Below, one piece after another: positions 1 to 64,000 of a DNA stretch of 64,000 nt. Below the pieces are notes generated by a model, which saw only the letters and a program-made list of their open reading frames with translations, was not told the DNA's origin and made no database searches. A program made the translations under genes and the position numbers. The stretch is from Aquimarina aggregata. Lineage in GTDB: Bacteria; Bacteroidota; Bacteroidia; Flavobacteriales; Flavobacteriaceae. The stretch is from NCBI RefSeq assembly GCF_001632745.1, contig NZ_LQRT01000002.1, forward strand, positions 620,001 through 684,000. The letters run 5' to 3'. Position 1 is the first letter of the stretch. Every line of letters starts with the position of its first letter.

Positions 1-93
1 AGGAAATTGGTCCACAATATCTTTTAAGAAAGCCTTTTCAAGTTTCCAGACGTATTGCATTACTTGTTCTTCTGCTTTTGTTAATTCATTCAT
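1..93 (-). CDS. BlaI/MecI/CopY-family repressor, N-terminal part
   Basis: The first 31 codons of a gene running off the left edge of the window. The product begins MNELTKAEEQVMQYVWKLEK, which is the first helix of the winged-helix domain of BlaI/MecI/CopY repressors; in this family the protein binds DNA as a dimer and is inactivated by proteolysis through a BlaR1/MecR1-type membrane sensor. The start is the ATG whose complement is at 91-93; a second ATG lies two codons upstream of nothing better. The dyad at 121-160 is well placed as its own operator. A BlaR1/M56-type membrane protein would be expected just beyond the left edge, but that is inference. Confidence 0.8.
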   Translation of the reverse strand, partial: MNELTKAEEQVMQYVWKLEKAFLKDIVDQFP

Positions 94-120
94 AGGTAAA
101 ATGTATGACTGTTTTTAGTT

Positions 121-160
121 ATGACTACAAATATAGTTGTATAACTATAAATATAGTCAT
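121..160. promoter_or_regulatory. tandem dyad, probable BlaI-type operator
   Basis: A 40-base imperfect inverted repeat has outer arms ATGAC and GTCAT. Each half is itself a dyad, ACTAcaaaTATAGT at 124-137 and ACTAtaaaTATAGT at 144-157, with 20 bases between the two centres (about two helical turns). It lies 28 bases upstream of the start of the BlaI-type repressor, where dimeric repressors of this family usually autoregulate. The binding protein is inferred. Confidence 0.55.
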
Positions 161-390
161 AAACTAATGTTAATACTTACCTAAACATTTAACTATTATC
201 AATTAGTTTTTGACTGTTTATTTAAGAAATACCCCGAAATGGGTATGTTTTTCATAGTTTGATTTATCGATTTTTGACAAATATTACTGCCCTAGAATCA
301 TTATTAGCAGATAGAAATAGACATGTAAATACAATATTAATTCGTCAGAACAATGCCTATACAAATTATGTTAATTTAAAAATCATTCTC

Positions 391-1719
391 ATGAAACTGA
401 AAAAAACAATTTCTTTAATAATTGTATTACAAAAAAAAGAGTTGAGTAAATTAACTTTCTGTAGTTTACTAACACTAATATCATTTAATGGATATAATCA
501 AGAATACGTAGATATAAGTTTTGACACAATATCTAATTCTTTTAGAAAACAAAAAACAGATCAAATCAAGTCAATCAGTTTTAGAACAGATATTAAGGAA
601 CTTAAGAATCAAGAGGATTATAAACTTATAATTCAAGTTGATAATGACGAAACAACATTATCTTCAAAAGATTATGAAATTTATTATAAACCAACTTTGG
701 CATCTAAATTAAAAGAAAAAGAAAAAATATTTATTAAAATAAAGAAAGATACGTTGTCTGATAGAACAAGAACAATTAAACTAAACATAAGGTTGTTCAA
801 AGGAGATTCAATAGCAAAAATACCGAATATAGGTGATTTTGAGTCTATTTTAATCAATATAAAGCCAATAAGAATTGTTAATGGTTATGAATATTTGGGA
901 TATATAGGCACTAATTTTGATTTAGTCGAAGGTATACAGGCAAAGGATCTGTTTTTTGCGGCTAATATTTTTAAAAGCCCAGAACAAACACTAAAGAAAA
1001 AAGTTGGATTTTATCTCAGCCTTTATGGTAATAGAGCATTAAGTCAAATTGACTCTTCGGGTATATTGAAAAGAGTTGTTGCTGTAGAAGCTGTTAGTGA
1101 TACATCTTATCAAGTGATTAATGAAACAAGAAGCATTAGACGTACTCGTTTTTCTGATAACCTAGGAGCTTATATTAGTCCATTATGGAAAATTACCTCT
1201 AAAAAATCACCTAATAGTACCCTTAATTTATATTACTCACCATCTCTTGAGTTTATTTATAGAAGAACAAAAACAAGTATTAGTGACTTTGGATCTCCAA
1301 AATTAGATACTATACCAAAAATAGGAGATATAAATGAAGAAACAGCTCGTCCACAAAATTTACCATCACCACGAAACGATACTTTTAATGAATATTCATT
1401 TAATTTAGGAGTGTTAGGGATTTTTTTAGCATTAGAAAATAAACAGATTAGCGTTCGTGTACATGGTTCTGTTGGTTATGCTTCAAATTATTTTATAGAC
1501 TTTGAAAAGAGTAATTCAAATTCTTCAATATTGGTTCAACAAAGTGATTTATTTTTTTCCGGTAGGGCATGGATTACCGAGCCTAAGTCTGGTGTAACTT
1601 TACAAGCTGAAGTGACTAATAGTGCTTTTAATCCTAGGCCCTTCTTTGTTGCTACTCTATCAAAAGCGTTTGATTTTGAGAAAATTGGTACAATTTTCAC
1701 TCCATTATCTTCAAGATAG
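391..1719 (+). CDS. secreted/outer-membrane protein of unknown function
   Basis: I do not recognise a named family. The product is about 442 residues from the ATG at 391. A hydrophobic segment ending around FNGYNQ looks like a signal peptide, although it sits some 20 residues in, so the TTG at 439 is an alternative start giving a cleaner signal. An earlier ATG at 259 opens the frame but adds a polar stretch unlike an export signal. The middle holds charged beta-rich sequence. The last 120 residues alternate polar and hydrophobic residues in short strands (for example VRVHGSVGY, LFFSGRAWI), which suggests an outer-membrane barrel or beta-sandwich. No operon partner is evident; 210 bases of noncoding DNA follow. 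Confidence 0.6.
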   Translation: MKLKKTISLIIVLQKKELSKLTFCSLLTLISFNGYNQEYVDISFDTISNSFRKQKTDQIKSISFRTDIKELKNQEDYKLIIQVDNDETTLSSKDYEIYYKPTLASKLKEKEKIFIKIKKDTLSDRTRTIKLNIRLFKGDSIAKIPNIGDFESILINIKPIRIVNGYEYLGYIGTNFDLVEGIQAKDLFFAANIFKSPEQTLKKKVGFYLSLYGNRALSQIDSSGILKRVVAVEAVSDTSYQVINETRSIRRTRFSDNLGAYISPLWKITSKKSPNSTLNLYYSPSLEFIYRRTKTSISDFGSPKLDTIPKIGDINEETARPQNLPSPRNDTFNEYSFNLGVLGIFLALENKQISVRVHGSVGYASNYFIDFEKSNSNSSILVQQSDLFFSGRAWITEPKSGVTLQAEVTNSAFNPRPFFVATLSKAFDFEKIGTIFTPLSSR

Positions 1720-1842
1720 TTAATAGTTTGAGTAAATAAGGATTAAACAATTCAAATAATTTGTTTTTTTAAAGTGTAATTACCGCTTTTAGAATTACTT
1801 ATTTATTCTCATTTATAGATAGTTAGGTAATTTTTATTATAT

Positions 1843-1930
1843 TAGTTATGCTTTTCGTACTCAAGTAAATAATCCCATTTTTTGTATTTATATTTTTTAG
1901 ATTAAGTAGTTATGCTACTCGTAATCTAGT
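1843..1930. repeat. 24-base imperfect direct repeat before the SIR2 gene
   Basis: TAGTTATGCTTTTCGTACTC at 1843 recurs at 1907 as TAGTTATGCTACTCGTAATC. Over 24 bases 20 positions match, and the copies start 64 bases apart. The second copy ends 28 bases before the ATG of the SIR2-TPR gene. It may be a paired regulator site for that gene; no binding protein can be named. Confidence 0.45.
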
Positions 1931-1957
1931 TTTTTGTTGAAAAAAAATATCTTTTTA

Positions 1958-4117
1958 ATGGGCTATCAACTACTTGAATTAAGAAAATTTCTTTCTAGGA
2001 TAGAAAGAGATATTAATACTGAAACACCTATTCCGTTTACTTGGTTAATTGGCGCTGGTTTTAGTCAAAGCGCAGGAATTCCTTTGGCTAAAGAAGTTAG
2101 TCATATTATAGTTCTTTATGAATATATAGGAGATGTTAGAGCGGATGATTTTGAGGACGAATTAATTGGATTTGGATATGATCAGAAACAATTGAAATCA
2201 TATCTAGATTGGTATTACGAATTAAAAAAAACTAACAACAAAAGGTATAACGAATTAATCGATCAAGCATATTCTTGGTTAAAGACAACAGAAAATTTTG
2301 AAAATATTGATAGAGAAAGTCCAAATTGCTATCAAAAACTATTTACTCATTTATTAAGGTATAAAAATGATCATCATTATTTTTTGACAAGTATTATACA
2401 ACGTGTAAGGGGTATTAATGTAGCTCATATAGGATTAGCCGGTTTACTTAAAGATTACCCAAAATGGGGAGATACCGTATATACAACTAATTTTGATGAT
2501 TTACTTCTGACCTCAATTCTTTCTCTAAACCATACTGCTAGAATTTTTGGAGAAGTAGAGTCTAGTGAACAACCTTCGCAGTCACCTTCTTATCCACAAA
2601 TAGTCCACCTTCATGGTCGACATACTGGCTATAATTTATTGAATACTAAAGAGGAAGTTGAAAAATGGTATAATCAAGAATTAAAAAAAGCTTTCGAAAA
2701 ACATATTTCTGATTCTAGCTTAATAGTTATTGGATATTCTGGATGGGATGATATGATAATGCAAACGTTAAAGGAATGGAACGATAGTAATCCAAATTTA
2801 ATAAGAGGAAACTTATATTGGATTCCTTACTTAGGAGAACAAAATATAGATAAAAAAGCAATTAAGTTTCTAAATAATTGTCCTAAGTTAAAAACGTTCG
2901 TAATAGTCAATTCGGATCCAGACCTACAACTTAATGCAGACTCCTTTATTCTATCATTATGTAATTCGATAAATAAGAAAAATGGACGTTTTGCGAAGTA
3001 CAGATCAGATTTATTGAATACAGCCAAAGAACAACATAAATTTATTATGTATCAATTGGTTGATTATCCCGATCACAATCCGCAAACGGCTTATGATTTA
3101 GCACTAAAAGCAGAAGAAAGAATTTCTAAAGCGGAACTTAGTAAATCTATCTCCTTATTAGAAGAAGCATATGAAATTATAATCCAACCTGATATTTCCT
3201 CTGAATTGAAAGCCAAAGTTGGTAAAAAATTAGGGCTTTCCTATTATAAGTTAGATAGACTTAAAGAATCCAAAAAACTACTTGAATTTGCATTGTCTCA
3301 TTTCACACAGTTACCACAAAAAAATGAAGAAATACAATTTGATATAGCAGAAACAAAAAGAATTTTGGCTGAAATTCTAATTAGCAAAGATGAATTTAAT
3401 GAAGCTTTAGAACATATTAAGAATTCTATGTTCTTATCAATAACAGCTAGTTTTGAACATACATTTTTAAAATGGAAAAGAAATCACTTATTGTGTAATC
3501 TAACGAAATGTTTTATATATCTATTAAAGGGGCGCTATGAACATGCAGAGAGTCTATTAAATCAAGTAGACAAAGAGATAGAAATAGTAATGGATGAACC
3601 TAAAATACTAGGAAAAATATGTCAAATAAAATCGTGTTATTTTTTAGTAACAGACCGAATAAGTAAAGCTAAGCATTTTCTCAATGAGTCAGATTCTCAT
3701 TTTTCGAACATAGAAGATTCGGTAAATAAATTCTTAAATAATATTTATCATGCAGAGATATTTGTAAAAGAAAACAATTTAAAAAAAGTCAATGAAAAAA
3801 TTAATTGTATTGTTTTACCAAACAAAGATGAAATAGCAAAGGGAATATTATTAAATAATCAAGCATATATAGAAATGCTAGAGAACAATGATAATAGATT
3901 TTTAATTGAAAAATTACTTAAAGAATCTACTAACCTATTATCGAAAAATGAAAGTAATTATAATTTGATAAATGTCTTAACAGACTGTTATGTTTTTTAT
4001 AGAAACAACAATGATGATTTTAACTTTCAACATATCAAAGAACAAATAAAATTAACAAATTGTAAACCCCATCAATACTTTAAAGCTATGAAAACCATTG
4101 AAAAAAAAGAGAAATGA
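1958..4117 (+). CDS. SIR2-like domain protein with C-terminal TPR-like repeats
   Basis: The N-terminal third is a SIR2-fold domain: the NAD-binding loop GAGFSQSAGIP at residues 32-42, YTTNFDDLL near 174, a catalytic-type histidine in HLHGRH at residue 219, and VIGYSGWDD near 258. The remaining 450 residues are helical, with repeated A-x-x-L-x-x-A patterns typical of TPR-like repeats. Many stand-alone SIR2 domains in bacteria are NAD+ hydrolases of anti-phage systems (Thoeris, DSR, SIR2-HerA); this architecture is compatible with that, but the activity is inferred. I chose the ATG at 1958; a TTG at 1934 would add eight residues. The stop overlaps the next gene by four bases (ATGA), so the two are translated together. 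Confidence 0.8.
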   Translation: MGYQLLELRKFLSRIERDINTETPIPFTWLIGAGFSQSAGIPLAKEVSHIIVLYEYIGDVRADDFEDELIGFGYDQKQLKSYLDWYYELKKTNNKRYNELIDQAYSWLKTTENFENIDRESPNCYQKLFTHLLRYKNDHHYFLTSIIQRVRGINVAHIGLAGLLKDYPKWGDTVYTTNFDDLLLTSILSLNHTARIFGEVESSEQPSQSPSYPQIVHLHGRHTGYNLLNTKEEVEKWYNQELKKAFEKHISDSSLIVIGYSGWDDMIMQTLKEWNDSNPNLIRGNLYWIPYLGEQNIDKKAIKFLNNCPKLKTFVIVNSDPDLQLNADSFILSLCNSINKKNGRFAKYRSDLLNTAKEQHKFIMYQLVDYPDHNPQTAYDLALKAEERISKAELSKSISLLEEAYEIIIQPDISSELKAKVGKKLGLSYYKLDRLKESKKLLEFALSHFTQLPQKNEEIQFDIAETKRILAEILISKDEFNEALEHIKNSMFLSITASFEHTFLKWKRNHLLCNLTKCFIYLLKGRYEHAESLLNQVDKEIEIVMDEPKILGKICQIKSCYFLVTDRISKAKHFLNESDSHFSNIEDSVNKFLNNIYHAEIFVKENNLKKVNEKINCIVLPNKDEIAKGILLNNQAYIEMLENNDNRFLIEKLLKESTNLLSKNESNYNLINVLTDCYVFYRNNNDDFNFQHIKEQIKLTNCKPHQYFKAMKTIEKKEK

Positions 4118-4779
4118 AAATAAACAAAATAATTCCAAGTATTTATACTCCAGAAATTCGTTCACTGTTTACAATACCACGTATATATAGATTTCGATCT
4201 TATGATGAAGCAATAAGCAAGCTTATGTTCTTTAAAAACAAATTCGAAACAAGTAATCCAAATACTATTTTTTATAATATAGAAAATGAATTGATCCTTT
4301 GGGTTAGAGATTATAATATTGAAAATCTTAAAGAACAAGGATATTATGGTAATTATATAAAATTAGGAGTAAAAAAACTTAAATTAGGAAAATTTTATTA
4401 TTACGATATTTATCATGAAAATGTTGAAATCCCAATTGAAAATCATCCCCGAAAAAACCTAAGTACCGGTAAACATCCTAATTGGCATCATAGAGTTCTC
4501 AAAAGAATAACTAAAGAATTTGAGTATGAAAGTGAAAAAGATGCAGAAATTGATTTATTGAAATTGTTTAATGATCATCCCGATAGTGGTAATTTTTTTA
4601 GTTCTGGTAGATTACGAATTTTTGTATATAAGTCTGATTATAAACCAAAAAAAATTAAAAGTTTCTTATTTGATATTGAACATAAAAGTAATGGGAAATA
4701 CCAAATAATCTTTCGCGAAAACAACTATAAAAAAATTAGTGCTCATAAAATATATAATTACGGGTTCAAAATAATATGA
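4114..4779 (+). CDS. unknown protein paired with the SIR2-TPR gene
   Basis: A 221-residue soluble protein rich in Lys, Ile, Tyr and Asn that I do not recognise. There is no signal peptide or membrane segment. Its start codon overlaps the stop of the SIR2-TPR gene by four bases, which implies a fixed stoichiometry or a functional partnership. The central region has an aromatic/His-rich stretch (HPNWHHRVLKRI) that could be a nucleic-acid or metal contact, followed by an alternating beta-rich C-terminus. In two-gene SIR2 systems the partner is often the sensor or regulator; that role is a guess here. Base composition is even lower in GC than its neighbours, as is common for defence genes. Confidence 0.6.
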   Translation: MKINKIIPSIYTPEIRSLFTIPRIYRFRSYDEAISKLMFFKNKFETSNPNTIFYNIENELILWVRDYNIENLKEQGYYGNYIKLGVKKLKLGKFYYYDIYHENVEIPIENHPRKNLSTGKHPNWHHRVLKRITKEFEYESEKDAEIDLLKLFNDHPDSGNFFSSGRLRIFVYKSDYKPKKIKSFLFDIEHKSNGKYQIIFRENNYKKISAHKIYNYGFKII

Positions 4780-4817
4780 AATTAGAAGTAAACTTATTTC
4801 ATTTTCATATTGTATAA

Positions 4818-4949
4818 TGCAACAAATCAGTTATAGACGATTCTAGTAAAGGTATAATTATTTCATTAATATAATTAACATTAAGTTATAGTTACCATTT
4901 TTATAAGCGTCAATTTATTACTCGCAAAATTGTAAATAGTAATGTACCC
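4818..4949 (+). pseudogene. fragment of an AraC-family regulator (dead copy)
   Basis: Reading this noncoding gap in one frame gives a run of 44 codons clearly homologous to residues of about 160-205 of the intact AraC regulator at 5981. KSVIDDSSKGIIIS matches QSNIDKFSENIIIS, and YKRQFITRKIVNS matches YQRQFITRKITNH. A TAA at 4872-4874 replaces the glutamate codon between them, and the frame is bounded by TAA at 4815 and at 4950. No DNA-binding domain remains downstream. This is a remnant of a duplicated AraC gene sitting directly before the short-chain dehydrogenase, matching the gene order dehydrogenase next to AraC. Confidence 0.75.
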
Positions 4950-4955
4950 TAAAAG

Positions 4956-4984
4956 TAGATTTGACTATGGCTTTCTTAGATTTG
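4956..4984 (+). promoter_or_regulatory. candidate promoter(s) for the dehydrogenase
   Basis: Two exact matches to the Bacteroidota -7 element TAnnTTTG occur as TAGATTTG at 4956 and again at 4977, 60-90 bases upstream of the start at 5044. A TTG at 4930 lies 23 bases before the first one, the long end of the accepted spacing. Either could drive the gene; the duplication may be chance in AT-rich DNA. Confidence 0.3.
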
Positions 4985-5043
4985 GAAAAGTGAATAGGTT
5001 TATTTAAAACCACCTTTGTATTCGAATATAAATTTAAATACTT

Positions 5044-5889
5044 ATGAATACAACAAAAGTGTGGTTTATTACTGGAGCGTCTAAAGGTCTGGGGTTAACA
5101 ATTACTAAGAAATTACTGGAACACGGTTTTAATGTTGCAGCAACATCACGAAATAAAGAATCTTTAATTAAGGAAATTGGAACAGAAAACAAAAAATTCT
5201 TACCAATAGAGATGGATTTAACGAACAACCAAAACGTAAAAAACAGTATTAATACTGTGATTAGATATTTTGGTAAAATTGATGTTATTGTAAATAATGC
5301 TGGTTATAGTCAAATAGGAACATTAGAAGAGCTTTCAGAAGAAGAGGTTGAAAACAATTTTAAAGTAAATGTATATGGTTCACTAAACGTAATCCGGAAT
5401 GCGTCAATTCATTTACGGAAACAACATTCAGGACATATTTTCAATATTGCATCAGTAGGTGGTTATACAGGTAACTTTGCAGGATTTGGTATTTATTGTT
5501 CTACAAAATTTGCGATGGCAGGGTTTACAGAAGCATTAGCTGAAGAAATAAGGCCTTTTGGAGTGCATACTACTTTAGTTTACCCAGGCTATTTTAGAAC
5601 AAACTTTTTGTCTAAGGGATCTATTCAAACTCCGTCTAAGCCAATTACAGAGTACAAATTGGCTCGTGAAATGCAAGAAGTACATCTGAAGGAAATAAAT
5701 GGAAATCAACCAAATGATCCAAAAAAGGCAGCCGAAGTACTTATTAAACTAAGTGAACAAGAAAACCCACCTGTACATTTTTTCATGGGAAAAGATGCTT
5801 ATCATTATGCAAATCTTAAAATAGAGACCATTCAAAAGGCAATGAAAGCACATCAAGAATTAGGAACATCAACAGGATTTAAAGATTAA
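5044..5889 (+). CDS. short-chain dehydrogenase/reductase (classical SDR)
   Basis: A 281-residue cytoplasmic oxidoreductase with the full classical SDR signature: the nucleotide-binding TGASKGLG at residues 10-17, NNAG near 85, a catalytic serine in NIASVGG and the YCSTK active-site Tyr/Lys pair near residue 155. The arginine after the second strand (TSRNK) suggests NADPH preference. The long C-terminus (about 280 rather than 250 residues) resembles SDRs acting on hydrophobic or carbonyl substrates; the substrate is unknown. The gene lies between an AraC pseudogene and an intact AraC gene in the same direction, a common arrangement in which the regulator controls the reductase. Confidence 0.9.
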   Translation: MNTTKVWFITGASKGLGLTITKKLLEHGFNVAATSRNKESLIKEIGTENKKFLPIEMDLTNNQNVKNSINTVIRYFGKIDVIVNNAGYSQIGTLEELSEEEVENNFKVNVYGSLNVIRNASIHLRKQHSGHIFNIASVGGYTGNFAGFGIYCSTKFAMAGFTEALAEEIRPFGVHTTLVYPGYFRTNFLSKGSIQTPSKPITEYKLAREMQEVHLKEINGNQPNDPKKAAEVLIKLSEQENPPVHFFMGKDAYHYANLKIETIQKAMKAHQELGTSTGFKD

Positions 5890-5980
5890 TGCATGTAGCT
5901 AATAATAGAATTTTAAAATGTAATTATTTATCGTACAAGAATGGTTTTGTATAAAGAAAACAGATTATTAAATTTCAAGT

Positions 5981-6895
5981 ATGAAAAATATGTATCGATT
6001 TAAAACGCTTAGTGAATTTCATAGATATAGTAATCTGCCTAAACCACAACATCCATTAATTAGTTTAGTAGATTATAGTAAAGTCAATTATCCCACGAAT
6101 TCTAATGAAATTAAATGGATGCAAGATTTTTACTCTATTGGCTTAAAGAGGAATGTAAATGAAAAGTTTAATTATGGGCAACAAAAATATGATTTTGATG
6201 AAGGGGTATTAGCCTTTGTTGCACCAAAACAAGTTCTTACAATTCAAATACAACAAAATATAACAGCAAATGCATCTGGGTGGTTATTACTCATCCATCC
6301 AGATTTTTTATGGAATACACAATTGGCAAAATCGATAAAAAACTATGATTACTTCGGTTATTCTGTCAATGAAGCACTTTTTCTTTCTAAAAAAGAAGAA
6401 AGTATTATTGTAGAGCTACTAAAAAATATTAAAAGGGAATATCAATCCAATATTGATAAATTCAGTGAAAATATAATTATTTCTCAAATTGAACTACTGC
6501 TTAACTACGCAGAACGTTATTACCAACGTCAGTTTATTACCAGAAAAATTACAAATCACGAAATTCTAGTAAAATTAGAAACAGCTTTGAATAGTTATTT
6601 TAGTAAAAAGAACACTCTGATTAATGGGTTTCCTACTGTTGTACAAATTGCTAATGATTTAAACCTTTCTCCTAACTATTTAAGCAATATGCTAAAAACA
6701 ATTAGTGGGCAAAGTACCCAACAACATATTCATAATAAATTAATTGAAGTTGCTAAAGAAAAATTATCAACCACAGAACTTAGTATAAGTGAAATTGCCT
6801 TTGAGTTAGGGTTTGAGTATCCTGCATCATTTAGTAAATTGTTTAAAAATAAAACTACTGTTACTCCCATTGCTTTTAGAAAATCATTTAATTAA
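5981..6895 (+). CDS. AraC-family transcriptional regulator
   Basis: The 304-residue protein has an N-terminal cupin-like effector region (residues 20-180) and a C-terminal AraC double helix-turn-helix: VVQIANDLNLSPNYLSNMLK for the first helix pair and ISEIAFELGFEYPASFSKLF for the second, ending TPIAFRKSF as the family does. It is cytoplasmic. It follows the dehydrogenase by 91 bases in the same direction and precedes the DJ-1-type gene, so it probably regulates one or both. A decayed relative of this gene sits at 4818-4949, upstream of the dehydrogenase, which points to local duplication and loss. Confidence 0.9.
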   Translation: MKNMYRFKTLSEFHRYSNLPKPQHPLISLVDYSKVNYPTNSNEIKWMQDFYSIGLKRNVNEKFNYGQQKYDFDEGVLAFVAPKQVLTIQIQQNITANASGWLLLIHPDFLWNTQLAKSIKNYDYFGYSVNEALFLSKKEESIIVELLKNIKREYQSNIDKFSENIIISQIELLLNYAERYYQRQFITRKITNHEILVKLETALNSYFSKKNTLINGFPTVVQIANDLNLSPNYLSNMLKTISGQSTQQHIHNKLIEVAKEKLSTTELSISEIAFELGFEYPASFSKLFKNKTTVTPIAFRKSFN

Positions 6896-7054
6896 AATGA
6901 CCTTTGCAATTATAAAACTACATTTTTTATTGACACATCAAATTATCAATTATAGGCTATTTAATTAATAATTTACTCTGACAGAATTATCATTTCGTCA
7001 GTTTTTATGGACATTTAGATAGTACTTCGTGGTATAATCATAAAAGTTTATGTC

Positions 7055-8164
7055 ATGTTTAAAAAATATAAAGCCTTAAAATGGATACTCATAAGTGTTA
7101 CCAGTATAGTTATCTTACTTTTACTATTTGGATGGTGGTTTATGAGTCTTTTACCTCCAAAAGAGATGTATGCCAATGTATCCAAGACACAAGTTTCAGA
7201 TTTGCCTTATTTATCTCAAAATGTAATATCATCACGAGGAAAAATTCTTGCTATAGTAACCAGTACAGATAAAATGGGGGATACAGATAAAAAAACGGGG
7301 TACGAATTAACCGAATTGTCCCGGGCATATTATGTTTTTGAAGCGAATGGCTTCGAAGTTGATATCGCTAGTCCACTTGGGGGAACACCGCCTATAGTAA
7401 TTGATGATGAAGATATGGGAGCGTTTGATTTTGCATTTCTAAATGACAGTATTGCACAACATAAAATCAAACATACGATTGCGGTAAAAGATGTTAATAC
7501 AGAAGCATATGAAGCTATTTTTTTTGTAGGAGGCAAGGGAGCTATGTTTGATTTCCCTAATAATAAGGATATTCAAAAAGTAGTGCGTGAGTTACACCAG
7601 GACAATAAAGTTATAGGAGCTGTTTGTCATGGTCCCGCTGCCTTGGTAAATGTAACTTTAGATAACGGACGCCCGTTGTTAGAAAACAAAACAGTAAGTG
7701 GTTTTACTAATAAAGAAGAACTACTTTTAATTTCGGATGCTAGAGAAATTTTCCCTTTTCTTTTACAAGATGGCTTAGTTGCAAAAGGAGCACGTTTTAA
7801 TGAAGGAACAATGTATTTAGAAAATATTAGTCATGACAATAATTTAGTAACAGGTCAAAACCCTTGGTCAACTTGGATATTAGCTGAAACTATGATTAAA
7901 CAATTAGGCTACACCCCTAAGTATAGAGAAATTACTGCCGAAGAAAATGCAATACGTGTTTTGCAGATGTATGAAGATCATGGAGTAGATAAAGCAAAAC
8001 AATTGATTGAACAAATTTGTGAGATAGATCGTAAACCATTAGCCCGACAACTTCTTGCCATGCATAGTGTTGTTGGAGTGATGAGAGGTGATATTAGTCG
8101 TTTTTACAACCTTATAGGCTTAACTGCTTACGCAAAGAAAAAAACAAAAGATATTGCGTATTAA
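7055..8164 (+). CDS. membrane-anchored DJ-1/PfpI-family protein
   Basis: One N-terminal membrane segment (residues 10-33) is followed by a class I glutamine-amidotransferase-like DJ-1/PfpI domain of about 230 residues. The nucleophile elbow AVCHGPAAL supplies the family cysteine and histidine, and GGKGAMFDF resembles the glycine-rich loop of Hsp31-type members. Such proteins act as glyoxalase/deglycase-like enzymes, chaperones or peptidases; which applies cannot be read here. About 80 extra C-terminal residues form an uncharacterised helical tail. The domain would face the periplasm. It sits between two AraC-type regulators, which suggests a small inducible stress locus with the dehydrogenase. 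Confidence 0.8.
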   Translation: MFKKYKALKWILISVTSIVILLLLFGWWFMSLLPPKEMYANVSKTQVSDLPYLSQNVISSRGKILAIVTSTDKMGDTDKKTGYELTELSRAYYVFEANGFEVDIASPLGGTPPIVIDDEDMGAFDFAFLNDSIAQHKIKHTIAVKDVNTEAYEAIFFVGGKGAMFDFPNNKDIQKVVRELHQDNKVIGAVCHGPAALVNVTLDNGRPLLENKTVSGFTNKEELLLISDAREIFPFLLQDGLVAKGARFNEGTMYLENISHDNNLVTGQNPWSTWILAETMIKQLGYTPKYREITAEENAIRVLQMYEDHGVDKAKQLIEQICEIDRKPLARQLLAMHSVVGVMRGDISRFYNLIGLTAYAKKKTKDIAY

Positions 8165-8263
8165 TAATATGTGTAGTTTCTTTATAGTAGTAAAACAACA
8201 ATTTATGGAGTAGTCTACTTTCTTTGTAAACTTCATATTTTTTCTATTCATAAAAACAGTCAT

Positions 8264-9313
8264 TTGAGTTTTTTAGATATCTTATTAATTATTATTAGCA
8301 GTGCTGGATTATTACATGGAGTACTATTTGCCTTGTATCTAATGATTTTCAAAAACAAGAAGTCTTTAACCAATTTTTTGTTGGGATGGATTCTTGTCTT
8401 TATGGCTTTTAGGATAGGAAAATCTGTTATGCTAAATTTTGGTGACGATTTAGAACCTATATTTATTTTTTTAGGATTAACATTTTTATTAATAATAGGA
8501 CCATTTTTAAAATTTTACATTTTTGGAATTACACGTTCTAACTTTAAACTTCCAAGACATTATATTTTAGAACTTGTTCCTTTTATTTTAATTTTTATTG
8601 CTAGTCTTTTTGTTACCAGAGACTGGTATGAAAACAGTAAATTCGTAATTGTCATTTTTTCTAGTGGACTTATTTTTATATATCTACATCTGGCATTTTA
8701 TATAGGTATAGCCTGGAGAGTATTACACCAAACAAAAAAACAATATTCAAAGAAATCACAAACAAAATCGCAAAAAGCTATATTAAAATGGTTACAATTT
8801 TTACTAATAGGTTTTGTATTTATATGGATATCTTATGTGATAAATATCTTGGATGAAACAATTCCTTATATAGTAGGACCAATTGTATATTCGTTAGTAA
8901 TCTATTTTTTAAGTTATAAAGCTTTAGTACTTAAATCTACGGATCTTGATGGTGATGTATTTAAAACAAATGATGATGAATATATATTTACTGAAATTTT
9001 GAAACATGTCGAAAAAGAAAAATTATATCTTGAGTCTGATATTTCTTTGGTTAAATTAAGTAAGATAATTAGAAAAAGCCCTCAATTGACTTCATTAATT
9101 ATTAATCAATATGCCAATCGAAACTTTAATGATTTCATTAATTTTTACAGAATTCAGGAGGCAAAAGTACTACTTTCAAAAGCAGAAAATAATGCATATA
9201 CTATTTCATCAATTGCTTTTGACACTGGTTTTAGTAGTCTTTCTTCTTTTAATAGTGCATTTAAAAAATTTGAAGGTCTAACACCTTCATCTTATCGAAA
9301 AAATAAGATCTAA
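8264..9313 (+). CDS. membrane-bound AraC-family regulator
   Basis: The N-terminal 225 residues hold about seven hydrophobic segments and the C-terminal 100 residues an AraC helix-turn-helix pair (ISLVKLSKIIRKSPQLTSLI and ISSIAFDTGFSSLSSFNSAF, ending GLTPSSYRKN). This 7TM-AraC architecture is common in Flavobacteriia and allows a signal sensed at the membrane to reach DNA. There is no ATG near the start of the homologous region, so a TTG at 8264 is the likely initiator. The gene follows the DJ-1-type gene in the same direction after 100 bases. Confidence 0.85.
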   Translation: MSFLDILLIIISSAGLLHGVLFALYLMIFKNKKSLTNFLLGWILVFMAFRIGKSVMLNFGDDLEPIFIFLGLTFLLIIGPFLKFYIFGITRSNFKLPRHYILELVPFILIFIASLFVTRDWYENSKFVIVIFSSGLIFIYLHLAFYIGIAWRVLHQTKKQYSKKSQTKSQKAILKWLQFLLIGFVFIWISYVINILDETIPYIVGPIVYSLVIYFLSYKALVLKSTDLDGDVFKTNDDEYIFTEILKHVEKEKLYLESDISLVKLSKIIRKSPQLTSLIINQYANRNFNDFINFYRIQEAKVLLSKAENNAYTISSIAFDTGFSSLSSFNSAFKKFEGLTPSSYRKNKI

Positions 9314-9340
9314 TCATACGAATTTAGATTAGATTTCTCT
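9308..9340 (+). terminator. weak stem-loop after the membrane AraC gene
   Basis: TCTAATC at 9308-9314 pairs with GATTAGA at 9326-9332 across an 11-base loop, followed by TTTCTCTT. It overlaps the stop codon of the preceding gene and separates two convergent genes. The stem is only seven AT-rich pairs, so the call is tentative. Confidence 0.35.
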
Positions 9341-9445
9341 TGTATATAAAATGGCTTACCTATATACTAAACTAGTATAATTAGTTACTATTTTGAAGGT
9401 TCAATATTCAGCATGATGACTCATTTCATTATAAAAGTTAAGTCA

Positions 9446-10171
9446 TTATTTAAGTTTTATAATATTTAATTTATTAAGGAAACGCATAATCATGTAAGTA
9501 ACATCTATTTCATACCAATGTATTCCTCCAAAATTGGCTCTAGAACTATGTTTATGGTGATTATTATGATATCCTTCACCCATCATTAAAAAGTCAAATC
9601 TAAATAGGTTTTTTGATGTGTCGGTAGTCTTAAAATTTACATACCCATAAATATGACCAAACCAATTAATAATCACTCCATGAATTGGGGCCATTAAAAA
9701 TAATATTGGCAAAAATAGCCATTGCCACCAAGCTGTTACTAAGAATACAAATATGATTGTGTAAATAACAATCCATGCAATTCGAGAACCACGAGAACTG
9801 GCAAAGCGATCAAAATTTTTCCATTGTGGGACATTTTTTGTGAATTTTTGATCAACTTCTATACGCTTATTGTTTATGTCTCCGTATATATTTTTTGTTT
9901 TCCACATCATCGCAAATAAATTATGATCATATTTAGGCGAATGAGGGTCTTTTTCGGTATCGGTATATGCATGATGCATTCTATGCATAACACCATAACC
10001 ATAAGCACTTAAATAACTTGGCCCTTGACAAAGCCAGGTAAGGAAAAAAGTGATTTTTTCAGTTCTTTTAGACATAGTATACACCTGATGAGCAGCATAT
10101 CTATGAAGAAAAAAAGACTGAAAAAATAATCCTGAATACCATAAAAGCAAAACTAAAAGTAATATTGCCAT
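9446..10171 (-). CDS. acyl-CoA/fatty-acid desaturase
   Basis: A membrane di-iron desaturase of about 241 residues from the chosen ATG (complement at 10169-10171). The three histidine boxes are present: HRYAAH, HRMHH and a distal HNNHH, with hydrophobic segments between them. Enzymes of this family introduce a cis double bond into fatty-acyl chains, adjusting membrane fluidity. An ATG at 10216 would add 15 residues (MLYLYSRSNFAKKY) that I do not expect in the family. That start would lie only 10 bases after the Crp-like gene, however, so the two genes are probably cotranscribed and the longer form is possible. Confidence 0.85.
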   Translation of the reverse strand: MAILLLVLLLWYSGLFFQSFFLHRYAAHQVYTMSKRTEKITFFLTWLCQGPSYLSAYGYGVMHRMHHAYTDTEKDPHSPKYDHNLFAMMWKTKNIYGDINNKRIEVDQKFTKNVPQWKNFDRFASSRGSRIAWIVIYTIIFVFLVTAWWQWLFLPILFLMAPIHGVIINWFGHIYGYVNFKTTDTSKNLFRFDFLMMGEGYHNNHHKHSSRANFGGIHWYEIDVTYMIMRFLNKLNIIKLK

Positions 10172-10226
10172 AACATATTTTTTTGCAAAATTACTTCTAG
10201 AATATAGATATAACAATGAATCTATG

Positions 10227-10823
10227 TTAACTAATTTCTTTGCGAATCCGGCTTAAGCCTTGTGGTGTAACACCTATATATGAGCTTATATATTTTAATG
10301 GGATTTCTTTGATAACCTCTGGGTGATCTTTAAATAGATTTAAATAGCGTTCTTTTGCCGTAAATTGAAGTAAAGTTTGTTCTCTTTTAGATTTTATAAG
10401 AAAAAGTCTTTCTGCTGTTAGTCTTCCTATAAGATTTCCTATTTGGGTAGTTTGATATACTTTTTGTAAATCCTCGTATGTTATACTTAAAATGGTAGTA
10501 TGAGTAAGTGTTTCTAATTCATAAAGAGAAGGTCTTCGACTTAAGAAAGAATCATATGCGCTTATGAATTGTTCTTTAAAAGAAAATCCAAATGTAATTT
10601 CTTTAGCAGGGTCAGCATTAGGTATATAAAAACGAACCAATCCAGATATAATAAATGAAATATAATTTTCGACTTTACCTAATTTTAAAAAAGCGGTTTT
10701 TTTAGGAATATCATGTTTAATAAGCTTAGAAGAAAAAAAATCCCAATCTTTATCAGATACGGTTGCAAATTGTTGCAAATGATTTCTTACTAATCCTAAG
10801 GTCGTTTTGGGGTCTAAGTTCAT
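10227..10823 (-). CDS. Crp/Fnr-family transcriptional regulator
   Basis: A 198-residue protein with an N-terminal cyclic-nucleotide-binding-like beta-roll (residues 30-125) and a short C-terminal helix-turn-helix, PLKYISSYIGVTPQGLSRIRKE. There are no clustered cysteines, so it is not an oxygen-sensing Fnr type, and it lacks an obvious cAMP-contact Arg-Glu set; many Bacteroidota members respond to unknown ligands. It lies directly upstream of the desaturase on the same strand and may regulate it. It is a paralogue of the gene at 12296, with nearly the same C-terminal helix. Confidence 0.85.
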   Translation of the reverse strand: MNLDPKTTLGLVRNHLQQFATVSDKDWDFFSSKLIKHDIPKKTAFLKLGKVENYISFIISGLVRFYIPNADPAKEITFGFSFKEQFISAYDSFLSRRPSLYELETLTHTTILSITYEDLQKVYQTTQIGNLIGRLTAERLFLIKSKREQTLLQFTAKERYLNLFKDHPEVIKEIPLKYISSYIGVTPQGLSRIRKEIS

Positions 10824-10843
10824 AATGCTGAAAGATACTCAAT

Positions 10844-12223
10844 TTACAATGATTTAGTTGTAATCATTCCATTATAACCGGCTATATAAACTATATTTTT
10901 TATTCGAATTATATCTTGTACAAAATTATCAGATTTAAATATTTCTTCTACTTTGTACGATTGTAAATCGACTGTTACTACTTTGTTATCCTCTCCACAA
11001 CTTGTAATACTGTTTTCATAATATATAATCGATCTAATACTATCATCATGAGCTTTTATTTTATAGATGTTCTGAGTGTCTAAAGAAATTTGAATTATAG
11101 TCCCGTCATGGGATCCTACAAAAATCATATTTTTCCTAAGTATGCTTAAACAAAATAAGGGTTGTTTGTTCTTATAGATACATGTGGTTTTTTCTAGCCT
11201 TGTGTTTGTAAAATGTACTGTTCCATCTTCTCCACAAGTAAGAACAGTATCGTTATCTTTAATAGATAATCCCCAAATCCAACCTTTATGAATTTTTATA
11301 GTTTTGATTACAGACAATGCTGTATTTAATAGATATAATTTACCACTGGTTCCAGCCGCAATGATGTTTTTATCTGCGTTAATTTTAATAGTTAAAATCA
11401 TTTCGTCAAGAGTCGTGCTGGCTAGTATTTGACCAGATATACTCCAGCATTTTAAAGTAAAATCTCGTGAACAGGAAATAAACTCGGTGGCAGTAAGACG
11501 TACCACTTTTAAAACTGATTTTGAGTGTATTTTAAGACTCTTTTGTAATTGAAGATTGGTGTCCCATAACTTTATTGAAGTGTCTCGCCCACAACTTAAA
11601 AGTTGATTTTTATTTAACTTAACTAAATTCCAGATATACCCATCATGATGTGTGTTTTTAGTCTGTCTTTTAATGATAATATCGGATCTAAGTATGTATT
11701 TGTTCCCTTTGGTTACTAGTGCTCCCTTATGCCATAGTCGATGATCAAACACAATTAGTTTTCCTTTTTTTGGAACAATAGTTTTGATGGGGTTATTATC
11801 TGTTTTTAGCGTGTAGAAATCCGTGTTTCCTCCTTCGAAACCTTTATTATCATTAAGATAAAGTAAGAAAGTGAATTTGGATTCAGAAAAAGCATCGGGA
11901 TAGTAAATACCATCTTGATGTTTAGAAAACAACTGATCCTTTTGATATTTACAAAACCTAAGCTTTTCATTAAGACCAATACTTTTTGTTTTTGTTTCTT
12001 TATCAAGGATATCAAGTTGCTTTAATTTGTCATACAACATTTCTGATAACTCTGGGTTATCCTCTACAAGACGATCATTATTCCTGTAGTAACTGGGATA
12101 GTGGCTGATTGCTTTTTCAAAATTTAATATTCGTGGGTTTAAAATTTCATTTAACTCTTTGTCTGTCAAAAAGTTTTCAATTTCAATGATTGGTAAGTTA
12201 TTTATCCTTGTAGTGGTATACAT
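10844..12223 (-). CDS. Fe(II)/2-oxoglutarate oxygenase fused to a WD40 propeller
   Basis: Residues 1-185 form a prolyl-4-hydroxylase-type double-stranded beta-helix. The iron ligands H102 and D104 (KHQDG) and H165 (LWHKG) are present, as is a 2OG-binding-type basic residue in YILRSD (R179), so the enzyme should be active. Residues 195-459 are a WD40-like propeller of about six or seven blades, with recurring patterns such as ISCSRDFTLKCWS and LTCGEDGTVHF. WD40 domains bind proteins or peptides, so the fusion suggests a hydroxylase with its own substrate-docking platform. No signal peptide is seen. It is flanked by two Crp-like regulator genes on the same strand, 20 and 72 bases away. I know of no named family with this exact architecture. 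Confidence 0.8.
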   Translation of the reverse strand: MYTTTRINNLPIIEIENFLTDKELNEILNPRILNFEKAISHYPSYYRNNDRLVEDNPELSEMLYDKLKQLDILDKETKTKSIGLNEKLRFCKYQKDQLFSKHQDGIYYPDAFSESKFTFLLYLNDNKGFEGGNTDFYTLKTDNNPIKTIVPKKGKLIVFDHRLWHKGALVTKGNKYILRSDIIIKRQTKNTHHDGYIWNLVKLNKNQLLSCGRDTSIKLWDTNLQLQKSLKIHSKSVLKVVRLTATEFISCSRDFTLKCWSISGQILASTTLDEMILTIKINADKNIIAAGTSGKLYLLNTALSVIKTIKIHKGWIWGLSIKDNDTVLTCGEDGTVHFTNTRLEKTTCIYKNKQPLFCLSILRKNMIFVGSHDGTIIQISLDTQNIYKIKAHDDSIRSIIYYENSITSCGEDNKVVTVDLQSYKVEEIFKSDNFVQDIIRIKNIVYIAGYNGMITTKSL

Positions 12224-12295
12224 ATATAAGTTTTAAATTTCTAAAAATCAAAGTTCTTAGAAATGAAAAGCTTTTGCATTGATGTATGATAAGAT

Positions 12296-12892
12296 TTACT
12301 TTTTTAATGCTACTTTTCGAATACGACTTAAAGATTCAGGGGTAATTCCTAAATAAGAAGAGATATAATGATGCGGAATCATGTTAAGAAGATCAGGATA
12401 TAGTTTTATGAATTTTTCGTATCTATCTGATGCACTTAGATATTGTAATGATTCTATTCTTTCAATAGCTAGAATATAATTAAACTCTGCCATCAGTCTC
12501 CCAAAAGTATTAAAAGATTGACTAATGTTGTATAGAGCGGTCCAATATGAATATTTGATCGATAGTACTTTACCCGGAACAATACATTCGATGATTTCAT
12601 TGCTGGGTTGTGCTTTTAGAAGACTAACAAATGAGGCTATAAAAGGGTTTCGAGATTCATAATTAAAGTAACTTGTTATTTCTTTTCCATTATTTAATTG
12701 ATATACCCTATACACTCCAGAAATCACAAATTTTAAAGAACTACAAATCTGACCTTGTTTTATTAAAACGTCACCTTTACCGTAGTTTTCTATCACAAGT
12801 TTTGAATGAAGTTGCTCTAGATCTTCGTCTGATGGTTTTATCCATTTAGAAATAAAATCAGTTAATTTTTGATATTCTTGTAGAGTGTTCAT
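12296..12892 (-). CDS. Crp/Fnr-family transcriptional regulator
   Basis: A 198-residue paralogue of the regulator at 10227: a beta-roll sensory domain (residues 25-120, with GKGDVLIKQGQ as a recognisable turn) and the C-terminal helix-turn-helix PHHYISSYLGITPESLSRIRK. It lacks Fnr-type cysteines. It lies 72 bases upstream of the oxygenase/WD40 gene on the same strand, so it probably heads that transcript. Ligand and targets are unknown. Confidence 0.85.
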   Translation of the reverse strand: MNTLQEYQKLTDFISKWIKPSDEDLEQLHSKLVIENYGKGDVLIKQGQICSSLKFVISGVYRVYQLNNGKEITSYFNYESRNPFIASFVSLLKAQPSNEIIECIVPGKVLSIKYSYWTALYNISQSFNTFGRLMAEFNYILAIERIESLQYLSASDRYEKFIKLYPDLLNMIPHHYISSYLGITPESLSRIRKVALKK

Positions 12893-13007
12893 TTATAGAA
12901 AAGGATTCATATGCAACATAGCAAAACTACGAACTTCTTAATTTAATACAATTTAAAGTTGATCTTATCTAAATAAAGTGAAAATTCTACAATTTATATA
13001 TCTTATA

Positions 13008-13685
13008 TTATACCAACTGTAGCACCCAATCATAAATTAATCTTTCTTGACTAAAGAAAAGAAGTGTCAAACCTATAGTATCATAAAATCCGTGTATTAA
13101 TATAGCAGATATCAAATTTTCTTTGTCTTTGTAAAAAATTAAAGAAACACAAAAATGCCATAGTGTAATTCCTATGATTCCTGCTAAACCCTGATACGAA
13201 TGTGATATCCCAAAATAAATTGAAACAATAATTGCAGAGAATAACCAAGCTTTATTACCATTTCCAAATAATATAGCTAATCGTTTCATATAATACCCAC
13301 GAAATAAGAATTCTTCTCCAAATGCTGCAAAAATCCAGACTATAATTAAAGTGATACTATAGTTTACAATATCACCTCTAAGATCATCAAGTGACGAAAT
13401 ATCAATTTTACCAAAGTAAATTTCTAAGAATGCTTCTATGGTATAAAAAATAAAAACAAGGAATAAGGCAATTAGAAAACTTTTTAAAGTCATATTCGTA
13501 GTTATTCTTTTACCAAAACCAAAATCAGACCACTTAAAATTACTTCCCCATAAAATTAAAAAAGCAACACCTAATGCCGAAAAGAAAACTAAATTTCTAT
13601 CAATAAAACCAAACAAAGGGGTAAGTAACATTGTAAGAACAACTATGTGTTTTTTAGATAATATGGTGAAAATTTTGTCTTTCAT
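13008..13685 (-). CDS. CPBP-family intramembrane metalloprotease
   Basis: About 225 residues with six or so hydrophobic segments. The catalytic motifs of the CPBP (CAAX protease/bacteriocin-processing, Abi) family are intact: EEFLFRGYY with the paired glutamates and arginine, then YFGISHSYQG, and a later NLISAILIHGFYD with the third histidine. The family includes prenyl-protein proteases and bacteriocin self-immunity proteins; the substrate here is unknown. I chose the ATG MKDKIF with complement at 13683-13685. An ATG at 13829 gives 48 more residues without homology. Confidence 0.8.
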   Translation of the reverse strand: MKDKIFTILSKKHIVVLTMLLTPLFGFIDRNLVFFSALGVAFLILWGSNFKWSDFGFGKRITTNMTLKSFLIALFLVFIFYTIEAFLEIYFGKIDISSLDDLRGDIVNYSITLIIVWIFAAFGEEFLFRGYYMKRLAILFGNGNKAWLFSAIIVSIYFGISHSYQGLAGIIGITLWHFCVSLIFYKDKENLISAILIHGFYDTIGLTLLFFSQERLIYDWVLQLV

Positions 13686-14114
13686 TTTATGAAGTATTAG
13701 TAAATATTGTTTATGTTTTTTTCTTGATACTAAAGTATTATTTAGACTATGGGAGAATAAGCTTAAGTGATGAATAGCTAGAGTATAGTTGTAGAAAATA
13801 AGTACAAAAGGATAAAATAAGTTTATCACCTGTATAGAACTTTACATACCTAAAAAAAACCAGTTGATCACTTTAAAGTGTTTAATAAATTGGCAAGATC
13901 TCAATGTTAAAAGAATTAAAATGATAAGCTTAACTTTAAGAATCAATTATTCTTTTAATGTTAAATAGATGCAAAATGTTTTATTACATACATTAAACTT
14001 GAAAAAATAGTATTATTTACAGTTCTTTTAAGATAAAGGTGTTCATAGAAAAATCTTTATTGGAAATGATTAGGTCAAAACAAAAAATATAAGATTAAAG
14101 TGTATACTTAAAAA
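13686..14114. other. intergenic region between divergent genes
   Basis: 429 bases without a supported gene. They hold the divergent promoters of the CPBP protease and the metallo-beta-lactamase-fold gene. A perfect 12-base palindrome CACTTTAAAGTG lies at 13869-13880, but palindromes of this length are expected by chance several times in the window. I see no TAnnTTTG element well placed for either gene. Confidence 0.5.
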
Positions 14115-15269
14115 ATGAAAAATAAATTTTTAAAATATTTTAAAAGAATGATTATAAGTATAGGTGTCATTATTACCGTATTAATAGTAGTTATAGTATT
14201 GTTTATTAATTTAAGCCCAGAGTTTGGAGGAAAAGCAACAGACGAACAAAAAGCATTTTATAAAACCTCAGAAAACTATAAAGACGATAGATTTGTTAAT
14301 AAACATAAAGTAAAGCTAGATATGAGTCTTCGTGATATGGGTAAAAGCTTAGTAGGGTATTTTAGTCCGCAACCTAAAACAATCCCAAAAGAAGAACTTC
14401 CGGTAAGCAAAATTGATTCTACAAATATTGCAGAATATAATGACAAGACACGTCTTATTTGGTTTGGACATTCAACATTTTTAGTACAGATAGATCATAA
14501 AAATATTTTAATAGACCCTATGTTTGGAGATGTCCCCGCTCCGCATCCTATGTTAGGTAGTAAGCGCTTTAGTAAAGAGTTACCTATAGAAATTGAAAAA
14601 ATTCCAAAAATAGATGCTGTGCTTATTTCTCATGATCATTATGACCACTTAGACTATGGATCCATTAAGAAATTAAAAAATAAAGTAAAAATGTTTTATA
14701 CACCATTAGGTGTTGGTGTTCATTTACAGAAATGGGGATTAGAAAAAGAAAGGATTATTGAACTAGACTGGTGGCAAGATATAAGTTTAGAAGGATTACG
14801 TTTTATTTGCACCCCTGCTCAACATTTTTCAGGTCGGGGGTTAACAGATAGAACAAAAACTTTATGGAGTTCTTGGATCATAAAATCAGATAATGAAAAT
14901 ATCTTTTTTAGTGGTGATAGTGGTTATGACGATCATTTTAAAGAAATTGGTGAAAAATTTGGACCTTTTGATTTTGCAATGATAGAATGTGGTCAATATA
15001 ATGAACTATGGCCAGATGTGCATATGTTTCCAGAGGAAACAGCACAAGCTGGATTAGATATTAGAGCGCGTAAAATTATGCCCATTCATTGGGGAGCATT
15101 TAAACTAGCAATGCATTCTTGGACAGATCCTATAGAACGAGTTACCAAAACAGCAAAAGAATTAAATATAGATATTATTGTACCTAAAATAGGAGAATCA
15201 ATTTTTTTAAAAGAAAATGATTCTATTGATACTACTGTTAATGATAAGTGGTGGCAAACCTTAGAATAA
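14115..15269 (+). CDS. metallo-beta-lactamase-fold hydrolase, NAPE-PLD/UlaG-like
   Basis: A membrane-anchored (residues 12-33) MBL-fold enzyme of 384 residues. The zinc motif HDHYDHLDYG, the preceding IWFGHSTFLVQID, a later histidine in TPAQHFSGRG and FSGDSGYDD mark the branch that contains N-acyl-phosphatidylethanolamine phospholipase D and UlaG lactonase. The final IHWGAFKLAMHSW supplies the last histidine. Members of this branch cleave phosphodiesters or lactones; with its periplasmic anchor a lipid substrate is plausible but inferred. The gene stands alone, converging with the EamA gene. Confidence 0.85.
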   Translation: MKNKFLKYFKRMIISIGVIITVLIVVIVLFINLSPEFGGKATDEQKAFYKTSENYKDDRFVNKHKVKLDMSLRDMGKSLVGYFSPQPKTIPKEELPVSKIDSTNIAEYNDKTRLIWFGHSTFLVQIDHKNILIDPMFGDVPAPHPMLGSKRFSKELPIEIEKIPKIDAVLISHDHYDHLDYGSIKKLKNKVKMFYTPLGVGVHLQKWGLEKERIIELDWWQDISLEGLRFICTPAQHFSGRGLTDRTKTLWSSWIIKSDNENIFFSGDSGYDDHFKEIGEKFGPFDFAMIECGQYNELWPDVHMFPEETAQAGLDIRARKIMPIHWGAFKLAMHSWTDPIERVTKTAKELNIDIIVPKIGESIFLKENDSIDTTVNDKWWQTLE

Positions 15270-15306
15270 TTCGAAAGATTTTTTAAAAAATGATATTATG
15301 ATTTTG

Positions 15307-16206
15307 CTATGAATACAAAATCAAAAAAACTCCCACCATAATACCGAATAAGGGAACTAATTTTTTACGTTTATTTTTTTCTTTAAAAACGAGTCCTCCA
15401 ATAACGACCGCAATAAGTATTTGGCTTCGTTTTATGGCGGATAATAACATAATTAATGCATCTGGATCTTGCAGAGCTTTAAAATAAAAATAGTCTGCTA
15501 ATTGCAATAAAATACCAACTGCTACAATAGTCCAACGCCATTTAAAAGCTTTTCTTTTTTCGGTATTTGGAAACCATGTTACACATAGAATACAAAACAA
15601 AATTAGTACGGTATACGTGCAAAACCAAAATTGTAAAGTTTGTGGATTTAATGCTAAATTTTGAATTAGAAATTTGTCATACAAACCACTAGAAGCTCCT
15701 AAAAATGTAGCACCAATAATGGCAAATATCCATTTGTTTCTCTTAAAGTTTATACCTTCTTTTTTTCCTATTTTAGAATATAGTATCACTGAAAAAATAA
15801 TAAGAAAAAATCCTATCCATTGTAAAGAGTTAGGTTTTTCTTGGTAAATTAAGATAGCACCAATAAAAGTAAAAAACGGGCCTGCCGAGCGTATTGGAGT
15901 AACAATAGTTATTGGTAAGTGTTTTAATGCCTGATAAGCTAAAACCCATGACGCAGCCATAATCATAGATTTAATAAAAATAAAACCATGAGTAGCCCAA
16001 GAAATCTTAGTAATATACAACCCTATTTGTTTGGTATATTCGGGAAAATAGAGTGAACCTATAAAAAAGGGGAGGAGTACTAAAAAACCTGATCCAATAG
16101 TACCCAAAAGTACAGGAAAAACCTCATTTCCTTGTACTGCATGTTTCTTACATAAATTGTGTAAACCCAAAAAAAGTGCCGCCAATAAGCCCAAATACAT
16201 CCACAT
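15307..16206 (-). CDS. EamA/DMT-superfamily membrane transporter
   Basis: The 299-residue protein has about ten hydrophobic segments arranged as two EamA repeats. Conserved features include an early WAxHGFIFIKS-like loop, a PITIVTPIRSAGPFFTFIGAILIYQE stretch typical of the fourth and fifth helices, and its counterpart near residue 265. Drug/metabolite transporters export small solutes; the substrate is unknown. It lies 58 bases downstream of the RiPP exporter genes on the same strand and could be read with them, but it is a widespread household family, so a role in the peptide locus is unsupported. Confidence 0.85.
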   Translation of the reverse strand: MWMYLGLLAALFLGLHNLCKKHAVQGNEVFPVLLGTIGSGFLVLLPFFIGSLYFPEYTKQIGLYITKISWATHGFIFIKSMIMAASWVLAYQALKHLPITIVTPIRSAGPFFTFIGAILIYQEKPNSLQWIGFFLIIFSVILYSKIGKKEGINFKRNKWIFAIIGATFLGASSGLYDKFLIQNLALNPQTLQFWFCTYTVLILFCILCVTWFPNTEKRKAFKWRWTIVAVGILLQLADYFYFKALQDPDALIMLLSAIKRSQILIAVVIGGLVFKEKNKRKKLVPLFGIMVGVFLILYS

Positions 16207-16264
16207 GGCGCGAATATAAGTTTTTACCCTATTTTATAAATGAAAAATCGCGAATAAATCTAGA

Positions 16265-16681
16265 CTAAGACTTAGAAGGATTTTCGGCTTTAAAGAACGG
16301 TGAAATAAGGCTTTCGAATAATGAAACTTCTTTTACAATTAACTTATAAGCGGCTGTCTCGAGATCCGAATCTAATAGTTTAAAAAAAAGAGTAGTTTTT
16401 CCATTCTGGATATTGATCGTGTCAATAATCAATACCTTAGACTCTTGTTTATCATTTCTAACCACAATAGAATCTCCACTTTTTTTTGAAATATTACTTT
16501 GATTTAGAGTTACTTTAGCAACACTGTTAGTAGTAATTATTACTTTTTGATACTCTGGAATTTTCACCCAAAATATACCAAAAACTAATAATCCAATGAT
16601 AACCAGTGAGATAATCCCCCCATATTTAGATAATCCATTTCGATTTTCTAATACTAATATTTCAAATTTTCTATTAGACAT
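16265..16681 (-). CDS. very short HlyD-like membrane protein of the exporter
   Basis: A 138-residue protein with one membrane segment (residues 20-42) after a short cytoplasmic tail. The pattern around the helix, ending WVKIPEYQKVIITT, is like the N-terminus of HlyD-family adaptors of Bacteroidota peptide exporters (typically ...YPDVVxAxxxITT). The usual 300 residues of coiled coil and lipoyl domain are missing, and only a small beta domain follows. Its start overlaps the ABC transporter stop by eight bases, so it is the transporter's partner. It may be a minimal adaptor that works without a long periplasmic hairpin. The HlyD relation is judged by eye. Confidence 0.6.
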   Translation of the reverse strand: MSNRKFEILVLENRNGLSKYGGIISLVIIGLLVFGIFWVKIPEYQKVIITTNSVAKVTLNQSNISKKSGDSIVVRNDKQESKVLIIDTINIQNGKTTLFFKLLDSDLETAAYKLIVKEVSLFESLISPFFKAENPSKS

Positions 16682-18899
16682 TTTGTTTATTTAATTCAAG
16701 TTGATCTTTTACAAGATTAAAGTAGTATTCTTGCTTGATAACTAAGTCTTTATGTGTACCTACTTCTACTATTTTACCTTTATTCAAAACAACTATTTGA
16801 TCAGCACCCTTAACTGTACTTAATCGATGCGCAATTATTACGGCCGTGCGGTCTTTAATAAATGAATTTATATTTTTCATAATAATTCTTTCATTTTCTG
16901 TGTCCAAAGCACTTGTCGCCTCATCAAAAAACATAAAATCTGGATTTTTGTACACTGCCCGTGCAATTAAAATACGTTGTTTTTGTCCCCCACTAATTCC
17001 GTTACCAGAAGCTCCAATCTTTGTTTTTAGCTTGTTTGGTAATCCTTCAATAAACTCTGTTAAGTTTGCTACTCTTATAGCATATTGTAGTTGTTTTTTA
17101 TCTATTTCTTCATCACTTGTAGCGATATTTCTTTCTATTGTATCCGAGAAAATAAAACCATCCTGCATAACAGTTCCTATTTTACTTCTCCATTCTTTAG
17201 GAGATATGCTTTTCAACCCTTTGTTATCTATAAAAATATCTCCTTCTGAGGGCGTATAAAACTTAAGTAGTAGTTTTATTAATGTTGTTTTTCCGCTACC
17301 ACTTGCTCCAACTATAGCGGTAGTTTTTCCCTTAGGAATGTACAAATTTAAATTATTGAGAATTTGTTGTTGAACTCCATCATACGAATATGAAAGGTTA
17401 ACTAAATGAATACCGTATCGATTATCAAAGTTTTTACTTTTTAGTATCTGTGGACTATTGTCAATTTGCTCTTCTTCTCTTTGAGCATGTACTTCGCTAA
17501 GTCTATTCAAGCTAATTTTTGCATCTTGAAAGGATCTAATAAACTCTATTAATTGATTTAAAGGAGAATTCGTTTGGCCTATTATATATGTTATACTTAG
17601 CATTGCCCCCAAACTTAAATTTCCTAAAATAACTTCTTTGGCTGCAAAATAAGTAACTAGTATATTTTTAAAATGGTTAATAAAAGTATAGCCTGTTGTC
17701 TGATATTGATCTAATTTTAATATTCTAGTACTTATTTTATAAAGTTTTACTTGAAGATCTTCCCATTCATTTCGCTTATGATTTTCAAAATTATTTAATT
17801 TAATTTCTTGCATCCCATTGATCAATTCGTATACTGAGTCTTGGTTTAGAGCTTTACATTGAAATTTAATATAGTCCAATATTTTTCTTTTATTTTGAAA
17901 TATCAAAATCCAGCAAATAGAAACAGAAGTTAGTATAGAAAAAGTTATAAGAATTTTTAAATCATAAATACCTAATACAACAAGAAATACTAAAAGATTA
18001 ATGAGTGAAAAAAGTGTCAGTAAACTTTGTGACGTAAGAAATTCTTCAATTCGTTCATGATCATTAATTCTCTGCGTAAAATCCCCCATCATTTTAGTGT
18101 CAAAAAACTTAATAGGAAGTTTCATTAATTTCATCAAAAAATCGGAAATGATCTTGATATTTACGTGACTTCCTATATATAGGGTAATCCAATTTCTTAT
18201 AATTTCTATTATCGCAGAGCCTAAAAAAAGAAATAACTGGCCAAACAAGATAATTTTTATAATATCTAAACTTTGATCTTTGACACCTCTATCAATTAAT
18301 GCTTGGGTCAAAAAAGGAAAGATTAGTGTAATTAAAGATCCTCCAAAAACTCCTAATAATAATTGAGTTATTTCCCATTGATATGATTTTAAGTATGATA
18401 GAAGGAAAGATGAACTATCATTGGTATCTTTTGATACTGCTTTCTTATTATAAAACTTATCTGTAGTTTCTAGATATAAAATAACCCCTTCATTATTAGC
18501 ATTACACCATTGTTTTTTGAATTCATGCTCACTTAACTTAATGATACCATGTCCAGGGTCGGCTATAATAAATTCATTTTCATTTGAAATCTTTTTCTTT
18601 CTTATTTTATAGAGAACTACAAAATGGTTTTGATTCCAATGTAAAATTGCTGGAGACTTAATCTGGAGCACGAGGTCTTCCAAACCCATCTGTAATGTAA
18701 TTGATTTTAACCCAATAGCATTTGCCGATTTACTTATTCCTAGCAAACTTACCCCATCACGTGTAAGAGAAGAAAGATCTCTTAAGTATTGTAATGAATA
18801 TCTCTTACCGTAATACCTAGCAATCATTTGTAAACATGCCGGACCACAATCCATTTGGTCATGTTGGGGTAAGAATTTAAAATTGCGTCGAAATAACAT
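16674..18899 (-). CDS. C39-peptidase ABC exporter (peptide maturation and export)
   Basis: A 741-residue fusion of three parts. Residues 1-135 are a C39 cysteine peptidase with C18 in QMDCGPACL, H92 in NQNHFVVL and D114 in IADPGHG, so it should be active. Residues 170-450 are a six-helix ABC membrane domain. The C-terminal ATPase has GASGSGKTT, ISGGQKQR and FFDEATSALD. These proteins remove double-glycine leaders and export the core peptide. The 48-residue product of the gene at 20818 carries a matching leader, LSPMDQDKLKGG, so it is the obvious substrate. The gene overlaps the short HlyD-like gene and lies 96 bases downstream of the 116-residue protein gene on the same strand. Confidence 0.93.
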   Translation of the reverse strand: MLFRRNFKFLPQHDQMDCGPACLQMIARYYGKRYSLQYLRDLSSLTRDGVSLLGISKSANAIGLKSITLQMGLEDLVLQIKSPAILHWNQNHFVVLYKIRKKKISNENEFIIADPGHGIIKLSEHEFKKQWCNANNEGVILYLETTDKFYNKKAVSKDTNDSSSFLLSYLKSYQWEITQLLLGVFGGSLITLIFPFLTQALIDRGVKDQSLDIIKIILFGQLFLFLGSAIIEIIRNWITLYIGSHVNIKIISDFLMKLMKLPIKFFDTKMMGDFTQRINDHERIEEFLTSQSLLTLFSLINLLVFLVVLGIYDLKILITFSILTSVSICWILIFQNKRKILDYIKFQCKALNQDSVYELINGMQEIKLNNFENHKRNEWEDLQVKLYKISTRILKLDQYQTTGYTFINHFKNILVTYFAAKEVILGNLSLGAMLSITYIIGQTNSPLNQLIEFIRSFQDAKISLNRLSEVHAQREEEQIDNSPQILKSKNFDNRYGIHLVNLSYSYDGVQQQILNNLNLYIPKGKTTAIVGASGSGKTTLIKLLLKFYTPSEGDIFIDNKGLKSISPKEWRSKIGTVMQDGFIFSDTIERNIATSDEEIDKKQLQYAIRVANLTEFIEGLPNKLKTKIGASGNGISGGQKQRILIARAVYKNPDFMFFDEATSALDTENERIIMKNINSFIKDRTAVIIAHRLSTVKGADQIVVLNKGKIVEVGTHKDLVIKQEYYFNLVKDQLELNKQNV

Positions 18900-18995
18900 T
18901 GGATATGTGCTTTGAATAAAAAATAAAATGCTTTTTAATTAAAAAGGGATTTGAAAATAGACTTAATGAACGTAAATTAATCTACTTATGTACCT

Positions 18996-19346
18996 CTATA
19001 ATTTTAAAATAGAAGCCTCCATTTGATCAAATTTTAATGTGATTTCTTTTTGATCTTCTTCACTAGGATGATCAAACTTATAGTCTAGTTTCAATTCAGA
19101 ACTTTTTAACTCAATGGTAAAGCAATATTGGTTTTCTTGTATTTGGATATAGTATTCATTTATGTAATCACTTGAGTATTCATGATATGCTCTAGTGATG
19201 ATATCTACTATTCTATCCATAAATTTTGAATCGAATGTACATGAAAATGAATATGAATGATTCGTTTTTGATTTAGCATAAACAATATTTGATTTTGTAG
19301 TGTTAGCTTCGGCCAATGGTGCTGGTGGTATAATATTCTTTTCCAT
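18996..19346 (-). CDS. small unknown protein of the peptide locus
   Basis: The 116-residue product starts MEKNIIPPAPLAEANTTKSN and then alternates beta strands and one amphipathic helix (FMDRIVDIITRAYHEYSSDY). There is no signal peptide, membrane segment or double-glycine motif, and I do not recognise it. It lies 62 bases downstream of the oxygenase gene and 96 upstream of the exporter gene, all on one strand, so it likely belongs to the peptide pathway as an accessory, chaperone or immunity protein. The Pro/Ala-rich first 15 residues recall unstructured docking tails, but that is speculative. Confidence 0.65.
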   Translation of the reverse strand: MEKNIIPPAPLAEANTTKSNIVYAKSKTNHSYSFSCTFDSKFMDRIVDIITRAYHEYSSDYINEYYIQIQENQYCFTIELKSSELKLDYKFDHPSEEDQKEITLKFDQMEASILKL

Positions 19347-19408
19347 ATTCTATTAGTTTTAAAAGTTTAAATGGTATGCTAATAATGAATTTATTATATA
19401 TCATGATG

Positions 19409-20695
19409 CTATATTTTTTTAATTCCATTATGTGTATCAAGAAGTGTAAGGATATATATACCAATACTTTCATCCCAATCTTTGTCTAAAATGGAAAGCG
19501 CTTTAGCTACGGTCATTTCTTCTCCTTTATTGATCTCATTAATTAGTTTTTTTATTCCATCATGATTATGAAATACGAGCTTTGTACCTCTTACATAAAT
19601 TAAAAGATTTTCTTTATCTAATGAATCAGAGTACTTGATCTCAAAAGGTTTTTCAAGGATGATACTGTCTTTTTTAGTATATTCAATCTCTTTTTCTTTC
19701 GGAAATGGCCTTGTCCAGAAACCAGAATTACTATACATAGAATATCTATAATCTTTAAATGTTTCTTGTATGAAATCTTTAAATGTTAACTGCGCAAGAT
19801 CTTGAGGTATCTTAAACAACTCAATAGCTTGTTGTGCAGCACTTAAATCATCTATTTCTCTTTTATCAGGAAGCATTGTTTCTGTACATTCGTCTAAATA
19901 TTGATCCACAATAACTTGTAATATTTTTTTTGCCAAATCCCTTTTCATATGGTTATTAAACCACATCGTTAACCCCATAGACAATTCGTCTGATTTACCA
20001 ATATGATATTCATTTGGTGGCATGTAATAGAGATCTCCTTCTTTGAAAGGGTGAACATTTGCCAGTGGTAAGTATTGTTCTACATCTTTATTGTTAAACT
20101 TATGATCACCGGCTTTTTTTTCGTATGTTTTCTTATCCCATGTATACATTGTCTTGTCACCAGGACCAAGATGAAAATGAGTAACGCTCTCTCCTGGAGC
20201 ATCTGTATGTATACCTAATGGTGTCCAACCATAATTACCAATGAATATGGTAAAATTAATTCCCATTAATGGGATGCCTACTTGCGGTAATAGGGGAGAT
20301 ATTTTGTGCGCGATCCTTTGGGCCAACAATTTGTTTATCTTCTCACCTCTATTAATAATCATTCCAAACTTTTTGTTCTTAAAAGTTCGCTTTGTCCAAT
20401 CATTAATAGTTTCCTTTTTTTTAGGAGGTGAATCATAAACCAAATCCATTTCTTTATTATATAATTGTTTACCTTCAACAAATACACGAAACCCAAATTG
20501 ATCGGTTCTTAACTCACAAAGAGTTCTTAAAATATCCATGATCTCTAATCGCATAGCCGCTGTTTCTTGTCTAGAAATACAATCTCTAAAAACAGAAGTT
20601 TTATTAAGCGTATCTGTGTTTTTTAGAAAAGTATTTTTCCACCAATCAGAATCAAACTTTTCTTGCTGTTTTGGTATGTTTTCTTTAACTAACAT
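19409..20695 (-). CDS. JmjC/cupin-type Fe(II)/2OG peptide oxygenase (candidate)
   Basis: A 428-residue soluble protein. Residues 130-250 match the cupin/JmjC fold of ribosomal-oxygenase-like hydroxylases (YcfD, MINA53). Iron ligands H163 and D165 lie in GIHTDAPG, the third histidine H231 in the GDLYYMPPNEYHIG stretch, and a lysine/threonine pair in DKTMYTWDKK can hold 2-oxoglutarate. Relatives hydroxylate arginine or histidine side chains in proteins. The C-terminal 80 residues (LLIYVRGTKLVFHNHDGI onward) look like a small winged helix, as in YcfD, which might bind the leader peptide. It follows the 48-residue precursor gene by 122 bases, so the precursor is the likely substrate. The substrate is inference; the fold and ligands are visible. 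Confidence 0.75.
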   Translation of the reverse strand: MLVKENIPKQQEKFDSDWWKNTFLKNTDTLNKTSVFRDCISRQETAAMRLEIMDILRTLCELRTDQFGFRVFVEGKQLYNKEMDLVYDSPPKKKETINDWTKRTFKNKKFGMIINRGEKINKLLAQRIAHKISPLLPQVGIPLMGINFTIFIGNYGWTPLGIHTDAPGESVTHFHLGPGDKTMYTWDKKTYEKKAGDHKFNNKDVEQYLPLANVHPFKEGDLYYMPPNEYHIGKSDELSMGLTMWFNNHMKRDLAKKILQVIVDQYLDECTETMLPDKREIDDLSAAQQAIELFKIPQDLAQLTFKDFIQETFKDYRYSMYSNSGFWTRPFPKEKEIEYTKKDSIILEKPFEIKYSDSLDKENLLIYVRGTKLVFHNHDGIKKLINEINKGEEMTVAKALSILDKDWDESIGIYILTLLDTHNGIKKI

Positions 20696-20777
20696 TATTT
20701 ATTTATTTTAGCGTTATATGCAGGTACTATAGCAATTGTTTTAAGCACTCAATTTTAGTACCTGTACTATTTTAGTT

Positions 20778-20807
20778 GAAGAAAGAGAGAATTCTCTCTC
20801 TTTCTTC
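20778..20807 (-). terminator. strong stem-loop just after the precursor gene
   Basis: A perfect 13-base-pair inverted repeat (GAAGAAAGAGAGA and its complement) with a four-base loop starts ten bases beyond the stop codon of the 48-residue peptide gene, read on the minus strand. The sequence after it is only moderately U-rich, so it may be a partial terminator or an mRNA 3'-end stabiliser. Either would raise peptide output relative to the downstream modification and export genes, as is usual for RiPP precursors. Confidence 0.75.
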
Positions 20808-20817
20808 TTTACTAGCC

Positions 20818-20964
20818 TTAAACAGCAACTTGCTGTTGTTGTTGCTGTTGTTGTTGCTGTCCTCCTGTACGAGTAACGAACCCACCTTTTAATTTGTCTT
20901 GATCCATTGGTGAAAGTACTTTAGCTCCTAAAAATTCTGCTGGACTTTTTTTAACGTTTTTCAT
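20818..20964 (-). CDS. RiPP precursor peptide with double-glycine leader and poly-Gln core
   Basis: A 48-codon gene too short for most gene callers. The leader MKNVKKSPAEFLGAKVLSPM is followed by DQDKLKGG. The last 12 leader residues, LSPMDQDKLKGG, fit the double-glycine consensus (Leu -12, Ser -11, acidic -8, Leu -4, Gly-Gly) cut by C39 peptidases. The predicted core has 20 residues: FVTRTGG, ten glutamines, then VAV. The glutamines are written as a regular CAG/CAA mix. The gene lies 81 bases downstream of the outer-membrane receptor gene and upstream of the oxygenase and C39 exporter genes, on the same strand, and is followed by a strong stem-loop. The core has no Cys, and only two Thr, so lanthipeptide chemistry is unlikely. 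Confidence 0.85.
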   Translation of the reverse strand: MKNVKKSPAEFLGAKVLSPMDQDKLKGGFVTRTGGQQQQQQQQQQVAV

Positions 20965-21045
20965 TTTAGTAAAAATTTAAATAATTTGTTTCCTACTCTT
21001 TTTAAGGTTTTTCGGATTCCACCTCATTACTGCGCAATAATATTT

Positions 21046-23439
21046 TTAAGTAGATCTATTTTTTGCATTTTGACTACTCCGATTGTACTTCACATTTTTG
21101 GTCTTATTACCTTTTGAGAAGTCATATCGTATAGAAAAATTAAGAGCTCTACTAAAATTGTTTCTATTTTGTATTGTTTGAATTCTTTGTTGGGTATTTG
21201 TAAATTGATATCTCAGCCTATCAAAAGGATCGACTATCTGTAGATAAAAAGATAAGCTGTTTGTGATTTTTTTAGACAGATCTATATAAAATGCATAATT
21301 CTCGCCAGATTCGAATTGTCCGTAGGTTTCAGGACCGTTATATTGAAATGAAATTTCGGTAGTAATCTGAGATGGAAGTTTGAATGCAGTAGCTATACGG
21401 GTTTGAATTGTACCTTTAGAAGTCTCAATATTTTCTACTGCATCTTCAAAAGTAGAAATGTATTTCTTGCCGTACCAAGAAGAGCTAGCAAAAAATGTCC
21501 ACCAATTGGTTAGTTTACGATTATATGATAATGAAATACCATAGATTGAAGTTTTTTCGATATTTCTCCATTGATATTGTAATTCAGTATTGGATAATTG
21601 TGTCAAGATTTCCCGTGGTTCTCCTTTAATATCATTAAAATATAATTGAAGATTTAAATTAGACGAATTATAATTTAACTCTAAAGCATTGGTATATGAA
21701 GGATTTAGATCTGGGTTTCCTACTTGTGAGGTAAAATCTGTTAGATAAAAAATAGTTGGGTTGAATAATCTATAATTAGGTCTGTTTATTCTTCTGGAAA
21801 TCGAAAAACCAATACTTGATTTATCTTTTAATGGTTTGGAAATAAATAAGCTAGGAAATACATCAAAGTAATTTTTATTTAAGGTAAACTCTGTAGCTAA
21901 AATTTCACCATTTCCTTTGGTATATTCACCCCTAAATCCAATTTGTAGGTTTAGTTTAGAATCGAATATATTTTCTGCAGCAAAAGAACTGTATAGTGCA
22001 ATGATTTGTTCGTCATAATCAAACTTATTCGAGAAATTTTCATCTCTTATATATATCCCATTAATTAGATTTTCAAAAATAGAGTTACTTTGACTTTTGA
22101 CATATCCATATTTTGCGCCAATTTCTAAGTTTTGTTTGTTAGTAATAGGCTTTTGATAATCTATTTGAGACGAAATAATATTAAATGATGATAATGCACT
22201 TGATCTTCTAGTATTCGAATTTATAAGTGCTGTATTCGAATCGAAAAACAGGTTTAAATAATCATTGTCGCTACTGTTTTCAGAAGTATAATAATCAAAA
22301 ATCGTCTTTAAATTTTGCCCTAGAGAATCAATAGTTTTGTTATAATTAATTCCAAACGCAGAAGAATTATTTTTTCCAAGATTAGAATATAATCCATTCG
22401 ATTGTATTGCTTGATCATCTGTTATTATTAGGTCATTATTCTGTGATCTATTAAAGTCCTTATCAAAGATTCTGTATTGTAAGATAACTTGATCATTATC
22501 TGAAAAATCGTATTGTAAATCAAAATTAGCAAGTCTATCTATGCTTTTTGTACTGTCTATTTTTTCATATTCATAAATAGTTTTCGGGAGGGAAATAGTT
22601 TCGACTCTATTTTCGTCTGTTCTATATTCATTTTGTTGATAATACAGATAAGAGTTTAGAGATAGTTTTTTAGTTATTTTAGAGTTTAATTGCAATGAAG
22701 TTCCGTAACTTAATAATTTAGAGAAATTTAACATCGAATTTACAGATCCACTTACTCCTTTAGTATTGGAGGTTTTAGTAATAATATTAATGATACCCCC
22801 TTGACCTTCGGCATCATATCTAGCAGAAGGATTAGATATGATTTCAATAGATTTTAGTTGTTTCTCGGATAATGTATTTAGATAGTTCATTAAACTTTCT
22901 CTAGACATATTCGTTTTTTTTCCATTGATTAATATAATAGCGGATACGCCTTTTAAATTGATTTCATTACTACTTTGATCGACCCAAACATTTGGAGCAT
23001 ATTTTAGTATTTCTGTTAGATTCTTGCCTTTGGTGAGGATATTACTCCCAAGATTCATTAGTATTTTGTCCCCTTTTCGTATTATCAATTCTTTATTGGC
23101 GGTAACAAGGACTTCTTCTAGTTCTGTTTTATCTTCTTTAAGAATGATTACTCCTAAGTTTTGTCCTGTAGTATAAAAATTAGGAGAAACCCATGCTTTG
23201 TATCCTATGAAGCTTATAGTAATGTAAAAGGGTTTTTCTGCATTAATTAATAAGGAAAAACGCCCTTCATCATCTGTAATTGTTCCCTTGATAAGTGCAT
23301 TATTATCAACATATTGTGCCGTTACATTACTATAGGCAATAGGCTTATTTAAAGAGTTGACAACGCGACCCTTAAAATTTTGAGAGAAAATTATTTGAGT
23401 TCCTAACAAGAAAATTAAACCGATAATAAGATTTTTCAT
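21046..23439 (-). CDS. outer-membrane beta-barrel receptor with carboxypeptidase-like N-domain
   Basis: A 797-residue protein with a signal peptide (residues 1-19, cleaved near IIFSQ). An N-terminal carboxypeptidase-regulatory-like domain (residues 22-105, FKGRVVNSLNKPIAYSNVT) is followed by a TonB-dependent plug-like region (about 110-220, INLKGVSAIILINGKKTN) and a large beta-barrel. It belongs to the OMP_b-brl_3 type of SusC/TonB-receptor relatives. Homologues often accompany peptide exporters in Bacteroidota. It is the first gene of the peptide operon, 81 bases before the precursor gene, so it may carry the peptide across the outer membrane or take up a related ligand. The direction of transport is not evident. 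Confidence 0.85.
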   Translation of the reverse strand: MKNLIIGLIFLLGTQIIFSQNFKGRVVNSLNKPIAYSNVTAQYVDNNALIKGTITDDEGRFSLLINAEKPFYITISFIGYKAWVSPNFYTTGQNLGVIILKEDKTELEEVLVTANKELIIRKGDKILMNLGSNILTKGKNLTEILKYAPNVWVDQSSNEINLKGVSAIILINGKKTNMSRESLMNYLNTLSEKQLKSIEIISNPSARYDAEGQGGIINIITKTSNTKGVSGSVNSMLNFSKLLSYGTSLQLNSKITKKLSLNSYLYYQQNEYRTDENRVETISLPKTIYEYEKIDSTKSIDRLANFDLQYDFSDNDQVILQYRIFDKDFNRSQNNDLIITDDQAIQSNGLYSNLGKNNSSAFGINYNKTIDSLGQNLKTIFDYYTSENSSDNDYLNLFFDSNTALINSNTRRSSALSSFNIISSQIDYQKPITNKQNLEIGAKYGYVKSQSNSIFENLINGIYIRDENFSNKFDYDEQIIALYSSFAAENIFDSKLNLQIGFRGEYTKGNGEILATEFTLNKNYFDVFPSLFISKPLKDKSSIGFSISRRINRPNYRLFNPTIFYLTDFTSQVGNPDLNPSYTNALELNYNSSNLNLQLYFNDIKGEPREILTQLSNTELQYQWRNIEKTSIYGISLSYNRKLTNWWTFFASSSWYGKKYISTFEDAVENIETSKGTIQTRIATAFKLPSQITTEISFQYNGPETYGQFESGENYAFYIDLSKKITNSLSFYLQIVDPFDRLRYQFTNTQQRIQTIQNRNNFSRALNFSIRYDFSKGNKTKNVKYNRSSQNAKNRST

Positions 23440-23485
23440 TTATTTTTTTTCTGGATACTAGTTATTTTCGAATGAATATTGATGA

Positions 23486-23524
23486 CAATAAAAAGTGTTG
23501 ATTATATGGAGCTATTTAACACTT
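23486..23524 (-). terminator. possible terminator upstream of the receptor gene
   Basis: On the minus strand AAGTGTT (from 23524) pairs with AACACTT (to 23493) over an 18-base loop and is followed by five Ts. It could end transcripts of the small gene at 23786 before the peptide operon begins, or act as an attenuator in the receptor leader. The stem is only seven pairs. Confidence 0.3.
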
Positions 23525-23785
23525 CTATTTGTATTAAGGTTTTTATTAAAAGATGCTGAATTGATCTATTTATTTCAATAAGACACTAATATTCTATGTT
23601 TTTTAGATGACTATTTTCTTTTAAAAAATTTAAAAAGAAACGTATTATTAATAATATAAATGGTCAGCGTTTAAATCAGGTTATAGTCTTTTTTGTAGAT
23701 GACAAACCTTCTTAGGGGAAGTTTAGCTTAGGTATTTATAGTATAATACTAAATGTATAAGTGCTGATGCACGCTATTTTATGTT

Positions 23786-23971
23786 TTAGGTTTCAAAATT
23801 TTTCGAAATATCTAATTCTGATTTATTAATCAAAATAGGTGATTTTAAATCCCTAACAGAATTCGTAATATCAGCTTTTCTGGAGATTTTTGTATCGTTA
23901 TTACTATTGGTCAAAAACAATACGATTATAGATACACTTAAGGATAATGAAGGTGTACTGAAGGTTTTCAT
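23786..23971 (-). CDS. small protein with signal-like N-terminus, unknown
   Basis: A 61-codon frame starting MKTFSTPSLSLSVSIIVLFL and continuing polar to the end. The first 22 residues resemble a signal peptide or single membrane anchor; no lipobox and no double glycine are present. The 5' context (AAAACTCTAAAACC before ATGAAAACC) is like that of real genes here. It lies alone in 1.1 kb of otherwise noncoding DNA upstream of the peptide operon, on the same strand. No family is recognised, and it could be a chance frame. Confidence 0.4.
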   Translation of the reverse strand: MKTFSTPSLSLSVSIIVLFLTNSNNDTKISRKADITNSVRDLKSPILINKSELDISKNFET

Positions 23972-24105
23972 GGTTTTAGAGTTTTAATAATGATTTAGTG
24001 TTCAATTGAAACATATTGTATTATCATAAATGTTTTGTGTTTCATTTTAGATAATATCTCAATAATCACATGTTAAAACTACTTTAGAATGTGCAGGGAT
24101 GAGTA

Positions 24106-24153
24106 CCAAGTTATAATTTGGCACTAAAAAGCAAGACCCAAATTATAATTTGG
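24106..24153. promoter_or_regulatory. pair of palindromic operator-like sites
   Basis: CCAAATTATAATTTGG at 24138-24153 is a perfect 16-base palindrome. A copy with one changed base, CCAAGTTATAATTTGG, lies at 24106-24121, 32 bases away centre to centre (three helical turns). Both are flanked by GTAC on opposite sides. The pair is 135 bases upstream of the small gene at 23971 and upstream of the whole peptide operon on that strand. Two matched palindromes in helical phase are typical of cooperative binding by a dimeric regulator. The rest of the gap 23972-24577 holds nothing else I can support. Confidence 0.55.
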
Positions 24154-24577
24154 TACAGTTCTATCTATTTATAAGTAAAAAACTTGTTTTGAGAAGTTGA
24201 TTTACACGATTTTACCCGTAAAATCATGATGGTTAATCAATATAAATCTGTTGATTGTTTATTCATTAATTACTTGATAATTATTGTTTTACAAGTTTTT
24301 AAAAGTGTTAGTCTATAATACAAACCTCAATTTTTCAACTTTGAAAAATATTTTTTTTATAAAAAATATTAAAAATGGTTAAAAAAATCTTAATAATAGC
24401 ATATACCAAATATGAGCTATACTAAATGTAGGTAAATTGAGTAATAAATTACCCCAAATATCTCTGAGTAATTGGGTTTACATAACTGCAGAGTATAAAA
24501 ATAATTAGATGTAGAGTAGGAGAAGGAGATTATGTCAAAGATGCATATCTATTTAGAATATACCTTTAAACCTTTTA

Positions 24578-26743
24578 TTATAATAAGTTTCGTTGAGAAA
24601 GTATATTATTATAAAAGCGTCTTTTTATACCATTAGCACATTGAATTCCAGACTGTACCGTACCTTCCATATAGCCAACATTAAGACCAAAATCGGTCCA
24701 ATCACCTGCAAAAAAAAGGTTTTTATATCCCGTTTCATCAGATTTGATCCTAAATTGATTAGTACCGGGTCTACCTAAAACATATTGCATTGTAGGGTCA
24801 TCATTGATTTGAAAAAACTGATCGTCAAATTTTTCAGACAGAGTCTCTTTGTTCGAACATAGAAGATTGTAATCAAATTCGTCATTTTTTATTGCATTTG
24901 GCCAAAACCATTCCATATTAGAGTTCATCCACTTATGTGTATGATTTTTTAGAGCAGGAATTCCATGATTTTTTACTCCTGTATTTTCTGGCCATACACC
25001 ACACCAATAAGAAATTTGATGGGGTTCATGATTTTTCCAGTTTTCGATCTTTTCGAGATAAGACATAGATGTCCAGCTATATAAATAATCTTCATAAATA
25101 ACTGTATTGGCATATTGTCCTTCTTGCATACCCCATTGCCCGTGATCAAAACCAAGTTCTTTATCAGTTTTATTTAGCCAAAATTGAACATTTAAAGTTG
25201 GAGTAGTTGCAATGTTATCTACCATATTTTTCCATTGCAGATTTTTGGAAATAATATCTTTGGCGATATATTTTATGGGTTGTATTGAGGTTGCTAAAAT
25301 TATTAGGTCAAAATCTTTTCCTTTTTTTAGAATTTTAGAACCCACAGGTTTCCAATCTGAGAAACTTGATTCTAAATTTATATTTTCTTGTTCGATACGT
25401 TTTGCTTGTACCGGATCTATTTGGCTTAAATCGGGTTCAGAGGTCCATTGATGAATTCCTTTTTGAATAATGAAAGGATTATATTCTGAAATTTCTTTTT
25501 TTAAATCTACTTGAACATCAATTTCAATTTCCTGAATATTTTCGTTATCAGAATATGCGATTTTAGTAGCCTTATGAAAATATTCAAATTTAACTCCTCT
25601 ATTTTTTAACACCAATGTTAATGGAGCTAAAAAAGTGCCTCCTGTACCGGCAGCCAGGTACCAAACAAAACATCCTTTATAATTAGATATTTTTGTTACC
25701 ATTTTTACACCTATATCGGCTCCAATCTTACCTTGTTCAATAGTGCCGTTACCACCATAAACATTACCAAATGTACCATAATATATAAATCGTACAATTG
25801 AGAATTCTAATAACTCCCTCGAAGCACCGTGTTTGCATAACCACTCGCGAAAATCATAATCATTAATTGCATCCCAATTGTAAATGCCAGTTTTTGAATC
25901 ATAAACATCTGTGTAGATGCCTTCTACACATACTAAACCAAGTTCAATCATTCTTAAAACCCTTCTCAATTTTTTGGTTTTGTTTCCACAATGTTTGGCT
26001 CCTATTTGAAAAAAGTTCTTTAATCCTCTATAAACCTTAACTAATAGGTTAATAAAAATAGATTTATTTTTCCTGTACCGATATGTGGTCAGTTTTACAA
26101 TAATCAATTCTAAACTTTTGGATACTTTTCCTAAAATGTAATTTGTAATCGTATTAGATTTGTTTTCTGGATTCTTTTCTTCTCTTTCAGGCACATTTAC
26201 CTTAAAAAACATTTTTTGAAGTACTTTAGAAATTACTTTCTTTTTCCCATTCTTTTTCTTTTGAAAAGGTGATCCAACTAAGGTTGCTATTACAATACCT
26301 AATCCTTCTTTAATTAAGGTAAAAAAATCAGTTTGTATTGCTGTACCTGGAGTATAGGTATTATTAGGAAAAACCATGGTCCAATTATGCCAGGATTTAT
26401 TTTTTTTATCATACTCAGTATTAAAAGTATACGGATTAGGAATAAATGCATCCCGCCATGATTTAAATGGGGTATCAGGAGCTAAATTATTTTCTTCAAT
26501 CTCTTTATAAACTTCTTTAACCATTCTAAAAGCATTGTGATACCAACCTTGAAAGATATGAACTCCAACTTCTTCTATTCTACCATTTTTTCCTAAGCCT
26601 GTAGCAGCTTTTCCTCCACATCGCCATCCCATTTGATAAATAGTAATGTCATATTTATCTTGCCAGTTGTCTTCGTTAGTTAGTTCATAGGCACTTGTTA
26701 GTCCAGCAATACCTCCTCCTAAAATACTTATTTTCTTTTTCAT
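24578..26743 (-). CDS. FAD-dependent oxidoreductase, phytoene-desaturase/amine-oxidase-like
   Basis: A 721-residue flavoprotein beginning with the dinucleotide-binding motif ISILGGGIAGLTSAYEL and the second FAD signature GWRCGGKAATG. The C-terminus has the matching FAD-binding block NLFFAGDWTDFGLNVGYMEG, as in carotenoid desaturases and flavin amine oxidases. It is about 200 residues longer than typical desaturases, the extra being a lysine-rich insert near residues 155-265. The likely reaction is dehydrogenation or dehydroxylation of a hydrophobic substrate, but the product is unknown. The gene follows the unknown 269-residue gene by seven bases on the same strand, so the two probably work together. 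Confidence 0.8.
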   Translation of the reverse strand: MKKKISILGGGIAGLTSAYELTNEDNWQDKYDITIYQMGWRCGGKAATGLGKNGRIEEVGVHIFQGWYHNAFRMVKEVYKEIEENNLAPDTPFKSWRDAFIPNPYTFNTEYDKKNKSWHNWTMVFPNNTYTPGTAIQTDFFTLIKEGLGIVIATLVGSPFQKKKNGKKKVISKVLQKMFFKVNVPEREEKNPENKSNTITNYILGKVSKSLELIIVKLTTYRYRKNKSIFINLLVKVYRGLKNFFQIGAKHCGNKTKKLRRVLRMIELGLVCVEGIYTDVYDSKTGIYNWDAINDYDFREWLCKHGASRELLEFSIVRFIYYGTFGNVYGGNGTIEQGKIGADIGVKMVTKISNYKGCFVWYLAAGTGGTFLAPLTLVLKNRGVKFEYFHKATKIAYSDNENIQEIEIDVQVDLKKEISEYNPFIIQKGIHQWTSEPDLSQIDPVQAKRIEQENINLESSFSDWKPVGSKILKKGKDFDLIILATSIQPIKYIAKDIISKNLQWKNMVDNIATTPTLNVQFWLNKTDKELGFDHGQWGMQEGQYANTVIYEDYLYSWTSMSYLEKIENWKNHEPHQISYWCGVWPENTGVKNHGIPALKNHTHKWMNSNMEWFWPNAIKNDEFDYNLLCSNKETLSEKFDDQFFQINDDPTMQYVLGRPGTNQFRIKSDETGYKNLFFAGDWTDFGLNVGYMEGTVQSGIQCANGIKRRFYNNILSQRNLL

Positions 26744-26750
26744 TATAAGT

Positions 26751-27560
26751 TTATAATCGAGCTACAGACTCTTGATTTATTATTGACATCCAATACATTA
26801 TAAATTCTGTTCTTTCTGTAATTCCTATTAGTTCTGCAGCAAACTGGAATAACTTTTTTTCATTCTTATCAATAACATATTTATTAACAAAAGTTCTGAT
26901 ATGATGCTCTAAAAAAACTTCATTAGAACTATAATTTTCTTGCGTTAACGGATAACTAATTGGGTATAGTTTCTGCCTTCTTGTTATAATTTTAACTGCT
27001 GGTAATATGGGATTAGCAAGAATTTTCCCTAATTTACCAAAAGCAAATTCTTTTCCTTCAACCATTGCTTGGGCAAACAAAACTCGCATCAAAACATCCT
27101 TAATAAAGATTTTTTCATAATGTGACTCAATTTCAATTTCCTTACTAAACTGAAAACATGCATTGATTATACTTCCATTATGCGCTTGATACCAAGATTT
27201 TGAATCTGGTTTATTAAGATAATTTAACCAATTTTTAACGGACTCCGAAATCGATTTAAAATTTGAATTTGTTTCAAAAAGCAATCGAGCAAATTCACTG
27301 TCATGAATTATTTGCATATTCATTTTCCTCCACCAAACACTTCCTTTTTTATGAATATCATCGACATCATTTAGAACACCTCTCTTAATTTCCCATTCAA
27401 TAAAATCTATCTCTGATTGACCATAACCATATTTAGCTAGTTTAGAGAATCCATACTTTAGATAAAACTTCTTTCTTAGGTTTAATCTACCCTCTGGAGA
27501 ATTTACTACGGTTGAACAGATTAAATCTATTTCTTCTTTTAAAGTTGATATAGAATTCAT
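26751..27560 (-). CDS. unknown protein paired with the FAD enzyme
   Basis: A 269-residue mostly helical protein that I do not recognise. It has no signal peptide and no clear membrane helix, although residues 190-215 are moderately hydrophobic. Motifs of note are an N-terminal YGFSKLAKYGYGQSEIDFIEW and a region with WYQAHNGSIINACFQF, where the histidine/asparagine could be catalytic. It is the first gene of a two-gene unit with the FAD-dependent oxidoreductase (seven-base gap). Such a partner may supply the substrate or a second activity; this is inference. Confidence 0.6.
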   Translation of the reverse strand: MNSISTLKEEIDLICSTVVNSPEGRLNLRKKFYLKYGFSKLAKYGYGQSEIDFIEWEIKRGVLNDVDDIHKKGSVWWRKMNMQIIHDSEFARLLFETNSNFKSISESVKNWLNYLNKPDSKSWYQAHNGSIINACFQFSKEIEIESHYEKIFIKDVLMRVLFAQAMVEGKEFAFGKLGKILANPILPAVKIITRRQKLYPISYPLTQENYSSNEVFLEHHIRTFVNKYVIDKNEKKLFQFAAELIGITERTEFIMYWMSIINQESVARL

Positions 27561-27992
27561 TAAAAAGACTTCATTGTTTTAAACGATCTGTTTTTATAGA
27601 AAAACATTAAAAGTATAGAAAATATGACAATGAAAGGAGATAAAATAGCTATTTAAATTTCGTATAAATACTTCAAAAAATATCGAATTAATAACAGTAG
27701 TAAAACAGACATCAAACCAGGTTTTTATATATTAAAAAATAGGGTAGAAGTAGATTTATTTATAAGAGAAGTCACAAAAAAGATTAAAGAACTGACTAAA
27801 GTGTTTTCATATATTAAAAGTAGAGCAAATATGTTTTATTCGATAATTATAATGAATTTCGTAAAAAATTAACATTTTTTCATAAAAAAAACGTATTATA
27901 TGCTATTTTTTTTCGATTATTGCAAATAAAAATACTATGCATGAATAATATGTTTAAATAAATAAATTCACACTAACCCTTAAAACTTTAAA
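27561..27992. other. intergenic region between divergent transcripts
   Basis: 432 AT-rich bases between the FAD-enzyme pair and the secreted esterase. No open frame here is convincing. TAATATGTTTA at about 27945 resembles the TAnnTTTG element except for its last base and could serve the esterase gene; nothing else stands out. Confidence 0.4.
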
Positions 27993-30185
27993 ATGAAAAC
28001 TCAACTAACGTTTACCAAAAAAACTTTATGGCTTTTGATTTTTACATTTGTTACTACTGTCGCCATACATGCCCAACAAGTAATAAATACAACATTGCAA
28101 CATGATGGAAAAACAAGACAATATCGTCTTTACATTCCGGCTAGCTATGACGCCTCTAAACCAGCACCTCTAATTCTGAATTTTCATGGTTTTACAAATA
28201 ATATTAACGTACAATATAACCAGAGCGATTTTAGACAACTTGCAGAAGACAATCAATTTATTTTTGTTACACCACAAGGTTTAGGTTTTCTTGCTGGATG
28301 GGCAATAAACAATAACTTTGGTGGCAACGAAGATGATTTAGGATTTTCAAATGCTTTAATTGATAAAATTGAAAGCGAGTTTAATATCAATCCGAAACGT
28401 ATTTATGCTACTGGTTTTTCTAATGGTGGTTTTTTTAGTTATAGACTGGCTTGCGAATTAAGTCCACGAATTGCCGCCGTAGCTTCTGTAGCAGGTAGTA
28501 TGACACGACGATGGATAGACCGAAATCAATGTCAACCACAGCATCCAACTGCTGTGTTGCAAATTACGGGGACTAGAGATAATACTATTTCTATAAACGG
28601 TAATGGAACTAATGAACCAATACAAGATGTTATGGAGTACTGGTCTGCGAATAACAATGGTGACGCTACACCAGAAGTTATTCAATTAGGTGGTGGATCA
28701 ACACGATCTATTTGGGATAACGGCGATAATGGTGTCACAGCAGAATTTATTAGAGTCCAGGGTAAAGGACATAGCTGGAATGGAGGAAATGTAAATACTT
28801 CTGAAGAAATATGGAAATTCTTTTCTAGATTTGATATTGATGGAGAAATAGGTACAAATCCAAATCCAACGGCATGTACTACTACTATAGAATCGTTCCC
28901 GTATAACGAAAGTTTTGAAACTAATCTTGGTGCTTGGTCTAATGCGACCTCAGGAGATGATATCAATTGGACAAGAGATTCTGGTGGTACTCCTTCTAGT
29001 CAAACGGGTCCTAGTAATGGAGCTGATGGTGATTTTTATGTTTACGTAGAAGCTTCAGGAAATAATTCTGGATTTCCTAACAAAAGCGCTATCCTTAATT
29101 CGCCTTGTTTAAACTTTACTAGTTTAACTACACCAACTCTTACATTTCAGTATCATATGTTCGGTAGTGCAATCAATAGCCTGGAAGTTGAAGCCAGAAC
29201 AGATAATACTGGTGCTTGGACAACTGTTTTTAGTAAAAATGGAACACAAGGTAACAACTGGATTGCTACAGATGTTGATCTTGCAGCATACGCAGGAAAT
29301 GCAAGTGTGCAATTACGTTTTAATGTAGTAACAGGTTCTGGTAATAGTGGATGGCAAAGTGATATAGCAATAGACGCAATAAGTATCCAAAACGGATCAG
29401 GGGGTGGACCAGATCCAGTTTGTGAGGCATTAAATTTTAACGATTTTACAATAGATCCTTTTACTCAAGATAGAGCAGGTGATTTCTCTATTGGTAACAA
29501 TGGTAATGCCTTAACATTAACAAATAATACTTGGAAATACATTTTAATGAATTATGATGTTACCGCAAATACAGTAATTGAATTTGATTTCAGTAGCACA
29601 AATCAAGGAGAAATACATGGATTAGGTTTCGAAGACAACAATTCGTTAACATCATCTCGTTATTTTAAAGTACATGGTACTCAAAATTATGGAGTAACTA
29701 ACTATGATAACTATTCTTCGGGCACTACTAAATACATTATCCCTGTTGGAAACTTCTATACTGGATCTATGGACAGATTAGTATTTATTAATGATAACGA
29801 TGCAGGATCTGGAAATAACTCTACATTCTCTAATGTTAGAATTTATGAAGGTACTTGTGGAGGAGCTTTAATTACACAAATACCTAGTGATTTTGGTAAG
29901 GTAACTCCAATTTTAGGTACAGATGATGAAGAAATATCTTCTTTTGCAACATTATATCCTAATCCAACAAATGATCAATTTTCTCTTAATGTAAGTTCTG
30001 AAAACACTAAAAATACGATCGTAAAGATATTTAATACTTTAGGGCAAAAGGAATATGAAACAAAATTAAAATCTGGAATAAATAATTTCTCTGCCAATAG
30101 CTTAGAACTAAGTTCTGGAATTTATATTGTAAAAATCAAATCTGAAAGAAGTGAGGAAATCGTTAAAAAACTAATCATTAACTAA
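27993..30185 (+). CDS. secreted CE1/PHB-depolymerase-like esterase with T9SS tail
   Basis: A 730-residue secreted protein. A signal peptide (residues 1-28, ending AIHAQ) is followed by a CE1-type alpha/beta hydrolase (30-285) with the nucleophile elbow GFSNGG and a late histidine in GKGHSWNGG. A jelly-roll, MAM-like module (about 300-470), a further beta domain (480-630) and a C-terminal type IX secretion sorting domain (FATLYPNPTNDQFSLNV to the end) complete it. CE1 members include feruloyl, acetylxylan and polyhydroxyalkanoate depolymerases; substrate is open. It faces the LPMO gene across two terminators, so the two likely serve polymer degradation. Confidence 0.88.
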   Translation: MKTQLTFTKKTLWLLIFTFVTTVAIHAQQVINTTLQHDGKTRQYRLYIPASYDASKPAPLILNFHGFTNNINVQYNQSDFRQLAEDNQFIFVTPQGLGFLAGWAINNNFGGNEDDLGFSNALIDKIESEFNINPKRIYATGFSNGGFFSYRLACELSPRIAAVASVAGSMTRRWIDRNQCQPQHPTAVLQITGTRDNTISINGNGTNEPIQDVMEYWSANNNGDATPEVIQLGGGSTRSIWDNGDNGVTAEFIRVQGKGHSWNGGNVNTSEEIWKFFSRFDIDGEIGTNPNPTACTTTIESFPYNESFETNLGAWSNATSGDDINWTRDSGGTPSSQTGPSNGADGDFYVYVEASGNNSGFPNKSAILNSPCLNFTSLTTPTLTFQYHMFGSAINSLEVEARTDNTGAWTTVFSKNGTQGNNWIATDVDLAAYAGNASVQLRFNVVTGSGNSGWQSDIAIDAISIQNGSGGGPDPVCEALNFNDFTIDPFTQDRAGDFSIGNNGNALTLTNNTWKYILMNYDVTANTVIEFDFSSTNQGEIHGLGFEDNNSLTSSRYFKVHGTQNYGVTNYDNYSSGTTKYIIPVGNFYTGSMDRLVFINDNDAGSGNNSTFSNVRIYEGTCGGALITQIPSDFGKVTPILGTDDEEISSFATLYPNPTNDQFSLNVSSENTKNTIVKIFNTLGQKEYETKLKSGINNFSANSLELSSGIYIVKIKSERSEEIVKKLIIN

Positions 30186-30206
30186 AAAAGAATAAATTTA
30201 TACTAT

Positions 30207-30240
30207 AAAGATGCTTCGGTTTTGTACCTGAAGCATCTTT
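30207..30240 (+). terminator. rho-independent terminator of the esterase gene
   Basis: AAAGATGCTTC at 30207-30217 pairs perfectly with GAAGCATCTTT at 30230-30240 and ends in a short T run. It begins 21 bases after the esterase stop codon. Confidence 0.75.
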
Positions 30241-30256
30241 TATTTATGGTAAAAGA

Positions 30257-30291
30257 AAACAACCTTCTAATTTTTAGAAGGTTGTTTTTTT
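30257..30291. terminator. bidirectional terminator between convergent genes
   Basis: A perfect 13-pair stem (AAACAACCTTCTA and its complement) with a five-base loop is followed by seven Ts on the plus strand. It is preceded by an A-rich run that gives Ts on the minus strand. It can stop both the esterase and the LPMO transcripts. Confidence 0.8.
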
Positions 30292-30353
30292 AACAGAAAC
30301 ATTTTAATCTGTGTATTTAATACAAGTCTGAATTATCTTCAAACAAGATTTTA

Positions 30354-32636
30354 CTAATTCACTAATAGATTTAATGTACGACTTGATCCTGAAGGATCTA
30401 AAATTCTTACCAAATATAATCCCGTTTCAATTCCAGAAACATCTATAGTCACAGTGTTTGTACTTTCTTTTACTAACTGTGATTTTATTTTCTTCCCGGT
30501 AAGGTCTGAAATAGTTATTAAATTATCCTTTAAATCTGTCTGATTTAGTATAGAAATTTTTTCAACTGCAGGGTTAGGGAACATTTTAAAAGATATTTGA
30601 TCATCTTTAGCTGTTGATACTTTAGGGTCGCAAATAGGAGCTGTTTCAGTATTGCTAAAATAAATACTATATCCATCTGCAACTAATACAAAGTTTCCAT
30701 TATCAATAGCTGCAAAGTAATCTCCATCCAATCCAGTTATACCCGAACCAGTTATAGAAATTCCAGGGTTCGCTTCATTAAAACTTTGAACATTTTCTGA
30801 GAAATTAATATACCATGGTGCTACATTTAAGTCAAATGAAAATTGATACAAACCATTGTTTGCTAAATCCCAGTTTACAGTAAACTTGGTAACACTTTCC
30901 ATATTTGGACCACCGGTACCTAAAACATGAACATTATTGAACGAAGTGAATATTGTTTCTAAAGGTGCACTTAATGGTGTTTCAAACGCACAATCACCAC
31001 TTGGAGGATTTACTACAATATCACCATCAACTACTAATGAAACTGAAGCCGTAGCAGCACCACCTTTTCCATCACTTATGGTAAGGGTTGCAGTGTATTC
31101 TCCTGCAGAATATGTATGAGTAGATATTGGTTCTCTTCCAAAAGTTCCATCACCATAATCAATATTAAATGTTAATGGATCTCCATCAGCATCAGTAGAT
31201 CCTGAGGCATCAAAACTTACTTCGAATGGGTCTGTTCCCGTTAAAGCAGAAGCAATAAAAGAAGCTACAGGAGCACTATTTGTAGGAGGAGTTGTTACAC
31301 CTTCACAATCAGGGGCTGTACTAGAAGTACTGAAATAAATAGTAAAACCTTCAGTTTGCGAAACCATAACAAAATTACCATTATCAATTGTTACAGCATA
31401 AGTGCCATCTAGACCTGCAAAACCAGTACCAGTAAGCGTAATTTCAGGATTAGCAGCATTAAAAGTATATGTTGCACTTTCTAATAAATTATTCCACCAA
31501 TTTGGTATACCGTTATTCGTATTTATGGATAATTGATATAATCCATTATTAATAGCATCCCAGTTAATTGTAAAGTCAGTTACCGTGCTTAAATCAGGAC
31601 CACCGCCACCTAGAACATATACGTTACTAAATGAAGCATTTATTGATGGTAACGCTGTTTGTAATGGAGTGTCAAAAGGACAAGGAATTTCTTCACAATT
31701 TGGATCTACAACTAGACTAATCGTCTCGACAGAGCCACTACTAAACTCACCATCACTTACAGTTAATGTAACAGTAGCGCTATCTAAACTAGCATAGGTA
31801 TGAGAAACATTAACACCTTGAGCTGTAGTTCCATCACCAAAATCCCATGTATATGTCAATGTATCACCATTTGGATCAGAAGAATCAGAGGCATCAAAAG
31901 TAACATCAGGACCTCCACAACGGCCATTATCAGTAATAAATTTAGCAACTGGTGGTTGATTAGGTAATGATGTAGTTCCAAAATCAACATCACTTGTAGA
32001 ATAAAAAGCTTCTGGGGTAAGTGAGCGTTGCCAAATACTATAGATTACATGTTTACCTGTTCTTTGTGGTAATACAACATCTATATTATCGGTTGCCGAA
32101 GCCGGCCTTGGGCCTGTACGTGTTAGAAGTTCTAAGCTATCCCAAGTAAGTGGTTGATCTGGTGTCCAATCTGCTTTTGTTATATATACATCATAATACA
32201 AAGTTTGATGTGGTGCTGTATTGGTCCAAGTAACGGTGTAAGGACCTGGAGTAACCTGTGTGGTAACCCAATCATTTCTTACTTGATCTAATCCACCGTA
32301 TTTATCAGGTCGTCCTGCACTGGCTAGATTACCGTCTGCAATAATTTCTCTATGTCTGCCACCCGCATCCATTCTTGCAACTTCGTTCCAGTCATAGAAT
32401 GCCTGTGTTCCCCAACCGATAATTGATGCTTCACAAGCAGGAGAATCAGGGCTTTGCGGATCTTCTTGAAAACAAATCCACACACGACTAGGTGGGTTTG
32501 TTACAGTACCATGAGTAAAAATGGATTGAATCGGAGCTAATAAAAAGGTGACGCAGACCAAAATATGAGTAAGCCATCTTTTAAATGGGATGATAATCCC
32601 AAGTTGAGTTTTGTTAGTTAGTTCGGTTTTTTTCAT
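30354..32636 (-). CDS. AA10 lytic polysaccharide monooxygenase, multidomain, T9SS-secreted
   Basis: A 760-residue secreted copper enzyme. The signal peptide ends just before H42 (SIFT/HGTVTNPPSR), so this histidine becomes the N-terminal copper ligand of the histidine brace, with H143 in TNTAPHQTLYY as the second. The AA10 domain spans 42-215; AA10 enzymes oxidatively cut chitin or cellulose. Then come a PKD domain, a beta module of about 120 residues (CPFDTPLQ...), a second PKD domain, a second copy of that module (CAFETPLS...) and a C-terminal type IX sorting domain (FKMFPNPAVEKISI). The duplicated module may bind carbohydrate. The gene converges with that of the CE1 esterase. Confidence 0.92.
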   Translation of the reverse strand: MKKTELTNKTQLGIIIPFKRWLTHILVCVTFLLAPIQSIFTHGTVTNPPSRVWICFQEDPQSPDSPACEASIIGWGTQAFYDWNEVARMDAGGRHREIIADGNLASAGRPDKYGGLDQVRNDWVTTQVTPGPYTVTWTNTAPHQTLYYDVYITKADWTPDQPLTWDSLELLTRTGPRPASATDNIDVVLPQRTGKHVIYSIWQRSLTPEAFYSTSDVDFGTTSLPNQPPVAKFITDNGRCGGPDVTFDASDSSDPNGDTLTYTWDFGDGTTAQGVNVSHTYASLDSATVTLTVSDGEFSSGSVETISLVVDPNCEEIPCPFDTPLQTALPSINASFSNVYVLGGGGPDLSTVTDFTINWDAINNGLYQLSINTNNGIPNWWNNLLESATYTFNAANPEITLTGTGFAGLDGTYAVTIDNGNFVMVSQTEGFTIYFSTSSTAPDCEGVTTPPTNSAPVASFIASALTGTDPFEVSFDASGSTDADGDPLTFNIDYGDGTFGREPISTHTYSAGEYTATLTISDGKGGAATASVSLVVDGDIVVNPPSGDCAFETPLSAPLETIFTSFNNVHVLGTGGPNMESVTKFTVNWDLANNGLYQFSFDLNVAPWYINFSENVQSFNEANPGISITGSGITGLDGDYFAAIDNGNFVLVADGYSIYFSNTETAPICDPKVSTAKDDQISFKMFPNPAVEKISILNQTDLKDNLITISDLTGKKIKSQLVKESTNTVTIDVSGIETGLYLVRILDPSGSSRTLNLLVN

Positions 32637-32951
32637 ACTACTAAGATTAAGTTAAAAATTATGTGTGAAAATCAAATTCAATCAATACCAAGGTATTAAT
32701 CATTGAGTTGGTTATTATTTTCTACAAAATTTTCTAGGGGAATAAGAGGTTCATGAATCCCTATTATAGTATAACAACTTAAAAGTACAAACTCCTTTAT
32801 TAAAAAGGTAATTTTTTAACAGATAACTAAAAAAACACTTAAATTTTTAATAGAATGATCTAATTCGTTTTTCTATTTAGCTTATAATCAGGAAGAAAAA
32901 GAATTTTTCTTTACAAAAAAATGAAGAATTATATTTTGAGGGTAGTATATG
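32637..32951. other. intergenic region upstream of the LPMO gene
   Basis: 315 bases separate the LPMO start from the stop codon of the upstream SCO gene on the same strand. They presumably contain the LPMO promoter. I see no gene, clear terminator or strong repeat in it. Confidence 0.5.
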
Positions 32952-33605
32952 CTATGACTCTTTTTTTAAAATTTCAATATGTCTTTCAATACGTTTGATT
33001 TCTTCAGGCAAAGTACCTTTATAAACACCTCGTATATGGCCGTCCTTATCTACTAATATTAAATTTTCGGTATGTATAAAACCATTTTCGTCATTCGTTT
33101 CGTTATAAATTTCGTCAGCAAAATAGGCCTCTCTTGCTAATTTGTATATCTTTTCCTTCTCACCAGTCACCAAGTGCCATTTTTTAGGATTTACATCTCT
33201 TAAATCACCATATTCTTTTAAAACCTCTACTGTGTCATAACTAGGAAAAACAGTATGAGAAATTAATTTAATTTCTTCATCCTTAGAATAAATATCCTGC
33301 AGCATATGCATATTATTAGTAAGTTTTATACAAATACTTGGGCAAGTAGTAAAAAAGAAATTAGCTACATAAATATATCCCTTAAAATTAGTGTTGGTTA
33401 CCTCGTTACCTAATTGATTTGTAAACTTAAAGTTCGGAATCTTGTGAAACTTTTTTAGTTCATCTTCGCTTGATAACCAGGTAGGAGTAAAGTCAGAAGT
33501 GTTATAATACGGTAATTTATCAATTTTAGTCGTTGTTTCTTGTTTACAGGAAATAAAAAAACTTCCTAAAAAAATTATCAAAATGCTTATTTTTTTAATC
33601 AACAT
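32952..33605 (-). CDS. SCO1/SenC-family copper chaperone/thiol protein
   Basis: A 217-residue lipoprotein (lipobox FFISC near residue 20) with a thioredoxin-like SCO domain. The copper-binding pair is in FTTCPSICIKL, and the distal histidine in NGFIHTENLILVD, so all three ligands are present. SCO proteins insert copper into the CuA site of cytochrome c oxidase or act as thiol reductases in the periplasm. The start overlaps the MORN-repeat gene stop by 11 bases. Its position next to a copper-dependent LPMO gene is notable, but SCO genes are common anywhere in these genomes. Confidence 0.88.
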   Translation of the reverse strand: MLIKKISILIIFLGSFFISCKQETTTKIDKLPYYNTSDFTPTWLSSEDELKKFHKIPNFKFTNQLGNEVTNTNFKGYIYVANFFFTTCPSICIKLTNNMHMLQDIYSKDEEIKLISHTVFPSYDTVEVLKEYGDLRDVNPKKWHLVTGEKEKIYKLAREAYFADEIYNETNDENGFIHTENLILVDKDGHIRGVYKGTLPEEIKRIERHIEILKKES

Positions 33606-34146
33606 AGTTATCAGGTTTACAATTTATAGATCCAATTAAGCCAAAACGTTCACCATTTATGACAAGGTAATTTGCTATAATTTTACCTTTAAAATCCCAC
33701 TTTTTTTGTGTGCCATCTTCCTTGCCATTGGTAAAGTTAAACTCTTTGGCTAACTGCCCATTACTATACCATTCTTGTTGCATTCCGATTTGATTTCCAT
33801 TATCATCAAAATGATAAACGAACTCTAGTTGTCCATTATCCCACCATCCTTTATGAGTTCCGGATTTTTTACCGTCGGTATAAAAGCGTACTGCTGCTAA
33901 CTCACCGTTGAAAAAGAACTTTTGTTCTTTACCATGCTTCTTTCCATTCAAATATGTTATTCTATTCACAATAAGTGTATCAATTTTAGAAGAAAGTGTT
34001 CCTGAATAGGGCATATTTTTATAATACATCACCCCATTAGCTAGAGCCAAATTTTTATCATTGATATTCAGATTATTTACCTCAGAATCACAAGCGTTAA
34101 GAAAAAAAAGAAAAAGTAAATATCTTATTTTTAGAATAGGATACAT
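33595..34146 (-). CDS. MORN-repeat lipoprotein (YwqK-like)
   Basis: A 183-residue lipoprotein (lipobox FLNAC at residues 15-19) made of about five MORN-type repeats, each with the pattern Tyr/Trp-x-Asn-Gly-x-x-x-x-x-x-x-Phe (for example WWDNGQLEFVYHF, WYSNGQLAKEFNF). Databases label such proteins YwqK-family antitoxin, but there is no toxin here and the name says little. It is cotranscribed with the SCO gene (11-base overlap). The function is unknown; a surface or periplasmic scaffold is plausible. Confidence 0.8.
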   Translation of the reverse strand: MYPILKIRYLLFLFFLNACDSEVNNLNINDKNLALANGVMYYKNMPYSGTLSSKIDTLIVNRITYLNGKKHGKEQKFFFNGELAAVRFYTDGKKSGTHKGWWDNGQLEFVYHFDDNGNQIGMQQEWYSNGQLAKEFNFTNGKEDGTQKKWDFKGKIIANYLVINGERFGLIGSINCKPDNYVD

Positions 34147-34343
34147 TAAAAGGTTGAGTTTTTTAGTCGGTTTATTAAACTAAAAATACAATTTTATATT
34201 ATACCGTTTTGTAACTTTTTTATGAATCAAGGTTTTGTAATTATAATTTCTTATGTTAATTTAAATCCCATGTTTGTCAAGAAAAATTGGTGTCATTTTA
34301 TGTATTCATCCTTAAATTAAGAACTAATAAAAAGAATGTTGCA

Positions 34344-36107
34344 TTAATTTTTGGTGTAAGAAATAAAATTGGACCATTCCCAAGGGGTATAAATATCCGC
34401 TAATGCAATCTCTAATAATTCTTTATAAATACTTTCTCCGTTATCACTATTAGTCATGATCAATATTCCTTTACCAGCTTCTGGAAATAAAATTGAATAA
34501 TGTTGAAATCCATCACCATGTCCGCCTTTAGTCACAGCTTTACCGTAAGGTGTATCAAAATTTAGCCAAGTTAACCCACAACTCAAGTTAATAGCATCAT
34601 ATTTATTGGTTGGTGTTTTAGAATTAGGACCAAAATGTGCCAAAGATCTAATTCTAATTTGAGAGCTAAACATTTCATTATAAGATTCTGTATTTAGAAT
34701 TTGTTTGTTCAACACAGCCGTTAAGAATTTTGTATAATCACTTGCTGTGGTTTCAAGAGTACTGGCAGATCTGGGTTCATTATCAATATCTTTATCATAG
34801 ACTTTGCCTTTTGTAGTATGACCATGAGCAAAATCATTCATAAATCTTGGTTGCCATTGGTATGATGTATTGTTCATTTCTAAAGGTTTAAAAACAAGTT
34901 CTTGAGCTAGTTCCTCAAGAGGTTTGTTTGTTAGTTTTTCTATAACCACTTGTAGATATACTAAGCCCTCGCCACTGTAGAAATATTTAGAACCTGGTTC
35001 AAAATTCACTCTTAATTTTCTGTCAGTTTCAAAAAACCTCCAGTTATTAAACCCAGCGGTATGTGCTAGACACATTCTTGCTGTTATTTTATGATATAAA
35101 CTATCTGTTTTTAAATCTGAATAGTTATCGTGCCAACGAGTTTGCGGCTCATATTCATAAATTTTCTTTGGTAAATACGATTCAAGGGGTATGTCTAAAT
35201 CAATTATATTGTTTTCTACTAATTTCATAACAAGTAAGCCAAAGACAGCCTTGCTTAAGGAAGCACCATAGATATTAGTAGAATCTGTAAGAATAAGTTG
35301 TTTCGGGACATTTTTGTATCCAAAAGTATTTTGATAAATAGGTTTTTTATGATTAAATACTGTAACAGCCATTCCATGCACTTGTGCGTCTTTTATAAGT
35401 TGGTTTATTTTCTTTGTTAAAGAATCTTTAGAAACATAGCTTCCATCTAAACGTTCTATAGTATTGATATTTGTTTGATTACAACTAGTAAAAAATAATA
35501 GTCCAATAATTACCAAACTAGATAATATGGATGATTTATTCTTCTTCTTTTTTCTTATGAATGGAAATGACAATGGGTAAAAGCATTTTTGGGAGCTTGT
35601 TACTTTTATGATATTAATAAGCATAACTAAAATTCCAAATGGAATGACCGCAATAAAAAGGAAAAATCCCCATTTTTCAATAGTTACTAAAGCAATTAAG
35701 CTTAAAAGGTAAAGAAAAGTCATACTAATTTGAAAATTAATGATTTTCCTGCCATGCGTATCGTAAATACTGTTGTCTTCTCTTTTATGAATCCATAGAA
35801 ATAGTGGAAGTAAAATATTAGAAAGGGGAATAATGAATCCTAAAAAAGGTGTGCTATGTAGTAAAATAAGCCACTTCTTTTGTATGTCTTCTTCTTTAGG
35901 GTTTTCTAAAACAATAAGATCATTAACTTCTATATCTAAAGCATTAGCTAGTAGTTTTATTGTTTGTAGATGTGGGTTTACATCCCCTTTTTCTATACGT
36001 TGAATGGTTCTTACTGTGACTTGGGTACTTTCAGACAATTGTTCCTGTGTGAGGCCTTTTAATTTTCTTTGATAGATTAAATTTTTTCCGATTGAACTGG
36101 TTTTCAT
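34344..36107 (-). CDS. XRE regulator-membrane-serine hydrolase fusion
   Basis: One 587-codon frame joins three parts. Residues 1-70 are an XRE helix-turn-helix (LTQEQLSESTQVTVRTIQRI). Residues 80-185 hold three or four membrane helices of the DUF4870 type. Residues 230-587 are a class C beta-lactamase-like serine hydrolase with ASLSK, YSG and GGHGDG as catalytic motifs. At the junction there is a Lys-rich stretch followed by a lipobox-like LLFFTSC, as if a lipoprotein hydrolase had been fused behind a membrane regulator. No ATG is near the lipobox, so I treat it as one protein. The hydrolase would lie outside and the regulator inside. Substrate unknown, probably a cell-wall or D-amino peptide. 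Confidence 0.8.
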   Translation of the reverse strand: MKTSSIGKNLIYQRKLKGLTQEQLSESTQVTVRTIQRIEKGDVNPHLQTIKLLANALDIEVNDLIVLENPKEEDIQKKWLILLHSTPFLGFIIPLSNILLPLFLWIHKREDNSIYDTHGRKIINFQISMTFLYLLSLIALVTIEKWGFFLFIAVIPFGILVMLINIIKVTSSQKCFYPLSFPFIRKKKKNKSSILSSLVIIGLLFFTSCNQTNINTIERLDGSYVSKDSLTKKINQLIKDAQVHGMAVTVFNHKKPIYQNTFGYKNVPKQLILTDSTNIYGASLSKAVFGLLVMKLVENNIIDLDIPLESYLPKKIYEYEPQTRWHDNYSDLKTDSLYHKITARMCLAHTAGFNNWRFFETDRKLRVNFEPGSKYFYSGEGLVYLQVVIEKLTNKPLEELAQELVFKPLEMNNTSYQWQPRFMNDFAHGHTTKGKVYDKDIDNEPRSASTLETTASDYTKFLTAVLNKQILNTESYNEMFSSQIRIRSLAHFGPNSKTPTNKYDAINLSCGLTWLNFDTPYGKAVTKGGHGDGFQHYSILFPEAGKGILIMTNSDNGESIYKELLEIALADIYTPWEWSNFISYTKN

Positions 36108-36129
36108 GTTTTTCGTTTTTTTGATACTA

Positions 36130-36187
36130 CAAAGTTACGATCACGCCCATGTTTTTATAACGACATTTAGATGTCACCTTGATGTCA
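36130..36187 (-). promoter_or_regulatory. promoter and probable XRE operator of the fusion gene
   Basis: On the minus strand TAACTTTG (36137 to 36130) matches the TAnnTTTG -7 element, 23 bases before the start at 36107. Just upstream is the inverted repeat GACAT-TTAG-ATGTC at 36162-36175, with GATGTCA repeated 11 bases apart at 36170 and 36181. This placement fits autoregulation by the XRE domain. The -33 box is not recognisable. Confidence 0.45.
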
Positions 36188-36358
36188 TTTGTAAGTTTAA
36201 TAGGCAATTTCATTAAAAATACTGCTAATTTTTGCACTCATACCAATTAGATATCAAATAATAGAAAATCTATTAATCATAATACATAATAGTTATTTCA
36301 TGATTATTATTTTTACAAACTTCTTACATTTTAGTTATCAATTTTTCAGTTAAATTCA

Positions 36359-36380
36359 TAGTTTTGCGTATATGATACGC
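36359..36380 (+). promoter_or_regulatory. NrtR-type operator overlapping promoter and start codon
   Basis: TAGTTTTG at 36359 is an exact TAnnTTTG -7 element. The palindrome GCGTAT-ATG-ATACGC at 36366-36380 is centred on the start codon of the Nudix regulator. Written as the shared operator it is TTGCGT-N7-ACGCC, with the same spacing as in the two other promoters of the locus (37152 and 42622). The -7 element ends five bases before the ATG, so the mRNA would be leaderless. Confidence 0.7.
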
Positions 36381-37052
36381 CAAAATATTAAAGTAGCAGT
36401 AGACGCAGTAGTCTTTGGGTATAAGAACAAATCCCTTAATGTATTATTAATTAAAAGAAATATAGATCCTTTTAAAGATTCTTGGGCATTACCTGGCGGT
36501 TTGGTTTTAGAAGATGAAAGTCTAGAACATGCGGTAGAACGTGAACTGAAAGAAGAGACTAATGTAACTGTTGATTATATGGAACAGTTATATTCATTTG
36601 GACAGCCAAATAGAGATCCTAGAAATAGAGTAATTAGTATTACATATTTTGCTTTAGTAAAACCAGAACATCATGAAATTAAAGCAGATACCGACGCTAA
36701 AGATGTTGCTTGGTTTGATATCCAAAAGCTCCCTGAATTAGCATTTGATCATAAAATAATACTAGAGAAAGCAAAAGAAAGACTCCGCAATAAACTAACA
36801 TACGAACCTATTGGTTTTGATCTGTTAGACGACAAATTCTTATTTTCTGATCTGGAAAAACTATATATGACAATTCTTGAGAAACAAATTGATCGTAGAA
36901 ATTTCAGAAAAAAAATACTTAGCTTTAATATCCTCGAAGAATTAGACGAAAAGGTATCCGAGGGTAGAGGTAGACCAGCTAATTTATTCCAATTTAATAA
37001 AAAACAATACTTTATACATAAAAAAGAAGGATTTCTTTTTGATATTAAATAG
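36372..37052 (+). CDS. NrtR-type Nudix transcriptional regulator of NAD metabolism
   Basis: The 226-residue protein has an N-terminal Nudix domain and a C-terminal winged helix, the NrtR architecture. The Nudix box is intact (Gly-x5-Glu-x7-Arg-Glu-x2-Glu-Glu, residues 44-67 in the region around GGLVLEDESLEHAVERELKE). It may therefore hydrolyse as well as sense ADP-ribose-type ligands. NrtR proteins repress NAD salvage genes and release DNA when they bind ADP-ribose or NAD derivatives. The operon directly downstream carries NAD/ADP-ribose genes, and the same operator occurs before this gene, the synthetase gene and NAMPT. The start codon lies inside the operator, so strong autorepression is expected. 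Confidence 0.88.
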   Translation: MIRQNIKVAVDAVVFGYKNKSLNVLLIKRNIDPFKDSWALPGGLVLEDESLEHAVERELKEETNVTVDYMEQLYSFGQPNRDPRNRVISITYFALVKPEHHEIKADTDAKDVAWFDIQKLPELAFDHKIILEKAKERLRNKLTYEPIGFDLLDDKFLFSDLEKLYMTILEKQIDRRNFRKKILSFNILEELDEKVSEGRGRPANLFQFNKKQYFIHKKEGFLFDIK

Positions 37053-37107
37053 CTGATTTTAAAGCTCTAACAAACATTATCGAAGGGTTTTAGTTTATTT
37101 AATGTGT

Positions 37108-37170
37108 TTTTTACGCAAAATATTTGGTGGTTTCATTCTTGAAACATAAATTTGCGTAAAAATAACACAA
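37108..37170 (+). promoter_or_regulatory. promoter and NrtR-type operators of the synthetase-led operon
   Basis: TAAATTTG at 37147 is an exact -7 element, with TTTG at 37123 some 20 bases upstream as -33 box. The operator TTGCGT-N7-ACACAA at 37152-37170 overlaps the -7 element. An upstream half, TTTTTACGCAAA at 37108-37119, is the perfect 12-base complement of TTTGCGTAAAAA at 37151-37162, with 31 bases between them, which suggests looping or a second dimer. Confidence 0.75.
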
Positions 37171-37265
37171 TAATAAAATGAGCCATAGTACTAATTTAAA
37201 TACCAATACCATATTTATTAATGGCGAATTTTATCTGACAATACTTAAGAAATAAAAAAATCCAG

Positions 37266-38087
37266 ATGAAATATTTACATTTAGATCCTTCGTTCGCACC
37301 ATATGATAAATCAATAGATTTTGAATCATTTACCTTTACAGGGGGGGAACCACATATAAAAATTCTAGAACAAGGTTTAGAAGATGCAGTTACAATTACA
37401 CACCGTATTAACTCATTCAATGATTTAGGCCTATTGTTATTAGCTACAGACGCGTTACGCAGAATGGATGTAAAGGTGATCAATGCTTTTATTCCGTATT
37501 TTCCTGCAGCAAGACAAGATAGAGTTATGGTTCCAGGAGAATCATTAAGTGTTAAAGTATATGCAGATATCATCAATACTCAAAATTACAATAGGGTCAC
37601 CATTTTTGATCCACACTCTGAAGTAACTCCCGCATTACTAAACAACGTAAAAGTGATTCCGAATTATGAGTTTGTAAAAGAAAGCATAAAAGAGATTAAG
37701 GAAGAAGTAGTTTTGGTTTCTCCTGATGGAGGAGCTTTAAAAAAGATTTATAAAGTATCTGAGTATCTTGGTGGCATTGAGGTCATAGAATGTTCTAAAA
37801 AAAGAGATGTTAAAACTGGACGATTATCAGGTTTTAGAGTATATGAAGAAGATCTTAAAGAAAAGCACTGTTTGATTGTTGATGATATATGTGATGGGGG
37901 AGGTACTTTTCTTGGATTGGCAGAAGCCTTAAAACAAAAAAATGCAGGTACACTAAGTTTAGCTATAAGTCATGGAATCTTTAGCAATGGTTTTGAACAA
38001 CTGGGAAAACAATTTGATGCCATTTACACTACAAATTCGTGTAAAGACATTGATCAAGAAGTAATAACTCAAATACCTGTACTATAA
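37266..38087 (+). CDS. short PRPP-synthetase homologue (candidate ADP-ribose-PP synthetase)
   Basis: A 273-residue member of the ribose-phosphate pyrophosphokinase family, some 40 residues shorter than the household enzyme. The family's central motifs are seen: YFPAARQDR, FDPHSEV with the catalytic-site histidine, and a C-terminal phosphoribosyl loop LIVDDICDGGGTF, where glycine replaces the usual threonine. Household enzymes make PRPP from ribose 5-phosphate and ATP. Short homologues next to NAMPT in phages (NARP1) instead make ADP-ribose pyrophosphate. Which reaction applies here cannot be told by eye. It heads a tightly overlapping operon from its own NrtR-type promoter; the next ATG shares its last stop base. 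Confidence 0.88.
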   Translation: MKYLHLDPSFAPYDKSIDFESFTFTGGEPHIKILEQGLEDAVTITHRINSFNDLGLLLLATDALRRMDVKVINAFIPYFPAARQDRVMVPGESLSVKVYADIINTQNYNRVTIFDPHSEVTPALLNNVKVIPNYEFVKESIKEIKEEVVLVSPDGGALKKIYKVSEYLGGIEVIECSKKRDVKTGRLSGFRVYEEDLKEKHCLIVDDICDGGGTFLGLAEALKQKNAGTLSLAISHGIFSNGFEQLGKQFDAIYTTNSCKDIDQEVITQIPVL

Positions 38088-38545
38088 TGAAGGTAATACA
38101 AGCGACAGAGAAATTGGTCATAGAAGGTAAAATCAGTGTTTTTCTTGCAGGTAGTATTGAAGGGGATACAGCTATACGATGGCAGGATAATATAATTGAA
38201 AAATTATCAGAAGAAAACGTAACCTTATTTAACCCAAGACGATCAAGTTGGGATAATAGTTGGAAACAAGAAATTAGTAATGTTCAGTTTAAAGAACAGG
38301 TAACTTGGGAACTAGAAGCATTAGAACAAGCAGATATGATCATAATGTATTTTGATCCATCGGCAAAATCTCCAATATCTTTACTAGAATTAGGATTGTT
38401 TGCCAATAGTGGAAAACTTATTGTATGCTGCCCTGATGGTTTTTGGAGAAAAGGAAACGTGGATATTGTTTGTGAACGCTATGACGTACAACAAGTAAGT
38501 AAATTAGAACATTTAGTTCAAGAAATTAGAAAGAAACTGAAATGA
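38087..38545 (+). CDS. nucleoside 2-deoxyribosyltransferase-like protein
   Basis: A 152-residue Rossmann-like protein. FLAGSIEG at residues 19-26, NPRR near 48, the Glu in WELEALEQADMIIMYFDP and the SPISLLELGLFA helix are the marks of the nucleoside deoxyribosyltransferase superfamily. That superfamily also includes enzymes cleaving N-glycosidic bonds of nucleotides and NAD-like molecules. Its place in an operon of NAD and ADP-ribose enzymes suggests it acts on an N-glycosidic bond of an ADP-ribose derivative. Both ends overlap neighbouring genes (one base upstream, four downstream). Confidence 0.82.
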   Translation: MKVIQATEKLVIEGKISVFLAGSIEGDTAIRWQDNIIEKLSEENVTLFNPRRSSWDNSWKQEISNVQFKEQVTWELEALEQADMIIMYFDPSAKSPISLLELGLFANSGKLIVCCPDGFWRKGNVDIVCERYDVQQVSKLEHLVQEIRKKLK

Positions 38546-39087
38546 AGTATTCATTACAAAATACAAAAGAACGATTTAACAAAGGAAAAAGTCTAAAATA
38601 CCTTTTCTTTTGGGGACATACACCAAACAAAGACGGAAGTATTGGTAAGAGTTGTTTTAGTCAATGGTGGCCTTCTTCTTTTGAAGTTGAAAGTGTCAGC
38701 TATAAAACTGCAGAACATTGGATGATGGCTGAGAAAGCTCGGTTATTTGAAGATCATAAAGTTTTGGAAGAAATAATTGTTTGTAATCATCCTATGGAAG
38801 CAAAACAATTTGGTAGAAAAGTAAAAAATTTTGATCCAGTGATTTGGGATCATCATAAATATGAAATCGTAAAAAAAGGGAACTTATATAAGTTTTCTCA
38901 ACATGAAGATTTAAAAGAGTTCTTATTAAACACAAAGAAAAGAATTTTAGTAGAAGCTAGTCCTAGAGATAGAATTTGGGGTATAGGGATGGGGCAGAGT
39001 AACGAAAAAGCTCAAAATCCTAATTTATGGAGAGGAAAGAACCTTCTGGGTTTTGCCTTGATGGAAGTGAGAGATGAGTTAAAATAA
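38542..39087 (+). CDS. NADAR-family protein (YbiA-like)
   Basis: A 181-residue protein of the NADAR superfamily (NAD and ADP-ribose). FWGHTPN, SYKTAEHWMMAEKARLF, a later ASPRDRIWGIGMG and NLWRGKNLLGFALME are the conserved blocks, and the catalytic-type Glu in TAEHWM is present. NADARs include YbiA, which removes damaged riboflavin intermediates, and members that reverse ADP-ribosylation of guanine in DNA. The gene overlaps its upstream neighbour by four bases and belongs to the same operon. A role in reversing nucleic-acid ADP-ribosylation fits with the macrodomain and KptA neighbours but is inference. Confidence 0.9.
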   Translation: MKYSLQNTKERFNKGKSLKYLFFWGHTPNKDGSIGKSCFSQWWPSSFEVESVSYKTAEHWMMAEKARLFEDHKVLEEIIVCNHPMEAKQFGRKVKNFDPVIWDHHKYEIVKKGNLYKFSQHEDLKEFLLNTKKRILVEASPRDRIWGIGMGQSNEKAQNPNLWRGKNLLGFALMEVRDELK

Positions 39088-39092
39088 GTAAA

Positions 39093-39728
39093 ATGAAATT
39101 ACAATTAAAAAAATATATAGAACAACAAAATGACTGGCCGCAAAGTGGTTATCATATAATGGCACAATATAGTGAAGAGAAGATCATAGTCTATCAATCT
39201 TATCGACCAGATATTGGGAATTTTGCAGCAAAAAATCAATATTTTGGTGGTGAATTTAGCTTAAATCGAATGACTTGGATCAAACCAAATTTTTTATGGA
39301 TGATGTTTCGTAATGGGTGGGGAACAAAAGAAGGACAAGAAGTTGTACTAGCAATACACCTTAAAAGGGAAGCTTTCGAAAATTATGTACAAAATGCGGT
39401 GTATTCTTCTTTTAAACCAGAATTATATGATTCATATAATGTTTGGCAAGAAGATATACAAAAATCTAATGTTCGATTACAATGGGATCCAGATCATGAT
39501 CCTTATGGAACTAAATTGGATCGTAGAGCTATACAAATTGGTTTAAGAAATGAATTTATAAAATCTTATGCTAAGGATGATATTATCCAGATAGAGGATA
39601 TTTCAGAATTTGTTAAAGAACAATATGAGTTTGTAAAATCAAATGATTTAACAGCGTTATTAATTCCTGATGAAAAGCCGTTAATTTTTCAGAATGACGA
39701 CTTGAATAAATATTTAATGTTGAAATGA
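39093..39728 (+). CDS. DUF4291-family protein
   Basis: A 211-residue protein recognised as DUF4291 from blocks such as VYQSYRPDIGNFAAKNQYFGG, MTWIKPNFLWMMFRNGW and VRLQWDPDHDPYGTKLDRRAIQIGLR. The biochemical role is not established. The conserved Tyr/Arg/Asn in the first block and the Trp/Arg-rich second block resemble ADP-ribosyltransferase-like nucleotide sites, and the family has been linked to NAD-utilising operons; I treat this as suggestive only. It starts five bases after the NADAR gene and overlaps the first macrodomain gene by four. Confidence 0.85.
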   Translation: MKLQLKKYIEQQNDWPQSGYHIMAQYSEEKIIVYQSYRPDIGNFAAKNQYFGGEFSLNRMTWIKPNFLWMMFRNGWGTKEGQEVVLAIHLKREAFENYVQNAVYSSFKPELYDSYNVWQEDIQKSNVRLQWDPDHDPYGTKLDRRAIQIGLRNEFIKSYAKDDIIQIEDISEFVKEQYEFVKSNDLTALLIPDEKPLIFQNDDLNKYLMLK

Positions 39729-40201
39729 AAAGGATTAATTATTTAAAAGGAGATGCTACAGCACCTCAAGCTAAAGGAGTTAAAATTATAGTTCATGTTT
39801 GTAATAATCTGGGGGGTTGGGGTAAAGGTTTTGTCTTGGCAATTTCTAAAAGATGGGCCGAACCAGAGAAATTGTATAGACAATGGCATCGTAATAGAGC
39901 AAAAAATGATTTTGAATTAGGAGCAATTCAAGTCGTAAAAGTTTCTGAATATATTTACGTAGGTAATATGATAGCGCAACAAGGAGTGAAAACGGGTAGT
40001 AATGGTGTACCTATTAGATATGAAGCAGTTAAAACTTGCTTAGAAAAGATAGCCCTAGAAGCAGAAAAGCTAGATGCGAGTATACATATGCCAAGAATAG
40101 GATGTGGGCTCGCGGGAGGAAAATGGCAAAGAATAGAGCCAATAATTGAAGAAACCTTAATCCAAAAAGGTATAAACGTTTTTGTTTATGATTTTGAGTA
40201 A
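39725..40201 (+). CDS. macrodomain protein, TARG1/ALC1-like branch
   Basis: A 158-residue single macrodomain. The ligand loops GDATAPQAKG and VHVCNNLGGWGKGF and the terminal MPRIGCGLAGGKW are those of the TARG1/Poa1p branch, which removes ADP-ribose from acidic residues or hydrolyses ADP-ribose 1''-phosphate. The aspartate that TARG1 uses for catalysis just after CGL is Ala here. So TARG1-type chemistry is doubtful, and binding or a Poa1p-like reaction is more likely. It overlaps DUF4291 by four bases and lies three bases before the second macrodomain gene. Confidence 0.88.
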   Translation: MKRINYLKGDATAPQAKGVKIIVHVCNNLGGWGKGFVLAISKRWAEPEKLYRQWHRNRAKNDFELGAIQVVKVSEYIYVGNMIAQQGVKTGSNGVPIRYEAVKTCLEKIALEAEKLDASIHMPRIGCGLAGGKWQRIEPIIEETLIQKGINVFVYDFE

Positions 40202-40204
40202 AAA

Positions 40205-40732
40205 ATGAAATTAAAGATAATTCAAGCCGATATTACTACAATAAAAGTTGATGCGATAGTTAATGCTGCAAATTCTTCTTTATTAGGTGGTAGTGGAGTA
40301 GACGGTGCTATACATCGTAAAGGAGGATTAGAAATATTGAATGCTTGTAGAGCCATTATTTCTAAACAAGGAAAATGTAAGGTTGGTGAAGCCGTTATTA
40401 CAACTGCAGGTAATTTGCCAAGTCAATTTGTGATTCATACTGTTGGCCCTGTTTGGAATCAAGGAGGTATAGAAAAAGAACAATTATTGGCTAATTGCTA
40501 TACAAATTCTATAGCGTTAGCAATAGAAAATGAAATTAAAATCATAGCTTTTCCAAATATCAGTACAGGTATCTATAAGTTTCCTAAAGAACTTGCTGCT
40601 AGAATTGCTATACAGACAGTCAGAAATCATAAAGACGCTTACAAATTTAAAGAAGTCATATTTGTTTGTTTTGATCTTGAGAATTTCGAGTGTTATAAAA
40701 AAATAATAAAGAATGATGAAAACAAATCATAA
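40205..40732 (+). CDS. macrodomain protein, MacroD/YmdB branch
   Basis: A 175-residue macrodomain of the MacroD type: [20 protein letters not shown], the adjacent AIHRKGG and the phosphate loop ISTGIYKFP are intact. These enzymes hydrolyse O-acetyl-ADP-ribose and mono-ADP-ribose esters on aspartate or glutamate. With the TARG1-like neighbour and NADAR it gives the operon three separate ADP-ribose-processing folds. It overlaps the KptA gene by 20 bases. Confidence 0.92.
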
Positions 40733-41261
40733 ACCTATAAGTAAATTTTTAAGCCTAATTTTAAGACATAATCCTGCCAAAATAGGATTACAATTAGATG
40801 ATAATGGATGGGCCGATGTAACAGAATTACTATCAAAAAGTAAAAACCATAGCCCTAATTTAGACATTGATTTATTAAAAGAAATTGTTCAGAATAATGA
40901 TAAAAAACGATTTGCCTTTAATGATGATCAATCTAAAATTAGAGCAAATCAAGGACATTCTGTAAACATTAATTTAGGCTATATACCAAAACAACCACCA
41001 GAGTTCTTATATCATGGTACTGTTGCTAAATTTATAGATGCCATCAAAGAAAAAGGAATATTGAAAATGAGTAGACATCATGTACATCTTAGCCAAGACA
41101 GAGAAACAGCGTTAAAAGTAGGATCAAGAAGAGGCAAACCCATTGTTCTTACTTTAAGGTCCGGAGCAATGCATACAAATGGTGTAGAATTCTTTCAATC
41201 AGATAATGGTGTTTGGTTAACCGATCATGTTTTACCAGAGTATATTGAGTTTAAAAATTAA
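40713..41261 (+). CDS. kptA: RNA 2'-phosphotransferase KptA/Tpt1
   Basis: A 182-residue Tpt1/KptA enzyme. The catalytic Arg-His-Arg-Arg set is visible in [20 protein letters not shown] and SRRGKP. KptA transfers an internal RNA 2'-phosphate to NAD+, giving ADP-ribose 1'',2''-cyclic phosphate and nicotinamide. Some homologues instead ADP-ribosylate RNA or DNA 5'-phosphates. In bacteria without tRNA splicing its physiological substrate is unclear; here the macrodomains could process its cyclic-phosphate product. It starts inside the preceding gene (ATG at 40713 or 40716) and ends four bases before the next start. Confidence 0.92.
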
Positions 41262-41265
41262 AAGA

Positions 41266-41817
41266 ATGATCAAAAAAATTGAATTACATCCTGAAATTTT
41301 TATGGTTAAAAATTTTCTTTCAAAACAAATGTGTGATCATTTTATAGTGAAAGGAGAAAGAGTTTCTTTTAAAGAAGCCAAGGTCAATATTGATGGCAAG
41401 CAAGTTATGTTTAAAGGTATTCGTAACAATAAGCGTATTCTGTTTGAAGATATAGATCTAGCACAAAAGATCTGGCTACAAATACAACCCCACGTAAAAC
41501 AGATTTTTGATGGCTATAAAGCTATTGGAATAAATGAGATGTTTCGAATTTACAAATATGAAAATGGTGAAAGATTCAAAATGCATAGAGATGGTAAATA
41601 TGAACGAAACACGAAAGAACGTAGTTTTTATTCATTTCTGATATATTTAAATGAAGATTTTGAAGGAGGGGAAACCTATTTTGAAGAAGGAATTACAATA
41701 AAGCCCCAAATTGGCGATGCTTTATTATTTCATCATCCTTTACGACATGAAGGCAAACCAATTATTTCAGGAATTAAATACGTACTGAGAACTGATATAA
41801 TCTATCAATTACAATGA
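41266..41817 (+). CDS. Fe(II)/2-oxoglutarate-dependent oxygenase (P4H-type)
   Basis: A 183-residue prolyl-4-hydroxylase-like double-stranded beta-helix. The iron ligands are His and Asp in KMHRDGKY and the histidine in FHHPLRHEGKP; the 2OG-binding Arg is in YVLRTDII. It shares the C-terminal layout with the oxygenase domain at 10844. I chose the ATG at 41266; an upstream in-frame ATG at 41227 lies within the KptA gene. The substrate in an NAD operon may be a modified nucleotide, RNA or protein; nothing in the sequence decides this. It overlaps the phosphoesterase gene by four bases. Confidence 0.87.
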   Translation: MIKKIELHPEIFMVKNFLSKQMCDHFIVKGERVSFKEAKVNIDGKQVMFKGIRNNKRILFEDIDLAQKIWLQIQPHVKQIFDGYKAIGINEMFRIYKYENGERFKMHRDGKYERNTKERSFYSFLIYLNEDFEGGETYFEEGITIKPQIGDALLFHHPLRHEGKPIISGIKYVLRTDIIYQLQ

Positions 41818-42542
41818 GAACGCTTGTAATAGGGGATATACATGGCGGGCATAAAGCTTTACTTCAAGTATTAGATAGAGCCAAAATCACCTCCAGGGAT
41901 ACTCTGATTTTCTTAGGAGATTATGTAGATGGTTGGAGTCAATCTGCCGAAACAATAGAAAAACTAATAGAACTATCCCTATCCAATAACTGTGTTTTTA
42001 TAAAAGGTAATCATGACCTTTGGTGTGGATTATGGTTAGAAAGAGGCACAACTAATCCTGTTTGGTTAGCACATGGTGGGCAAGAAACTATTCAAAGTTA
42101 TATCCGTACAGGTTATGTAACCAAAGACACACACAAAAGATTTTTTAACAACTTACAGGATTATTATTTGGATAAAAATAATCGTTTGTTTGTACATGCA
42201 GGTTTTACATCTATGCACGGAGTAGGTAAAGAAGAATATGAATCTAATTATTATTGGGATCGAACACTTTGGGAAGCCGCTATGCTTGCTGCTAAGGTAA
42301 ATCAAGAAACCTTGAATTCTTATCCCCCAGAAAGATTTAAACATTATTCTGAAATTTATATTGGTCATACACCCACTACAAATTATGATCAAACCACCCC
42401 AATCAAGGCATATAAACTCTGGAATATCGATACAGGAGCTGCTTTTACAGGTAAACTAACAATCCTTGATATCGATACAAAGAACTATTGGCAAAGTGAT
42501 GTGCTACCCATGTTGTACCCAGAAGAAAAAGGTAGGAATTAA
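41814..42542 (+). CDS. calcineurin-like metallophosphoesterase (PPP/ApaH-like)
   Basis: A 242-residue metallophosphoesterase with all five metal motifs: GDIHGGH, GDYVDGW, GNHDLW, the VHAGF histidine and GHTPT. This pattern is nearest to PPP-type protein phosphatases and ApaH-type dinucleoside polyphosphatases. In this operon a phosphate of ADP-ribose-1''-phosphate, cyclic ADP-ribose phosphate or a dinucleotide is a plausible substrate. It is the last gene before the NAMPT promoter and overlaps the oxygenase gene by four bases. Confidence 0.88.
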   Translation: MRTLVIGDIHGGHKALLQVLDRAKITSRDTLIFLGDYVDGWSQSAETIEKLIELSLSNNCVFIKGNHDLWCGLWLERGTTNPVWLAHGGQETIQSYIRTGYVTKDTHKRFFNNLQDYYLDKNNRLFVHAGFTSMHGVGKEEYESNYYWDRTLWEAAMLAAKVNQETLNSYPPERFKHYSEIYIGHTPTTNYDQTTPIKAYKLWNIDTGAAFTGKLTILDIDTKNYWQSDVLPMLYPEEKGRN

Positions 42543-42581
42543 AGGTATTACAGGGTTAGAACTTATTTTTATGTAAAAAAC

Positions 42582-42640
42582 ACGCAAAATATAGTGCTGG
42601 TTTAAAAGAAGAATTATATATTTGCGTACAAATAACGCAA
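42582..42640 (+). promoter_or_regulatory. promoter and NrtR-type operators of the NAMPT gene
   Basis: TATATTTG at 42617 is an exact -7 element. TTGCGT-N7-ACGCAA at 42622-42640 is a perfect version of the shared operator and overlaps it. ACGCAAA at 42582-42588 is the distant half-site, 32 bases before its complement TTTGCGT at 42621-42627, the same layout as at 37108-37170. So NAMPT has its own promoter yet joins the same regulon. Confidence 0.78.
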
Positions 42641-42652
42641 TATATACTATAC

Positions 42653-44098
42653 ATGAATCCATTACTATTAACAGACGGTTATAAATTAGGTCATAAAGAA
42701 CAATACCCAGAAGGAACGACAGTCGTATATTCTAACTGGACTCCCAGAAAGAGTAGAGTAGAAGGTATAGATAATGTAGTCTTTTTTGGATTACAATATT
42801 TTATTAAAGAGTATTTAATAAAACGGTTTAATAAAGATTTTTTTAATCAACCAAAAGACATAGTTACCCTAGAATATAAAAAATATGTAGATAACTATTT
42901 AGGTATCGATTACAACATATCACATATAGAAGCATTGCACGACTTAGGCTATTTACCAATTCAAATTAAAGCACTACCCGAGGGAACTGAAGTACCTATT
43001 AGAGTTCCTATGTTTACCCTAGTAAATACTAAACCAGAATTCTTTTGGTTAACAAACTACTTAGAAACATTGCTGTCAAGTGTTATCTGGCAACCCTGTA
43101 CTTCCGCTACTATTGCTAAACAATACCGAAAGATATTAACTCAGTTTGCTTCTCAAACAGATAAAGAAAATTTAGAATTTGTTACTTGGCAAGGTCATGA
43201 CTTCTCTATGAGAGGAATGTCTGGAACCGAATCTGCAATTTTAAGCGGAATGGGGCATGCGTTATCTTTTTCTGGCAGTGATACACTTCCCGTAGCTAAA
43301 GCATTCGAAACTTTTTATAATACAGATGTTACCAAAGAACTAGTGATCGGTAGCGTAAATGCTACAGAGCATAGCGTAATGTGTGCTGGTAGTAAAGATG
43401 ATGAAATAGGCACATTTAGAAGATTATTAGAAACCTACCCAACAGGTATACTATCTATAGTTTCTGACACTTGGGATTTATGGAAGGTACTTACCGAGTA
43501 TTTACCAATATTAAAAGAAGAAATTCTAGAACGTGACGGTAAGTTAGTCATTAGACCTGATTCTGGAGACCCCGTAGATATCATATGCGGATGTGCACAC
43601 GAAAACCCAATAGTATCAAAAGGAGTTATAGAATTATTGTGGGATGAATTTGGCGGCACTATAAATAATCAAGGATACAAAGTTCTAAATCCAAAAATTG
43701 GAGCAATTTATGGTGATAGTATAACAATAGACAGAGCTACGCAAATCTGTGAACGTCTTAAACAAAAAGGGTTCGCTTCTACAAATGTGGTTTTGGGGAT
43801 TGGTAGTTTTACTTACCAATATAATACTCGGGATACTTTTGGATTCGCAATGAAAGCTACTTATGTCGAAGTTAATAATGAAGGTCGCGAAATATTTAAA
43901 GACCCTATAACAGATGATGGTACTAAAAAATCTGCTAAAGGACTAATGCAATTATTCAAAATAGATGGACAAATAACCCTTAAAGATCAAGTGTCTAAAG
44001 CAGAAGAGGATTTAGGATTGTTAAAAACGGTCTTTATAGATGGTAAATTGATTGTAGACGATCATCTAACACAAATAAGAGAACGATTAAAGTGTTAG
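42653..44098 (+). CDS. nadV: nicotinamide phosphoribosyltransferase (NAMPT) family
   Basis: The 481-residue protein is a full-length NAMPT/NadV. It has the N-terminal DGYKLGHKEQYPEGT, the central WQGHDFSMRGMSG block, the catalytic-type histidine in NATEHSVM and RPDSGDPVD near 300. NAMPT makes nicotinamide mononucleotide from nicotinamide and PRPP. In phage NARP1 a homologue (Namat) instead joins nicotinamide to ADP-ribose pyrophosphate, giving NAD+ in one step. The presence of a short synthetase in the same regulon makes the second option worth testing. It is transcribed from its own operator-bearing promoter. The symbol is for the family; the donor substrate is not certain. Confidence 0.9.
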   Translation: MNPLLLTDGYKLGHKEQYPEGTTVVYSNWTPRKSRVEGIDNVVFFGLQYFIKEYLIKRFNKDFFNQPKDIVTLEYKKYVDNYLGIDYNISHIEALHDLGYLPIQIKALPEGTEVPIRVPMFTLVNTKPEFFWLTNYLETLLSSVIWQPCTSATIAKQYRKILTQFASQTDKENLEFVTWQGHDFSMRGMSGTESAILSGMGHALSFSGSDTLPVAKAFETFYNTDVTKELVIGSVNATEHSVMCAGSKDDEIGTFRRLLETYPTGILSIVSDTWDLWKVLTEYLPILKEEILERDGKLVIRPDSGDPVDIICGCAHENPIVSKGVIELLWDEFGGTINNQGYKVLNPKIGAIYGDSITIDRATQICERLKQKGFASTNVVLGIGSFTYQYNTRDTFGFAMKATYVEVNNEGREIFKDPITDDGTKKSAKGLMQLFKIDGQITLKDQVSKAEEDLGLLKTVFIDGKLIVDDHLTQIRERLKC

Positions 44099-44224
44099 AA
44101 TGTTTAGAATTAGTTTATCTATCAGGCAATACTTTCTGTCTATTACTATACTCAGGCTAGCGATTAGTTTTTAATAACATTACCAAATATCATTTCTTTA
44201 TTACAATCGTAAATATTGTCATAT

Positions 44225-45496
44225 ATGAAATCATATTATATACTAATCCTTTTTATATTTTTAGGCAGTTATTGTAATTCTCAAAACCATATAAAAAAAA
44301 CGATATACGCTAAAAAGAATCTTAATGCTAAGGTTATAAAACTCATAAAAGGAAAATGGTTTAATGGTACCTTATTTCAAAATAAAACAGTTTGGCTTCA
44401 GGATGGTCTTATTCGTTTTAAAAGTCCTGATAAAAAGATTGATACCATTATAGATTTAGCTGGAAAATATGTAATTCCTCCGTTTGCAGAAGCCCATAAT
44501 CACAATCTTGAAAGTGCTTATGATTTGAACAAAAGAATCGATTCGTACTTAGATAATGGTGTCTTTTATGTAAAACACCTTTCATCAATAAAAAAAAGAA
44601 TTGCTCCTTTAATGCTTAATTACAATAAGCCAGAGGGAATCGATATAAGTTTAGCTCATGCGCCTTTAACCGCTAGTGGAGGTCATCCAGTTGCTTTAAG
44701 AAAAAAGTACTTGGATAAGGGCTATTTTGAAGGGTTGTTTAATACTATTGAAGATATAGAATTTCATGGTTATGTAAATATTGATAATAAAGCAGATCTA
44801 GAAAATAAATGGGATAGTATTATGTCATTTTTACCAGATTTTATCAAACTAAACCTATTGCATTCTGAAGAATATGAAAAACGAAAAAATGATCCTGCGT
44901 TTTTTGGGAGAAAAGGACTGAACCCCAAGTTAATTATCCCTATTGTTGAAAAAGCACATCATAAAGGTTTACGTGTAAGTGCGCATGTCGAAACAGCTTA
45001 TGATTTTCATGTAGCTGTTAACGCAGGTGTAGATGAAATTGCTCACCTTCCAGAAATAAAAAATGGAAAACCCCTTGATAAAAAAGATGTCATTATAGCC
45101 AAAGAAAAAGGTATTGTAGTAGTAACCACAGTATCATTAGTTACCAAAAGAAAAAAGAGTGCTAATTATAATGATTTGCTAAATAATATTACTGCTAACT
45201 TAAAACTTTTAAAAAATGAAGGGGTAACTTTAGCTTTAGGATCAGATATGTACAATGATAATTCATCAGGAGAATTTCAAATTTTGCACCAATTAAATAT
45301 CTTTAACAATCTAGAACTATTGAAGATGTGGACAGAAAATGCCACAAATACAATTTTTCCATTTCGAAAAATCGGAAAATTAAAGGAAGGATATGAAGCT
45401 AGTTTTTTAGTATTGAATAAGAATCCGATAAAGGATATTTCAAATATTCATCAAAGTATTATTACAAGAGTAAAACAGGGAGTGATTTTAAAATGA
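44225..45496 (+). CDS. exported amidohydrolase-superfamily protein
   Basis: A 423-residue metal-dependent hydrolase with an N-terminal signal sequence (residues 1-19). EAHNHNLES gives the two first metal histidines, a lysine/histidine pair lies in DFIKLNLLHSEE, RVSAHVETAYD and DEIAHLPE give the next histidines, and LALGSDMYND the catalytic aspartate. It is closest to the imidazolonepropionase/prolidase-like amidohydrolases; a periplasmic cyclic amide or dipeptide substrate is plausible. I chose the ATG at 44225 over a TTG nine bases earlier. It lies 44 bases upstream of a LytS/LytTR pair. Confidence 0.82.
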   Translation: MKSYYILILFIFLGSYCNSQNHIKKTIYAKKNLNAKVIKLIKGKWFNGTLFQNKTVWLQDGLIRFKSPDKKIDTIIDLAGKYVIPPFAEAHNHNLESAYDLNKRIDSYLDNGVFYVKHLSSIKKRIAPLMLNYNKPEGIDISLAHAPLTASGGHPVALRKKYLDKGYFEGLFNTIEDIEFHGYVNIDNKADLENKWDSIMSFLPDFIKLNLLHSEEYEKRKNDPAFFGRKGLNPKLIIPIVEKAHHKGLRVSAHVETAYDFHVAVNAGVDEIAHLPEIKNGKPLDKKDVIIAKEKGIVVVTTVSLVTKRKKSANYNDLLNNITANLKLLKNEGVTLALGSDMYNDNSSGEFQILHQLNIFNNLELLKMWTENATNTIFPFRKIGKLKEGYEASFLVLNKNPIKDISNIHQSIITRVKQGVILK

Positions 45497-45540
45497 TGCT
45501 CAGTCAATAATATTAAGCTTTAAATCAAAAGTATAGATGT

Positions 45541-46587
45541 ATGGCATATGGCAAAATAATTAAGCATAGTATTTTTTGGATACTGTTTCTTCTTTTGTGG
45601 AGTATTCATGATTTCAATTACCATGCGGATATATTAGATAATATAGAAACCAATCTATTCGCATTTATTCCTTATGCTATTTTGGTTTACTTTAATCTAT
45701 ATTTTTTGATGCCTAGATTTCTATTAAAAAAAAGAATCATTAGTTATGTGGTTCTTTTGATAATCAGTATTATAAGTGTTACGCTGTTTTCGTCTTATTA
45801 CCTGCATTTTTACTTTAAAAACATCAATGTTTATGTACCTACTTCATTATTTTTTGCAAGCCTTCCTGGGAAAATAGCTTTAATGACCGAAGTGATTTTA
45901 TCCTTATGTTTATCAATGACACTTTTTTTATTAGATGAATGGTACAGAAAGGATCGTTCGATACGAGAAATAGAACAAAAGCAATTAGAAACCGAATTGA
46001 ATTTGTTAAAGCATCAAATCAATCCTCACTTTTTATTTAACTCTCTAAACAGTATTTATATTATGCTCGGAAAGAATTTAGAAAGTGGAAAAACAATGTT
46101 GCTTCAATTTTCTGATATTTTGAGTCATCAATTGTATGAAAATGGCAAAAAAAGTATAGGGCTAGAACGAGAGTTTCAGAATTTAAAAAATTATATAGCT
46201 ATTGAGAGAATACGGCATGAAGATCTGGTTACTGTAGAATGTATTTTACCTGATAGTGAAGAAGAATTAACAATAGCCCCTATGTTGTTATTGCCTCTTG
46301 TTGAAAATGCATTTAAACACGGACAGAGTAGTAAAGGCTATCGTATAAGTGTACAGGCCAACATCGAATTCAAAGATATACTCAATTTTAAAATCGAAAA
46401 TACAGTTTCGAGTAAAAGCTTAGAAAATTCAGACAAAGAGAATAAAGGTATTGGTTTATCAAATGTTAAAAGAAGATTAGAATTAATTTATCCTAACAGA
46501 CATTTAATTAACATCGTCTCTAAAAGCGATAAATTTACAGTAAATTTAAAAATACAACTCAATGAAAATGAAATGTTTAATAGTTGA
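45541..46587 (+). CDS. LytS-type sensor histidine kinase
   Basis: A 348-residue membrane kinase: four hydrophobic segments in residues 10-135, then the His_kinase domain with the phospho-acceptor block HQINPHFLFNSLNSIY, and an ATPase with VENAFKHG and GIGLSNVKRRL. It lacks an extracellular sensor domain, so it senses within the membrane or through a partner. It overlaps the LytTR regulator gene by 26 bases, its obvious partner. Confidence 0.92.
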   Translation: MAYGKIIKHSIFWILFLLLWSIHDFNYHADILDNIETNLFAFIPYAILVYFNLYFLMPRFLLKKRIISYVVLLIISIISVTLFSSYYLHFYFKNINVYVPTSLFFASLPGKIALMTEVILSLCLSMTLFLLDEWYRKDRSIREIEQKQLETELNLLKHQINPHFLFNSLNSIYIMLGKNLESGKTMLLQFSDILSHQLYENGKKSIGLEREFQNLKNYIAIERIRHEDLVTVECILPDSEEELTIAPMLLLPLVENAFKHGQSSKGYRISVQANIEFKDILNFKIENTVSSKSLENSDKENKGIGLSNVKRRLELIYPNRHLINIVSKSDKFTVNLKIQLNENEMFNS

Positions 46588-47269
46588 TGACGAGCCATTA
46601 GCAAGAAATGGTCTAGAGGATTTTATACAGCAAACTCCATTTTTGGAGCATGTTAAGTCTTTTTCTTCAGCTATTGAAGCATTAGAGTACGTAAAGCAAC
46701 ATATTATAGACATTTTATTTTTGGATATTCAGATGCCGGATATGACTGGTATCGAGTTTATGAAAGCTCTTTCAAATCCACCACAAGTAATATTTACTAC
46801 AGCGCATCGCGAATTTGCTTTAGATGGATTCGAACTAAATGCAGTTGACTTTTTATTAAAACCATTTTCATACAGTCGATTTCTAAAAGCAGTAGATAAA
46901 ACAATTGCCATTGATCACAGAAAAACAGAAAAAGAAGAAATTAAAAACCACATTTTTATCAAATGTGATGGGATGATTATCAAAGTTTTGATTAATGATA
47001 TCACTTTTATAGAAACCGCAAAAGATTACATAAAAATTCATACAAAAGATAGTACATATCTTACTTTAGTATCATTAAAACAGATAGAAAAAGAATTACC
47101 GAAGGAAAAATTTATACGAGTTCACCGATACTATTTGGTAGCATATAATCACATCACTAAACTAGAAGGGAATCTTATTTATTTAGGTAAAAATAAAATC
47201 AAAATAAGCAGAACCCTTAGAAGTCAAGTTTATGAAGCTATTATTGGCAATAAACTCATAGAACGATGA
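46562..47269 (+). CDS. LytTR-family response regulator
   Basis: The 235-residue regulator has a receiver domain with acidic pair DDEP, phospho-acceptor aspartate in FLDIQMPD, and Thr/Lys in TTAHRE and LLKPFS. A LytTR DNA-binding domain follows (FIETAKDYIKIHT ... FIRVHRYYLVAY). It is the partner of the overlapping kinase gene. Targets are unknown. Confidence 0.93.
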   Translation: MKMKCLIVDDEPLARNGLEDFIQQTPFLEHVKSFSSAIEALEYVKQHIIDILFLDIQMPDMTGIEFMKALSNPPQVIFTTAHREFALDGFELNAVDFLLKPFSYSRFLKAVDKTIAIDHRKTEKEEIKNHIFIKCDGMIIKVLINDITFIETAKDYIKIHTKDSTYLTLVSLKQIEKELPKEKFIRVHRYYLVAYNHITKLEGNLIYLGKNKIKISRTLRSQVYEAIIGNKLIER

Positions 47270-47320
47270 TAATGTTATTAGATTAAAAATTAGTGTATGT
47301 GTTAGAAATAAGACAATAGT

Positions 47321-48049
47321 TTAATTGTTTTTTCTAACTTCTTGACCTCTTATTGGTTCATCTCTTTCTATAAGTATATCATTTTTATAATAATTCAAAA
47401 ATTGTGCAGGAAGTCCTAATCCACCTAATCTACCAGATGTCCCTTGTAATTGATAATGTAGATGAGGCGTATCAGAAGCACCACTATTTCCTGCTTTACC
47501 CACTTCTTGCCCTTTAACAACTGTGTCTCCTACAGAAACTATAATTGACCCTTTTTTTAAGTGAGCCAGTATTGAAGTTTCACCGTTTAAATGATCTATT
47601 ATAATGTAATTACCACCAGGCTGATCCCTATTTATAGTACCTGGTTGGTTATCATCAATGTTGTTAACTACTTCTATAATTTTACCATTCCCTGGGGCAT
47701 TTAAACGTTTTCCAAAACAATAATGATTTTCATTTTTTCTCCAATTTCCTGAAAAATGTATCTTTCTTATTGCACCATTACTTAATACGGTATCTACTAC
47801 GATAAGAAAATCAATAGCATACCGTTCTCCTCCGCCACGACTAGTAAAATGATGTGCACCTTCTTCATGCGTTTTTCCTCCATTGACTACATACCATTCC
47901 TCATCAAACGGTAATTCTAAACTTGTAACAGTTTGATAATTTAGATAAATATCTTCATCTAGTTTTCCTTCATCTCCTATTAAAGCATCTGTACAAGATG
48001 TAATTATTAAAATGAATACAAAATATATCACTAATGTTAGAAGTCTCAT
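47321..48049 (-). CDS. M23-family peptidase, lipoprotein
   Basis: A 242-residue lipoprotein (lipobox IITSC near residue 19) with an M23/LytM-like domain. HHFTSRGGGERYAIDF resembles the first zinc site (Hx(n)D) and the distal HLHYQL holds the paired histidines. M23 members cut peptidoglycan cross-links, or serve as non-catalytic activators. It lies three bases downstream of the unknown barrel-like gene on the same strand. Confidence 0.85.
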   Translation of the reverse strand: MRLLTLVIYFVFILIITSCTDALIGDEGKLDEDIYLNYQTVTSLELPFDEEWYVVNGGKTHEEGAHHFTSRGGGERYAIDFLIVVDTVLSNGAIRKIHFSGNWRKNENHYCFGKRLNAPGNGKIIEVVNNIDDNQPGTINRDQPGGNYIIIDHLNGETSILAHLKKGSIIVSVGDTVVKGQEVGKAGNSGASDTPHLHYQLQGTSGRLGGLGLPAQFLNYYKNDILIERDEPIRGQEVRKNN

Positions 48050-48052
48050 AAT

Positions 48053-48766
48053 TTAAAATTTAAAGTTAATACCCAAATTAATCTGATGTTGTAATTCTCT
48101 ATATGCATTAGAAATTTGAAGCCTGTCATAGTTAAAATTATAGTTCACTTTGAAATCTAAATGCTTTGAAATCCTGTATTTGTATTCGGTAGACCATAAC
48201 ACACTTTGGTATCGGTTTATAGTATAAAGGTTTTCTTCAAAAGTTGAAGTTCTCCACATGATAAAAGGTAATGTTAGTTTAGAGGATAATGAATGTGTAT
48301 CATTTATCAGATAGGTAAATCGACCTGCTATTCCAAGTTTTTGTTGAAAATCATATTGTTTCCAATCAAAATAAGAAGAAACATTTGTTTGGGTTTGTAA
48401 GCCTACATGAATTTTGAGTTTGTCGCTTTTATGGATTTGTTTTAATGAGGAAAAATTCAATACAATTTTCGAATATTCGGGGTTAGGCTCCGCAATAATA
48501 TTAGTTTCTAATGCTGAACTCAAATAATTCAACTGCACTTCAAACAGTTTTTCTCTTTTAGTGATACGGGTATATCCAAATTGATAGCTTAGTGCATTAT
48601 AATCATAGCGTCTAACAGGAGCAAATATTAGATTTTTCAAAGCCCCCGAATTATAACCTATAAAAAACTCAAAGTTATTTTTTTTAGCATTGATTTTTGT
48701 TTGGGCAAATACAGTAGTATAAGAAAGTATAAAAACTGATATTAAAAAAAACAGTTTTGTTTTCAT
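48053..48766 (-). CDS. outer-membrane beta-barrel-like protein, unknown
   Basis: A 237-residue protein with a signal peptide (cleaved after AQ, residue 22). About ten amphipathic strands follow, ending with a typical outer-membrane C-terminal phenylalanine (LGINFKF). No family is recognised. It is cotranscribed with the M23 peptidase gene (three-base gap), so a role in envelope maintenance is possible. Confidence 0.65.
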   Translation of the reverse strand: MKTKLFFLISVFILSYTTVFAQTKINAKKNNFEFFIGYNSGALKNLIFAPVRRYDYNALSYQFGYTRITKREKLFEVQLNYLSSALETNIIAEPNPEYSKIVLNFSSLKQIHKSDKLKIHVGLQTQTNVSSYFDWKQYDFQQKLGIAGRFTYLINDTHSLSSKLTLPFIMWRTSTFEENLYTINRYQSVLWSTEYKYRISKHLDFKVNYNFNYDRLQISNAYRELQHQINLGINFKF

Positions 48767-48851
48767 AGAAAGTAACTTAAGTAAAAGAAAATTGTAAAAA
48801 CTATAGGGAATTTATCTATGGTTTTTTAATAAAGCCTATTGTTGTTAATCG

Positions 48852-49727
48852 TTATTTCATCCCAAATAAATCTGTAAAGATTGGGATTATAGTATCCCCG
48901 CTGGTTGTTTGATCATGATTTCCATTTCCTTCGATAATCCTAATTTTTTTTGACTCCATAAATTCAATTTCTGCTGGTGTAAGGCGACCAACGACTTCGT
49001 CTGTTTTTCCATAAACATATGTAATTTTGGATAAGTCATTATAATCTTTAAATAGTTCTGTGTATCTATACATAGTAAATCCTGCAATTATTCTGGCAGT
49101 ATTTCGTTCGATAACGTTTTCCTCTGGATTTGGAGAGACCACAGGATTGATTCCGTTTTCAAAAAAACCAAACCTTCCTTCACTTAGTCCTTGCCAAATA
49201 ATATCATCTATATCTAATCTATTTGCCACAATTAGATATTTATCTGCTACATCTATTCCTTTTTTAGCAATAAGACCTTGAGTTACTAAACCACCAAATG
49301 AGCTTCCAAAAACATAAACTGTTCTACCATCATCTTTAAAGTATTTAATAACTTTATAAAGCATTTCTATACTTTGTGTATTCATACTGATGGCCTGATC
49401 TAACGTTATATCACTACGATTAATTAAATCTGGATTTATGGTTTGCGCTTGATGCACATTTACTGCTAAAAACCCTGTATCGCCCAAAATTGAAATAATA
49501 TCTTCAACATCATCTCTATGCAGCTCATCGTCTGCGCCAGCTTGCGCATTAACGATTACTATAGGTGCATCTTGATCTCCTTCGAAAACAATTAAATCTT
49601 TAATTTCTTGTGATATTCCTACATTTGACTCTAAGCTATTAGGTTTTTCATCATCGTTAGCACAAGAACTTATAAAGATTGTTGTACATACTACTAGAAT
49701 TAATTTTACTTTTTTTATCATTACCAT
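48852..49727 (-). CDS. alpha/beta-hydrolase-like lipoprotein
   Basis: A 291-residue lipoprotein (lipobox FISSC) with an alpha/beta-hydrolase core. The nucleophile is in VFGSSFGG (GxSxG), an acid in TYVYGKTDE and a late histidine in EGNGNHDQT, so the catalytic triad is complete. Two in-frame ATGs, at 49727 and 49721, fit equally well. The substrate is unknown. Confidence 0.8.
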   Translation of the reverse strand: MVMIKKVKLILVVCTTIFISSCANDDEKPNSLESNVGISQEIKDLIVFEGDQDAPIVIVNAQAGADDELHRDDVEDIISILGDTGFLAVNVHQAQTINPDLINRSDITLDQAISMNTQSIEMLYKVIKYFKDDGRTVYVFGSSFGGLVTQGLIAKKGIDVADKYLIVANRLDIDDIIWQGLSEGRFGFFENGINPVVSPNPEENVIERNTARIIAGFTMYRYTELFKDYNDLSKITYVYGKTDEVVGRLTPAEIEFMESKKIRIIEGNGNHDQTTSGDTIIPIFTDLFGMK

Positions 49728-49923
49728 CTCGTTTTTTTAAATTATCTCTTGACAACATTAGCGTGAGCTTTTTATTTGTTGAGAGTAAAATCTGAAAACA
49801 AAACAATGCAAATAAATGTTTGTAAAAATAATAACTTGATAAGCGTTGCATAATCAGTGACGAACGTTCAAAAACAGTATAACATATATAAATTATGCTT
49901 TCCTTTGCTTAAAATTCTCAAAA

Positions 49924-50949
49924 ATGAATAGACCGAATACAGTATTAATTGTTGCAAGACATCTATTGTTCTGGCTATTCAATTATGCGTTAATTGCCTT
50001 TGGAATGGAGCTTGATTGGAATGGTTTTATATCTCCTTTTGGTAGTTTAGCTTATGCCTATGCCTATGGACTTTTTTTTAATGCCGTATTATTTTACACA
50101 CAAGTCTTTTGGTTAGTCCCAAAACTATATATACAAAATAAAAAACTGAAATTTTATGTAATTTCTTTTACCATAATCATTGTAATTTCTGTAATCGAGG
50201 CCCATTTTGATTCTATCCTTCAAGGTATTTACAAAATCTATATAGAAGATGCGTTTGTGGGAAGTCTTATTGGAAACACAGCAATTAATTTATTATATAG
50301 TATCGTTGGGTTCTACTACATTTTTAAATTAGAACACAAAAAATCAGAAAAAGCAAAACAGAAACTTTTAGAAGAAACCTATAAAACAGAATTAAAATAC
50401 TTGAAAGCTCAATTAAATCCTCACTTTTTATTTAATGGAATTAATAGTGTTTATCATTTAATTGGTAAAAACGACGACTTGGCTAAACAAACATTGCTTC
50501 AGTTTTCGGGTTTGCTTCGCTATCAATTATATGAAAGTAATGCTCATATTTTATTGGAAAAAGAACTGGATTATGTATTAAAATACATTAAAATTGAAGA
50601 AACTCGTAAAGGCTCGGATCTTCAATTAAATTATGATATTAAATCAGAGGATTCCACATTAAAAATAGCACCCTTGCTATTGATTCCTTTTATAGAAAAT
50701 GCCTTTAAACATTGTAGTAATCACATTGACAATACCACCAATACAATTAAAATAAAAATTGAGGAAAAAGGAGGGGAGCTTAATCTAAATGTTATAAATA
50801 GCCATGATCAAATCAATAAAAATAGTGCCGGAGGGATTGGGTTAGTTAATGTACAAAAGCGATTATCGTTATTATATCCCAATACACATCAACTAAAAAT
50901 CAATAAAGACAACACTAATCATAGTGTAGAGTTATCTATTAATTTGTAA
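49924..50949 (+). CDS. LytS-type sensor histidine kinase
   Basis: A 341-residue kinase with four hydrophobic segments (residues 10-140) and the His_kinase block QLNPHFLFNGINSVYHLIGK, then IPFIENAFKHC and GIGLVNVQKRLSL. It is a paralogue of the kinase at 45541. The partner regulator gene follows after nine bases. Confidence 0.92.
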   Translation: MNRPNTVLIVARHLLFWLFNYALIAFGMELDWNGFISPFGSLAYAYAYGLFFNAVLFYTQVFWLVPKLYIQNKKLKFYVISFTIIIVISVIEAHFDSILQGIYKIYIEDAFVGSLIGNTAINLLYSIVGFYYIFKLEHKKSEKAKQKLLEETYKTELKYLKAQLNPHFLFNGINSVYHLIGKNDDLAKQTLLQFSGLLRYQLYESNAHILLEKELDYVLKYIKIEETRKGSDLQLNYDIKSEDSTLKIAPLLLIPFIENAFKHCSNHIDNTTNTIKIKIEEKGGELNLNVINSHDQINKNSAGGIGLVNVQKRLSLLYPNTHQLKINKDNTNHSVELSINL

Positions 50950-50958
50950 TACACTAAA

Positions 50959-51633
50959 ATGAAACGAATTAACTGTTTAATTATTGATGATGAACCTATA
51001 GCCAGAGAGGCTATTGCCGAATATTGCAAAGAGATTTCGTTCTTAAATGTGATTGCACTATGTAAAAATGTGCTACAGGCTAATCATTATCTAGAAAATA
51101 ATCAAATCGATTTACTTTTTTTGGATATTAATATGCCTATAGTATCGGGTATTGAATGGTTAAAGGGTTTAAAAAATTCTCCTACTGTAATTATGACCAC
51201 TGCTTATGAAGAGTACGCCTTAGAAAGTTTTACTTATAATGTTTTGGATTATCTAGTAAAGCCCATATCATTCGAGCGATTTTTGCAGTCTGTTAATAAA
51301 ATCAGTAACTATTACATTCATACACCCGAACATGAAGTATTGTTTGTGAAAAGTGATAAACAACTAAAAAAAATTCAGATAAATGATATCTTATTCGCAG
51401 AAGCAATGCAGAATTATATTAAAATAGTAACGATAACTGAAACTATAGTGACACATATGTCTTTAAAAAGTTTTAAAGATCAATTACCAGATAATGATTT
51501 TATACAAACTCATAAATCGTATATAGTATCAAAATTTAAGGTAGATACAATAATAGAAAACCAAATTATTATAAGAGCGTATAAAATTCCTATAAGTGTT
51601 CGACTGAAAAAAGTAGTTTTAAATAGTTTTTAA
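50959..51633 (+). CDS. LytTR-family response regulator
   Basis: The 224-residue regulator has receiver motifs DDEP, FLDINMP and a TTAYEE/VKPISF pair, followed by a LytTR domain (ILFAEAMQNYIKIVT ... FIQTHKSYIVSKFKV). It is a paralogue of the regulator at 46562 and the partner of the adjacent kinase. Confidence 0.93.
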   Translation: MKRINCLIIDDEPIAREAIAEYCKEISFLNVIALCKNVLQANHYLENNQIDLLFLDINMPIVSGIEWLKGLKNSPTVIMTTAYEEYALESFTYNVLDYLVKPISFERFLQSVNKISNYYIHTPEHEVLFVKSDKQLKKIQINDILFAEAMQNYIKIVTITETIVTHMSLKSFKDQLPDNDFIQTHKSYIVSKFKVDTIIENQIIIRAYKIPISVRLKKVVLNSF

Positions 51634-51933
51634 ATTCAATTTCATAAAACAGTAAAATACCTTAAGTAAGAAAGTAATTCTTAAGTCAATAACATTTAGT
51701 GAATAGTTGGATTGAACTGGTTTATATCTCAATATTTCTTTGTCCGGAGTTTTCAGTTATTCTACTTTGATGAAACTCAGAAAGAAAAGCTTATAAATGT
51801 CGTTAAAAGTCTAAAATTGATAGATTTATATCAATAATTAATCTAAATGTTTTCAAGAATCTAGGTTTTATTGTTTTTTTAGCAACATTAGACTTATTGT
51901 TAAGTTATTTAGTATAATTAACTTCTATTAAAA
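51634..51933. other. intergenic region after the second two-component pair
   Basis: 300 bases without a supported gene. CTTAAG occurs twice near 51661 and 51679 and may form a short, weak stem; no T run follows. The 3' end probably carries the promoter of the membrane AraC gene. Confidence 0.4.
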
Positions 51934-53025
51934 TTGAATAATAACATATTAGATTTTGCCATTATTGCAAGTGGAATTATAGGCTATTTTACGAGTATCT
52001 CACTAATTAGTAGTTCTTTTTATAAGAATCGTGCAAACAATTATCTCTCACTATCATTATTTTTACTAACAAGTTTAACCTTGTTAGGGTGGTTTGACAT
52101 CGAAAACACTGTTTTGGATTTTTTAAACAACCCTGTATTAGAGTATTTAGTTGCGGTTACTTTATTTTCTTATTTTCTAATTCAAATTCAACATAAATAC
52201 CTTCAAAAAAGTTGGTACAAATGGCTTTATCTTCCTTTTATTGCTTCATTTATTATAGAAACGATAGTCTATTTAGATTCTATTTTTAATATTTATAATT
52301 CGGTCTTTAATGATCTTATATTTCATGTTATGGATAATGCATCGTTTATATACAATGTATTTTTAATATTTTGGAGTAGAAAATTGGTAAAGCACTCCAA
52401 TACCATTTCAGAAGATAAAAAGCGATGGTTATTAAGGCTAAATTTTTTTATAATATGCATTATTTTAAGTTGGCTTTTATCTAACATTGAATTCTACGTT
52501 TTCGATTCTGAATATACTTCAAATTTGCTATGGATATCGCTTTCTTTTTTATCGTGGTGGATATTGTACTATGGAGTGTTCAAACTACAAATAATCGTTC
52601 AGAAAGACGAAATACATAAGTACTTAGTAACTAAAAAAGCAAATAGTACTTCGACAAAAAGAAAAATAAACAAAGCTACTGTTTCTAATATAATTTCAAA
52701 GTTATATGAATTAATGGATGAGGAAGAATTGTATAAAAACCCTCTTTTAAGTAGATTAGATATAGCCACTAGGTTAGGAACGAGTGAAAGAGATTTGTCA
52801 CAAGTCATAAATCAGGAAACCAATAAAAATGTTATTCAGTTTGTAAACGAATATCGAATCAAAGCGGCAAAAGAACTATTGCATGATCCTGTATTCAATA
52901 AATATTCTGTCGAAGCTATCGGTATGGAATCTGGTTTTAAATCAAAGAGTGCTTTTTATAATGCCTTTAATAGTAGTTTAGGAATGTCTCCAGGGGCATA
53001 TAGAAAATTTCAAAAAACCTCCTAA
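51934..53025 (+). CDS. membrane-bound AraC-family regulator
   Basis: A 363-residue protein with about seven hydrophobic segments in the first 225 residues and a C-terminal AraC helix-turn-helix pair (SRLDIATRLGTSERDLSQVI and VEAIGMESGFKSKSAFYNAF, ending MSPGAYRKF). It has the same architecture as the regulator at 8264. No ATG fits, so the TTG at 51934 is the likely start. Targets unknown. Confidence 0.87.
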   Translation: MNNNILDFAIIASGIIGYFTSISLISSSFYKNRANNYLSLSLFLLTSLTLLGWFDIENTVLDFLNNPVLEYLVAVTLFSYFLIQIQHKYLQKSWYKWLYLPFIASFIIETIVYLDSIFNIYNSVFNDLIFHVMDNASFIYNVFLIFWSRKLVKHSNTISEDKKRWLLRLNFFIICIILSWLLSNIEFYVFDSEYTSNLLWISLSFLSWWILYYGVFKLQIIVQKDEIHKYLVTKKANSTSTKRKINKATVSNIISKLYELMDEEELYKNPLLSRLDIATRLGTSERDLSQVINQETNKNVIQFVNEYRIKAAKELLHDPVFNKYSVEAIGMESGFKSKSAFYNAFNSSLGMSPGAYRKFQKTS

Positions 53026-53072
53026 TTATATATATATCAACACTAATTTTGTCGTTTATAATAAACTGGTCT

Positions 53073-54788
53073 TTACAGATCTCGTTTTTCTAGTTCTTTA
53101 ATAAAGAATGAAGGAAAGATATTTGTGATTTTATAAAATGACTTTGAAAAAGCCTCGGTAGTATTAAACCCAATATCATTTGCTATTGCTTTAATCGTAT
53201 ATTTCCTAAATTTAGGATTAATCTTTAGTTCTTCGATAGCATAATAAATTCGTAGTTCATTGATGTAATTCGTAAAACTCTTGTTTTTATACGTATTAAT
53301 TACTTTTGAGAAATACTTAGAATTGGTATCCAGTTGTTTAGCTAATTTTACTACGGTTAGATTTTTTTTCAAATATCCTTTCTTAGCTTCAAATTTTTCT
53401 AATTTTAAAAGAATATCCTGCACCACATCTTCTGGGATTGTATTATTTTTTGGTTGATCATTTTCTATTAAAATCTCTTTATTTTCTGGTGATGATGTTT
53501 TTTCAAGAAGTTCTTGAAAACGTTTTTTATACAATTTTTGTTTCTTTCGATTCCATAGAAAAAGCAGGAGTAAACAGATAGATAAAATAACAAATACAGA
53601 TATGGTTCTGTTTTTACTCTTTTCTAATGAATCAATAATACGCTGTTTTTCTAAAATTAAATTCGGTGTAGTATATTCTGCATTCATTTCACGCGATAGA
53701 TACTTAACATCATTATCCATGATACTATCTGCGATTAATAGTCTATCTATATAAAATAATTGTTTGGAAGCGTCATTTTTATCTTTATAAAATTTAATTA
53801 AAAGTTCATAACTCTTTCTTAATCCAGGAGGAAAATACTTTTCAGAAAAGGCAAGAGAATCTACTTTTTTAAGATGTTTAATGGCTAATTCGTTATTTCC
53901 TTGTTCTAAGTAAATGTTGCCCAAATAATAGTTTGTAGTAACCACGGTACCAATCCGCTTTGTTTTACTTTTAGCTACTTTTTTCGATTTTTGTATGCTA
54001 TCTAAACTAGATTTGTATTCCTTTTTTAAATAATGCGTAATGGCAGAAGCTAATAATATCCTATCATAAAGAATGCTGTCTTTACTTCTTAAGCTTAATC
54101 GCGTATTTTTTTTATTAATTACATCTGCAGCGTCAGCTCTTTTCAAATAGTTGAGGGCACTGCTGTATGCGTATAGTGACAATATGTAATCATCTTCATA
54201 GTTTTTATCTACAAGATATTTTTTTTCATAATAAACTATAACTTCTTTAAGAATTTCTATACTCTTTTCATAGGCCCCTAAGTTTTTTTGCAATAAGGAA
54301 AAGAGATATTTAATTTCGTATTTCTGATCTTCATTATTAGTGATATTTATATACCCATTAGCCTTTCCTAATTCATCCATCACTTGCTGGTACTTGCTTT
54401 GCGAGCCATTAATATTAGCCTTAAGGATATGGGATTTAGCAGGGTAAACAAAGTCATTTTTATCTTTTGAAACAGTAATACTCGAATCTAAATAAATGGA
54501 TGCTTTATCATAATCCGGAATTCTACACAGCATTCTAGCTAATAAATAGTATCCTTCTGCCTTTTTAATGGTATCGTTTTCTTTTTTTGCTTTCAAAAGG
54601 AACGCTTTTGCATAACGCTCAGCAGTTTCAATATCATTCTTAGAATCTTCAAAAATTTGAAAAAGATTTTCATAGCGTTCAGATACCAAAGAATGCGTTG
54701 ATTTTTTAGAAATACTTTTTTGAGAATGAATTTGTTGGTAATTCAATATAATCAAGAAAAGAATAATGATAGTTGCAACCTTTCTCAT
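53073..54788 (-). CDS. TPR-membrane-AraC regulator
   Basis: A 571-residue membrane regulator. Signal/anchor residues 1-22 are followed by about 350 residues of TPR-like repeats on the outside, a transmembrane helix near residue 395 (ISVFVILSICLLLLF) and a cytoplasmic AraC helix-turn-helix pair at the C-terminus (LTVVKLAKQLDTNSKYFSKV, IKAIANDIGFNTTEAFSKSF). This arrangement is common in Flavobacteriia. The ATG with complement at 54786-54788 (MRKVATIII) is chosen over one four codons upstream. Its signal and targets are unknown. Confidence 0.88.
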   Translation of the reverse strand: MRKVATIIILFLIILNYQQIHSQKSISKKSTHSLVSERYENLFQIFEDSKNDIETAERYAKAFLLKAKKENDTIKKAEGYYLLARMLCRIPDYDKASIYLDSSITVSKDKNDFVYPAKSHILKANINGSQSKYQQVMDELGKANGYINITNNEDQKYEIKYLFSLLQKNLGAYEKSIEILKEVIVYYEKKYLVDKNYEDDYILSLYAYSSALNYLKRADAADVINKKNTRLSLRSKDSILYDRILLASAITHYLKKEYKSSLDSIQKSKKVAKSKTKRIGTVVTTNYYLGNIYLEQGNNELAIKHLKKVDSLAFSEKYFPPGLRKSYELLIKFYKDKNDASKQLFYIDRLLIADSIMDNDVKYLSREMNAEYTTPNLILEKQRIIDSLEKSKNRTISVFVILSICLLLLFLWNRKKQKLYKKRFQELLEKTSSPENKEILIENDQPKNNTIPEDVVQDILLKLEKFEAKKGYLKKNLTVVKLAKQLDTNSKYFSKVINTYKNKSFTNYINELRIYYAIEELKINPKFRKYTIKAIANDIGFNTTEAFSKSFYKITNIFPSFFIKELEKRDL

Positions 54789-55080
54789 TTTATATACCAA
54801 TAGGATATTAATTTATGGATTGGAAAATGTAATATTTTCTGAAAAATAGCAATTAATTAGCATACAGATTCCACTTGTGTCCTTTATTGATAAATAATTC
54901 TTATTTATTTCAAACAAACAACTGAAATTAAACTAATTACAATATTATTAGAATTTGTTTTGACTAAATTTTACTAGGCTTATTTCGTGGAAAACAGACA
55001 GTATTGACTTGCTTTGAATTCAAATTTCCCAATATGTTTGTTTTGAGTTTAAATAAAAGTGATTTAAAAAACTATTCTTT

Positions 55081-56484
55081 ATGAATTTGAAAAACATCGT
55101 TAAAAGTACAATTTTCGGAATGATTATAACAGTTTTTTGTAGCTGTGAACCTGTAAATAACACTTTAAAAAATCAACTTAAATACGTTGATACTATAGAT
55201 TCTTTAATGATAAAATCTTATAACAGAGATTTGTTTAATGGTAATGTGCTTGTTGTTAAAAACGATACTGTTATATATCAAAAATCTTTTGGATATACAG
55301 ATGCATCACAAAAAATTAAACTTAATGATACCTCTATTTTTAATATTGGTTCAATAGCCAAAGAGTTTAATGGTGTCGCAATAATGATGCTTCAAGAAAG
55401 AGGTTTGTTAACTATAAATGATACGATTTCAAAGTTTAACTTAAACTTACCCGATTGGTCTAAAAAGGTAACGATTAAACATTTATTAAACTATACAAGT
55501 GGTATTGCCAAAATAGATTTTTTAACAACAAAAAGTGATAAAATTGCTTGGGAGATACTTCGGAAAAGTGATCACCTTTTTTTTGAACCTGGAAGTGATT
55601 TCTTGTACGACAACAGTAACGTATTTTTACAAAAAAGAATTATAGAAAGTGTTACTGGTCTATCATTTGAAGACTTTGTTACAGAAAATATAATTAGACC
55701 ATTAAAGTTAACTAACGTCGTTTTTGACCCAAAAACAGGGTACCCAAACAGAACATCTTGTTATGACGCCAATAAGGTTTCATGTCCGGAAATAGAGTTC
55801 ATAAGTGGTTGGTTATGGACAGATATAAACAACCTAAATAAATGGATTAATGCCATGAATTCTAATATATTGATAACACAAGAATCATTTGACACTTTAC
55901 TTAAAAATCCATATGTGGATGGAAAAACAGCATCTATCGGAGAGTATTTTGAAGAATTGAAACTTCAAAGACACGATGGCACATCATATAAGTTTAAGTC
56001 TGTTTATTTAAATGATTTTAAAAACAATATAACGATCATACTACTATCTAATAACGGAAACAACGTAATACCTAAAGCTCACACAATACACAATATTTTG
56101 CTAGACAAACCTTATAAATCGGTAGGTGAGGCGATTAAAAAAGAGTGTGTTAAAAATGTGGATTTAGGTATTAAAGCGTATTATAATTTAAAAAACAGTA
56201 ATACTGCAAATCAATATACATTCGATAATCCAAGAGAGTTAACTAAGCTTGGTTATGAACTGTTAGAATTTGATAGAATACAGGATGCAAGAAAAATATT
56301 TCAATTATTAATATTAGAATTCCCAAACCATGCCAATGCATATGATAGTCTAGGAGAAACTTATTTTATAGAAAAACAATACGATATAGCTTTAAAAAAT
56401 TACAAAAAAGCGGTCGAATTAGGAGGAACAAATGGTAATGCAAAAACGATGATTAAAAAGATTACTATGTTAAAAAATAAATAG
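55081..56484 (+). CDS. serine hydrolase (beta-lactamase-like) lipoprotein with TPR tail
   Basis: A 467-residue lipoprotein (lipobox VFCSC). The class C beta-lactamase/PBP4-like domain (residues 35-340) has the catalytic S-I-A-K in NIGSIAKEF and Y-D-N in FLYDNSNVF; the third box is the weak RHDGT. A TPR-like repeat (LGETYFIEKQYDIALKNYKK) closes the C-terminus. It is a relative of the hydrolase part of the gene at 34344, but with its own lipoprotein signal. Confidence 0.87.
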   Translation: MNLKNIVKSTIFGMIITVFCSCEPVNNTLKNQLKYVDTIDSLMIKSYNRDLFNGNVLVVKNDTVIYQKSFGYTDASQKIKLNDTSIFNIGSIAKEFNGVAIMMLQERGLLTINDTISKFNLNLPDWSKKVTIKHLLNYTSGIAKIDFLTTKSDKIAWEILRKSDHLFFEPGSDFLYDNSNVFLQKRIIESVTGLSFEDFVTENIIRPLKLTNVVFDPKTGYPNRTSCYDANKVSCPEIEFISGWLWTDINNLNKWINAMNSNILITQESFDTLLKNPYVDGKTASIGEYFEELKLQRHDGTSYKFKSVYLNDFKNNITIILLSNNGNNVIPKAHTIHNILLDKPYKSVGEAIKKECVKNVDLGIKAYYNLKNSNTANQYTFDNPRELTKLGYELLEFDRIQDARKIFQLLILEFPNHANAYDSLGETYFIEKQYDIALKNYKKAVELGGTNGNAKTMIKKITMLKNK

Positions 56485-56718
56485 ATATAACTATTAAGGA
56501 TTTAGTATAGTCTAATACAATTGCAGTAATAATGTTATATAGTGAAGAACATTAGAAGAATAGTTTAGATACGTTTATAGTTGAAAATATTTCAGTTATA
56601 ATTTTATATATCTCAATTTCAAAACTATTTGAGACTATTAATTCATCATAACTTTGTGATTTTTACTAAAATGATTATAAATATGATCACTTTAAATATA
56701 AATCTTTAATCAAAAGTC

Positions 56719-57573
56719 ATGAAAATTAATATGTTATTATCGATATCGAAAGTATTCTTTTTTCTCATTACTAGTATTTCTTTTTCCCAAAACAAAGAAT
56801 TAAAAGACCACATAACTTTTTATAGCTCTTTTAATGGAAAAACATCTGCCGATATCGCTATTGGTGATGCGATGATATATACAGCTGAGAATTATAATAA
56901 ATCTGATAGTGCAAAACCTGGTTTACATAACCCAGATGTTGTTTTAGCCAAAAACAAAGGTCTTACAGGTGATGCTCTTCATTTTAAAAAGGCAAATAAA
57001 TCAGCCATTTTTTATAAGGCGACTAAAAATGTTCGGTATAGTAATACATCATGGAGTGGTACTGTATCATTTTGGTTACAATTAGACCCCAACAAAGACC
57101 TAGCGCCAGGCTATTGCGACCCAATATGTATTACAGATGTTAGATATAACGATGCGGCCTTATGGGTAGATTTTACAGATCATGATCCAAGGCAATTTAG
57201 ATTAGGTGCATTAGGAGATTTAAATGTATGGAATCTAGAAAATAAAAATGATGACACCAAGTGGAATAAACGCACTGTTACGGTAAAACAACCTCCTTTC
57301 GAAAATGAAAAATGGACTCATATAGCTATTACTTTTTCAGAAGTAAATACTACCAAATCTGTATTTAAATTATACCTTAATGGTAAATTTATAGGTGAGA
57401 TAAAAGATATTAATGATCCATTTACATGGGAAGAAGAAAATGCTAAAATCATGCTTGGTTTAGGCTACATTGGTTTGATGGATGAGCTTACTGTTTTTGA
57501 TAAATCTCTAGATAACAATGAGGTAAAAACCATTTTCGAATTAAAAAATGGTATAAAAACACTATTCAAGTAA
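56719..57573 (+). CDS. LamG/concanavalin A-like domain protein, secreted
   Basis: A 284-residue protein with a signal peptide (cleaved near SFSQ) and a LamG/jelly-roll fold of the concanavalin A type. SGTVSFWLQL, FENEKWTHIAITFSE and FKLYLNGKFIGEI are the family's marks. These domains bind glycans or proteins; no catalytic domain is attached. It lies 234 bases after the serine hydrolase. Confidence 0.8.
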   Translation: MKINMLLSISKVFFFLITSISFSQNKELKDHITFYSSFNGKTSADIAIGDAMIYTAENYNKSDSAKPGLHNPDVVLAKNKGLTGDALHFKKANKSAIFYKATKNVRYSNTSWSGTVSFWLQLDPNKDLAPGYCDPICITDVRYNDAALWVDFTDHDPRQFRLGALGDLNVWNLENKNDDTKWNKRTVTVKQPPFENEKWTHIAITFSEVNTTKSVFKLYLNGKFIGEIKDINDPFTWEEENAKIMLGLGYIGLMDELTVFDKSLDNNEVKTIFELKNGIKTLFK

Positions 57574-58024
57574 TATAGATAATCTTATTTTAAAAAGGTG
57601 TGATGTAAATAGCGTATCGTACCGTGAAACGTGTTGTATAAATAGGGTAGTATATACAAAAATCCATAGTTCTACATCGTCAATTTAAGAATAGAGCTTC
57701 GATTCATAAATTAAAAACCTAAATGAATAAATTAAAGAGTTTGTTCTTTTGGATGTCTATTCATTCTTTTCATAAAAGAACACTTTTTTAACTTTTGGAT
57801 TTTTTTATTGATATTCAAAATCTTCTGTAAGTCGGTATAAAGTCGAATAAAAAGGTACAACTACCTTTTCAATACATAATAATACTAGTAAAATGGTCTT
57901 TACTATATACGTGAATTCCTTACTAAATTCCAGTTGTTTTCCTTAGAAAGTCAAGTTCAAAGCCCCCAGTTATCGCTTCTGATAATCAATAACTTATCAA
58001 GACTAACAACTAAATATTATTATC
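57574..58024. other. intergenic region with a terminator-like stem
   Basis: 451 bases without a supported gene. TGTTCTTTT at 57742-57750 pairs with AAAAGAACA at 57774-57782, followed by CTTTTTT. The 23-base loop is long, so a terminator for the LamG gene is possible but not certain. The last 60 bases hold the leader of the next lipoprotein gene. Confidence 0.4.
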
Positions 58025-59887
58025 ATGAAAAAAGTGTTATTAAAACAAATCCTCCATGTACTCGTTATCGTTTTTTCTTTTACAGCCTGCGACAAAGATG
58101 CTGATCTAATTGAAAATACTGAAAACATAAATGCCAACTATTCACATGAAAAATCCGAACCCAGTGAAATAGATCATGTTCTGGCCGAGTATACCAAAAA
58201 ATATAATGGAGAATCTGTTAAGGCCAATTTTATAGGTAGAATAATAAATGAAAACAATGAACCTATAGAAGGAGCAAGAGTTACCCTAGGAGGACAAGAA
58301 AAGGAAACCGACGAAAACGGAATTGTAACCTTTTCAAACGCTCAAGTACAACAATATTTTGCGTATATACGTGCTTTTGCTGACGGATATCTCGAAGGAT
58401 CTAGGGTTATGGTGCCTGATCTAGACAGAGGTAACCAAAACAATTTTACCATAAAGTTGTTTAAATTTAATCAAGTAGGCCGTATACACTCAAAAAAAGG
58501 AGGTAAAGTAAGTTTTAAATCCGATAAAGGTGAAGGTGTTGTATATTTTAACTCTGGATTTACTGATGAATCGGGCAACCCATATAATGGTGAAGTTGCC
58601 GTAAGCATTAATTACCTAAATCCTCTTAATCCAGATACTGCAAACACAATGCCTGGGGATTTATATGGTATTACAAGAGATTTTGACCAAGTTGCTCTCG
58701 GTTCTTATGGTATGGTACAAGTAGAACTAAGAGGAGAATCCGGAGAGAAACTACAAATCATTGACCCTGCAAAAATAATTCTACCTATACATCCTGATCA
58801 AATAGCCACTGCTGCAAACGAAGTACCGATGTGGTCTTTTAATGAACATGCAGGAGTATGGTATGAAGAAGCGATAGCCTATAAAGATGGAAACCGCTAT
58901 GTTGCAGAAGTATCGCATTTCTCTTTCTGGAATTGTGATGCTCCTTTTCCAGTTGTCAATTTTTCAGCTACTGTTATTGATGCCATAACTTCAAATCCTC
59001 TTGCAGGATTGCGTGTTGAAATTACATATAGTGGGTTTACACGATTTGCTATTACAAATGCAACAGGATTAGTAAGCGGAAAAGTACCATCTAATCAAAC
59101 AATGACTATTACCATACTTGATATTTGTGGAAATGTATTATATCTGGATCCTGCTTTTGGACCATTTACTACTACAACTAATGTTACAATTCCAATAACA
59201 CCAAATCCTCTTCAATCATTTAACTTATCGGGAACCGTTACCGATTGTACTGCTGCACCTGTAACTAATGGTTATGTTACACTTACACATACTTTATCAG
59301 GACAATTTATTACGGGTATTTCAGTAACTGGGGGTACGTATAGCTATGCCGGTATTGGTTGCACTTTACCATCAAATATTACCATTGCAGCGGTAGACTT
59401 ATCTACTGCACAAGGTTCTACAACAACTACAACCGTAAATCCGGGTGCAAATACTCAAAACATAGTAATTTGTGGTGGCTTAGCGAGTGAGTATATACGA
59501 TACCGTATAAATACAACTACAGGTCCTTATCAGTATGACTTACTACAACCTTTCGGTGCTATAAGAAATACAGGTGCGCTTGTGCAAGCATCAAATGGCA
59601 CAAGTACAACATACATATATAGTAATACATTAACATTAGGTACTGGGTATCCATTTGGTACTGGACCTAACGCTATGTTTATAGAAAATCTAAGCCATGT
59701 AAATGGTTTAAATGCAAGTGCAACTATGGCTCTTGCTACGCCTATGACCTTTGACTTAATAGCCATTACACCAGGCCCTGGAGGTATCGGTCAGTATATA
59801 TCTATTGATTTTTCTGGTAATTATGTAGATTATAACGGTGTTACAAATACTATTCAAGGTGAAGCTCGTATTTATAGGGATTATTAA
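58025..59887 (+). CDS. large cell-surface lipoprotein with carboxypeptidase-like repeats
   Basis: A 620-residue lipoprotein (lipobox SFTAC near residue 21). An N-terminal carboxypeptidase-regulatory-like domain (residues 65-150, FIGRIINENNEPIEGARVT) is followed by a region with EVAVSINYLNPLNP and ACxx-type cysteines, at least one further Ig-like repeat (FSATVIDAITSNPLAGLRVE) and another (LSGTVTDCTAAPVTNGYVT), then a Thr/Gly-rich C-terminus. Such proteins are surface-exposed in Bacteroidota and may bind glycans or other cells. No enzyme motif is seen. Confidence 0.78.
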   Translation: MKKVLLKQILHVLVIVFSFTACDKDADLIENTENINANYSHEKSEPSEIDHVLAEYTKKYNGESVKANFIGRIINENNEPIEGARVTLGGQEKETDENGIVTFSNAQVQQYFAYIRAFADGYLEGSRVMVPDLDRGNQNNFTIKLFKFNQVGRIHSKKGGKVSFKSDKGEGVVYFNSGFTDESGNPYNGEVAVSINYLNPLNPDTANTMPGDLYGITRDFDQVALGSYGMVQVELRGESGEKLQIIDPAKIILPIHPDQIATAANEVPMWSFNEHAGVWYEEAIAYKDGNRYVAEVSHFSFWNCDAPFPVVNFSATVIDAITSNPLAGLRVEITYSGFTRFAITNATGLVSGKVPSNQTMTITILDICGNVLYLDPAFGPFTTTTNVTIPITPNPLQSFNLSGTVTDCTAAPVTNGYVTLTHTLSGQFITGISVTGGTYSYAGIGCTLPSNITIAAVDLSTAQGSTTTTTVNPGANTQNIVICGGLASEYIRYRINTTTGPYQYDLLQPFGAIRNTGALVQASNGTSTTYIYSNTLTLGTGYPFGTGPNAMFIENLSHVNGLNASATMALATPMTFDLIAITPGPGGIGQYISIDFSGNYVDYNGVTNTIQGEARIYRDY

Positions 59888-59994
59888 TACAATAACTTTA
59901 TGAGTATGATTTCACATACGTATGAGTATACTTAAATTATCTCGAGGCTTAAAGATGGATTTGATATTCATTTTTAAGTCTCTTTTTATTAAAA

Positions 59995-60834
59995 CTATTG
60001 CAATCTATCATTTTTCAATCTGTTTTCGTATCTAAAAAACTGATCATCATATAATTTGTTTAATGGTATTACAACATGTTTATCATTATATGATTGTAAT
60101 TCTTGTATACTATTAAATCCTGCAGCAGTATATATTTTTTCGGCATGTTCAAAATATTGAGAAACGGGATATATATCTTTATGTAGTAGTATTCTAGAAT
60201 CTTTTATGTTAATATCTACTTGAGTAAAAACTACCATTACTATTTCTGGTTTATTGTGATAATCATTACTAGCTCGATTACAAATTTTTAATACGTCTTC
60301 TTTTCCTCCAGAATGTACTATTAAAATGTAAGGTTTATCATGAAAGGAAATAGAAGAAACTTGTTTGTTTTGTAACATGATCTGTTTAATCTTTTTAGAA
60401 TTATTTTTTATCCAGATCATATGTTCATCATACATTATTTCTAGTATAATTGTTTTCGAAAATTTAATTGCAGTTTTTACAGGAATCGCATCTAGATAGT
60501 TTTGCCATTTTAATACTCTGGAAACATAAACATATTCAAGTTTAGGAAACGCAGTGTAAACTGAGCTGAGTTCGCCTTTTATACCAAACGGAAAAGTATC
60601 AACATAAAAGGTTGTTATAGTATAAGATTCAATAGTATTTTTTATCGTGTTTGACCATTCAGCAACAGTTTCGTTCCATAAAATTTTAACAAACGTATAC
60701 GATTTAAAGTACTTAGTAAAAGTGGATGGAGTAATAATGAGTACATCATTAACTGGAATTTCTAGAATTTTTATAAGCTTACTAATACGTGTTAAATGAC
60801 CTAAACCACCTCCATGTGCATAAAAAACATGCAT
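59995..60834 (-). CDS. MurG/GT28-like glycosyltransferase fold protein
   Basis: A 279-residue GT-B-like protein. The start HVFYAHGGGLGHLTRISKLIKIL is the glycine-rich acceptor loop of MurG-type transferases, and the C-terminal IYTAAGFNSIQELQSYNDKHVVIP is their donor-site GxNS...E block. The acceptor and sugar are unknown. It is the last gene of a minus-strand run of glycosyltransferase genes, its ATG sharing one base with the upstream stop. Confidence 0.8.
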   Translation of the reverse strand: MHVFYAHGGGLGHLTRISKLIKILEIPVNDVLIITPSTFTKYFKSYTFVKILWNETVAEWSNTIKNTIESYTITTFYVDTFPFGIKGELSSVYTAFPKLEYVYVSRVLKWQNYLDAIPVKTAIKFSKTIILEIMYDEHMIWIKNNSKKIKQIMLQNKQVSSISFHDKPYILIVHSGGKEDVLKICNRASNDYHNKPEIVMVVFTQVDINIKDSRILLHKDIYPVSQYFEHAEKIYTAAGFNSIQELQSYNDKHVVIPLNKLYDDQFFRYENRLKNDRLQ

Positions 60835-61379
60835 TAAAAACCTTTTAAAACCAATTCATTAATTATAATCTTTTTTTGATCCTCAGAAATTTCAGAAATC
60901 ATATTTATTAGTAGGCTAGGAGCGTAGTTTCCCTTTATTTCTTTTGGTTCTAATCCATTTGTAGAGGTTATCGTTTGGGTATTGGATGATGCAGTATACG
61001 TTAACCTTGCCAATTTAGTATCATTTTTCACCAACTTAGCTGTATTATCGTTTACTAGTTTGATCTCATAAGGATTCAAATTTTCTTCATTGTCACTAAT
61101 TTTGATCTTAGCATCATATAATTTTATTTTCCATAAAAGTTTAGATGAAGCCGTTCTTAATTTAAAACCATCTGGTTTATATTTTATCTCATAAACTACG
61201 TTATTATTAGCATCATAAAACTTCTTTTTATCAGCCTTAGTCATTTTTGATGTGTAATTTACATCATGATTCACAGCATTTGAAGTACTAGGGTTTGTTG
61301 TATTTTTTTCTGTGTTTTTACAAGCAGCAGTAATTACTACTAGCAATAAAAGACTTATTATTTTCGTGTAAAATTTCAT
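60834..61379 (-). CDS. lipoprotein of unknown function in the glycan operon
   Basis: A 181-residue lipoprotein (lipobox ITAAC at residues 16-20) with an Asn/Thr/Ser-rich linker and a beta-rich domain of about 140 residues. I do not recognise it. Both ends are tied to neighbouring genes (one-base contact downstream, four-base overlap upstream), so it is part of the pathway. Confidence 0.7.
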   Translation of the reverse strand: MKFYTKIISLLLLVVITAACKNTEKNTTNPSTSNAVNHDVNYTSKMTKADKKKFYDANNNVVYEIKYKPDGFKLRTASSKLLWKIKLYDAKIKISDNEENLNPYEIKLVNDNTAKLVKNDTKLARLTYTASSNTQTITSTNGLEPKEIKGNYAPSLLINMISEISEDQKKIIINELVLKGF

Positions 61380-62497
61380 TTTTGTTCTTTTATACTTTTA
61401 AATATATCTAAATATTTTTTGCTTTCTTGATCTGGAGTAAATTCTTTTTCTAATCTACTTTTTAAAAGTTTAATTTTCAGTTCTAAATTAGTATTAGAGC
61501 TATTTTCAAAATTAGATAAAGCCATTAATAATGAGTTTTCTGATAACACATCAAAGATAAACGCATTATCCTGATTTAATATATCAGGAATACCTCCTGC
61601 ATTAGAAGCTAAAATAGGTATTTCTAATGCTGCTGCCTCGAAAATAACGTTAGGCATACCATCATAAATTGAAGGAATTGCAATCAAATTACACAATAAG
61701 TAATTGGCTATTAGTTCTGTCTGAGATTCTGGGACTATTATAGAATAATCAATATTTTTTGAAATCAATAACATCTCCATATGTGGCTCTATTTCTCCGA
61801 CTATACGCAAATGAACTGTGTTTGCAAATTGAGATTTTTGTAAACTAGAAATAAAGAAATCGATTCCTTTTTTTTGTTTTAAAAATCCGATTAATCCAAT
61901 GACCGTATTTTTTTTATCTGTATTTAATGCTGTCTTGTATTTTGCCGCTAATCTAATATCTGATTGTAATATTTTCCAATCTTCTATATGAATAGAATTA
62001 GGTGTGTACCACACATTAGTATTTAGCTTCATATGTTTTATGCGGTCTACCTTTTCTTTAGTAACACAAGCTATTGCTGCTGAATTCTGAATAGCATAAA
62101 GCAGATCTTGTTTTTTATTAGAAAAAATTGCAGAATCAAAATCGTTGCCTCGAAAACAAGTTACTACAGGTTTTTGCAACCAGTTTGCTATTTGTGGCAT
62201 TCCTTTTAAACATAAATTACTACCAAAACTAACTAGAATATCACTTTCTAAGATTGTTGTTTTATTCTTAATAAATGCCCATAACATATTAAGTGTATGT
62301 GAGCTGTCTTCAAAAACAGGAATGGCTGTATACTCTCCATTTACCTGAGCTTCAATACTAAATGCTTTATTTTTATTTGTAAAATGATACACATGTATCG
62401 TGTGATGCCTGCGTAAGTTACCAATAATACGATCACAACTTCTAGACATACCTCCTTTATTTGGAGGGTAATTTTCGGTAAACCAACTTATAATCAT
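61376..62497 (-). CDS. glycosyltransferase family 4
   Basis: A 373-residue GT4 enzyme: N-terminal acceptor half with the family PPNKGGMSRS loop, and C-terminal donor half with VIGLIGFLKQKKGIDFFI, the sugar-nucleotide segment PSIYDGMPNVIFEAAALEIPILAS and the GGIPDIL loop. The Glu-x7-Glu-like pair (F-E-A-A-A-L-E) is intact. I chose the ATG whose complement is at 62495-62497; a TTG three codons upstream is the alternative. Acceptor and sugar unknown. Confidence 0.88.
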   Translation of the reverse strand: MIISWFTENYPPNKGGMSRSCDRIIGNLRRHHTIHVYHFTNKNKAFSIEAQVNGEYTAIPVFEDSSHTLNMLWAFIKNKTTILESDILVSFGSNLCLKGMPQIANWLQKPVVTCFRGNDFDSAIFSNKKQDLLYAIQNSAAIACVTKEKVDRIKHMKLNTNVWYTPNSIHIEDWKILQSDIRLAAKYKTALNTDKKNTVIGLIGFLKQKKGIDFFISSLQKSQFANTVHLRIVGEIEPHMEMLLISKNIDYSIIVPESQTELIANYLLCNLIAIPSIYDGMPNVIFEAAALEIPILASNAGGIPDILNQDNAFIFDVLSENSLLMALSNFENSSNTNLELKIKLLKSRLEKEFTPDQESKKYLDIFKSIKEQK

Positions 62498-62506
62498 TCG
62501 TTTCAA

Positions 62507-62914
62507 TTAACTATAAAAAAACGTATCATCCGCTCCTAACATACCCAAAGTGTCACCTGTATTTGTATCATTCAAACTTTGCATATCACCTTCTGTCCAA
62601 GTACCAGAAGCACCACCGCCTCCAAAACTTCCTCCTCCAAATCCGCCATCAAAACCTGATGGTGGTGATGAAGTTTGTGATGTACTATCATAATTTACAT
62701 AAGTATCATTTATATAGTTATCGTCTGCATAAACATCACGTTTTTTAGTACTAAATAGATACGTTTCCCAATAACAGTCTTCACACAGGTGTTTTGATTC
62801 AAGTGTGTGTGTATGTGCTTCGCAAATATCTTTTTTACAGTTATTACAAGTATGTGCTTTTGCATTTTTGCAATCTAAATTTAAAAACACACCAGATTTT
62901 TGTTGACAATTCAT
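62507..62914 (-). CDS. B-box-like zinc-finger protein with Gly-rich tail
   Basis: A 135-residue protein. Residues 1-55 carry a CxxC...C...H...H...CxxC pattern (CNNCKKDICEAHTH and LCEDCYW), like a B-box or treble-clef zinc finger. The rest is Ser/Gly-rich and low in complexity (GFDGGFGGGSFGGGG). No signal peptide. Found between glycosyltransferase genes with a ten-base gap, it may be a scaffold or redox-regulated protein; its function is unknown. Confidence 0.65.
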   Translation of the reverse strand: MNCQQKSGVFLNLDCKNAKAHTCNNCKKDICEAHTHTLESKHLCEDCYWETYLFSTKKRDVYADDNYINDTYVNYDSTSQTSSPPSGFDGGFGGGSFGGGGASGTWTEGDMQSLNDTNTGDTLGMLGADDTFFYS

Positions 62915-62924
62915 AATCGCGTGT

Positions 62925-63800
62925 TTAATTTATTAGTTTTTGATTTCTTTTTGGAACTAGTACTTGTTCATGAACTAGATATTTTAGCATTTTCGTATAA
63001 ATTGACATACCGTGCTTATTTGCACTATTTACTTCTGAAGCAATTTGACTCACTTTTTCTTTACATTTTACTTTTACTAAATTGAAGCCATTTTCATTTT
63101 TCACAGTTATATCATAGGTATCTGTTGAAAAGGTATCAGAGATCGAGTAATCCGATTCTTTTAATTTTAAAATCAATTGATAAAAAAACTTGTGCTTGTG
63201 CTTTATTTTTGTTTTGACTTTACCGCTGCTTCTTCGTTTTGTAGAGGATACTCGTAATGAAATTTGATAAAGAGATACCATGCAAGAACTTCCCTCTTTA
63301 AATACAAATTGAGTAAAAAAACGCTCTAATTGATATGGTTTATATGTGGTGCCTGAACTATTTTTAAATCCTATATCTTCTGGTTTAAGTAGATTTGCGG
63401 CATCTTCAATTTGTCCGGCATTTAGACGTAAACTGATAATGTTTTTATAAATATCGCCTTTAGTATAAATTATAAATTTAGCCAACTCAGCAAATTCATC
63501 AATAGGAACAAATGCTTTAGGGGAACTACCTGCTAAAAAAGTTAATACCGCTATTGTAATAAACGTACTAATAAAACCAACTACAATTGTAGTTTCACTG
63601 TCTGACGTAGTAGTATAAAACAAGAATATCAAAAGTACGGGAACTAATGCTAATAAATGAAATGTTTTAAATTTCCATTTTTCCTTTAACAATACATGTT
63701 TCTTAAAAAACAGCAACCAGTATTCACTTGGCCTTTTTGCTTTAAACTGTTTTGTTTTACGAAACCGTTGGCCGTCAAGCTGTAGTGCTTTTCTAATCAT
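62925..63800 (-). CDS. membrane protein of unknown function in the glycan operon
   Basis: A 291-residue protein with two adjacent hydrophobic segments (about residues 47-63 and 72-90) and a long soluble C-terminus rich in Lys and Ser. I do not recognise a family. Its ATG overlaps the stop of the upstream glycosyltransferase gene (63793-63800), and the zinc-finger gene follows after ten bases, so it is cotranscribed with them. Confidence 0.65.
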   Translation of the reverse strand: MIRKALQLDGQRFRKTKQFKAKRPSEYWLLFFKKHVLLKEKWKFKTFHLLALVPVLLIFLFYTTTSDSETTIVVGFISTFITIAVLTFLAGSSPKAFVPIDEFAELAKFIIYTKGDIYKNIISLRLNAGQIEDAANLLKPEDIGFKNSSGTTYKPYQLERFFTQFVFKEGSSCMVSLYQISLRVSSTKRRSSGKVKTKIKHKHKFFYQLILKLKESDYSISDTFSTDTYDITVKNENGFNLVKVKCKEKVSQIASEVNSANKHGMSIYTKMLKYLVHEQVLVPKRNQKLIN

Positions 63801-64000
63801 GTAAAAGTACTGTTTTATATATGTTCTTCATTTTATCTTCCTGATAATCCCAAAGGTATTTTTTTTCAATTTCTTTTTTTCCATTTAAACCTACTTTTTT
63901 TAATTCTTTAGGTACTTCTAGTAAGGTTCTGATCTTTCTACCTAATAATTCTGGTCTGTCAGAAGGTACTAGATATCCTGTTTTATGATCATTTATTAGT
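63793..64000 (-). CDS. glycosyltransferase family 4, C-terminal part
   Basis: The last 69 codons of a gene that runs in from the right edge. DHKTGYLVPSDRPELLGRKI, a basic helix and NGKKEIEKKYLWDYQEDKM are the typical C-terminal end of a GT4 transferase. The stop codon overlaps the next ATG by eight bases. The rest lies outside the window. Confidence 0.75.
   Translation of the reverse strand, partial: LINDHKTGYLVPSDRPELLGRKIRTLLEVPKELKKVGLNGKKEIEKKYLWDYQEDKMKNIYKTVLLHD

Follow-up and report, generated by a model that had tools for sequence, protein, structure and literature searches.

The locus described here raises the question of what a short peptide with ten consecutive glutamines, an oxygenase and a C39-peptidase ABC exporter have to do with each other, when their genes lie close together on one strand. 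The genes are located in Aquimarina aggregata within a stretch of 64,000 nt (contig NZ_LQRT01000002.1, positions 620,001 to 684,000), in the following called the window. From the comparison of sequences we consider it probable that they form a cassette for making, modifying and exporting a ribosomal peptide, and that the oxygenase hydroxylates the core of this peptide.

Organization of the Cassette

The cassette occupies positions 23439-16265 on the minus strand of the window. All frames listed in an initial annotation of this DNA were located at the positions and in the single-strand order given there, and the following features were assigned:

21046..23439, minus strand: outer-membrane beta-barrel / TonB-dependent-receptor-like protein P0006, 797 aa (Pfam OMP_b-brl_3, E 1.9e-80)
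20990..21025, minus strand: DUF805b structured RNA (RF02914), 5′ leader of the precursor gene (47.9 bits, cut-off 35.6)
20818..20964, minus strand: precursor peptide P0001, 48 aa (translation; Gly-Gly is residues 27-28)
20777..20808 (approximate limits), minus strand: strong stem-loop between precursor and oxygenase (fold of 20690-20830)
19409..20695, minus strand: predicted JmjC/YcfD-type 2OG oxygenase P0002, 428 aa (model, Foldseek, invariant ligands)
18996..19346, minus strand: small accessory protein P0003, 116 aa (no family above cut-off; alignment and model)
16674..18899, minus strand: C39-peptidase ABC exporter P0004, 741 aa (Pfam Peptidase_C39, E 2.1e-35; ABC_tran, ABC_membrane)
16265..16681, minus strand: short membrane-anchored protein P0005, 138 aa (weak sub-cut-off matches only, Pfam and NCBIfam)

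Pfam support is strong for the receptor P0006 and the exporter P0004; for P0001, P0003 and P0005 nothing over a cut-off was obtained in Pfam or NCBIfam. The C39 domain of P0004 contains the sequences DCGPA, HWNQNHF and DPGHG, which we take to be the catalytic Cys, His and Asp motifs, as expected for the exporter with intact Cys/His/Asp that had been proposed, and P0004 is a putative leader peptidase. The description of P0005 as HlyD-like had to be abandoned, since this protein gave no HlyD match, and Pfam and NCBIfam revealed no HlyD-family protein among the cassette's own products. Among the loci examined, a homologue of P0005 (36% identical) was present only in the Kordia locus L110.

A Pfam scan of 20 window proteins revealed no lanthionine (LanB/C/M), ATP-grasp, radical-SAM, YcaO or MNIO enzymes, and neither an arginase nor a B12-radical SAM enzyme, so that the reported absence of lanthionine, graspetide and radical-SAM enzymes holds for these proteins. 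The cassette represents more than a chance grouping, because the set recurs in other loci, as described below.

Precursor, Leader and Cores

Translation of the 48-codon frame gives the leader MKNVKKSPAEFLGAKVLSPMDQDKLKGG followed by the core FVTRTGG-Q10-VAV, in agreement with the initial annotation. The window leader matches the leader profile with an E-value of 4.4e-16, being itself among the members of the profile, and is of the FLGxKxLSPLExxKxxGG type. The precursor is 73% and 78% identical to two precursors from Kordia algicida. A conserved leader ending in GG, a variable core and an adjoining oxygenase gene, as expected for a RiPP, were all found.

The 49 distinct cores are of low complexity, with a mean entropy of 2.78 bits compared to 3.43 bits (sd 0.25) for control windows of equal length taken from large proteins of the same loci. 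Gln-run cores, with runs of 7 to 18 residues, occur in Kordia, Altibacter, a Flavobacteriales MAG, Chryseobacterium, Riemerella and on a Bergeyella plasmid, and the Chromobacterium core reads QQEQQQQQQD. Other repeat cores are TVTVTVTVTVTVTVTT, KVKVKVKIK, KEKEKEKEKEK, VVVQQVRQQVVQQ, HHHDGRHHHD and KCKCKCKCK, and the low-complexity types can be summarized as Qn, TVTV, KVKV, EKEK and HHHDHD. A few cores, e.g., those of L021/L139 and of the middle Kordia precursor, are non-repetitive. The class, which had been suggested from a poly-glutamine core, turned out to be much wider, including Val/Thr, Lys/Val, Lys/Glu and His/Asp repeats.

Two Q precursors from Chryseobacterium differ at six bases, four of them inside the Q run. 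Since all six differences are synonymous, the Q run is kept as protein and not merely as a DNA repeat.

P0002 Has the Predicted Fold and Ligands of 2OG Side-Chain Hydroxylases

P0002 had been assigned to the ribosomal-oxygenase cupins by its HxD...H ligands. These residues (H163, D165 and H231) do not vary among the 11 cassette-linked sequences of alignment A2, and the structural comparison leads to the same enzymes. An AlphaFold2 model calculated from 15 relatives (mean pLDDT 89.6) predicts a double-stranded beta-helix with an HxD...H metal site. When this model was compared to the PDB by Foldseek, MINA53 (E 3.8e-13), Rhodothermus YcfD, E. coli YcfD and NO66 ranked first, with modest TM values of 0.39-0.54 and 12-15% identity; B. 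subtilis YxbC came next and FIH lower.

Sequence searches gave weaker signals. Pfam JmjC_2 (PF08007) reached 14.7 bits for P0002 (E 0.023), below the cut-off of 22, and was matched by 5 of the 11 A2 members at E ≤ 0.01. NCBIfam had no match for P0002 or the precursor, and over all 11 oxygenases it returned a single, implausible match. Three matches from a PDB sequence search with P0002 were chance-like, and the best matches of a profile search with the oxygenase were JMJD5 (E 0.008-0.05) and YxbC (E 0.022).

In residues 344-421 the model shows four strands followed by three helices, a winged-helix-like C-terminal domain. YcfD-type enzymes likewise have a C-terminal winged helix. In PMC12710340 this order of strands and then three helices defines RiPP recognition elements, and RiPP-like contexts are reported there for those bacterial proteins that are most closely homologous to certain JmjC-fused RRE-like proteins.

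P0002 thus resembles YcfD, MINA53, NO66 and YxbC in predicted fold, HxD...H ligands and the modelled C-terminal domain. It differs from YcfD, MINA53 and NO66 not only in the low identity, but also in the adjoining double-glycine precursors and C39 exporters. This genomic context points to the precursor, rather than a ribosomal protein, as substrate of the oxygenase.

Recurrence of the Cassette and Co-Occurrence of Leader and Oxygenase

The genome of the window harbours a second copy, comprising a receptor, a leader peptide, a C39 exporter and an oxygenase that is 35% identical to P0002; its precursor is MKNQKFDVKGFLNVKTLSPLEETQVKGG-TDKVKVKVKVKIKAAA, with the core KVKVKVKIK. The cassette of Kordia algicida has the same genes with three Gln-containing precursors, and its oxygenase and exporter are 66% and 75% identical, respectively, to those of the window.

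Within the genus, 9 of 52 genomes carry the oxygenase (one weak, E 5e-6), a patchy distribution that sets it apart from YcfD, MINA53 and NO66. It was found in 7 of 299 genomes of the family, in at least 19 of 395 of the order at E ≤ 1e-3 (11 strong, E ≤ 1e-90; 8 marginal), and at E ≤ 1e-20 in at least 2 of 395 genomes of the class and at least 2 of 247 of the phylum; all these counts include the window genome, the genomes overlap between searches, and misses are possible because at most four candidates per genome were scored for order and class and at most seven for the phylum. A contig scan with P0002 alone gave 8 stretches and viral contigs gave 30, none of which was confirmed; phage records searched with the precursor and PHROGs gave no match. 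A plasmid search resulted in 31 records, and the best 20 of the 31 were mostly Streptomyces cupin proteins with 22-27% identity.

Nine first-round leaders served to build a profile, which was then run on 21 further loci picked by the oxygenase alone; one of these (L068) is without an oxygenase frame. Leader and C39 exporter were present in 16 of the 20 loci with such a frame; by this profile the leader was absent from the other four (L065, L066, L067 and L069). In 37 loci, the window included, all 27 leader matches at E ≤ 5e-6 lie on the strand of the oxygenase and at most 922 bp away from it; two matches at E 0.85-0.96 sit elsewhere.

A scan of named genomes by the oxygenase also yielded 37 loci, 34 with the leader and 32 with a C39 exporter; the query was made from cassette-linked enzymes and favours those, which biases these loci as a sample of the oxygenase family, and some are from the same genomes as earlier loci. 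A homologue of the receptor barrel lies at most 6 kb from the oxygenase in 24 of the 37, leader, exporter and barrel occur together in 21, and homologues of P0003 in 13. The three loci without leader are L112, from the same genome as L028, where the leader precedes an assembly gap in the Q run, L141, whose contig starts at the oxygenase, and L145, which lies on a contig of 4.1 kb. A nearby C39 exporter is missing from L117, L124, L125, L139 and L145, two of which are on short contigs.

Leader and oxygenase are closely tied genome by genome. In the related genus g240, the oxygenase occurs in 12 of 148 genomes, and the leader in these same 12 and no others. A search by the leader alone within the window's own genus gave six matches in 5 of 47 genomes, all adjoining an oxygenase; the diverged leader of G012 (L021) fell below the threshold of this search, and in G035 and G045 an oxygenase homologue is present without a leader. 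A leader without oxygenase was found in none of the 148 and 47 genomes. As the leader model contains leaders from several of the searched genomes, their recovery is not independent; the absence of lone leaders elsewhere is.

The cassette is a conserved, recurring system. Repeated adjacency across loci speaks against the case that the oxygenase is never found near double-glycine precursors or C39 exporters, and the genome-by-genome co-occurrence against loss of the precursor from genomes that keep the oxygenase; together they support the earlier proposal that oxygenase, precursor and exporter form one RiPP-type locus. Shared inheritance of the cassette would be another possible reason why leader and oxygenase go together so closely.

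The ten related oxygenases without leader (L024, L025, L026, L030, L031, L032, L065, L066, L067 and L069) indicate that the family has other jobs, and C39 exporters also handle unmodified peptides. Both points would be in line with a double-glycine peptide of the microcin or pheromone type that is exported unmodified, with the oxygenase directed at a different substrate, e.g., a ribosomal protein, the exporter or the receptor. We regard this as quite unlikely in view of the missing lone leaders and of L132 and L138, where at least five tandem precursors lie directly before one oxygenase and the first receptor or exporter lies elsewhere; the relation between oxygenase lineage and core type, described in the next section, argues against it as well.

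The oxygenase had also been claimed as the only modifier. The window agrees with this, but some relatives do not: two or three oxygenases are encoded at several loci (L061, L114, L117, L118, L119, L124, L127 and L144 among them), and further candidate enzymes are ThiF near L019, L029 and L059 and a weak SPASM match near L023 only.

Oxygenase Lineage Predicts Core Type

On a tree of 48 oxygenases (an earlier tree had 38 rows), seven core labels need 9 changes compared to a mean of 29.4 for shuffled labels, and none of 200 shuffles was as low; the labels were set by eye by the analyst, and related rows of the tree are not independent. These sequence data show that oxygenase lineage predicts core type. 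Six Bacteroidota Q enzymes are grouped in a single clade (94/88), next to the H-core enzymes. The Chromobacterium Q enzyme arises within the H group, and Gln cores therefore seem to have originated at least twice. The HxE relatives (L024, L025, L030, L031, L065 and L066) stand apart in the tree and are without leaders; L067, which has HxD, groups with them. Among single residues dividing Q-core oxygenases (6 rows) from others (24 rows), the filter retained only position 39 (Cys, N-terminal part), and this approach was abandoned.

The correspondence of core type with the oxygenase tree, together with the low complexity of the cores, makes it very probable that the core of the precursor is where the enzyme acts. 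Co-occurrence and co-variation would fit other chemistry as well, and the title of a 2025 paper reports macrocyclisation in RiPPs catalysed by 2OG dioxygenases. A 2OG enzyme could modify the core by desaturation, by a cross-link, by macrocyclisation of the repeat side chains or by backbone oxidation. Such a reaction is unlikely here, as MINA53, YcfD and NO66, the closest structural matches of P0002, hydroxylate side chains, and hydroxylation is also the reaction of BipG and PbsQ, two JmjC enzymes from RiPP pathways (PMC12707348, PMC12257519).

Target Residue and Proposed Pathway

If the core is hydroxylated, either the Gln run or the Arg of FVTRTGG may be the target in the window. The latter, with the Gln run as a spacer, would parallel YcfD, which hydroxylates an Arg of L16 (PDB title), and in L027 (IRHTS) and L063 (NRLE), too, there is an Arg ahead of the Q run. 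In L058 (TACAY-Q12), L087 and L088 (YQE-Q13), L177 (Y-Q18) and the first Kordia core (LKTD-Q12) the stretch from leader to Q run is free of Arg, and the Gln run is the sole feature common to these cores. Arg was therefore rejected as common target, hydroxylation of Arg alone is highly improbable, and the Gln run appears as the likelier target.

For hydroxylation of the core, we propose the following pathway. The oxygenase would recognise the leader, perhaps through its modelled C-terminal winged helix, and use Fe(II), O2 and 2-oxoglutarate to hydroxylate the repeated side chains of the core, in the window the ten glutamines. Ribosomal oxygenases hydroxylate at the beta carbon, and our guess is that this position is probably used here too. 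The C39 domain would then cut after Gly-Gly and the ABC part export a 20-residue peptide, for which the adjoining barrel may be a receptor or outer-membrane gate. P0003 may act as a periplasmic accessory or immunity factor. The product may, as a guess, be an interbacterial or signalling peptide acting via its own receptor.

More tentatively, and with doubt slightly outweighing confidence, we suggest a RiPP class defined by an enzyme related to the ribosomal oxygenases, which would act repeatedly along low-complexity cores, with lineages retuned to Gln, His/Asp, Val/Thr/Lys or Lys/Glu and a poly-hydroxyglutamine peptide as the product of the window.

Relation to Known Systems

JmjC ornithine hydroxylases (BipG / BpmG / PbsQ) act on precursors of biphenomycin-type RiPPs, as described in PMC12707348 and PMC12257519, and these pathways share with the cassette a JmjC/cupin-like 2OG enzyme acting on a RiPP precursor. 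In the same descriptions the JmjC enzyme stands beside an MNIO, an arginase, a B12-radical SAM enzyme and a TldD-type protease, none of which was found among the 20 window proteins scanned, and the repeat cores of the cassette are a further difference. In the Bacteroidota RiPP cluster itf, a C39-peptidase ABC and TonB-dependent transporters accompany the precursor as in the cassette, but modification there depends on a YcaO-like protein and a radical SAM enzyme (PMC11002830).

Double-glycine microcins and class II bacteriocins combine a Gly-Gly leader with a C39-ABC exporter. The cassette has the same pair, to which its own oxygenase and a low-complexity core are added.

The principle of JmjC hydroxylation on a RiPP precursor is already known for ornithine (PMC12707348, PMC12257519), and a link of JmjC homologues to RiPP-like contexts has already been suggested in PMC12710340; the principle is therefore not new. 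In the titles and abstract openings searched we found no description of this cassette, and the literature searched gave no RiPP class with a JmjC oxygenase as main modifier on repeat cores. The oxygenase-linked repeat peptides are thus a candidate RiPP class, which, if confirmed, would add one that the searched family libraries (Pfam, NCBIfam) do not name. The poly-hydroxyglutamine peptide that the window would then export would be new in its chemistry among the secreted peptides of bacteria. The enzyme-core pairs form a natural series in which one hydroxylase fold apparently shifts its side-chain specificity on simple repeats, and they offer a direct route to how JmjC hydroxylases choose residues. 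They also raise the question why bacteria secrete Gln runs, (TV)n, (KV)n and HHHDHD peptides, often from a cassette that includes an outer-membrane barrel. Further members are easily found with the leader and oxygenase profiles.

RNA Elements and the Small Protein P0003

The DUF805b RNA, which lies 25 nt upstream of the precursor start, had been overlooked in the initial annotation. It is also present before the Q precursors of L110 (twice), L111, L113 and L115, and no cut-off was reached in L116, L114, L118, L124, L127 or ten other loci. With 14 matches in the window genome and 28 of 36 relatives over the cut-off, it is common in the genus and was rejected as a class-specific element.

The strong stem-loop that had been noted behind the precursor gene proved more stable than 200 of 200 shuffles in the fold of 20690-20830 (z −4.1). 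No T run follows it on the coding strand, so that a canonical intrinsic terminator is ruled out. By reading the sequence, inverted repeats were found after the Kordia Q precursors too.

The model of P0003 (pLDDT 83.7) has a beta-beta-alpha-beta-beta-beta-alpha domain, for which a fold comparison to the PDB gave no match at E ≤ 0.001. P0003 was rejected as specific for Gln cores, as its profile finds homologues in L119, L123, L132, L136, L138, L143 and L144. Some homologues (L087, L132 and L136) start with an apparent signal peptide or lipobox.

Structured RNAs upstream of the precursor genes

In Flavobacteriales, the structured DUF805b RNA often directly precedes short double-glycine peptide genes; in the window it is found upstream of the poly-glutamine precursor:

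20990-21025, minus strand: DUF805b RNA (RF02914)

Out of 30 elements fetched, 28 (loci L147-L173 and L176) were examined for their downstream frames. By a loose rule, a small frame containing a double glycine came first in 15 of the 28, a count in which at least the L147 frame more likely represents a secreted protein. Other elements precede genes for secreted or membrane proteins.

A second 5′ element, with the pattern AGACC...ATGTCT.TAAACT and often preceded by CTTGCAAG, is common to the Val- and Lys/Glu-type precursors:

about 95 nt upstream of precursors: AGACC...ATGTCT.TAAACT element (loci L140, L126, L135, L129, L146, L128, L130, L134, L137, L136, L138, L132 and L019)

It had no match above the cut-off in Rfam. 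When its pseudoknot-like pairing was tested on 15 rows with two near-copies left out, only 3 of 2000 sets of shuffled arms scored at least as well.

Two of these loci carry five to six precursors in tandem, with similar leaders and differing Lys/Glu-rich cores, one core being KCKCKCKCK:

L132, 5987-7004: tandem precursors
L138, 6102-6966: tandem precursors

Occurrence beyond Bacteroidota chromosomes

One locus stems from the betaproteobacterium Chromobacterium vaccinii:

L124, 1476-8260: H-rich core and Gln core with oxygenases

Two oxygenases accompany the H-rich core and one the Gln core; no match to a C39 exporter was found across the 15-kb locus. Interphylum transfer is probable for this locus. 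The Bergeyella porcorum plasmid NZ_CP136427.1 (L177) harbors a Q18 precursor, a protein resembling the small accessory protein P0003, and an oxygenase region that the annotation splits into several short frames.

Neighboring genes and oxygenase relatives

A ThiF-family protein and an unknown protein of 218-228 aa are recurrent neighbors of some loci:

L019, 13235-15591: both genes
L029, 6822-9219: both genes
L059, 10896-13164: both genes

A LuxR-type regulator is present in L059 and L061. The oxygenase relatives in L025, L030 and L032 lack a leader, and the Asp_Arg_Hydrox proteins (PF05118) encoded nearby suggest another hydroxylation pathway.

About 4 kb from the window cassette, flanked by two cNMP-binding regulators, lies a further oxygenase gene:

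10844-12223, minus strand: 2OG-Fe(II) oxygenase domain fused to WD40 repeats
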